NCBI GenBank assembly: GCA_016285265.1
Contig: JAEEQL010000019.1
Location: 1-32,176 of the forward strand
DNA: 32,176 nt
Reading direction: 5' to 3'
DNA from: Lachnospiraceae bacterium
GTDB taxonomy: Bacteria > Bacillota > Clostridia > Lachnospirales > Lachnospiraceae
Shown here: positions 1 through 32,176 of the stretch, piece by piece
How the letters are laid out: each line of letters starts with the position of its first letter
Numbering within the stretch: position 1 is the first letter of the stretch
The notes under the pieces: model-generated
Databases searched by the model: none
Told to the model about the DNA's origin: nothing
Seen by the model: the letters and a program-made list of their open reading frames with translations, nothing else
Made by a program: the position numbers and the translations under genes

Positions 1-1308
1 GGAGTCAATCCAGTTGCAATGGGAATCATTCTTCTTGCGGCGAGAGTCTTTGATGCGTTCAACGATCCCATCATGGGAATAGTCGTTGCAAAGACCCACA
101 CCAGATGGGGAAGGTTCCGCCCCTGGCTCATGATAGGAACGATCACAAATGCGGTCATTCTCTTCATGATGTTCGCTTGTCCCGTGGATCTTTCTCCCAA
201 GGGACTTGTGGCATATGCCGCAGTCACATATATCCTCTGGGGTGTTACATACACCATGATGGATATACCTTACTGGTCAATGATCCCCGCTTTCACCAAG
301 GGTGGAAAAGAACGTGAAGGACTTACCACTCTTGCAAGAAGCTGCGCGGGTGTCGGAAGTGCGATCGTTATGATCTTCACCGTAATGATCGTTCAGAAGA
401 TAGGTGTTCTTGCGGGTCCCGATGTGACCGATGCCGCACGTGAGATCTTCGGGTTCAAATGGTTTGCGCTCATAGTCGCGGTGCTCTTTATCGGATTCAT
501 AACCTTTACCTGCGTTATGATCAAGGAGCAGAGCCTTGTCGATATGAAGACCGCATCCGTTAAGGATATGTTCAGGGCTCTTGTGACAAACGATCAGGCA
601 ATGACCGTTGTTATCGCCATAGTTCTCATTAACTCATCAATATATCTGACTTCGAATCTGGGTATTTATTTCTTTAAATATGATTTCGGAGGAACAACCT
701 GGGGAGACAGCTATACTCTCTTCAATATGTTCGGCGGCGGAGTACAGATCATCTCAATGATGGCCTTCTATCCCCTTCTCAGAAAGTTCCTGAGTAACGT
801 GAAGATCTTCTACGTATGTATCATAAGTGCGATTACCGGATACGCTGTTCTTTTTGCAATCGCATTTATAAATATGGGTTCGGTGCTTATTCTCTTCATT
901 CCCGGATTCTTCATATTTGCGGCAAACGGAGTTCTTCAGGTTATCACCACCGTATTTTTGGCTAATACAGTTGATTACGGCGAACTGAAAAACGGAAGAC
1001 GTGACGAGAGTGTCATTTTCTCCATGCAGACCTTCGTGGTCAAGCTTGCGAGCGGCATTGCGGCATTTGCGGCTTCGATCTGCCTTCAGATCAACAATCT
1101 TCAGGGAGGCACGGCGGATACTTCCGAGAAGATCGATTATTCCCTCGGTGTTGCGTCATCGGCGAAGTTCGGACTGCGCATGACGATGGCCGTGATTCCC
1201 ATCGCAGGTCTCTTCATAGCTTTGTTTGTATTCTGGAAGAAGTACATCTTAACCGATGCAAAGATTTCAGAGATCTCCAAAGAGCTTGAGTCTAAGAAGG
1301 CAAATTAA
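1..1308 (+). CDS. GPH-family sugar:cation symporter (MelB/XylP-like), 5' end outside window
   Basis: Integral membrane transporter of the glycoside-pentoside-hexuronide:cation symporter family in the major facilitator superfamily, which imports glycosides with Na+ or H+. The frame is open from base 1, so roughly the first 40-50 residues of a usual 460-500-aa protein lie upstream; the first in-window ATG (19) is internal. Visible family hallmarks are the RVFDAFNDPIMG segment, which carries the cation/sugar-binding aspartates of MelB, followed by RWGRFRPWL and then about ten hydrophobic helices. VDYGELKNGRR near the C-terminal third matches the conserved cytoplasmic loop of this family. An alpha-galactosidase gene downstream suggests an alpha-galactoside such as melibiose or a raffinose-type sugar as substrate; that is inferred from context, since family members also carry xylosides and glucuronides. 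No terminator follows; a structured intercistronic region starts 7 nt after the stop. Confidence 0.9.
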   Translation, partial: GVNPVAMGIILLAARVFDAFNDPIMGIVVAKTHTRWGRFRPWLMIGTITNAVILFMMFACPVDLSPKGLVAYAAVTYILWGVTYTMMDIPYWSMIPAFTKGGKEREGLTTLARSCAGVGSAIVMIFTVMIVQKIGVLAGPDVTDAAREIFGFKWFALIVAVLFIGFITFTCVMIKEQSLVDMKTASVKDMFRALVTNDQAMTVVIAIVLINSSIYLTSNLGIYFFKYDFGGTTWGDSYTLFNMFGGGVQIISMMAFYPLLRKFLSNVKIFYVCIISAITGYAVLFAIAFINMGSVLILFIPGFFIFAANGVLQVITTVFLANTVDYGELKNGRRDESVIFSMQTFVVKLASGIAAFAASICLQINNLQGGTADTSEKIDYSLGVASSAKFGLRMTMAVIPIAGLFIALFVFWKKYILTDAKISEISKELESKKAN

Positions 1309-1314
1309 AGTTTT

Positions 1315-1467
1315 CCGGGCAGGCGCATCTTTTTTTCAACGCGGACGCGCCTCCCGGCTCCGGTTCAGGCCGTAGCGGTACTAAGTTCGAACTGCGCACG
1401 GCTTGTTCTCACTAAGTACCGACGACCTTCACAGGGTCCGCTTATGAATAAAAAGATGTGCCTACCC
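1315..1467 (+). ncRNA. Structured intercistronic RNA (candidate riboswitch or orphan ncRNA)
   Basis: This non-coding stretch between two genes folds strongly by eye. A closing helix pairs 1317-1334 with 1450-1467 (18 positions, one C-A mismatch at 1320/1464 and one G-U at 1325/1459). Inside it GCGGAC (1341-1346) pairs with GTCCGC (1436-1441). CGGTACT (1376-1382) pairs with AGTACCG (1415-1421), and CCT/AGG closes a small hairpin at 1426-1435. GCCGT (1369-1373) can pair with ACGGC (1398-1402), crossing the 1376/1421 helix as a pseudoknot. A competing GC-rich helix, CCGGG-C-AGGCGC (1315-1326) with GCGCCTCCCGG (1347-1357), excludes the closing helix, so two states are possible. The closing helix ends just before the GGAG ribosome site (1471-1474) of the next gene. 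I could not assign it to a known class; the Firmicutes raiA motif is one family to compare. Confidence 0.6.
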
Positions 1468-1480
1468 TTAGGAGATTAAT

Positions 1481-2992
1481 ATGATTGACAGATCTAAAGT
1501 AATATTTGGAAATGAAATATCTTCTCGCGATTACAAGAAGGCATTGAAGTCCAAGAATAAATACATAAAGAAGTTCGGCGATGACAGTGGTGCGGATTAT
1601 CCGGTAAGGATCGAGGAGAATCCTTATATAGGTGAAAGCCTGGGAGTTAAGAATGTACTGGTGGGCGATCTTTCGAAGAACGCTCACTACGATCCTTCGC
1701 GGAATGCCGATGCGCTTGAATGGGATGAAGAAAAGGGACTGATCGTCGGAAATATCCGTATGGGTTTCGGTCATTACAGGATTTCCATGGCGATCGCCTC
1801 CGCCGCGCATTCGATGGGTTATGTTCCGTACTGGATGGATCTCAATTCGTACGGTGAGACAACCTGCACCAAGGTTATCGGTGCACAGAACGATCTCTAT
1901 TCACTCGGTTCGAGACTTTCGAAGAATCCCATATTCAATAAGCTTGTCTGGGAGCCTGTCAATTACGAAGGCTTCAGGGCACTTTCATACAACGCATCCG
2001 ACCAGAAGAATGCCGAGCTTATGGCACCCGTCTATAAGAATGTTCCCAAGGATATCCCCGTCGTCGGAACCCATGTATGGCCGGCTCAGGCTGCGCTTCA
2101 TGCGGGAATGAAATATGTGGTCAATGCGATCCCCGATAACTGGCCTATGGCGCTTCACTTTGCGGAGGGTGCGGTCCATGCCGTCCAGTGCCGCGATGCA
2201 TATATGGGATACAGGATACTTAACGGAATGAACAAGGAGAAGGTGTGTAAGCCCATGCCCGAAGAATCCCTTGTTTACACCGGTCACTATATCGATCATG
2301 AGCTTGTGGCGGGTATCGAAGCCGACTGTGCGGCGAGAAAGGCGAGAAAAGCTTCCGGTAAGCCCATGCGTTTTCTGCTCACCATAGGCGGTGCCGGCGC
2401 CCAGAAAGAGATATTCGCTGCGATGATCGAATACCTGATCCCGTTCATCAAATCGGGAAAAGCAGCTCTCTTTGTAAATGTCGGTGACTACAGGAATGTC
2501 TGGGATGAACTCAAGGCAGAGATACCCGGCATGGCAGAGCTTTCCAAAGAGCATATGGATAACTGGGCCGATACCGAAAAGTTTGCCGCATCCGCACTCG
2601 ATCCGGACAGGGATATTGTCGGCATCCACGGATTCTGGCATAAGAACATCTTCGAAGCGGTTTATTGCACAAACCTTCTCATGAGAGGATGTGACGTGCT
2701 TGTAACAAAGCCTTCGGAGCTTGCATTCTATCCGGTGCCCAAGCTTTTCATAAGAAGAGTTGGGAAGCATGAGATGTGGGGTGCGATACATTCCGCGGAG
2801 ATAGGTGACGGTAGCCTGGAGTGCAGGGATATCCCCCACACCCTTCAGATGCTCGATATGTTTATGAACACATCCCTTCTCGATGAAATGTGCGACACCA
2901 TATGTGAGAATAAAAAGACAGGCATCTATGACGGTGCATATAAAGTTGTGGAACTTGCGATGAATATGAAGCAGACTGCATCGAAAGACTGA
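1481..2992 (+). CDS. Unrecognised 503-aa protein, glycosyltransferase GT-B/MurG-like in style
   Basis: I do not recognise a characterised family. Near residue 90 the motif GNIRMGFGHYRISMAIA resembles the N-terminal Gly-rich loop plus GH of MurG and monogalactosyldiacylglycerol-synthase type glycosyltransferases (GxGH followed by a helix). Near residue 302 LLTIGGAGAQKEIF looks like the start of a second Rossmann-like domain, and VLVTKPSELAFYPVPKLFIRRVGKHE in the C-terminal third resembles the nucleotide-sugar-binding region of GT-B enzymes. No signal peptide or transmembrane segment is evident, so it is probably cytoplasmic. The start has a good site (TTAGGAG, 6 nt before ATG). It lies between a sugar symporter and an alpha-galactosidase on the same strand with a 46-nt gap to the latter, so a role in galactoside handling or glycolipid synthesis is possible. 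Function is inferred from loop motifs only. Confidence 0.8.
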   Translation: MIDRSKVIFGNEISSRDYKKALKSKNKYIKKFGDDSGADYPVRIEENPYIGESLGVKNVLVGDLSKNAHYDPSRNADALEWDEEKGLIVGNIRMGFGHYRISMAIASAAHSMGYVPYWMDLNSYGETTCTKVIGAQNDLYSLGSRLSKNPIFNKLVWEPVNYEGFRALSYNASDQKNAELMAPVYKNVPKDIPVVGTHVWPAQAALHAGMKYVVNAIPDNWPMALHFAEGAVHAVQCRDAYMGYRILNGMNKEKVCKPMPEESLVYTGHYIDHELVAGIEADCAARKARKASGKPMRFLLTIGGAGAQKEIFAAMIEYLIPFIKSGKAALFVNVGDYRNVWDELKAEIPGMAELSKEHMDNWADTEKFAASALDPDRDIVGIHGFWHKNIFEAVYCTNLLMRGCDVLVTKPSELAFYPVPKLFIRRVGKHEMWGAIHSAEIGDGSLECRDIPHTLQMLDMFMNTSLLDEMCDTICENKKTGIYDGAYKVVELAMNMKQTASKD

Positions 2993-3038
2993 TGTGAACA
3001 CGGATCGTTAACGCGAAATGTGCAGATAAGGAGATATC

Positions 3039-5435
3039 ATGATTCGTCACATATACGATAATGCATGGGTCCTTGATACACCGAATACCACATATGCTTT
3101 TCATACCCTTCCCACAGGACAGCTTGAGCATCTTTATTACGGCAGGCATATCCTGATCCCGGAAGGGGAAGGCGCGCTTGATGCACTAATCGAAAAGCAT
3201 GCCTACGCTCCCGGCAATACATGCGTATATGACAACGATCACTGGGGCTATTCCCTCGAGGATATGAGACTCGAAATGAGCAGTGCCGGAAAGGGCGACC
3301 TCCGTGACCTGTTTGTCGAGATAAAATATGCGGACGGTTCATCGACCAATGACTTTGTCTACGAAAAGTATTCGACAGACGAAGGGCAGCCTTCAAGCGA
3401 TACGCTTCCCGTATCATATGATGAGAGCGGAAAGTGTGAGCATCTGTGCATCACGATGCGCGAGAAGGTGAAGAAGACAAGGCTTGAACTCCATTATTAT
3501 CTCTATCCTGACTGTGACTGCCTCTGCAGGATGACAAAACTTTATAACGATTCGGATTCTGACATTGTTGTCGGAAAAATAATGAGCAGCCAGCTCGATC
3601 TCGATATGCCCGGATATGTATTCACGGGTTTCACCGGTGCATGGGCAAGGGAGATGCAAAGGACTTCCGTGCCTCTTCTTCGCGGAAAGCACGTGTTCTC
3701 ATCAAGGAGCGGAGGCTCGTCGCACAGGGCCAATCCCTTTACGATGCTTCACCCGGCAGATACTACGGAAGATCACGGGGATGTATATGCATTCAATCTG
3801 ATCTACAGCGGCAACCATATGGAATCCGCCGAAGTGAGCCCTTTTGGCAAGACGAGATTTTTATCGGGCATTAATCCCGAAGGCTTCGAATACAGGCTTG
3901 CTCCCGGAGAAAGCTTCGATGCGCCCGAGGCGGTAATGACATATTCATCCGAAGGCTTTAACGGGATGAGCCGTCATATGCACCGCTTTGTAAGAGAACA
4001 TATCGTGAGGGGCGAATGGAAAAAGAAAGAACGCCCCGTTCTTCTCAACAGCTGGGAAGCCGCATATTTTGATTTCAATGAAAGCAAACTCGTAAAGCTC
4101 GCAAAGGCAGGCAGGGAAGTCGGTATCGAACTTCTTGTAATGGACGACGGATGGTTCGGTGAAAGGAATGACGATCACAGTAGTCTCGGAGACTGGGATG
4201 TGAACAAGAAAAAACTTCCCGGAGGACTTAAAAGCCTTGCCGATAAGATCACGTCTCTCGGAATGGGCTTCGGCATCTGGGTCGAACCCGAGATGATATC
4301 GTTCAATTCGAAGCTTTATGAAGCTCATCCCGACTGGGCTGTATCGATACCCGGAAGAGATCATTCGGAAGGCAGGACACAGCGCATACTCGATCTGTGC
4401 AATCCCGAAGTGTGTGAATATATAACGGATAAGATGAGCGAGGTCTTTTCATCCGCAGACATATCATATGTGAAATGGGATATGAACAGGACCTTCACGG
4501 ATGTCTATGCTCCTTCGCTTCCCGCCGACAGACAGGGTGAGGTCTTCCACAGATATATCTGCGGACTGTATTCGATAATGAAAAAGCTGACGGAGAAATT
4601 CCCCCATATCCTGTTTGAAGGATGTGCATCCGGAGGAAACAGATTCGACCTCGGCATATTAAGTTTCTTCCCCCAGATCTGGGCAAGCGATGATACGGAT
4701 CCTGTGTGCAGGGCGGCAATACAGACAGGCTACAGCTATGGCTATCCGATGAGCTGCGTATCCGCACATGTGTCGGCAAGTCCCAATCATCAGACGCTGC
4801 GTGAGACATCGCTCGAGACAAGGTTCAATGTTGCCGCATTCGGAGTGTTCGGATACGAGTGCAATCTCTGCGATATGAAAAAAGAAGACCTTGCCGCGAT
4901 CAAGGCTCAGACGGAGCTTTATAAGAAGTGGAGGAAGGTTCTTCAGTTCGGAGAATTCTACAGAGGAAGGAATGCGGGCAATCTTCCCGTTAACGGAGTG
5001 TCCACAGATCCGTCATCGGCCGGAAATCTTACGGAATGGACGGCGGCATCCGAAGACGGTTCGTCCGCGGTCGGATTCCTTATGCAGCAGCTTGCCGTTC
5101 CCAATACTCAGTTCCATACTTATTATGCAAGAGGACTTAACGGGGACGATCTGTATCATTTCTACAACAGATCTCTCAAGATCGATGTAAGGGAGTTCGG
5201 AGACCTGATCAACATGGTATCTCCCGTGCATCTGAAACAGGACGGGCTTCTTGTCGACATAGTAGCGAAATTTGTTAAGATGGATACCGAGAATGAAGAT
5301 CTGAAAGCATCCGGAGATACGCTCATGTATTCGGGAGTCCATTTAAAGCAGGCCTTCGGCGGAACGGGCTTTAACGAAGAGGTGCGCCACTTCCCCGATT
5401 TCGCATCCCGCATCTACTTTATGGAAAAAGAATAA
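3039..5435 (+). CDS. Alpha-galactosidase, glycoside hydrolase family 36
   Basis: Retaining exo-alpha-galactosidase that removes terminal alpha-1,6-galactose from melibiose, raffinose or stachyose. The 798-aa length is near the family norm (about 730-800). An N-terminal beta-supersandwich (about residues 20-310) precedes a TIM barrel (about 325-650) and a C-terminal beta domain. The signature LLVMDDGWFGER starts the barrel. YVKWDMNR places the nucleophile at Asp481, and WASDDTDP places the acid/base at Asp551, the same 70-residue spacing as in characterised GH36 enzymes. FEGCASGGNRFD is the conserved sugar-binding loop. No signal peptide is seen, so it should act in the cytoplasm on sugar imported by the upstream symporter. 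The ribosome site TAAGGAG lies 7 nt before the ATG. No promoter was found in the 46-nt gap, which suggests co-transcription with the preceding gene. A hairpin with a T-run follows. Confidence 0.97.
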   Translation: MIRHIYDNAWVLDTPNTTYAFHTLPTGQLEHLYYGRHILIPEGEGALDALIEKHAYAPGNTCVYDNDHWGYSLEDMRLEMSSAGKGDLRDLFVEIKYADGSSTNDFVYEKYSTDEGQPSSDTLPVSYDESGKCEHLCITMREKVKKTRLELHYYLYPDCDCLCRMTKLYNDSDSDIVVGKIMSSQLDLDMPGYVFTGFTGAWAREMQRTSVPLLRGKHVFSSRSGGSSHRANPFTMLHPADTTEDHGDVYAFNLIYSGNHMESAEVSPFGKTRFLSGINPEGFEYRLAPGESFDAPEAVMTYSSEGFNGMSRHMHRFVREHIVRGEWKKKERPVLLNSWEAAYFDFNESKLVKLAKAGREVGIELLVMDDGWFGERNDDHSSLGDWDVNKKKLPGGLKSLADKITSLGMGFGIWVEPEMISFNSKLYEAHPDWAVSIPGRDHSEGRTQRILDLCNPEVCEYITDKMSEVFSSADISYVKWDMNRTFTDVYAPSLPADRQGEVFHRYICGLYSIMKKLTEKFPHILFEGCASGGNRFDLGILSFFPQIWASDDTDPVCRAAIQTGYSYGYPMSCVSAHVSASPNHQTLRETSLETRFNVAAFGVFGYECNLCDMKKEDLAAIKAQTELYKKWRKVLQFGEFYRGRNAGNLPVNGVSTDPSSAGNLTEWTAASEDGSSAVGFLMQQLAVPNTQFHTYYARGLNGDDLYHFYNRSLKIDVREFGDLINMVSPVHLKQDGLLVDIVAKFVKMDTENEDLKASGDTLMYSGVHLKQAFGGTGFNEEVRHFPDFASRIYFMEKE

Positions 5436-5449
5436 AAGATCCGCAAACG

Positions 5450-5506
5450 AAATGATAGTAATGCCGAAATTATGATAAAATGAATCGGTATTACTATCAT
5501 TTTTTT
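5450..5506 (+). terminator. Long hairpin plus T-run after the GH36 gene, with a promoter in its loop
   Basis: A 17-position stem pairs 5450-5466 with 5486-5502, with a single G-T wobble (5463/5489). A run of seven T follows from 5500. The 19-nt loop is AT-rich and holds the extended -10 element listed separately. It reads as a Rho-independent terminator for the galactoside operon. Because of its dyad symmetry around a promoter it could instead be an operator. Confidence 0.7.
5473..5481 (+). promoter_or_regulatory. Extended -10 promoter (TG-A-TAAAAT) for the 2-hydroxyacid dehydrogenase
   Basis: TG, one base, then TAAAAT (one mismatch to TATAAT), about 38 nt upstream of the ATG at 5520. No good -35 box is seen, as is common for extended -10 promoters. 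The predicted start near 5488 lies in the right arm of the terminator stem, so its own transcript would not form the hairpin. The CGGAG ribosome site is at 5507-5511. Confidence 0.55.
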
Positions 5507-5519
5507 CGGAGCATATAAA

Positions 5520-6503
5520 ATGAAAATTTTTGCGTATTCCCTCAGACCCTACGACGAGCAGGGATTTTTTGAACAGATCTGTAAAAAGCTCGGTGTTGAG
5601 TACGGCTTCACATCCGAATATCCTTCACTTGAAAATGCACATCTTGCGGAAGGGTACGATGCCCTGAGCATCCTGACCAACGTGATGGATCCCGCACTCC
5701 TCGATAAGTTTAAGAGTCTCGGCATCAGATACATATCGACACGTACGATCGGATACGATCATATAGATAATGCATACGCTCACAAGATCGGCATCCGAAC
5801 CGCATCGATCTCCTACGATCCCACCGGTGTTGCGGATTATTCGATCATGATGATGCTGATGGGACTTCGCAGGATCATGCCCATCATCGACAGGGGCAAT
5901 ATCCAGGATTATTCCCTGAAAGGAAAACTCGGAAGACATATCCAGGACTGCACCGTGGGTATCATCGGAACGGGCAGGATCGGAACCAAGGTCATCGAGC
6001 ATCTCTCGGGCTTCGGATGCAGGATGCTCTGCTATGACATAAAGGAAAACGAAGCGGCCGCAAAGTACGCAACATATACCGATCTCGAGACCATTTACAA
6101 AAGCTGTGACATCATCTCTCTCCACGTTCCCGGACTTGAGTCCAATCACCATATGATAGGAAAAGCCCAGCTGGATATGATGAAGGACGGCGTGATGATC
6201 ATCAACTGTGCAAGGGGCATGCTGATAGATACCGCTGCGATGATAGACGCGATAGAATCCGGCAAGATCGGTTTCGCGGGACTCGATACGATAGAGCATG
6301 AAGCGGGACTTTATTACCTCGACAGGAAGGGGGACATACTGGACAACCACGATATGGCGATCCTTAAGTCCTATCCGAATGTCCTGCTCACATCGCACAT
6401 GGCATTCTACACGGACGTTGCCGTAAGGGAGATGGTCGAGCACTGCGTTGAGGGCATCCTTGAGATGGATGAAGGTAAGGATAACCCCTTCGAGATCAGA
6501 TAA
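5520..6503 (+). CDS. D-lactate dehydrogenase / D-2-hydroxyacid dehydrogenase (VanH/LdhA-like)
   Basis: Cytoplasmic NAD-dependent enzyme of the D-isomer-specific 2-hydroxyacid dehydrogenase family, interconverting a 2-keto acid (probably pyruvate) and its D-hydroxy acid. The 327-aa length is typical. An N-terminal catalytic lobe (1-100) includes TRTIGYDHID. The nucleotide-binding lobe has GTGRIGTKV (about residues 150-158) followed by the beta-strand acid YDIKE. The catalytic triad is visible as Arg in NCARGMLID, Glu in DTIEHE and His in LTSHMAFYT; the last segment is typical of the D-lactate dehydrogenase branch. A related aromatic 2-hydroxyacid dehydrogenase is the main alternative. It stands alone between two terminators with its own extended -10 promoter, so it is probably monocistronic. 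Together with the L-lactate dehydrogenase at 12527 it would let the cell make both lactate isomers and recycle NADH. Confidence 0.92.
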   Translation: MKIFAYSLRPYDEQGFFEQICKKLGVEYGFTSEYPSLENAHLAEGYDALSILTNVMDPALLDKFKSLGIRYISTRTIGYDHIDNAYAHKIGIRTASISYDPTGVADYSIMMMLMGLRRIMPIIDRGNIQDYSLKGKLGRHIQDCTVGIIGTGRIGTKVIEHLSGFGCRMLCYDIKENEAAAKYATYTDLETIYKSCDIISLHVPGLESNHHMIGKAQLDMMKDGVMIINCARGMLIDTAAMIDAIESGKIGFAGLDTIEHEAGLYYLDRKGDILDNHDMAILKSYPNVLLTSHMAFYTDVAVREMVEHCVEGILEMDEGKDNPFEIR

Positions 6504-6518
6504 AGATGCAATCTTAAG

Positions 6519-6549
6519 AAAAGGTTCGGGGATTTGCCCCGGACCTTTT
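6519..6549 (+). terminator. Rho-independent terminator after the 2-hydroxyacid dehydrogenase
   Basis: AAAAGGT-T-CGGGG (6519-6531) pairs with CCCCG-G-ACCTTTT (6537-6549), giving 13 pairs with one T-G wobble and a 5-nt loop. The stem ends in an A-run/T-run pair, so it may work in both directions. The next promoter starts 2 nt later. Confidence 0.85.
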
Positions 6550-6550
6550 A

Positions 6551-6559
6551 TGTTAAAAT
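6551..6559 (+). promoter_or_regulatory. Extended -10 promoter (TG-T-TAAAAT) for the Y-family polymerase
   Basis: TG, one base, TAAAAT immediately after the terminator stem. The expected transcription start, 6-8 nt past the -10, falls at about 6565-6567, essentially on the A of the ATG at 6567. There is no ribosome binding site between. This implies a leaderless or nearly leaderless mRNA. Confidence 0.55.
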
Positions 6560-6566
6560 TCTTTAT

Positions 6567-8171
6567 ATGCCGGAAGCTTACATCACAAACAGCATACAGC
6601 CCGGAAAAGAAAGACCTGTCTATTCCGACACCGGTGAAGACAGAAGGACTTTCATCGCTATAGACCTCAAGTCCTTCTATGCATCCGTCGAGTGTGTCGA
6701 AAGAGGCCTCGATCCCCTTAAGACAAATCTTGTCGTTGCGGATGTATCCCGCACGGAAAAGACTATCTGTCTTGCGGTCTCTCCCTCGCTCAAATCCTAC
6801 GGTATCTCCGGAAGGGCGAGGCTTTTTGAGGTTGTTCAGAGAGTAAGGGAAGTCAACAGCGCAAGGAAGAGGGCTAACGGCGGCAGGGAATTTTCCGGAA
6901 AGTCGACCCACGATCCGGATATCAAAAAGGATCCTTCGCTTGAACTTGACTATATCGCAGCCGTCCCGAGAATGCGCTATTACATGGAGTACAGCTCGAA
7001 GATAGTGGGCATCTATCTGAGGTACGTCGCACCCGAGGATATGCATGTCTATTCTATCGACGAGGTTTTCATGGACGTCACGCATTACCTGAAGACCTAC
7101 AAGATGACCGCTCACGATCTTGCGATGAAGATGGTCAGGGAAGTTCTTTTCGAGACCGGTATTACCGCAACGGCCGGGATAGGCACCAATATGTTCCTCT
7201 GCAAGGTTGCGATGGACATAGTCGCCAAGCGCATGCCTGCGGATAAGGACGGCGTGCGTGTCGCGGAGCTTGACGAAAAGAAGTTCAGGGAGATCCTGTG
7301 GGACCATAAGCCGCTGACCGACTTCTGGAGGATAGGCAGGGGCATAGCAAGAAAGCTTGAAAAGAACGGAATGCATACTCTCGGTGATGTCGCAAGATGC
7401 TCCGTCGGAGCAAAAGGAAGACATTTTAATGAGGATCTTCTTTACAAGCTGTTCGGAATAAATGCGGAGCTCATAATAGACCACGCTTGGGGATACGAGC
7501 CCTGTGAGATATCGGACATCAAAGCTTATGTTCCGAAGAGCACATCGGTCTCCACGGGGCAGGTCCTTAAATGCCCCTACACCGCGGAGAAGGGCAAGCT
7601 GATCGTAAAGGAGATGACGGAGCAGCTTTCCCTGGACCTTGTCGCAAGGGGGATCGTAACCGACCAGCTCGTTCTTTACGTGGGATACGACATAGATAAT
7701 TTTGCCGATGCCGAAAGGATGAAGGATTACGACGGCGAGATCGTAAAGGACTATTACGGAAGGCTTGTTCCCGCACCCGCGGGCGGAAGCCTTAACCTTG
7801 GTCATTACACTTCATCCACGAGAACCCTCGTTGCTTCGGCGGCGCAGCTTTATGATGAGATCATAAATTATGATCTGCTGATCAGAAGGGTCAATGTGGT
7901 CGCAAACCATACGCTTCCCGAGGAGGAAGGCCTTGCCCTGAACCGGAAGGAGACGGAATACGTTCAGCTCGATCTGTTCTCCGATTATGAGGCGGAGGAA
8001 AGGCTCAGGGCGGATACCGAAAAGGACGAATATAAGGACAGAAGACTCCAGGAGGCTGTGCTTAATATTCAGCAAAAATACGGAAAAAATGCTATACTAA
8101 AGGGCATGAATCTTGAGGACGGCGCAATGACCGCAGAGCGTAACGGTCAGGTCGGAGGACACAGGGCATGA
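6567..8171 (+). CDS. Y-family translesion DNA polymerase (UmuC/UvrX-like)
   Basis: Error-prone DNA polymerase that copies past damaged bases. From ATG 6567 it has 534 aa. Catalytic metal ligands are visible: Asp33 in FIAIDLKSFYAS and Asp165-Glu166 in YSIDEVFMDV. A fingers/palm insertion of about residues 100-125 is unlike short DinB enzymes and fits the UmuC/UvrX branch found in Firmicutes phages and chromosomes. TAGIGTNMFLCKVAMDIVAK is the conserved palm helix and FWRIGRGIARKL the thumb HhH. Near the C-terminus QLDLF (467-471) is a canonical beta-clamp-binding motif. A TTG start at 6534 is open in frame but lies in the terminator loop, so ATG 6567 was chosen. The stop overlaps the start of a YolD-like gene (ATGA), matching the known uvrX-yolD pairing. 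No convincing LexA box was seen upstream. Confidence 0.95.
   Translation: MPEAYITNSIQPGKERPVYSDTGEDRRTFIAIDLKSFYASVECVERGLDPLKTNLVVADVSRTEKTICLAVSPSLKSYGISGRARLFEVVQRVREVNSARKRANGGREFSGKSTHDPDIKKDPSLELDYIAAVPRMRYYMEYSSKIVGIYLRYVAPEDMHVYSIDEVFMDVTHYLKTYKMTAHDLAMKMVREVLFETGITATAGIGTNMFLCKVAMDIVAKRMPADKDGVRVAELDEKKFREILWDHKPLTDFWRIGRGIARKLEKNGMHTLGDVARCSVGAKGRHFNEDLLYKLFGINAELIIDHAWGYEPCEISDIKAYVPKSTSVSTGQVLKCPYTAEKGKLIVKEMTEQLSLDLVARGIVTDQLVLYVGYDIDNFADAERMKDYDGEIVKDYYGRLVPAPAGGSLNLGHYTSSTRTLVASAAQLYDEIINYDLLIRRVNVVANHTLPEEEGLALNRKETEYVQLDLFSDYEAEERLRADTEKDEYKDRRLQEAVLNIQQKYGKNAILKGMNLEDGAMTAERNGQVGGHRA
8090..8098 (+). promoter_or_regulatory. Possible internal extended -10 (TG-C-TATACT) ahead of the yolD-like gene
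   Basis: Inside the 3' end of the polymerase gene, about 70 nt before the ATG at 8168, TG plus one base plus TATACT matches the extended -10 pattern used elsewhere in this window. No clear -35. It could give extra transcription of the yolD-like and clostripain genes. Confidence 0.3.
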
Positions 8172-8377
8172 AGGATGATTACAGCGATATAATCAATATG
8201 CCGTTCCACGAACCGGATCCCGTAAAGCACCCGAGGATGGAAAGGGCGGCGCGGGCCGCACAGTTTTCTTCTTTTGCGGCTCTGACCGGATACGAAGATG
8301 TTGTCGAGCAGACTCAGGAAGAAGTGCGTAATGCCGTTCTTAACGAAACGGTATTTGAAGATATAGAAGACATTTAA
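8168..8377 (+). CDS. YolD-like family small protein
   Basis: Small 69-aa protein carrying the YolD-like signature: an N-terminal DIINMPFHEPD segment and then RMERAARAAQFSSFAALTGYED, the most conserved part of clostridial YolD-like proteins. Members are encoded next to UvrX-type Y-family polymerases and are proposed to act as UmuD-like partners or regulators; the biochemical role is unsettled. The ATG overlaps the polymerase stop codon by 4 nt (ATGA), so translation is probably coupled and the two products are likely made in fixed proportion. The C-terminal half is acidic (EQTQEEVRNAV...FEDIEDI). At 69 aa it is shorter than many family members, and the C-terminal helix looks abbreviated. No other assignment fits as well. 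Confidence 0.88.
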   Translation: MKDDYSDIINMPFHEPDPVKHPRMERAARAAQFSSFAALTGYEDVVEQTQEEVRNAVLNETVFEDIEDI

Positions 8378-8391
8378 AGGGGGAGAGTAAA

Positions 8392-10815
8392 ATGCCTGCA
8401 CCCAGAGGAAGACAGACAAATGTTACCGGCGGCGGTAAAGGAGTACAGAGGAGAGGCTCGGGACTCGGAACGGGCCCTGTCGGAAGCGGAAATTTCGGGG
8501 GAGGAAGAAGAACCTCATCCGGAAACGGAGTAAATATCGGTTCGCAGCCCCATCACTCATCATCGGGCTCGCAGCAGGGTTATCCCTATCCCGGCGGAGG
8601 AACCCGCATAGGCGGAGGCGGGGCAAGACTTATTTTCATAGTGATAGTCATCATCCTGATAATCGGAGGCAAGGGACTGTTCTCATCATTTGGCGGCGGA
8701 TCTTCGGGAGGCGGCGGAGGTTCGAATATCATCTCCGATATGACATCGCTCCTCGGAGGAGGATCCTCGTCATATATTTCCGGTGTCTCTTCGACATCTT
8801 CGCCCTGGGGCTCGGACAGGAACACAGGTGTACTGAACCGTGAGGTTTCACCCGAGGCAAGGGATAAATACACTCAGATACTCGGAAACGGTAAGGATGT
8901 CGTTACCATAATGGTCTATATGTGCGGAACCGACCTGGAGTCCAGGGCCGGCATGGCTACGAATGACCTCATGGAGATGGCAAACGCTTCTCTATCCGAC
9001 AATGTAAATGTCATCGTTTACACGGGCGGATGCAAGAATTGGAAGAACAGTATCGTATCCTCTTCGTATAACCAGATCTACAAGGTCATCGGCGGCGGCA
9101 AGCTCGAATGTCTCGAGAGCAATATGGGTTCGGGCGCAATGACCGATCCGAAGACTTTGGAGAGCTTCATTGAATACGCACACGAGAATTACCCCGCAAA
9201 CAGGAACATCCTGATCTTCTGGGATCATGGCGGCGGTTCCGTTTCGGGTTACGGATATGATGAAAAGAATCCGAATTCCGGATCCATGGATCTTGCGGAG
9301 ATAAGCTCTGCACTTAAGAATTCCGGTATTAAATATGACTTCATCGGCTTCGACGCATGCCTCATGGGAAGCCTTGAGACCGACCTTATGGCCGCGCAGT
9401 ATGCCGATTACCTTATCGGAAGCGAAGAGACGGAACCGGGCATAGGCTGGTACTATACCGACTGGCTTACCGCTCTTTCCAAGGACACTTCGATGTCCAC
9501 GCTCGATATCGGAAAGCAGATCATCGATGATTTCGTGGATACCTGTGCAAAACAGTGTGCCGGACAGAAGACCACGCTTTCACTCGTTGACCTTTCCGAA
9601 CTTCAGGTAACCGTCGGAGATGAATTCAGGGCATTCTGCTCCGATACCCAGGGGCTTATCACAAGCGGAGATTATGCTTCCGTATCCGATGCACGTACAG
9701 GTTCGAGGGAGTTTGCGACAAGTTCACACATCGACCAGATCGATATGGTCAACTTTGCACGCCGCGTTGGAACAGACGAAGGTAACGCGCTTGCAGAGGT
9801 TCTTCTTTCCGCGGTCAAGTACAACCGTACCTCGGGCAATATGACCAATGCGTACGGAATCTCCATTTACTTCCCGTACAACAGCAAGTCCGCCAAGGTC
9901 GACAAGGCGGTAAGCACATATGAGAAGATCGGACTCGATGACGAGTACACCGACTGCATAAGGGAATTTGCCGGACTTGAAGCTTCGGGCCAGGCTGTTT
10001 CGGCTTCATCAGGTACCGACATCACCTCCCTTCTTTCCGGAGGATCGGCACAGAGCTCATACGGGTCCCTTTCATCGCTTGATGTAAACGATATGATGAA
10101 CCTCATCTCCGGTTTCTCGGGAATGCTCTCCGGAAGATCGATGAGTGACAGGGATGCCGCCGATTACATTGCGGACAATTCTTTCGATGCATCCGTTCTT
10201 TCCTGGAAGGAAGAAGACGGAACATATTACATTCCCATCAGCGACGATCAGTGGCAGCTCGTTAATACAGTGGACCTTGCGATGTATTACGATGACGGAT
10301 CGGGATATGTGGACCTCGGCCTTGATAATATCTTTGAGATAGACGGAAAAGGAAACCTCATCTCGATGGTCGACGGTACCTGGCTTTCCATAGAGGACCA
10401 GCCCGTTGCCTACTACCACACCGACACAATAGACAACGGTGACGACGATTATACCATCACGGGATATGTTCCCGCTTACTTAAACGGCGATCCCGTAAAG
10501 CTCGAGCTTGTATTCGATAACGATCATCCCTACGGCTACATTGCCGGCGCAAGGATCGATTACAAGGGATCGACCGATACCGAGGCAAGAGGCCTTATCG
10601 AACTTGCCGCAGGAGACGAGATCGATTTTGTATGTGATTATTACACATATAACGGAGAGTATGAGGACAGCTATTATCTCGGAGAAACCCTGGTCATATC
10701 CGACCCGGATAACATCAAGATAAGCAATACGTATCTCGGCGGGGATTTCCTTGCTCTCTACAGGATCACGGACATTTATAACGGTGAGTACTGGACCGAA
10801 ACCGTGCCCGATTAA
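8392..10815 (+). CDS. Membrane-anchored clostripain-family (C11) cysteine peptidase
   Basis: Predicted surface peptidase of MEROPS family C11, which cleaves after Arg or Lys in known members. The 807-aa chain starts with a basic, Gly/Ser-rich cytoplasmic segment (about 1-78), then one transmembrane helix (about 79-98) and another Gly-rich linker, so the peptidase faces outward. The catalytic domain begins near residue 160 with VTIMVYMCGTDLE. The dyad is visible as His279 in FWDHGGGS and Cys323 in FDACLMGS. A C-terminal beta-rich part (about 590-807) has no recognised name. The start has a strong site (GGGGGAG, 7 nt before ATG). It follows the yolD-like gene by 14 nt, although a functional link to DNA repair is not obvious. 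No clear terminator follows. Family assignment is firm; the substrate is unknown. Confidence 0.94.
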   Translation: MPAPRGRQTNVTGGGKGVQRRGSGLGTGPVGSGNFGGGRRTSSGNGVNIGSQPHHSSSGSQQGYPYPGGGTRIGGGGARLIFIVIVIILIIGGKGLFSSFGGGSSGGGGGSNIISDMTSLLGGGSSSYISGVSSTSSPWGSDRNTGVLNREVSPEARDKYTQILGNGKDVVTIMVYMCGTDLESRAGMATNDLMEMANASLSDNVNVIVYTGGCKNWKNSIVSSSYNQIYKVIGGGKLECLESNMGSGAMTDPKTLESFIEYAHENYPANRNILIFWDHGGGSVSGYGYDEKNPNSGSMDLAEISSALKNSGIKYDFIGFDACLMGSLETDLMAAQYADYLIGSEETEPGIGWYYTDWLTALSKDTSMSTLDIGKQIIDDFVDTCAKQCAGQKTTLSLVDLSELQVTVGDEFRAFCSDTQGLITSGDYASVSDARTGSREFATSSHIDQIDMVNFARRVGTDEGNALAEVLLSAVKYNRTSGNMTNAYGISIYFPYNSKSAKVDKAVSTYEKIGLDDEYTDCIREFAGLEASGQAVSASSGTDITSLLSGGSAQSSYGSLSSLDVNDMMNLISGFSGMLSGRSMSDRDAADYIADNSFDASVLSWKEEDGTYYIPISDDQWQLVNTVDLAMYYDDGSGYVDLGLDNIFEIDGKGNLISMVDGTWLSIEDQPVAYYHTDTIDNGDDDYTITGYVPAYLNGDPVKLELVFDNDHPYGYIAGARIDYKGSTDTEARGLIELAAGDEIDFVCDYYTYNGEYEDSYYLGETLVISDPDNIKISNTYLGGDFLALYRITDIYNGEYWTETVPD

Positions 10816-10851
10816 CCCGCTATGTCACTCTTTTTAGAAGAGGAAGGAATA

Positions 10852-10860
10852 TGTTATAAT
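10852..10860 (+). promoter_or_regulatory. Extended -10 promoter (TG-T-TATAAT) for the degV gene
   Basis: A perfect TATAAT preceded by TG and one base, 75 nt before the DegV start at 10935. The leader between is short and ends in the strong ribosome site GCGGAGGAT. Only a weak -35 (TTTTAG, 10832-10837) is present. Confidence 0.65.
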
Positions 10861-10934
10861 ATTTATTCGATGTATCGCATTTTGCTTTTGATCCGGCCAG
10901 GGGGAAAACAGACCGGCGAAGCGGAGGATTAAAA

Positions 10935-11822
10935 ATGGCTGAATACATGTTGACCACTTGCTCCACAACGGATCTTTCCCTTGAATATTTCAAGGAAAGG
11001 AATATCGGAGTAACCTATTTTACATTTGAACTCGGCGGAACGGAGTACCCGGACGATATGGGTATGTCCGTGACACCCAAGGATCTTTTCAGAAGGATGC
11101 TTGAAGGTGAGAATACCAAGACAAGCCAGGTAACTGTAGGACAGTATACCGAATTTTTCGAGCCTTTCCTGAAGGAAGGCAAGGATATTCTCCACATAGC
11201 TTTCTCCAGTGGTCTTTCCGGATCGTACAACTCCGCAAGGCTGGCTGCCGAGGAGCTCAGTGCACAGTATCCCGACAGAAAGCTCTATGTCGTCGATTCA
11301 CTTGCCGCTTCCACAGGACACGGACTTGTTGTGGATGCCGCTGCAGATCTCAGGGATGAGGGCAAGAGCATCGATGAGGTCAGGGACTGGCTCGAAGCCA
11401 ATAAGAACAAAGCTCATCACTGGTTCTTCTCATCCGACCTTACATTCTTTATAAGAGGCGGAAGAGTCAGCAAGACCGCAGGTGCCATAGGAACCGTTCT
11501 CGGCATCTGCCCCCTTCTCAACGTTAATGACGAAGGAAAGCTGATCGCAAGAGAGAAGATCAGAGGCAAGAAGAAGGTCATCAAGCGCATCGTTGATGTG
11601 ATGGAGCAGCGCGCACAGGGCGGACTCGATTATACCGGCAAGGTGTTCATCAGCAATTCCGATTGCTACGAAGATGCCAGAGCGGTTGCAGACCTTATAG
11701 AAGAAAGATTCACCAAGATGAACGGCAAGGTGCAGATCTATTCGATAGGTGCCACCATCGGAAGCCATACGGGTCCCGGTACCGTTGCGCTTTTCTTCTG
11801 GGGAGACGAAAGAGAGCATTAG
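10935..11822 (+). CDS. DegV family fatty-acid-binding protein (FakB-like)
   Basis: Cytoplasmic lipid-binding protein of the DegV family. Members bind a single fatty acid, and some (FakB) present it to the kinase FakA for phosphorylation and membrane lipid synthesis. The 295-aa length is typical. Conserved features run in order: the N-terminal strand with TTCSTTDLS (usually TDS-type), SQVTVGQYTEFF, SSGLSGSYNSARLA with the acyl-binding Gly-Ser-Tyr-Asn, VVDSLAASTG, FIRGGRVSK and the C-terminal IGSHTGPGTVALFFWG. The first motif differs slightly from the common TDSTADL. It has its own promoter and begins a same-strand run with the next three genes. No fakA-type kinase is in the window, so whether it is a true FakB is not shown. 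Confidence 0.93.
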   Translation: MAEYMLTTCSTTDLSLEYFKERNIGVTYFTFELGGTEYPDDMGMSVTPKDLFRRMLEGENTKTSQVTVGQYTEFFEPFLKEGKDILHIAFSSGLSGSYNSARLAAEELSAQYPDRKLYVVDSLAASTGHGLVVDAAADLRDEGKSIDEVRDWLEANKNKAHHWFFSSDLTFFIRGGRVSKTAGAIGTVLGICPLLNVNDEGKLIAREKIRGKKKVIKRIVDVMEQRAQGGLDYTGKVFISNSDCYEDARAVADLIEERFTKMNGKVQIYSIGATIGSHTGPGTVALFFWGDEREH

Positions 11823-11828
11823 TATAAC

Positions 11829-12482
11829 GTGGGTAAGACGTCGACACATCTGCTGAAACAATTCTATACCGCAGGTTCTCAGATGTGGTTTGCACCCGAG
11901 GGTCACCTGGATAAGAAACTCCGCGGATTCGGCTGCGGAGTAGTGGCTCTGCACGATCTTATCGAATACAAAGGAATAATAAAAGCGCCGAAAGGCAGAA
12001 ATGAGTATATGGAGCAGATCCGTAAGATGGAAAAGGGTGGAATCTTTGTCTTCCCCGGGCTTGGGATCGCTCCATATTATTATCCCATCCTATGCAATCT
12101 TTTTCTGATGAGGCACGGATCGAGGCTCAGGATAGGATGGGGACGCACGGCACGTTCGCAGCTCAGGAACGGTGCACGCGACATAAAGAAGTGCCTGGAC
12201 AATGATTTTCCGGTGATCTTCGCAGCAGGCCCCGGTTTTCCTTTTCTCTTTAAGGACAAATTCGTAACTCTTTACAACAGGGAACGCAGACCCTCCGGCA
12301 AGAAAACGAGGGAGCATTATATGACGGTTCTCGGAACTGCCGAGGCGGACGGCGAGATCTGGCTCGAGGTGGCATCCTGGGGCGAACAGTTCAGCATAAG
12401 ACTTGATGAGCTCGTCGAGTATTCGAAATATGCGATGCCCTTTTCCACAAGATTCTATAACATTTACGAAAAGAAAAAATAA
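11829..12482 (+). CDS. Conserved hypothetical protein, possible papain-fold (C39-like) cysteine protein
   Basis: I do not recognise a named family. The 217-aa protein has a Gly-Cys-Gly motif at Cys36 (RGFGCGVVALHDLIEY) that resembles the start of the catalytic helix in papain-like and C39-like peptidases (usually CGPAA). It also has His163 in REHYMTVLG, the usual H-x-V-x-G strand position, followed by a strand ending WLEVASWGEQ. Between them, FPVIFAAGPG fits the strand before the histidine. A Cys-His pair at this spacing supports a cysteine-peptidase-like fold, but activity is not shown. The start is GTG at 11829, 6 nt after the DegV stop, with a weak AGAGAG upstream; the next ATG (11883) has no site and would cut into the domain. 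Translational coupling with degV is likely. Confidence 0.75.
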   Translation: MGKTSTHLLKQFYTAGSQMWFAPEGHLDKKLRGFGCGVVALHDLIEYKGIIKAPKGRNEYMEQIRKMEKGGIFVFPGLGIAPYYYPILCNLFLMRHGSRLRIGWGRTARSQLRNGARDIKKCLDNDFPVIFAAGPGFPFLFKDKFVTLYNRERRPSGKKTREHYMTVLGTAEADGEIWLEVASWGEQFSIRLDELVEYSKYAMPFSTRFYNIYEKKK

Positions 12483-12526
12483 GCGGGAGATACCCGTAAA
12501 TTACGGTTTTCCAAGGAGGTATGTTC

Positions 12527-13471
12527 ATGGCAGTCGATGCAAGAAAAGTAGCTCTTATAGGTTGCGGTTTTGTAGGATCCGCTTCGGCTTTTGCACTCAT
12601 GCAGAGCGGTCTTTTTTCCGAGATGGTCCTTATAGATGCCAACACCGCCAAGGCGGAGGGTGAAGCGCTCGATATAGCGCACGGTCTTTCATATGCCAAG
12701 CCAATGCAGATCTATTCGGGCACATATGAAGACATCGCGGATGCGGCGATAATCGTAATAAGCGCCGGAGCAAACCAGAAGCCCGGAGAGACAAGACTCG
12801 ATCTGGTCAAGAAGAACATCGCGATCTTCAGATCCATCATGGGCGAGCTTAACCGTGTCAAGGTTGAAGGCATCCTTCTCATAGTAGCCAATCCCGTTGA
12901 TATACTTACGGCTGCAGCCGTAAAGCTTTCCGGACTTCCCGAGAACAGGGTATTCGGATCGGGTACCGTTCTCGATACCGCAAGATTCAAGTATCTGCTC
13001 GGAGAACATCTCGGAGTCGATTCGAGAAATGTACATGCATTCATACTCGGCGAGCACGGAGACAGTGAGATAGCCGTCTGGTCGAGCGCCAATATATCCG
13101 GCATCCCCGTTCATGATTTCTGTGAGCTCAAGGGCCACTACGATCATGAGACTGCAATGAAAGAGATCGCGGACAATGTCAAGAATGCCGCATATGAGAT
13201 AATCGAAAAAAAGCAGGCAACCTATTACGGAATCGCTATGAGCGTAAGGCGTATCTGTGAGGCGGTCATAAGAGATGAGAAATCGATCCTTCCCATATCG
13301 CGCATGCTTCACGGTGAGTACGGCATCGACGGTGTCGCTCTTTCGCTTCCCGCAATAGTCGGTGCGGGCGGAGTTGAGATCCCCGTGCCCGCGGAACTAA
13401 GTGACGAAGAGCTGTCCGCTCTCAAAAAATCGGGTGAGACATTAAAGGCCATACTCGACGAAAATCTTTGA
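12527..13471 (+). CDS. ldh: L-lactate dehydrogenase
   Basis: Cytoplasmic NAD-dependent L-lactate dehydrogenase, reducing pyruvate to L-lactate. From ATG 12527 it has 314 aa, the family norm. The dinucleotide loop is GCGFVGSA (12-19), with Asp37 as the NAD ribose-binding acid in VLIDAN. Gln84 in ANQKPGETR is the residue that selects lactate over malate (Arg in malate dehydrogenase), and Arg90 in the same loop, Asp150-Arg153 in LDTARF and His177 in GEHGDSE complete the active site. An upstream ATG at 12521 sits directly on the AGGAGGT site (12514-12520), so the ATG 6 nt after it was chosen. It lies in line with degV, the hypothetical gene and the proline symporter. An allosteric fructose-1,6-bisphosphate site cannot be judged from the sequence alone. 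Confidence 0.95.
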   Translation: MAVDARKVALIGCGFVGSASAFALMQSGLFSEMVLIDANTAKAEGEALDIAHGLSYAKPMQIYSGTYEDIADAAIIVISAGANQKPGETRLDLVKKNIAIFRSIMGELNRVKVEGILLIVANPVDILTAAAVKLSGLPENRVFGSGTVLDTARFKYLLGEHLGVDSRNVHAFILGEHGDSEIAVWSSANISGIPVHDFCELKGHYDHETAMKEIADNVKNAAYEIIEKKQATYYGIAMSVRRICEAVIRDEKSILPISRMLHGEYGIDGVALSLPAIVGAGGVEIPVPAELSDEELSALKKSGETLKAILDENL

Positions 13472-13486
13472 TCGGAGGAATTCCAA

Positions 13487-15004
13487 ATGAGCATCACACA
13501 GATCTGTATCCTTGCCGTGATAGTTTTGTATCTGCTGTTCGTTCTGCTTGTGGGTATAAAATTTTCAAAGGGCAACAAAACCACTGAGGACTACTATCTC
13601 GGCGGACGCAAACTCGGTCCCCTGGTAACGGCAATGAGTGCCGAAGCTTCGGACATGAGTTCCTGGCTTCTTCTCGGAATACCGGGACTTGCCTATGCAT
13701 CCGGACTTGCCGATCCTTTCTGGACCTCGCTCGGACTCGGAATAGGTACTTATTTCAACTGGCTGATCGTTGCAAGAAAGCTCAGAAGATACAGTCAGAT
13801 AAACGGATCGGCGACGATCCCTTCGTTCTTCTCCAACAGGTTCGGGGATGAAAACAATGTCCTTTCGCTGATCGCCGCTCTTGTCATAATCATTTTCTTC
13901 GTTCCCTATACGGCGAGCGGATTCTCGGCATGCGGAAAGCTTTTCAATTCACTTTTCGGAGTCGATTACATGGTTGCGATGATCATCTTTGCACTCGTTA
14001 TCATCGCATATACGACACTGGGCGGATTCCTTGCCGCATCCACCACCGACCTTATCCAGAGCGTCATCATGACCATCGCTCTTGCGACAATCCTTTTCTA
14101 CGGTGCTTCACAGGCAGGCGGATGGGGAGCTGTATTCGAAAATGCCAAGGGTCTTGCGGGATATTTTGATCTGAACAATATGCATTCCGATGAGACCGGT
14201 CTTATCGCATACGGAACTCTCACCAAGGTTTCGACCATGGCATGGGGACTCGGATATTTCGGAATGCCCCATATCCTTCTCAGATTCATGGCTATCGAGA
14301 AGGAAGAAAAGCTTTCTGTTTCGAGAAGGATCGCAAGCGTATGGGTTTTCATCGCAATGTTTGCGGCTATCATCATAGGATTTGTTGCAAGGGCAATGAC
14401 CGCAAACGGATCGATAGGAGTACTTGACGATCCCGAGACCGCGATCATTAAGATATCGGATCTGCTCAGCTCACACGGCGTGTTCACGGCATGCGTTGCC
14501 GGACTCATACTAGCGGGCATACTTGCAGCTACCATGTCAACCGCTGATTCACAGCTTCTTGCTGCGGCATCCAGTGCATCGGATGATATCTTCGGAAAGA
14601 TGATCTTCAAGAAGCAGGATGCGAAGCGCTCAATGCTCGTTGCAAGAATTGCGGTTGTCGTGATGAGTATAATCGCACTTTTTATAGCATCGGATCCCAA
14701 CAGTTCAGTATTCCAGATCGTATCATTCGCATGGGCGGGCTTCGGTGCCGCATTCGGACCTCTTATGCTCTTTGCGCTGTTCTGGAAGAGGACCAATAAA
14801 TACGGTGCGCTCGCCGGAATGATAAGCGGCGGCGTCATGATCTTCGTTTGGAAGTTCCTGGTCCGTCCTCTCGGAGGCATATGGAATATCTATGAGCTTC
14901 TTCCCGGATTCATAGTATCCGCGATCTTCATTGTTGTCGTAAGTCTTATTACACCCGCACCCGAGGGTAAGGTAATCGAGGATTTCGAAAAAGCCGCTGA
15001 ATAA
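13487..15004 (+). CDS. putP: Sodium/proline symporter, SSS family (PutP-like)
   Basis: Membrane transporter of the sodium:solute symporter family, importing proline with Na+. The 505-aa length is close to E. coli PutP (502) and about 13 hydrophobic helices are apparent. Diagnostic segments are EDYYLGGRKLGPLVTAMSAE, ASDMSSWLLLGIPGLAYASG (the Na+/proline site region, with Asp and Ser kept but Gly replaced by Ser after DMS), and STADSQLLAAASSASDDIF in the eighth core helix, with the Ser-Thr that bind Na+. The ribosome site CGGAGG is 9 nt before the ATG, and the gap to ldh is 15 nt, so the two genes are probably co-transcribed. Proline could serve as an osmolyte or a Stickland acceptor; the sequence does not decide. 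Confidence 0.93.
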   Translation: MSITQICILAVIVLYLLFVLLVGIKFSKGNKTTEDYYLGGRKLGPLVTAMSAEASDMSSWLLLGIPGLAYASGLADPFWTSLGLGIGTYFNWLIVARKLRRYSQINGSATIPSFFSNRFGDENNVLSLIAALVIIIFFVPYTASGFSACGKLFNSLFGVDYMVAMIIFALVIIAYTTLGGFLAASTTDLIQSVIMTIALATILFYGASQAGGWGAVFENAKGLAGYFDLNNMHSDETGLIAYGTLTKVSTMAWGLGYFGMPHILLRFMAIEKEEKLSVSRRIASVWVFIAMFAAIIIGFVARAMTANGSIGVLDDPETAIIKISDLLSSHGVFTACVAGLILAGILAATMSTADSQLLAAASSASDDIFGKMIFKKQDAKRSMLVARIAVVVMSIIALFIASDPNSSVFQIVSFAWAGFGAAFGPLMLFALFWKRTNKYGALAGMISGGVMIFVWKFLVRPLGGIWNIYELLPGFIVSAIFIVVVSLITPAPEGKVIEDFEKAAE

Positions 15005-15030
15005 TTTTGCTTTTATGAGGGGGGCAGATT

Positions 15031-16821
15031 ATGGCACAAAACGGAAAGACGAAAAAATCCGCCGGCATCCATTCTATCGCTTTTAAGCTGGTGGTTTCCA
15101 TCGGTCTTGCTTTCACTTTTGCATGTTCGATCCTTCTTTTTATTGCGATCAGGAATTCGGAAGGATGCATGACAGAGGCTTATAAGAAGTACACCATGAA
15201 TGTGGCCCAGTCTGCGGCCACTGCCGTTGATGTGCTCTGCCGTGAGGGAACCGGTGACGATTCTCGTGGCGCAGCCGTTGAAGAGGAGATGCTCTCCCTT
15301 ATCGAAGCCGATGCCGAAGCAAACAGGCAGGTTCTATATGACTTTTACGGCCCGGTTCTCGGAGACATCGAGCTTACCGGAATAGACGGTTCATATGCGT
15401 ATATGGTCAGTGCGGACGGAACGACCCTGTATCATCCGAGCGGCGAGAGGATCGGTAATCCTGTTGAGAACGCGGCTGTCAAGGGTCTTACCGCAAGGCT
15501 CGCATCCGGAGAAAAGCCTTCTTCCATCGGAGCGGGTTCGGTCGTATACGAATTCAAGGGTTCTGACAAATTCGCCGGATATGCATTTACCGAAGGCGGT
15601 AATATCGTGGTGGTTACCGGTGACTACAATCTGGTAATGAAACCTGTAAAGACAATGAGGAACAGGATGATCGGCGCATCTGCCGGTCTGCTTCTGACAT
15701 TCCTCATTGTTTTCTTTTTCATAATCACTCTGATCTTAAAGCCCATAGGTACTCTCATAGAGATAATCGATGCCACGGCCTCGTTCAACCTGAGGCATAA
15801 TCCAAAGTCCGGTGCCCTTCTGAAGAGAAAGGATGAATTCGGGCTTATTTCAGCGTCGATCGGAAATATGAGAGCCAGGCTCAGGGAGATCGTGGATGAT
15901 ATCGGAAGTGCGGCTGAGGAGATCGATGCCAATGTGACCGAACTCGATGAAACCGCTGAAGTAGTCAATTCGATGTGCACCGACAATTCCGCAACGACTC
16001 AGGAAATGGCTGCATCCATGCAGGAATGCGCGAATTCCGCAGATCATATGAACACGGATATAGCCAATATCCGCAATGCCCTTCATCAGATCGAAATGCA
16101 GACCAATGACGGATTCACCGTATCCGACGAGATCATGGAAAGAGCTACACAGCTCAGGGATACCACGGACAAGGCATCCGATACGACGGGAGGGATCTTT
16201 GCGGATGTTAAGGCAAGATCTGTAAAGGCCATAGATGATTCCAGGGTTGTGGAGAGGATCAATGAGCTTACGGATGCGATAATGGCGATATCGTCGCAGA
16301 CTTCACTCCTTGCCCTGAATGCATCGATCGAAGCGGCAAGAGCAGGTGAAGCGGGAAGAGGATTTGCGGTTGTTGCGACCGAGATAGGTAATCTTGCGGA
16401 TCAGACCTCAAGATCGGTCGGAGACATCAACGGTATCGTTGCAGAGGTTAACGTGGCCGTTACCCGGATGCAGTCCTGCCTTGAGGAGATGGGGGATTTC
16501 CTGGAAAATACCGTACTTAAGAATTTTGATTCCTTTAAGGATGTCGGATTCAGGTATCAGGATGATGCCGACGTCTTCAAGGATTGTATGTCCAGCATTA
16601 AGAACAGCGTGGATGAACTGACCGAGACCATGGCCAGCATGGCAGGCTCGGTGGCTTCCATAAGCGGCGCAGTCGGCGAATCGGCTGAGGGCGTATCCGA
16701 TATAGCCGGCAAGACGACTGACATCGTCCAGGGAATGAGCGATACCGGAATAAAGGTCGGACAGTGCCGCGAGTATGTCGGCAAGCTCAGGGAGGTCATA
16801 AGCCGTTTCGAACTGGATTGA
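15031..16821 (+). CDS. Methyl-accepting chemotaxis protein with a Cache-type sensor
   Basis: Chemoreceptor that passes an external signal to CheA/CheW. Domains in order over 596 aa: transmembrane helix 1 (about 18-42), an extracellular Cache-like domain (about 45-205, with [17 protein letters not shown] and [15 protein letters not shown]), transmembrane helix 2 (about 211-236), HAMP (about 237-290), and a long cytoplasmic coiled coil whose signalling tip is [20 protein letters not shown] (from residue 420) with [11 protein letters not shown]. The ligand is unknown; Cache domains often bind amino or organic acids. It starts 26 nt after putP behind an unusual pure-G ribosome site (six G at 15019-15024), so it may be read from the same transcript. 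It is the first of three tandem receptors. No CheR/CheB-tethering pentapeptide is seen at the C-terminus. Confidence 0.96.
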
Positions 16822-16856
16822 AAAAAATACCGATTGTTGGTGAGAAGTGCATTTAG

Positions 16857-16865
16857 TGCTATAAT
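16857..16865 (+). promoter_or_regulatory. Extended -10 promoter (TG-C-TATAAT) for the second chemoreceptor
   Basis: A perfect TATAAT with TG one base before it, 70 nt upstream of the ATG at 16935. TTGGTG at 16837-16842 lies 17 nt upstream as a half-matching -35. This is a housekeeping-sigma pattern rather than the sigma-28 pattern usual for motility genes. Confidence 0.6.
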
Positions 16866-16934
16866 ATTTGCAATGCTCACAATTATATAGTGCATGTTGA
16901 TACATATCAGTTTTTTATGAGAGAGGGGAACGAT

Positions 16935-18695
16935 ATGAAGAAACTATTCGCGAAGTCTAACATGACCTTTATGGTCGCTCTGCAACTTCTTGTACTTCCT
17001 GCCGTCATTTGTCTGATCATCTCACTCATCATGATGGGAAAAGAGATGAACGGAACCTATAATGAGGCGGAAACTCTTTTCAGTGAGACCCTGTACCAGG
17101 CAAACAGTAAGCTCCTCAATGCGGACAGGGATCTTTACCAGGCTATGAACGCCGCCCAGCAGTATATATCCATATCCCAGTCCGACGGCGCACTTCCTCC
17201 CGAAGTAATGGAAGGACTTTACGCCGCCAGAGTGGCAACATGGGATGAAAACCTCGGACAGACCGTTGAAAGAGTCGAGGGAGCCCTTGCTATTGCCAAG
17301 ACACAGGATTCCCTTTATACGGGAACTCTTGTAGAGGGTAAATCATTCAAGGATTATTACGAAGAATTCCAGGATGAGTATTCCGCATGGCTTGCTACGT
17401 ATGATTTCACCACAAACGAAGGCGATATCACCGCTTTCAATGAGCAGTTTGAAGTGGCAAGAAACGGCATCTCCGGAATGACCGATGTCGTAGAAGCGTG
17501 GGCCGATGCACAGAAGACTGAGGCAAAGGCTTCGATTGCAGGCAAGGTCACGACCGTAACCATTCTCTTTGTCATCATCATAATAGGTGTATATGCACTC
17601 GTTATCGTTACTGCCAAGGCACTTTCCGATGGAGTAAAGAAGGTCGGAAACTCCATCGACAATATGTCCAAGGGCGATTTTGCAACTCCCCTTGAGGTTG
17701 AATCTTCCGTAAAAGAATTCAGGCATATGGCTGCATCCGCAGAGAATATGAGACAGAGCCTGCGTGATGCCCTTTCCAGGATCATAAACAGTGCGCAGAG
17801 CGTCGATGAAGGTGCATCCGATGCCAAAGAGAAGATCACGGACAGCCAGAGAGCTACCGCAGATATCAACCAGGCGGTATCCGAACTTTCGAACGGTGCA
17901 ATGGCTATGGCTACGGATGTTCAGTCCACAGCTGACATCACCGTCAATATCGGAAATGCGGTTGAGACTGTACTTGATGCCGCGACCTCGAATCTTGAGA
18001 ACGGACGTGCCGTTATGGAAGAGTCATCCAAGGTTCAGGGCGAACTCGGAGATCTGATGAAGTCGGGTGCCAACACCAGGGAAAAGGCAGACCAGGTTGC
18101 CAAATCCGTGGGCGAGACCGCAACCGTTGTTGAGCAGATCAATCAGGCTGCGGAACTGATCATTTCCATCGCTAACCAGACCAACCTTCTTGCTCTCAAT
18201 GCTTCTATCGAGGCTGCAAGAGCAGGTGAGGCCGGCAAGGGTTTCGCGGTTGTTGCGGACAATATCAAAAATCTTGCCGAAGAGTCCAACGGTGCCGCTA
18301 ACGAGATCACCGGAATGCTCAAGACGATCACCGGACTTTCCGATCGCAACAAGTCCCTTACCGAGGACATCAGGAATGCGACCGAGGCCGAAAGCAGCGC
18401 ACTCGGATCGATGAGTGATTCGTTTGAGAATATGCTCGGTATGCTCCGTGAGACCGAGGAAGGCAATAAGCAGATTCTCGATCTTGTACAGACGCTCGAT
18501 AACGATAAGAAGTCAATCATGGAATCCGTAGAATCCCTTTCTTCGGTATCGGAAGAAAATGCCGCATCTACCGAGGAAACATCCGCATCACTTACGCTGC
18601 TTGACGAAAACATGGAAAGTGTCGTAAAGCAGACGGAAGCTCTTTCAGCTGTTGCAGATGAACTCAGGGATAATGTCAAGATGTTCACGATCTAA
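16935..18695 (+). CDS. Methyl-accepting chemotaxis protein with a helical (four-helix-bundle type) sensor
   Basis: Second chemoreceptor, 586 aa from the ATG at 16935, chosen because GAGAGGGG (16919-16928) is its ribosome site; the ATG at 16890 lacks one. Transmembrane helix 1 is at about 10-34. The extracellular part (about 36-195) is entirely helical and contains [16 protein letters not shown], a pattern seen in four-helix-bundle MCP sensors, with no Cache features. Transmembrane helix 2 is about 200-225, then HAMP with [15 protein letters not shown], a coiled coil, and the signalling tip [21 protein letters not shown] (from about residue 412) with [18 protein letters not shown]. The ligand is unknown. 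It has its own promoter and is followed after 30 nt by a third receptor gene. Confidence 0.96.
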
Positions 18696-18725
18696 ATAGC
18701 TTATATTGTTTCAGGGAGGATGAAT

Positions 18726-20432
18726 ATGGCTAACAGTGTTAATGCAACCGGTAAGAAGAAAGGGGGATTTGATTTTCTGAAGATGCTGATGCTCTTCGGA
18801 ATGGTTCCCATTATCACTGCGATACTTGTCGAGACCTTCGTCAGTGCCTCGAGAACCAAGCATTCGATGGAGGAATCGGTATACGACAGACTAAATGCCA
18901 CCAATATGGCATTCAACCATTATGTTGAGGATGTCATCGCAAATGCCGGTGAGGATATATTCCTTACCGAGGATGCGGATCATACCTTTGTTGATTCGTA
19001 TACTTCGGAGAACCTCGGTCTTACCATATTCATGGGCGATACCCGTGCCGTAACGAACCTCAGGGATTCACAGACAAATCAGAGACTTGAGGGAACCAAG
19101 GCATCCGATGCCGTCATCGCAGCCTGCTTAAACAGCGGGCAGCATTACCAGTCGGACGGCGTAATGATCAACGGAAAGCAGTACTATGTTGATTACCAGC
19201 CGATCTATGCAACAGACGGACGCATCATAGGAATGACCTTCGTAGGAGAACCTTATGACACTGTGCACTCCGCGATCCTTTCGGTCACCACTCCCCTGGT
19301 CCTTGTAGCAGTTATCCTTTTCGTTTTCTTCGCGGGACTTATATTCTTCCTTTCACTCTATGTAAGAAGAGCACCTGCGCTTATAAGTGAAGATATGGAG
19401 AGAATGGCTACCGGTGACATCATGTCCGATTCCGTGTCTCATTCGGCCATCACCGAGAACGTTAACATGATCACCGCGATCGGAAACATGAAATCCGTCC
19501 TTCAGGATACCGTTTCCAGGATCAAGGAATCGGCTGACGAACTCGGCGAGAATGCGAATGAGGTTATGTCGCTTTCCGATGCATCGGCAGACGGAGCAAC
19601 CCAGATATCCACCGCTGTCGGAGAACTTTCGCTCACAGCCCAGAACATGGCGGAGAACGTTCAGGAAGTCAACTCCCATGCGGCTGAGATGGACGAAACC
19701 GTATCCGATATCGGCGGAAACGTGGAAAACCTCAATAAGAATGCCGAGACCATGAAGAACATAAGCCGTCTTGCTTCCGGCAAGATGAAGGATGTCATGA
19801 ATTCCAGCCGTGGAAGCGTTGAAGCGGTTCAGACCATCAATAAGCAGATCAACCTTACCAACGAATCCATCGCCAAGGTCAACGAAGCAATTGATCTTAT
19901 CATCGATATAGCAAGCCAGACCAAGCTCCTCAGCCTTAACGCTTCGATCGAAGCTGCGAGAGCGGGTGAAGCGGGAAGAGGATTTGCTGTTGTCGCAGAT
20001 TCGATCTCACAGCTTTCCGAGCAGTCCAATAACAGCGCATCGACGATCAGGACGATCGCAGAGGAGATCCTTTCCAATTCCGAAGTATCGGTAAGGCTTG
20101 CCGGTGAGATCATGGACACCATGAATGCAGAGCAGGCTATCATCGAAGAGGCACAGGATGAGTTTGAAAAACTCGAAGCGGCCATCGCAGAGTCTGTTGA
20201 CGGAATCAAGGGAATCGATGAGAAGACATCCTCACTTCAGAGTATCAAGGAGAGGATCGTTGCCAACGTAACGGATCTTTCCGCCATCTCAGAGGAAAAC
20301 GCTGCATCCAATGCCGAGGTTTCCGCAAGCACGGACAACATCGCAACCTCCATCAAGGAGATCGCGGACAGGATAAAGGGTGTCAGCGCACAGGCGGACA
20401 ATCTCAAAGAGATCGTTGCATTCTTCAAATAA
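18726..20432 (+). CDS. Methyl-accepting chemotaxis protein with a single Cache sensor
   Basis: Third tandem chemoreceptor, 568 aa from ATG 18726. An ATG at 18720 abuts the GGGAGG site (18714-18719), so the one 6 nt downstream was chosen. After a basic N-terminus and transmembrane helix 1 (about 20-42) comes an extracellular domain of about 150 residues. [37 protein letters not shown] and [21 protein letters not shown] are strands typical of the single-Cache type 3 fold. Transmembrane helix 2 is at about 185-213, followed by HAMP and the cytoplasmic signalling hairpin with [19 protein letters not shown] (from about residue 397) and [18 protein letters not shown]. It ends at a strong terminator, closing the receptor cluster. 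The ligand is unknown. Confidence 0.96.
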
Positions 20433-20448
20433 AGACAATAAAAACATT

Positions 20449-20481
20449 TACCCGCGGATACATTTTCCGCGGGTATTTTTT
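20449..20481 (+). terminator. Rho-independent terminator closing the chemoreceptor cluster
   Basis: TACCCGCGG (20449-20457) pairs perfectly with CCGCGGGTA (20467-20475) around a 9-nt loop, followed by six T. Confidence 0.93.
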
Positions 20482-20486
20482 ACTTA

Positions 20487-20566
20487 AAAAGTATACTTTT
20501 ACGCCTTTTGAAATGAGCCCGAATCCTTGTAAAAGTCGCCGTTTTGAGCTAAATTATTAGTATAAG
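20487..20566 (+). promoter_or_regulatory. Upstream region of the GGDEF/EAL gene with palindrome and repeats
   Basis: A perfect 14-bp palindrome AAAAGTATACTTTT lies at 20487-20500. ACTTTTAC (20495-20502) is inverted at GTAAAAGT (20529-20536). The string CGCC(G)TTTTGA occurs twice as a direct repeat (from 20502 and from 20537). A weak -10 (TATAAG, 20561-20566) precedes the start at 20584. These look like binding sites for a dimeric regulator, but the protein is unknown. Confidence 0.35.
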
Positions 20567-20583
20567 ACGAGGCCGTAAAAAGC

Positions 20584-22917
20584 ATGATATCATATACCTT
20601 TATGATAATTCTCACAATCTTTATGGTGCTGTATGCGATGAGCATATTCGTGGTCACCACGCATGATAATCCTTACAAGGGATATATCACGTGTCTCCTT
20701 GTCGCGGCCTTCCCTCCTTTCATACTTGACGGCTGTGTCACAATGACCAGGCATTACGAAGTGGCAGAGATAGGATACAGTCTTCTGTATATAAGCATGG
20801 ACATGATGCTGTTCTTCCTGCTCAGGTTCGTAATGAATTATTGCGGTATCCGGTACAGGCGTAAGGCATATACGATGGTCTTCCGTGCGCTCTGCCTTCT
20901 TGACTGTATTTCCGTAGCGCTTAACTTTAAATATCATCATGTATATACGATACGCACAGTGGATCCCGCCGAACTTCCCGAATTTGCCGGTACCCATATT
21001 ATCAATAAGGTATTCTACGGAGTGACAGGAGGCTGGTACTATTATGTTCACGGCGCACTCTGCACCTTTGCCGTACTTCTCGGCATTGCATTCCTTCTGT
21101 GGAAAGCGAGCAGATATGCAGCCATATACTGGGTGAAGTATTACTGCATAGCAGGTTCCCTTCTCGTAACCGCTCTGTGGTATATCGGAGTCATGGCGTC
21201 TAACAGCCCCGTTGATGCATCCCTTATCGGATACGGTATAACGGGTCTTCTGATAGTGTTTTTCACAACGCTTTACAAACCCGCAACTCTTATCAATAAT
21301 CTGCTCTCGGCATCGATCAGGTCCTCCGAGAGCGGAATAGTTCTTTTTGACAATTCCGGAAAAGTTGTATTCATAAATCACAGCTTTGCCGACTTGTTCG
21401 GTATATCCGACTCCGATTACGGAAAGGCTTACGATATTTTCAAAAAGCTTACGGAGAATGAAGAATCGATAAACCATTCATACTCATCGGTAAGGCGTAT
21501 CACGGACGAAGAGACCGGCATCGATACGATCTATGAGATCGATGTGTGCGATGTTTATGACAGCCGCCATGATTACTGCGGCTTCTACGCCAAGATCAAG
21601 GATCGTACGGACGAAGAGGTTGAGCTGGAAAAGGAAAGATTCCTTGCGATGCATGATTCGCTTACGGGGCTTTACAATATCTCCGCCCTTTACAGACTGA
21701 CGGATGAAAAGCTTTCCCGTAAAGACAGCAGGGAATATGTTGCCGTAGTCACCAATATCACCGGCTTTAAGAGCATCAATGAGGTGTTCGGCACAGACAG
21801 GGCGGACGACGTGCTGAAGGATATTGCGTGTAAATTTGCCGAGACCATGGGCCCCGCAAGCATTGTCGGACGCATAACCGGTGACCGTTTCGGACTCTTT
21901 TTGAAAAAGGATGATTTCGATCCGGTTCTTTTTACCAGGATCTGCAGTTCTCTTTACATCGACAGGGGTGATTACAAGTATCCGGTAACCATGCATGTCG
22001 GCGTCTGCAATGTCGATTCACCGGATCTTACCAGCCAGATGGTATTCGACAGGGCATTTCTTGCGATAGACGGGATCAAGAACGATATGCAGAAGGTTAT
22101 CGCATATTATGACGATTCGGTCCGCGAGTCCATTCTATGGGAACAGATGGTAACAGGAAGCGTCGATGATGCCATGGAGGCCGGAGAGATCATTCCTTTC
22201 ATCCAGGCGCAGGTAACCTCGGACGGAAAGGTAAGAGGCGGTGAGTGCCTTATCAGGTGGGATCACAGGACAAAGGGAATGCTTCCTCCCGGTAAGTTCA
22301 TAGGCGTTCTTGAAAAGACGGGACTCATCGCAAGGGTCGACCGCTATATGTGGGAATATGCATGCAAGATCCTCGGAAGATGGAATGAAGAGGGATATGA
22401 TGATATGTATCTGTCCGTGAACATATCTCCCAGGGATTTCTATTTTACCGATGTCTACGGAGATATAACAGCATATGCGGGAAAGTACGGTATAAAGCCC
22501 GAACAGCTGCGGCTTGAGATAACCGAGACGGCAATGATGGGAAATGTTGAAGCTGTTCTGGATGTGATCAGAAGACTCAGAAGCGACGGGTTCATTGTGG
22601 AGATGGACGATTTCGGAAGCGGATATTCATCGCTCAACACACTCAAGATACTTCCGGTTGATGTTCTTAAGGTGGATATGCTTTTCCTGCGCGACATCAA
22701 GGATGCCGATACACAGCTTAAGTCCAGATTCATTTTGTCCAACGTCATCAACATGGCGATCGATATCGGACTGTCGGTCATCACGGAGGGCGTCGAGACG
22801 GGAGAACAGAAGGAATTCCTCGAAGAATGCGGATGCCGCTGCTTCCAGGGATATTACTTCTCAAAGCCGATACCGGTATCGGAATTTGAAGAAAAGTACT
22901 TAATGGCCGATCGATAA
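20584..22917 (+). CDS. Membrane PAS-GGDEF-EAL protein, probable c-di-GMP phosphodiesterase
   Basis: 777-aa signalling protein. The N-terminal ~225 residues form about seven hydrophobic helices, similar to the 7TM regions of some histidine kinases. A PAS domain (about 235-345, with SGIVLFDNSGKVVFINHSF) follows, then a GGDEF domain (about 350-495) and an EAL domain (about 515-775). The GGDEF signature is replaced by TGDRF (432-436), so cyclase activity is unlikely and a GTP-sensing or structural role is likelier. The EAL signature reads ECL (554-556), which keeps the metal-binding Glu. The other catalytic residues are visible: Asn in LSVNISPRDF, Glu in LEITETAM, Asp-Asp in MDDFGSGYSS, Lys in VLKVD, Glu in TEGVET and Gln in CFQGYYF. 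It probably hydrolyses c-di-GMP at the membrane. It is monocistronic between two terminators and sits next to chemoreceptors. Confidence 0.93.
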   Translation: MISYTFMIILTIFMVLYAMSIFVVTTHDNPYKGYITCLLVAAFPPFILDGCVTMTRHYEVAEIGYSLLYISMDMMLFFLLRFVMNYCGIRYRRKAYTMVFRALCLLDCISVALNFKYHHVYTIRTVDPAELPEFAGTHIINKVFYGVTGGWYYYVHGALCTFAVLLGIAFLLWKASRYAAIYWVKYYCIAGSLLVTALWYIGVMASNSPVDASLIGYGITGLLIVFFTTLYKPATLINNLLSASIRSSESGIVLFDNSGKVVFINHSFADLFGISDSDYGKAYDIFKKLTENEESINHSYSSVRRITDEETGIDTIYEIDVCDVYDSRHDYCGFYAKIKDRTDEEVELEKERFLAMHDSLTGLYNISALYRLTDEKLSRKDSREYVAVVTNITGFKSINEVFGTDRADDVLKDIACKFAETMGPASIVGRITGDRFGLFLKKDDFDPVLFTRICSSLYIDRGDYKYPVTMHVGVCNVDSPDLTSQMVFDRAFLAIDGIKNDMQKVIAYYDDSVRESILWEQMVTGSVDDAMEAGEIIPFIQAQVTSDGKVRGGECLIRWDHRTKGMLPPGKFIGVLEKTGLIARVDRYMWEYACKILGRWNEEGYDDMYLSVNISPRDFYFTDVYGDITAYAGKYGIKPEQLRLEITETAMMGNVEAVLDVIRRLRSDGFIVEMDDFGSGYSSLNTLKILPVDVLKVDMLFLRDIKDADTQLKSRFILSNVINMAIDIGLSVITEGVETGEQKEFLEECGCRCFQGYYFSKPIPVSEFEEKYLMADR

Positions 22918-22937
22918 TACGAACCACGGGATACTGT

Positions 22938-22968
22938 AAAAGGAACGCCCAATAAGCGTTCCTTTTTT
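22938..22968 (+). terminator. Rho-independent terminator after the GGDEF/EAL gene
   Basis: AAAAGGAACGC (22938-22948) pairs perfectly with GCGTTCCTTTT (22956-22966) around a 7-nt loop and ends in six T. Confidence 0.93.
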
Positions 22969-22995
22969 CTGAAAACCGTCTGCACCGCAAACTGT

Positions 22996-24297
22996 ATGGA
23001 TGAAAAAGAAAAGAAAAACGATACAAAGGAGATCCTTGCTCTTTCCTCGAAGATAATAGAGCTTGCGAGGGATGAGATCATGATGTCATTCCGCTTTCTC
23101 GACAGAAGCCTTATGGAGCTTAAAAGTGAGGCCCGTCCGGGATGCGCGAATGTCTATTCGGGTATCGGAAGGTTCGTATACGATCCAGTAAACATCATTC
23201 GCGCCGCACAGAAGGATTTCAGGCTCCCCGCGAGGATGATCTTCCATGTCATGCTGCATCATATCTTTTCCCATCCTTTTTCCGGTGAAAGAACCGACCG
23301 CGTCCTTTGGGACCTTGCCTGTGACATCGCGGTTGAAAACGTGATAGCCGAGCTTGACGAGGACTGCGTAAGACTCGATACCGATCTTGCGACGGCGGGA
23401 ATGCTCAAGGTGCTGAAGGAGGATGTGGGAAAGCTTTCCGCAGAGAGTCTCTACAGATACTTCCGTAAGAATCCCCTTACTCCATCGAGGGTCATGGAAT
23501 ACGAAAGAGCCTTTGCACTCGACTCGCACGACCTGTGGAGACCGGACTCTTCTCCGGAGATACAGATGACGGAAGAGGAGTGGAAGAAGATTTCCAGGCA
23601 GGTGCTTGCAGAGATAAAGAGTTTTTCGAAAAAGGGTTCCTCGGGTGAATCGCTCGAAAAGAATCTGCTCGAAGGCTCCGCGGTCAAATATGATTACAGG
23701 AGGATCCTGGAGCATTTCGTGGTAACGGGTGAGCACACCAGACTCAGCGATGACGAGTTCGATTATATCTACTACACATACGGACTTGAGCATTACGATA
23801 ACATGCCGCTTATAGAACCTCTCGAATACCGGGAGGACAAAAGGATCAGGGACTTTGTCATAGCGATAGACACATCGGCATCCTGCAGCGGTGAGACGGT
23901 AAAGAAATTCATAAGGCAGACCTTCGACCTTCTCAAACGGAGTGAGAGCTTCTTCAGGAAGATCAACATCCACATCATACAGTGTGATGCCGAGGTGGGA
24001 AGGGATGATAAGATCACCGATATCTCTCAGCTGGAAAGCTTTCTCGGAAACATGAAGCTGGTTGGCGGAGGAGCGACGGATTTCAGACCGGTGTTCGATT
24101 ACGTAAAGACCCTGCAGGAAGCAAGGGAGTTCGACGATCTTAAAGGGCTGATCTATTTTACGGACGGCTACGGAATATATCCGGAGAGAAAACCTGACTT
24201 TGATGTCATATTTGCATTTTTGAACGAGGACACATCCCGCCCCGCTCCGCCCGTATGGAGCATGAAGGCAGTTATCGAGGAGGATGAACTGAAATGA
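22996..24297 (+). CDS. VWA-like protein with a metallopeptidase-like N-terminal domain (DUF2201 type)
   Basis: 433-aa cytoplasmic protein. The N-terminal domain (about 15-170) resembles the putative metallopeptidase domain of DUF2201 proteins. The expected H-E-x-x-H-type helix reads H84-V-M-L-H88 with a further His93, so the histidines are kept but the catalytic Glu is absent. The C-terminal VWA-like domain (about 285-430) has an intact metal-ion-dependent adhesion site: DTSAS (292-296), the Thr of GGGATDF and FTDGYG. VWA proteins of this kind work with MoxR-type ATPases, and the MoxR gene overlaps by 4 nt downstream. The ATG at 22996 lacks a ribosome binding site; ATG 23080 behind GAGGG is an alternative but would remove a helix. 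Likely role: adaptor or scaffold for MoxR-driven maturation of an unknown target. Confidence 0.85.
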   Translation: MDEKEKKNDTKEILALSSKIIELARDEIMMSFRFLDRSLMELKSEARPGCANVYSGIGRFVYDPVNIIRAAQKDFRLPARMIFHVMLHHIFSHPFSGERTDRVLWDLACDIAVENVIAELDEDCVRLDTDLATAGMLKVLKEDVGKLSAESLYRYFRKNPLTPSRVMEYERAFALDSHDLWRPDSSPEIQMTEEEWKKISRQVLAEIKSFSKKGSSGESLEKNLLEGSAVKYDYRRILEHFVVTGEHTRLSDDEFDYIYYTYGLEHYDNMPLIEPLEYREDKRIRDFVIAIDTSASCSGETVKKFIRQTFDLLKRSESFFRKINIHIIQCDAEVGRDDKITDISQLESFLGNMKLVGGGATDFRPVFDYVKTLQEAREFDDLKGLIYFTDGYGIYPERKPDFDVIFAFLNEDTSRPAPPVWSMKAVIEEDELK

Positions 24298-25802
24298 ACA
24301 TAGCAAGCGCAAAACAGGTAATAAAAGACACGGTCCGCATATATCTCAAGAAGGACGAATACGGAGAATACTGCATTCCCACGGTAAGGCAGCGTCCCAT
24401 CTTCATGCTCGGTGCACCGGGCATCGGAAAGACCGCGATCATGGAGCAGATCGCATCCGAGATGGGGATCGCATTCGTGTCATATTCCATGACGCATCAC
24501 ACAAGGCAGTCCGCACTCGGCCTTCCCTATATCACAACGAAAAAGTTCGGAGACACCGAATATTCCATAACCGAATATACGATGAGCGAGATCATTGCGT
24601 CCGTATACGAGGCGATAGATAAAAGGGGAGTGAAGGAAGGCATTCTTTTCCTCGACGAGATAAACTGCGTTTCCGAAACGCTCGGTCCCTCCATGCTGCA
24701 GTTCCTTCAGTACAAGACCTTCGGACGTCACTCGCTTCCCGAAGGATGGGTAATTGTTACTGCGGGAAATCCTCCCGAGTACAACAGGTCCGTAAGGGAA
24801 TTCGATGTTGCGACCCTCGACAGAATGAAGGTGATCACCGTAGAGCCCGAACTTAAGGCGTGGATGGAATATGCCCGTGAAAGAAGTCTCCACGGTGCGA
24901 TCCTCGCATACCTTGATGTGAAAAAGGAAGACTTCTATGTCATGGATATGTCTCCCGAGGGAAGGGCCTATGTTACCGCGAGAGGCTGGGAAGACCTTTC
25001 CGAGATGATGAAGCTCAGTGAGGAAGAAAAGATCACCATAGACGAAACGCTCATAAGTCAGTACCTCAGAAGCGAGAGAGTCGCAAAGGATTTTGCCGCT
25101 TATTATGACCTGTACATCAAGTACAAGACCGATTACCACATCGCGGAGATACTTGAAGGCAGGGCACCGGAGAGCATTTATGAGAAGATGAACGGCGCAA
25201 GCTTCGACGAAAGACTTTCAGTCCTTTCCATGCTGACCGAATCCGTATCCGGTGACATGAAGGAGACCCTCGTTGAAGCAGATGCCGTACGTACTCTCAC
25301 TCCCGTCATGAAGAGCATAAAGGATATGTCGGAAAAAGGTGCGGATGACAGCGAGCTGCAGGGCATCATCAGAAAAGCCCTGGGTGCACAGGAGAATAAC
25401 CTTAAGCTTTTGCAGGAGCGCGGAAATCTGAGCAGACACCGCAGGAGATCCATTGCCCTTACGATCGATTTCTATAATGACTGCCTGAAGCCGGGTGAAG
25501 GTGTAAAGGCAGAGGACGGAAGCCTCTCCTGCCTTGACAGCTACAATTCCGAAGTCGCGAAATTAAAAGAAAAAGCGATGACATCTTCATCAAGACTGTC
25601 AAATCTGATATCATTTGTCAGGAAAGCCTGTGAAGGCGGCAATGAGCCCATGATCCTTGCGACCAGACTGACCTCGGATACATGGTCCTCAAGGTTCATA
25701 AGTACGTTCGGAAACGAGGACTATGAAAAACTGGCCGGAGATATGGAGATATCCGAAAGAGGCCTGGAGCTGAAAGAACAGATAGCTAAATTCGATATCT
25801 GA
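24294..25802 (+). CDS. MoxR-family AAA+ ATPase
   Basis: 502-aa ATPase of the MoxR branch of AAA+ proteins, chaperone-like enzymes that act with VWA-domain partners to insert metals or assemble complexes. The Walker A is GAPGIGKT (40-47) and the Walker B is GILFLDEIN with Asp121-Glu122. Sensor 1 Asn is in TAGNPPEYN, and the TLDRM segment fits the arginine-finger region. The family's lid domain follows; a long helical C-terminal extension (about 260-500) is larger than in classical 320-aa MoxR proteins and may bind the partner or target. The ATG overlaps the stop of the VWA gene (ATGA) and a leucine-rich-repeat gene follows after 20 nt, so the three form one operon. The target is unknown. Confidence 0.92.
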   Translation: MNIASAKQVIKDTVRIYLKKDEYGEYCIPTVRQRPIFMLGAPGIGKTAIMEQIASEMGIAFVSYSMTHHTRQSALGLPYITTKKFGDTEYSITEYTMSEIIASVYEAIDKRGVKEGILFLDEINCVSETLGPSMLQFLQYKTFGRHSLPEGWVIVTAGNPPEYNRSVREFDVATLDRMKVITVEPELKAWMEYARERSLHGAILAYLDVKKEDFYVMDMSPEGRAYVTARGWEDLSEMMKLSEEEKITIDETLISQYLRSERVAKDFAAYYDLYIKYKTDYHIAEILEGRAPESIYEKMNGASFDERLSVLSMLTESVSGDMKETLVEADAVRTLTPVMKSIKDMSEKGADDSELQGIIRKALGAQENNLKLLQERGNLSRHRRRSIALTIDFYNDCLKPGEGVKAEDGSLSCLDSYNSEVAKLKEKAMTSSSRLSNLISFVRKACEGGNEPMILATRLTSDTWSSRFISTFGNEDYEKLAGDMEISERGLELKEQIAKFDI

Positions 25803-25822
25803 CGCATAAAGCGGAGGAAGAT

Positions 25823-26698
25823 TTGGACAGAGAGACAGAGTACCCGGAAGGAAGCCTGGTATATTCGATAAAAGAAAATGAAGCTGTGCTCGGGGCGTGC
25901 AAGGGAAGATTTACTTCGCTTGTTCTTCCCGAATACCCTTTTGAAGGAGTAAAGCTTACCGTGATCGGAAAGAAAGCTTTCCTTGGGAAAAAGACTTTGA
26001 GAAAGCTGTCCGTGCCGTCATCTGTAAGGAGCATCGGTGATTTCGGATTTGCCCATTGCAGTAATCTGAAGGAACTTGAGATGCCTCTTTGCGAAGCGGG
26101 TGACGGGATCTTCACGGGATGCACCGCGCTTGAGAAGGTTTCTTTTCCCGGAATGTCCGAGGATAAGGCTGCGCTGTTTGCACTCTCCGTCAGATTTTCC
26201 GGACCTGCGAGGCTGTCGGATGTCGGGGGACTTGACGAAGAATGGTTCATACGTTTTGACGCGTGGATATCATCATTCCTTTTACAGCCCGATGATGAGG
26301 GCTTTACCAACCAGATCCTCTGCGGAGAGGAAGAGGTGGGACTGAGCGACCGCGATGCATATATGAGCGGCCAGAGGGTCATAAAGGCTTCGCTCTGCAT
26401 TCAGAGACTTCTTCATCCCGAGGGACTGCTTCCGGGTTATGAGAAGACCTTTACGGAATATATCAAGGACCACAGGCAGGGCTCGGAAAAAGGGAACGAG
26501 AGCTGGCTTGCGGTAAGGGACAATTATCCCGACAAAGCGCATTTCGGCATTCTTGAAAAATACGGCTGCGTCGATGACGGCAACAGGCCCGCCATGCTTA
26601 AGAGCCTGGGTGATGACAAGCAGGAGCTTAAGAGCCTTCTTATGAAAAATGCCGGAAATGAGGCGTTCGACAGATTTTTCTCGGGACTTGAGATCTGA
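25823..26698 (+). CDS. Leucine-rich-repeat protein (BspA-like) encoded with MoxR/VWA
   Basis: 291-aa protein starting at TTG (25823), chosen because GGAGG (25813-25817) is correctly spaced and the only downstream Met codons lie deep inside the repeats. Residues about 30-110 contain BspA/LRR_5-type repeats: LTVIGKKAFLGKKTLRKLSVPSSVRSIGDFGF and CSNLKELEMP, then GIFTGCTALEKVSFPG (segments separated here). The rest (about 115-291) is mainly helical and has no recognised family. There is no signal peptide or membrane anchor, unlike most BspA proteins, so it appears cytoplasmic. As the third gene of a tight operon with a VWA protein and a MoxR ATPase, it may recognise the target or be the client; that is inference. 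The TTG start may lower its translation relative to its partners. Confidence 0.8.
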   Translation: MDRETEYPEGSLVYSIKENEAVLGACKGRFTSLVLPEYPFEGVKLTVIGKKAFLGKKTLRKLSVPSSVRSIGDFGFAHCSNLKELEMPLCEAGDGIFTGCTALEKVSFPGMSEDKAALFALSVRFSGPARLSDVGGLDEEWFIRFDAWISSFLLQPDDEGFTNQILCGEEEVGLSDRDAYMSGQRVIKASLCIQRLLHPEGLLPGYEKTFTEYIKDHRQGSEKGNESWLAVRDNYPDKAHFGILEKYGCVDDGNRPAMLKSLGDDKQELKSLLMKNAGNEAFDRFFSGLEI

Positions 26699-26739
26699 TC
26701 CCGGGAAGAATTATCTGACTCCGGGAAAAACGTTTTTTT
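26699..26739 (+). terminator. Possible terminator after the LRR gene
   Basis: TCCCGG (26699-26704) can pair with CCGGGA (26721-26726) over a 16-nt loop; a T7 run starts at 26733, 6 nt after the stem, inside an AAAAACGTTTTT palindrome. The geometry is poor for a standard terminator. Confidence 0.4.
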
Positions 26740-26803
26740 GCTTTTTTCGCGAAATGTATATCTTTGAACCCCTGTTTTCCCTAAGAAATCGGTATTTTCC
26801 CCC

Positions 26804-26877
26804 TTGTTTTTGGAATAAAAAAAGGTTAAATTAATCTTGTAACGTATGGTTTACATATGTTGCTGAGGAGGGGGAGG
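26804..26877 (+). promoter_or_regulatory. Candidate promoter, 5' hairpin and strong ribosome site of the pilin-like gene
   Basis: TTGTTT (26804-26809) and TAAATT (26827-26832) are spaced 17 nt as weak -35 and -10 boxes. Just after the expected start, ACGTATG (26842-26848) pairs with CATATGT (26854-26860) around GTTTA with one G-T wobble. A long purine ribosome site (26865-26877, GAGGAGGGGGAGG) follows, 5 nt before the ATG. The 5' hairpin could stabilise the mRNA. Confidence 0.4.
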
Positions 26878-26882
26878 ATATT

Positions 26883-27308
26883 ATGGGAAAAGAGATGAAA
26901 AAGAATAGGGGTTTTTCGCTGGTAGAACTGATCATAACTATAGCAATAATGGCCGTCCTCGTCGCCGTTCTTGTTCCTGTGTTCATTAAGTATGTTGAGC
27001 AGTCGAGGAGATCGAGGGATATTCAGACAGCCGATCAGATTAGGGAAGCGTTTCTTGCGGATATTGCCGAAGGCTCCAGAGTAGGAACCGGAAGCGTTGA
27101 AGTAGAGATCAATAATGCGTATCTTCCCGGAACGATAAATGAGACACCTACCGTATCGGGACATGTATTCACACCGGGCGGAACGTTCATGGCTGTATAT
27201 GATGCGAATGTCAACTCCGTAAAAATCTATGTCAAGGAAGATTACGACCACGGAAAGCAGTATGATCTTACCAAGGAAGCGGATATTGAGGCATATAAGG
27301 CAGCGTAA
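26883..27308 (+). CDS. Type IV pilin-like protein (prepilin N-terminal methylation motif)
   Basis: 141-aa protein with a class III prepilin leader: a short basic segment, then Gly10/Phe11 as the peptidase cleavage point in RG-FSLVELIITIAIMAVL. Glu15 is the conserved Glu5 of the mature protein. A hydrophobic helix of about 20 residues continues into an amphipathic helix (VFIKYVEQSRRSRDIQTADQ). The small C-terminal part (about 60-141) is beta-like, as in minor pilins or pseudopilins, and contains GHVFTPGGTFMAVYD. After cleavage about 131 residues remain. It would be inserted in the membrane and polymerised by a type IV pilus or type II-like machine, but no pilus ATPase, PilC, or prepilin peptidase gene is nearby. 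It is flanked by a promoter region and a terminator, so it is monocistronic. Very high expression is suggested by the strong ribosome site. Confidence 0.88.
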   Translation: MGKEMKKNRGFSLVELIITIAIMAVLVAVLVPVFIKYVEQSRRSRDIQTADQIREAFLADIAEGSRVGTGSVEVEINNAYLPGTINETPTVSGHVFTPGGTFMAVYDANVNSVKIYVKEDYDHGKQYDLTKEADIEAYKAA

Positions 27309-27334
27309 GCATTTCCCAGAATTAAGTTAACACT

Positions 27335-27364
27335 CACCCGGGAACATACTTCCCGGGTGTTTTT
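27335..27364 (+). terminator. Rho-independent terminator after the pilin-like gene
   Basis: CACCCGGGAA (27335-27344) pairs perfectly with TTCCCGGGTG (27350-27359) around a 5-nt loop and is followed by five T. Confidence 0.93.
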
Positions 27365-27385
27365 ATGGATTAAAGGAGAGAAGTA

Positions 27386-28612
27386 ATGAATTTAGAACAG
27401 GCAAAGGCTAAACTTGAAAAATACGGACAGATGCAGGTCCTCAGATACTACGATGAACTGGACGATGCACAGAAGGAAGCGCTCCTTGCACAGATCGATG
27501 CAACCGACATGAGCATCCAGGAAAACTGTGCGCATCAGGAAGAGCTCGGAAAGAGGGGAGTCATCTCACCCCTTACCTGCATGGAGATACCCGAGATCGA
27601 AGCAGGCAGGGAAGAGTTTGACCGCATCGGACTTGAAGCCATCAAAGCCGGAAAGGTAGCGGCACTCCTTCTTGCGGGCGGCATGGGTACCAGACTCGGA
27701 TCAGACGATCCCAAGGGTATGTACAACGTAGGAAAGACCAGGGATCTGTATATCTTCGAATGCCTTTTCAATAACCTCAGAGAGGTGACCGACAGGGCGG
27801 GTGCATTTGTACACATCTACATCATGACCTCCGAGAAAAATAATGACGCAACCGTCAGATTCTTAAAGGAGAATAATTACTTCGGATATCCCGAAAGCCA
27901 TGTTCACTTCTTTATGCAGGATATGGCTGCCGCAACCGATTATAACGGCAAGATCTACCTTGAGGAGAAGGGCCGCATGGCTACCAGCCCCAACGGAAAC
28001 GGCGGATGGTTCATTTCACTTGTAAATGCCGGACTTCTCGATAACGTTCACGCAAACGGAATCGAATGGTTCAATGTATTTGCGGTCGATAACGTGCTCC
28101 AGAGGATTGCCGATCCCGTATTCGTGGGTGCAACCATTGCAAAGAACTGTACCGTAGGTTCAAAGGTCGTAAGAAAAGCGGCTCCCGATGAGAAGGTCGG
28201 TGTCATCTGCCTTGAGGACGGCAAGCCCTCCATCGTAGAGTATTACGATCTTACCGAGGATCTTATGAATGCGAAGAATGAAAAGGGTGATCCCGCTTAC
28301 AACTTCGGCGTTATCCTCAATTATCTCTTCTCCACCGCCCAGCTTGAGAAGATCCTTAACGGAGCACTTCCTCTCCACATCGTTGAAAAGAAGATCCCCT
28401 GCCTCGATGAGAACGGAAATCTTTTCAAGCCCGAAACCCCCAACGGATACAAGTATGAGAACCTCGTACTCGATATGATCCATCAGTGTGACAGCTGCCT
28501 TCCTTTTGAGGTTGTCAGGGAGAGGGAATTCGCACCCATCAAGAACAAGACCGGTGTCGATTCCGTCGAAAGTGCACAGGCACTTCTCGAAAAGAACGGA
28601 GTGATTCTCTGA
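27386..28612 (+). CDS. UDP-sugar pyrophosphorylase, UDPGP/UAP1 family
   Basis: Cytoplasmic nucleotidyltransferase making a UDP-sugar from UTP and a sugar 1-phosphate. The 408-aa protein matches the UDPGP superfamily of eukaryotic type rather than bacterial GalU. The nucleotide loop is LLLAGGMGTRLGSDDPKGMYNVG (two segments: LLLAGGMGTRLG and DDPKGMYNVG), in which PKGMY is close to the UAP1 signature. NGNGGWF, EWFNVFAVDNVL and the C-terminal REREFAPIKN also match UAP-like enzymes, where the last corresponds to the uridine/sugar-binding lysine region. Substrate may be glucose 1-phosphate, galactose 1-phosphate or N-acetylglucosamine 1-phosphate; the sequence does not settle it. The galE gene directly downstream on the same strand favours a role in UDP-glucose/UDP-galactose supply. 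The ribosome site AAAGGAGAG is well placed before ATG 27386. Confidence 0.9.
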   Translation: MNLEQAKAKLEKYGQMQVLRYYDELDDAQKEALLAQIDATDMSIQENCAHQEELGKRGVISPLTCMEIPEIEAGREEFDRIGLEAIKAGKVAALLLAGGMGTRLGSDDPKGMYNVGKTRDLYIFECLFNNLREVTDRAGAFVHIYIMTSEKNNDATVRFLKENNYFGYPESHVHFFMQDMAAATDYNGKIYLEEKGRMATSPNGNGGWFISLVNAGLLDNVHANGIEWFNVFAVDNVLQRIADPVFVGATIAKNCTVGSKVVRKAAPDEKVGVICLEDGKPSIVEYYDLTEDLMNAKNEKGDPAYNFGVILNYLFSTAQLEKILNGALPLHIVEKKIPCLDENGNLFKPETPNGYKYENLVLDMIHQCDSCLPFEVVREREFAPIKNKTGVDSVESAQALLEKNGVIL

Positions 28613-28699
28613 AGATTTCTTTAAGAATCGCACTTGACTCTTCCCTTAGGGCATCCGTTAAGGTTTAATAAGCATATGGCAATTCATAAAGGAGGTTTT

Positions 28700-29719
28700 A
28701 TGGGTAAGATACTTGTCACCGGCGGTGCCGGATTCATCGGAAGTCATACGGTCGTCGAACTGCTTGACTCCGGAAAAGATGTAGTCATTTTAGACAATCT
28801 CAGCAATTCCAACGAGAAGGTTCTCGGAAGGATAGAAGCCATCACAGGCAAAAAGCCCGGATTCTACAATGCGGACATCAGGGACCGAGGGGCGCTTGAA
28901 GAGATCTTTTCAAAAGAGGACATCAGTGCGGTCATCCATTTCGCGGGACTCAAGGCAGTCGGCGAATCGGTTGCAAAGCCCTGGGAATATTATGATAACA
29001 ATGTTACCGGAACTCTTACGCTCGTCGATGTGATGAGAAAGCACGGATGCAAGAACATCATCTTCTCATCCTCCGCGACCGTTTACGGAAATCCCGCATT
29101 CGTTCCCATCACCGAGGAATGCCCCAAGGGACAGTGTACCAATCCTTACGGCTGGACCAAGTCCATGCTTGAGCAGATCCTTTCCGATATCCAGAAGGCC
29201 GATAACGAATGGAACGTGATTCTTCTCAGATATTTCAATCCCATCGGTGCTCATAAGTCGGGAACCATCGGAGAGAATCCCAACGGAATCCCCAACAACC
29301 TTATGCCTTACATCACCCAGGTTGCCGTGGGCAAGCTTCCCGAGCTCGGAGTATTCGGAAACGATTATGACACTCCCGACGGAACCGGCGTCCGTGATTA
29401 CATCCATGTGGTCGACCTTGCGATCGGACATGTTAAGGCTCTCGACAAGATCGATGAAAAGTGCGGACTCAAGATCTATAACCTCGGAACCGGAACGGGC
29501 TACTCGGTACTCGATATCGTCAAGAATTTCGAGGAAGCTACCGGAGTAAAGATTCCTTACTCCATCAAGCCCAGACGTCCCGGTGACATCGCTTCCTGTT
29601 ACTCGGATGCATCGCTTGCCAAGAAGGAACTCGGATGGACCGCGAAATACGGTATTAAGGAGATGTGTGAAGATTCCTGGAGATGGCAGAAGAACAATCC
29701 CAACGGATATGACGACTGA
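28700..29719 (+). CDS. galE: UDP-glucose 4-epimerase
   Basis: NAD-dependent epimerase that interconverts UDP-glucose and UDP-galactose in the Leloir pathway. The 339-aa protein from ATG 28700 has the standard length. Key features: the dinucleotide loop GGAGFIGSH at the N-terminus, [11 protein letters not shown], the catalytic Ser/Thr region [10 protein letters not shown], Tyr150 and Lys154 in [22 protein letters not shown], and [13 protein letters not shown]. An upstream TTG at 28634 is in frame, but AAAGGAGG (28688-28695) fits only ATG 28700. TTGACT at 28634-28639 could be a -35 box, though no correctly spaced -10 was found. The neighbouring UDP-sugar pyrophosphorylase and the upstream GH36 locus support galactose use. 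A strong terminator follows. Confidence 0.97.
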
Positions 29720-29726
29720 TATTATT

Positions 29727-29763
29727 AAGCATCGGGGCAAAACAAATTGTCCCGATGCTTTTT
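29727..29763 (+). terminator. Rho-independent terminator after galE
   Basis: AAGCATCGGGGCAA (29727-29740) pairs with TTGTCCCGATGCTT (29747-29760), giving 14 pairs with one G-T wobble and a 6-nt loop, ending in five T. Confidence 0.93.
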
Positions 29764-29766
29764 GTA

Positions 29767-29775
29767 TGTTATAAA
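29767..29775 (+). promoter_or_regulatory. Extended -10 promoter (TG-T-TATAAA) for the G7-interrupted surface protein
   Basis: TG, one base, TATAAA (one mismatch), 4 nt after the galE terminator and 44 nt before the ATG at 29819. No clear -35. The likely ribosome site is only a G-run (29806-29810). Confidence 0.5.
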
Positions 29776-29818
29776 AAAATATATGTATCTGATTTCTTCC
29801 GGATTGGGGGTAATTTCT

Positions 29819-30744
29819 ATGAAAACTAAAATTGCAATAGCAGTTGGATCTCTTGCTGTTCTATGTTGTCTGGGTTTACTCTTTTGGAAAATGAATTATT
29901 CCGGAACATCGTCTTCGGATTCTGCAACGACTTCCGAAGTCTCTGACGTCAATTCCGGAAGCGCTGAAAACGCAGATGATACGGGCACTTTAGTGGAAAA
30001 TGGGGGGGTAACGGCAACTCTGATTTAAATAACTCTCCTGATAATTCCGAAGAAATTGTAACTTCTGAATCCGAAAATCCCGATCCTGAGCCGGTATCTG
30101 AACCTGATCCTGATCCCGAACCTGTCGTAGCTGATCCTGAACCGGAGCCTGCTCCGGAGCCTGATCCCGAATCTGTCATAACTGATTCTGAACCGCAGCC
30201 GGTGGTTCCCGCAACTCCCGTTTCGATTTCGGCAACAGTACAATCCACCGAGCGGCATGTTGGCGATCAACTGAACACAAGCGATTTTACGGTTACCGTC
30301 ACCATGAGTGATGGCAGCACTGTTAATAATCCGAGCGGATGGACGGCAAATCCGATGACGCTCGCATCCGAATCGAACGTTATCACGATTTCCTACAGTG
30401 GCCTCACGACCAGCGTAACCGTGCCTGCCACAATGGCAAGCATCAGCGCGCCTCCGCTTTCACCTGGGCCTCAGCCCGTTACCGGTCTGCCTGTGCGTCC
30501 GACATCTGAGAGCCAATTTTTCGACTGGGCAGTTGCTAATTATGGCTGGTCGTATAATGCAAGGTTTATTAACGGAGACTATTTTTATACAATAAGAAAA
30601 GGGAATTATGAGGTGATTTTAGTAGTCTTTGGACCGGGTGATTATGATGCATCTGTCCATATTCCTGGAACTGATCAGTTTCTGTATTACGGACAGTACC
30701 TGTCAGATCTTACTGAGCTATGCAATTATATAATGACTCTCTAA
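29819..30744 (+). CDS. Surface protein with Pro/Glu/Asp linker and Ig-like domain, frame broken at a G7 tract
   Basis: Read as it stands, the ATG frame ends at 30028 after 69 aa; past 30001 a second frame is open to the stop at 30744. The two join exactly at seven G (30002-30008): one more G (or two fewer) gives a single 308-aa protein. That product has a short basic N-terminus and transmembrane or signal helix (about 5-24), a Ser/Thr-rich stalk, a linker dense in Pro, Asp and Glu (PDPEPVSEPDPDPEPVV-like), a bacterial Ig-like domain (about 145-210, ISATVQSTERHVGDQLNTSD and DGSTVNNPSGWTANP), and a C-terminal domain of about 85 residues with many aromatics that I do not recognise. The downstream frame shows coding-like composition throughout. 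This could be phase variation by slippage, a recent mutation, or a sequencing error. Codon use is more A/T-rich than neighbouring genes. Confidence 0.7.
30002..30008 (+). repeat. Poly-G tract (G7) at the reading-frame junction
   Basis: Seven consecutive G inside a coding region, exactly where the upstream and downstream frames meet. Such runs change length by replication slippage and are also error-prone in sequencing. Confidence 0.9.
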
Positions 30745-30750
30745 TATAAT

Positions 30751-30773
30751 GGCACCACGTTGTGGTGCCTTTT
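30751..30773 (+). terminator. Rho-independent terminator after the surface protein
   Basis: GGCACCAC (30751-30758) pairs perfectly with GTGGTGCC (30762-30769) around a 3-nt loop and is followed by four T. Confidence 0.88.
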
Positions 30774-30793
30774 CTCAGCTCGTCCGAAAGGAC

Positions 30794-30807
30794 TATTTAT
30801 ATAAATA
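30794..30807. repeat. 14-bp AT palindrome in the intergenic region
   Basis: TATTTATATAAATA is a perfect palindrome between the surface-protein terminator and the 3' end of the minus-strand gene. A small GTCC-GAAA-GGAC hairpin (30782-30793) abuts it, and CGGC/GCCG (30808-30820) forms another. Function unknown; possibly part of weak bidirectional termination. Confidence 0.35.
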
Positions 30808-30863
30808 CGGCAAATAGCCGAAGAAATAAGAAACAAGCAATTGATAAATTATCATTGAATTTA

Positions 30864-31133
30864 TTATATGTCTTCTTCGATGACGAGAATTTCGAGGTAG
30901 TCGAAGGGGATCTGTTCTATGAAGGAGCCCTGGCGGAAGCGTGTCTTGGACGTCTTTTTGAATGAGTCGATATTGTCTTCGAGCCAGATAGGTACGGGCA
31001 GATCGAATTCCCTGCAGGCCTTCTCAAGGCTGTTCATGATCTTATGGGTTCTGGTTTCTCCGGAACCGTCTTCGATCACTATGTCCTTTATCATATGTGT
31101 TTCTTTGAATTCCCTTACCCAGAGTCTGAACAC
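30864..31133 (-). CDS. Small conserved hypothetical protein of Clostridia
   Basis: The only convincing minus-strand protein gene here. From GTG 31133 it has 89 aa; GTG 31163 would add 10 residues and ATG 31094 would remove 13. I chose 31133 because FRLWVREFKE reads like the natural start of related proteins as I remember them, though the AGGTGG upstream is somewhat far (about 12 nt). The chain contains THKIMNSLEKACREFDLPVPIWLEDNI and TRFRQGSFIEQIPFDYLEILVIEED (each broken here as remembered motifs: EKACREFDLPVPIW; FDYLEILVIEED). This pattern recurs in many Clostridia genomes as a hypothetical protein of about 85-90 aa with no assigned function. It is small, acidic at the C-terminus and has no membrane segment. 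It is transcribed away from relQ, sharing the 31134-31295 region. Confidence 0.75.
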   Translation of the reverse strand: MFRLWVREFKETHMIKDIVIEDGSGETRTHKIMNSLEKACREFDLPVPIWLEDNIDSFKKTSKTRFRQGSFIEQIPFDYLEILVIEEDI

Positions 31134-31183
31134 TTTCGTTTGTACCCACCTGTTATTTATCACTACACAGAATTAAAGTGTTG

Positions 31184-31192
31184 TGGTAAAAT
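31184..31192 (+). promoter_or_regulatory. Extended -10 promoter (TG-G-TAAAAT) for relQ
   Basis: TG, one base, TAAAAT, about 104 nt before the relQ ATG. The resulting leader contains a 9-pair hairpin, CCGGAAGGA (31222-31230) with TCTTTCCGG (31245-31253), one G-T wobble, loop 14 nt, and no T-run. A second weak -10 (TATATT, 31270-31275) lies close to the gene. Confidence 0.45.
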
Positions 31193-31295
31193 ATACTTTG
31201 TATGCACATGCACTTTTGTACCCGGAAGGATTTACGTTAACCGTTCTTTCCGGACTTTATAACCGTGATTATATTTTATAGATCGGAAATTCGCA

Positions 31296-31958
31296 ATGGA
31301 TAATGATATCAACGATATAGTGCAGGGAAACGGGATCGAGACCTGGCAGGAGGTTACTCTTGTCTACAATGCCGCAATGAGGCAGATCCAGACCAAGATC
31401 GAGATCCTGAACGAAGAGTTCCAGCACATTCACCAGTACAATCCCATAGAACACATCAAATGCAGGATGAAGACGCCCGAGAGCATCGTTAAGAAGCTTA
31501 AGCGTCACGGTCTTGATTCCACCATCGAGAACATGGTAAACAATGTCAACGATATAGCCGGAGTCAGGATCATCTGTTCATTTTCATCCGATATATACAG
31601 GATCGCCGATATGATCGAGCACCAGCAGGATATCAAGATCCTGACGGTCAAGGACTATATCACCTTCCCCAAGGCAAGCGGATACAAGAGCTATCATATG
31701 ATAGTTACGGTACCCGTCTATCTTTCCGACAGGGTTGTCGATACCAAGGTCGAGATACAGATCAGGACCGTAGCAATGGACTTCTGGGCAAGCCTCGAGC
31801 ACAAGATCCACTACAAGTTCGAAGGCGATGCTCCCCAGCATATCAAGGACGAACTCGTAGAGTGCGCGCATCTTGTTTCCGACCTCGATGAGAAGATGCT
31901 CAGCCTGAACGATGAGATCATAAAGCTTTCGTCGATCGCTGATGCTCCCGATTTCTGA
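31296..31958 (+). CDS. relQ: Small alarmone synthetase, RelQ/YjbM type (GTP pyrophosphokinase)
   Basis: Cytoplasmic single-domain synthetase that transfers pyrophosphate from ATP to GDP or GTP to make (p)ppGpp. The 220-aa length and the lack of HD hydrolase, TGS and ACT domains place it with small alarmone synthetases, RelQ rather than RelP. The synthetase core is visible: IKCRMKTPESIVKKLKRHG (ATP/GTP site basic stretch), VNDIAGVRIIC, KDYITFPKASGYKSYHMIV (the G-loop with the stacking Tyr), and VEIQIRTVAMDFWASLEHKIHYK with the catalytic Glu of ExQIRT. The C-terminal helices (about 175-220) would form the tetramer interface of RelQ. The ATG has a weak site (CGGAAA). It has its own promoter and is convergent with a minus-strand terminator just past its stop codon. 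It likely links nutrient or envelope stress to growth control. Confidence 0.94.
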   Translation: MDNDINDIVQGNGIETWQEVTLVYNAAMRQIQTKIEILNEEFQHIHQYNPIEHIKCRMKTPESIVKKLKRHGLDSTIENMVNNVNDIAGVRIICSFSSDIYRIADMIEHQQDIKILTVKDYITFPKASGYKSYHMIVTVPVYLSDRVVDTKVEIQIRTVAMDFWASLEHKIHYKFEGDAPQHIKDELVECAHLVSDLDEKMLSLNDEIIKLSSIADAPDF

Positions 31959-31962
31959 GCAT

Positions 31963-32056
31963 AAAAAAACTCCCCAAGAATGAGGAGTGCCCAGAAACCT
32001 TTCGGCTCCCGGGCTATTATGAAAAAATGATCGATTTATCTCTGCTCTTGTTTACA
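31963..32056 (-). ncRNA. Probable minus-strand structured small RNA, ending in a terminator
   Basis: Read on the minus strand, about 90 nt carries three hairpins in series. The first is TCTTG-TAAA-CAAGA (32059-32046). The second, 32014-31989, is an 11-pair stem capped by a GAAA tetraloop and including three G-U pairs. The third is ACTCCTC (31988-31982) with GGGGAGT (31975-31969) around a 6-nt loop, followed by six T (31968-31963), a clear terminator for minus transcription. The G-U pairs would be C-A mismatches on the plus strand, so the minus strand is the RNA strand. A TATAAT lies just upstream. No open frame is present. It does not match a class I recognise. Confidence 0.5.
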
Positions 32057-32062
32057 AGACTC

Positions 32063-32068
32063 ATTATA
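32063..32068 (-). promoter_or_regulatory. -10 box (TATAAT) for the minus-strand small RNA
   Basis: A perfect TATAAT on the minus strand, placing the start near 32056. A 4/6 -35 (TTCATA) is 20 nt upstream, longer than ideal. The remaining 32069-32176 is AT-rich and shows no gene. Confidence 0.4.
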
Positions 32069-32176
32069 GTCATGCTGTATGAATAAAATATGAACGTCAT
32101 GTAAAAAATAAGTAAATGTTTATAAATGCAGCTCTATATAATGTGGTTTTATAGACAAAATACACAAAAAATAACG

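Follow-up and report, generated by a model that had tools for sequence, protein, structure and literature searches.

A dispersed intergenic repeat of Lachnospiraceae with a conserved folded core and hypervariable closing arms

The window analyzed here, a stretch of 32,176 nucleotides from a Lachnospiraceae bacterium, contains at positions 1309-1480 a gap between a gene for an MFS_2 sugar transporter, which ends at 1308, and a gene for a DUF6937/DUF6938 protein, which starts at 1481 and is followed downstream by a GH36 melibiase-type gene. The 503-aa product of the middle gene (1481-2992) combines DUF6937 with DUF6938, neither of which has an assigned function. The gap is strongly folded, with a minimum free energy of -73.7 kcal/mol compared to -48.7 ± 3.8 for 200 shuffled versions (z = -6.5), none of which folded as well. 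A sequence-only reading of this region had described a closing helix, a nested second helix and a branched interior, and folding confirmed all three (Table 1), the interior consisting of a small hairpin at 1349-1358 and a long arm at about 1361-1435. The conserved part of this arm, P3, is composed of CGT/ACG, a 2-nt bulge (1374-1375), CGGTACT/AGTACCG, an A.A mismatch, AGT/ACT, a TC/TC internal loop (1387-1388 and 1409-1410), which the minus strand shows as a tandem GA, and an apical stem that varies. The closing helix adjoins the ribosome site of the next gene, its end at 1467 lying two bases 5' of the AGGAG at 1470-1474. The element folds better on the minus strand (-81.8) than on the plus strand (-73.7).

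Table 1. Positions in the window of the repeat copy and its structural parts.
Feature	Positions	Strand	Remarks
Whole element copy	1317-1467	minus	Bounded by the closing helix; best-folding strand, antisense to the operon
P1 closing helix, 5' arm	1317-1338		Pairs with 1445-1467; hypervariable between copies, even within one genome
P1 closing helix, 3' arm	1445-1467		Pairs with 1317-1338
P1 inner helix, 5' arm	1341-1346		Pairs with 1436-1441; two-sided changes in 6 of 6 pairs, 19 seeds
P1 inner helix, 3' arm	1436-1441		Pairs with 1341-1346
P2 hairpin	1349-1358	minus	GCC-TCCC-GGC; on the minus strand GCC-GGGA-GGC, GNRA loop
P3 core arm	1371-1424	minus	Covariation; near-invariant TC/TC loop

The same reading had noted a competing GC-rich helix and proposed two mutually exclusive folds, an arrangement said to fit a translational riboswitch or a free-standing noncoding RNA, for example of the raiA type. 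The competing helix is present in the letters of the window, where the 5' arm can pair with GCGCCTCCCGG at a duplex energy of -25.3. Over 208 distinct copies of the element, however, the complementarity between arm and P2 (-11.9) was at the level obtained with shuffled P2 (-12.1), so that the competing helix is confined to a few copies and the mutually exclusive folds are not conserved. No Rfam 15 family reached the gathering score in the window, and a search of the gap at E ≤ 10 returned a single match, at its start-codon end, with 16.9 bits against a cut-off of 49. In a set of 20 loci, nine matches were obtained at the gathering score and none of them fell on the element; in 20 loci searched at E ≤ 0.1 none did. 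Riboswitch, raiA and other Rfam classes were rejected due to this absence of matches at either the gathering score or relaxed E-values, and with them the proposal of a raiA-type RNA. The suggestion that the class may be undescribed is plausible; a search of the open-access literature found no description of the element, and within that literature the repeat family seems to be undescribed.

A covariance model, R1, was built from 19 seed loci. In its alignment 87% of the cells are paired and two-sided changes are found in 27 of the 33 pairs (shuffled mean 18.3), with a covariation score of 0.506 versus 0.193. When the partner was shifted by 1-3 columns as a control, pairing fell to 33-40%. Covariation, which had been proposed as a check on the fold, is thus strong. 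The model matches the window copy at 1326-1463 with an E-value of 2.6e-28, as expected for a member of the seed. Within the same genome, BLAST with the gap as query detected two further good copies and an R1 search detected six copies.

Similar searches were extended to other genomes. BLAST of the gap at E ≤ 0.1 gave matches in 44 of 200 genomes of the family, many of them short and weak, while R1 at E ≤ 1e-3 did so in 197 of the 397 family genomes that were sampled (163 of 320 among those of good quality) and, at E ≤ 1e-4, in all 31 examined genomes of the window's own genus. Twelve chosen genomes carried from 4 to at least 150 copies each, the upper figure coming from a genome (G016) in which all 150 scored candidates, out of 1171, matched. 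In a sample of the order, 21 of 246 genomes had the element and all 21 belong to the window's family; in a sample of the phylum, the element was present in 5 of 398 genomes, with G979 as the sole carrier from outside the family. The latter genome contains at least 8 copies (L169-L176), all eight scored candidates having matched, and this number in a single non-family carrier suggests horizontal transfer. A search of GTDB genomes with the exact core pattern returned at least 115 stretches; among the 80 matches listed, the titles name Lachnospiraceae, Agathobacter, Eubacterium, Lachnoclostridium, Fusicatenibacter, Clostridia and similar. One of these carriers, Eubacterium sp. MSJ-21 (contig NZ_JAHLPZ010000001.1), is available in culture. 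The exact core pattern was absent from viral contigs (0 matches), plasmids and phages gave no match to the element, and carriage by phages or plasmids was rejected on these grounds.

Copies of the element are intergenic, only 2 of 174 distinct ones overlapping a large ORF. With genes called by a simple ORF rule and the model strand taken as sense, 134 copies could be placed between two neighbors (the other 40 lacked two called neighbors): 45 were antisense to both neighbors, 43 sense to both, 33 lay between convergent genes and 13 between divergent genes. No common neighbor was found among 90 proteins examined, from 130 selected and 244 collected, which matched 206 Pfam families with none occurring in more than four proteins. 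The gene for the 503-aa protein was detected at E ≤ 1e-100 in 25 of 59 relatives searched, the window's own genome included, and in ten relatives it adjoins the transporter gene. Two of the ten carry a copy of the element there and eight do not; R1 applied to nine of these loci (L293-L301) matched L294 and L295 only. One of the two, in G116, has the orientation of the window copy, unrelated arms and a diverged core. The other, in the sister species G1015, is the window's element inverted, arms included, with 99.3% identity over 153 bp inside a locus alignment of 84%.

These data bear directly on the proposal that the fold controls the galactoside operon in cis, as a translational riboswitch or an attenuator. 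The end of the helix two bases before the Shine-Dalgarno sequence and the existence of an alternative helix would fit such a role, for which a sense-strand position upstream of the regulated gene would be required. Since antisense copies are as numerous as sense copies, no neighboring gene is held in common, the sister species has the element inverted and most relatives with both genes adjoining lack it, the riboswitch was rejected, and the lack of conservation of the alternative helix makes it even harder to sustain; we regard it as extremely unlikely. The fold in the window is one copy of a dispersed repeat and not a riboswitch private to that operon. As a whole, the earlier interpretation is therefore partly supported: its structure holds up, its regulatory assignment does not.

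Orthologous sites revealed gain, loss and change of direction. Filled and empty versions of the same site were found (L157 and L451 versus the empty L448, and L444 versus L447), and inspection by eye of an empty site showed no clear target duplication. In G1027, five copies with the same model-region sequence lie inside a larger repeated stretch and have at least two different 3' flanks. Such filled and empty orthologous sites, together with near-identical copies in G1027 and in G290, are what is expected of a mobile element. In G290, pairs of elements belong to a longer unit that is itself repeated and has a TGGGGACAGGCCCAAATTGCAC-like sequence, in inverted copies, on its two sides (L162, L163 and L164, by eye), and the same pair with the same arms occupies three loci, being inverted in one of them (by eye).

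Opposite orientations were encountered at two further loci in addition to that of the window. At L372 versus L374 the elements are 94.7% identical over 150 bp when one is inverted, with flanks at 81-84%, and at L376 versus L378 the inner arms are similar by eye, with flanks at 75-79%. The inverted elements have a left arm unlike their right arm, which makes a simple swap during assembly an unlikely explanation; the opposite orientations could reflect independent insertions at hot spots, most likely so at the third locus (L376/L378). Altogether, both orientations were seen at 3 of 19 compared single-copy sites, corresponding to 3 of 5 in genus g1, none of 10 between elements of G207 and G454, and none of 4 in g153. 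Inversion is thus not general across elements, as all 14 comparisons made outside genus g1 showed the same orientation on both sides. At two dimer loci the orientation of each position is kept, and in the dimer L350 versus L351 the two cores appear by eye to have been exchanged while the spacer kept its direction. Phase variation, in which a dedicated recombinase would flip the element as an inverton and so switch expression, would account for the opposite orientations at three orthologous loci. We nevertheless consider it highly improbable in view of the constant orientation in the other two genera, of dimers that are never divergent within 1.5 kb (see below), and of the neighboring proteins, in which no recombinase family was common to at least two of the 90 (a count that leaves aside families with a single hit).

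Neighboring copies showed a marked preference in their arrangement. Within 1.5 kb, 41 pairs were convergent, 6 tandem and none divergent. The pairs separated by up to 300 bp comprised 28 convergent and 2 tandem, those at 301-1500 bp 13 convergent and 4 tandem, and those beyond 1500 bp 3 convergent, 15 tandem and 11 divergent, these counts not being fully independent because orthologous dimers are included. Pairs of elements acting as transposon ends around a cargo were considered and rejected, as the gene enclosed at L117 resembles a pilin-type host gene by eye. Regarding replication, 25 versus 19 of the 44 copies in G178 fell on the two strands (hand tally, with one copy in a switch interval; P = 0.23), in a genome where the replichores are uncertain because the GC skew changes sign four times; with no clear preference among these copies, a replication-strand bias was rejected. 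Thirteen of the same 44 copies are clustered within about 135 kb (C1, 1.16-1.30 Mb) of the 2.45-Mb contig.

The core contrasts with the closing arms in its constancy. P2 is a small hairpin. Its loop is TYNC, equivalent to GNRA on the complement, in all 40 of the 3-bp hairpins that could be read unambiguously; of 178 matches to GC-NNNN-GC, 139 have this loop, and many of the remaining 39 look like off-register first matches. A subfamily (L043, L366, L372-L375) has a different and longer P2 loop. In P3, which has the same succession of bulge, mismatch, internal loop and apical stem as in the window, the TC/TC internal loop is invariant in the 19 seeds, and of 223 copies 202 have TC in its 5' half and 192 in its 3' half. 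Core identity at orthologous sites was 94-100% in genera g1 and g207 (85% in one comparison) and 78-95% in g153. In several genera a short foot could be discerned by eye, with ACG...CTG as its reading in the model orientation; it is unclear in the window copy. In G016, where copies occur about every 2 kb in stretches picked for holding hits, conserved sequence is also present outside P1, which places the hypervariable arms within the element.

GNRA loops and tandem GA are stable in RNA and also in DNA. The complement of the model strand folded better in 187 of 227 copies with RNA parameters (by a mean of 4.8 kcal/mol) and in 174 of 227 with DNA parameters (by a mean of 1.8), and these energies, together with the loop motifs, suggest that the strand that folds is probably the one complementary to the plus strand of the window. 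The loops, the energies and a core that remains highly identical at orthologous sites while the arms change would all be compatible with a multi-copy class of structured RNA, in which a trans-acting or processed transcript is made from the complement strand and dispersal is secondary. A promoter consensus was sought on the complement strand, in the sequence preceding P1, and rejected: positions 1150-1650 of the window contain no promoter-like site, and upstream of P1 in 48 copies from G016 there is a moderately conserved TAGAACAG block that can be read as a -10 hexamer, with no -35. This argues against the RNA class, as does the lack of co-orientation with genes.

The arms of P1 are hypervariable. 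The long helix that they form has a median of 23 Watson-Crick pairs in 77 of 85 copies, which together hold 1610 such pairs and 23 single mismatches, among them 8 G.T and 2 A.C. Differences between the arms of different copies are paired changes, including G-C to C-G. In 13 comparisons of orthologs, a set that includes some flank pairs beyond the arms and several comparisons from the same locus, 44 two-sided changes to Watson-Crick pairs were counted, along with 40 one-sided changes and 15 two-sided changes to a non-pair; 14 further comparisons yielded 27, 61 and 11, respectively. At short range, one-sided changes that leave the arms unpaired are common, and in the latter set they included 14 A.C and 8 G.T. 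Over all pairs of the structure in 173 copies, G.T (121) and A.C (114) were found in similar numbers, single pairs supplying 44 of the T.G and 38 of the C.A. A set of 18 tRNAs had 371 Watson-Crick pairs, 30 G.T and 0 A.C, the zero perhaps resulting from the pairing rule of the program, which makes it a weak control. As one-sided changes give A.C at least as often as G.T, the arms do not follow the wobble path of RNA selection, and the data fit a process acting on DNA that corrects or replaces arm sequence in bulk. This absence of a wobble bias speaks further against the RNA class, which we judge unlikely. Guide-like arms were also rejected, given that their matches elsewhere in the window's own genome at E ≤ 10 were of chance size (two matches were 14 bases long, and a third spanned 19 bases at 89%).

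Replacement of whole arms between orthologous copies was also observed (L423/L431 and L421/L433). Between L423 and L431 the outer arms are unrelated, the core is identical at 63 of 65 positions and the flanks are 92-96% identical, and this pair holds 11 of the 14 two-sided Watson-Crick changes between G207 and G454. The arms can apparently be replaced, and the direction flipped, with the core staying nearly unchanged.

Several known systems share part of these properties. The element resembles the REP, BIME and REPIN sequences that have RAYT (GTAG- or CGTC-tagged), described in PMC3733652 and PMC6006769 as dispersed intergenic palindromes of high copy number with inverted dimers and a short conserved foot. 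The main text of PMC3733652 does not contain the words Firmicutes or Clostrid-. Unlike REP sequences of 20-40 bp, however, the element is several times longer (150-230 bp), with a three-way-junction core and hypervariable closing arms. REP hairpins carry an unpaired GTAG or CGTC tag at the foot, and the foot of the element reads, by eye in several genera, CAG...CGT on the complement. A Y1_Tnp domain (E ≤ 1e-5) was present in 14 of 25 carrier genomes and missing from 11, among them the one- to two-contig genomes G391, G232, G304 and G282 and the 100%-complete G060, which has 86 copies. Mobilization by a cognate Y1 transposase (RAYT/TnpAREP) was therefore rejected. Although the element is MITE/REP-like in behavior, this absence and the lack of a clear strand preference in G178 led us not to file it as a REP, and we give little credence to a REP/REPIN element moved by such an enzyme, in spite of the high copy number, the intergenic position, the inverted dimers and the foot motif outside the palindrome.

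MITEs have constant ends, whereas the arms of the element vary from copy to copy and only the short foot is common to several genera. Otherwise the element is like MITEs such as the enterobacterial RU elements (PMC2759123) in being short, non-autonomous and intergenic, with inverted arms at its ends. A third comparison is with structured RNAs, for which the Rfam searches described above are relevant. The raiA, ROOL and Drum RNAs are multi-copy structured RNAs that came from comparative-genomics screens. With RNAs of this kind the element shares strong covariation, a junction and a GNRA-type loop (on the complement), and it differs from them in having no Rfam match at the gathering score or at relaxed E-values.

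Our preferred reading, held with moderate confidence, is that Lachnospiraceae harbor a short, non-autonomous mobile repeat of about 150-230 bp which lies between genes, is MITE/REP-like in behavior and works as a folded single strand. Regarding whether the core acts as RNA or as single-stranded DNA, we lean toward a mobile DNA element. The core would serve as a recognition hairpin for a mobilizing enzyme, and the arms would assist its extrusion. Inverted repeats are reported in PMC8604942 to undergo template switching that homogenizes their arms and inverts the spacer, two effects also seen among the present copies, and PMC8794818 ties template switching to RNA hairpins. Fold-back template switching of this type between the arms during replication could keep them complementary and invert the interior. 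As template switching alone supplies neither new arms nor new sites, spread needs an enzyme; no mobilizing enzyme was found in the neighborhood of the copies, where the 90 proteins have only common Pfam families in common. Template switching also explains wholesale arm replacement poorly, and independent insertion at a hot spot could be the source of it. A bolder proposal, which we find doubtful, is a new class of mobile element with a folded single-stranded core made of the GNRA-type hairpin and the tandem-GA arm. Its closing arms would differ between copies because, on insertion or later, one arm would serve as template for the other, perhaps by way of a self-priming RNA or single-stranded DNA intermediate, giving a SINE-like, self-templated palindrome that could also flip in place. 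The copy in the window would be mainly a passenger, and its hairpin beside the ribosome site might secondarily affect translation of the downstream gene.

Should the preferred reading be right, a repeat carried by roughly half of the genomes sampled from a gut-associated family, and reaching at least 150 copies in one of them, would have no Rfam entry, and its copies would constitute an abundant natural record of how the pairing of long hairpins can stay nearly perfect by a route other than the wobble path of RNA selection. This would call for caution in the discovery of noncoding RNAs by covariation, and would point to the existence of a mobilizing enzyme.

Some individual copies depart from the common plan. 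At L356 (1125-1570) an insertion of about 57 bp with its own hairpin separates P1 from P2, and is missing from the ortholog L351. In G330 one element seems by eye to have been inserted into the arm of another, the composite being found at seven fetched sites (L119-L122 and L127-L129). Finally, L383 (965-1125) is a remnant that has lost its core and retains the P1 hairpin alone, as if from a deletion between short direct repeats in the arms.
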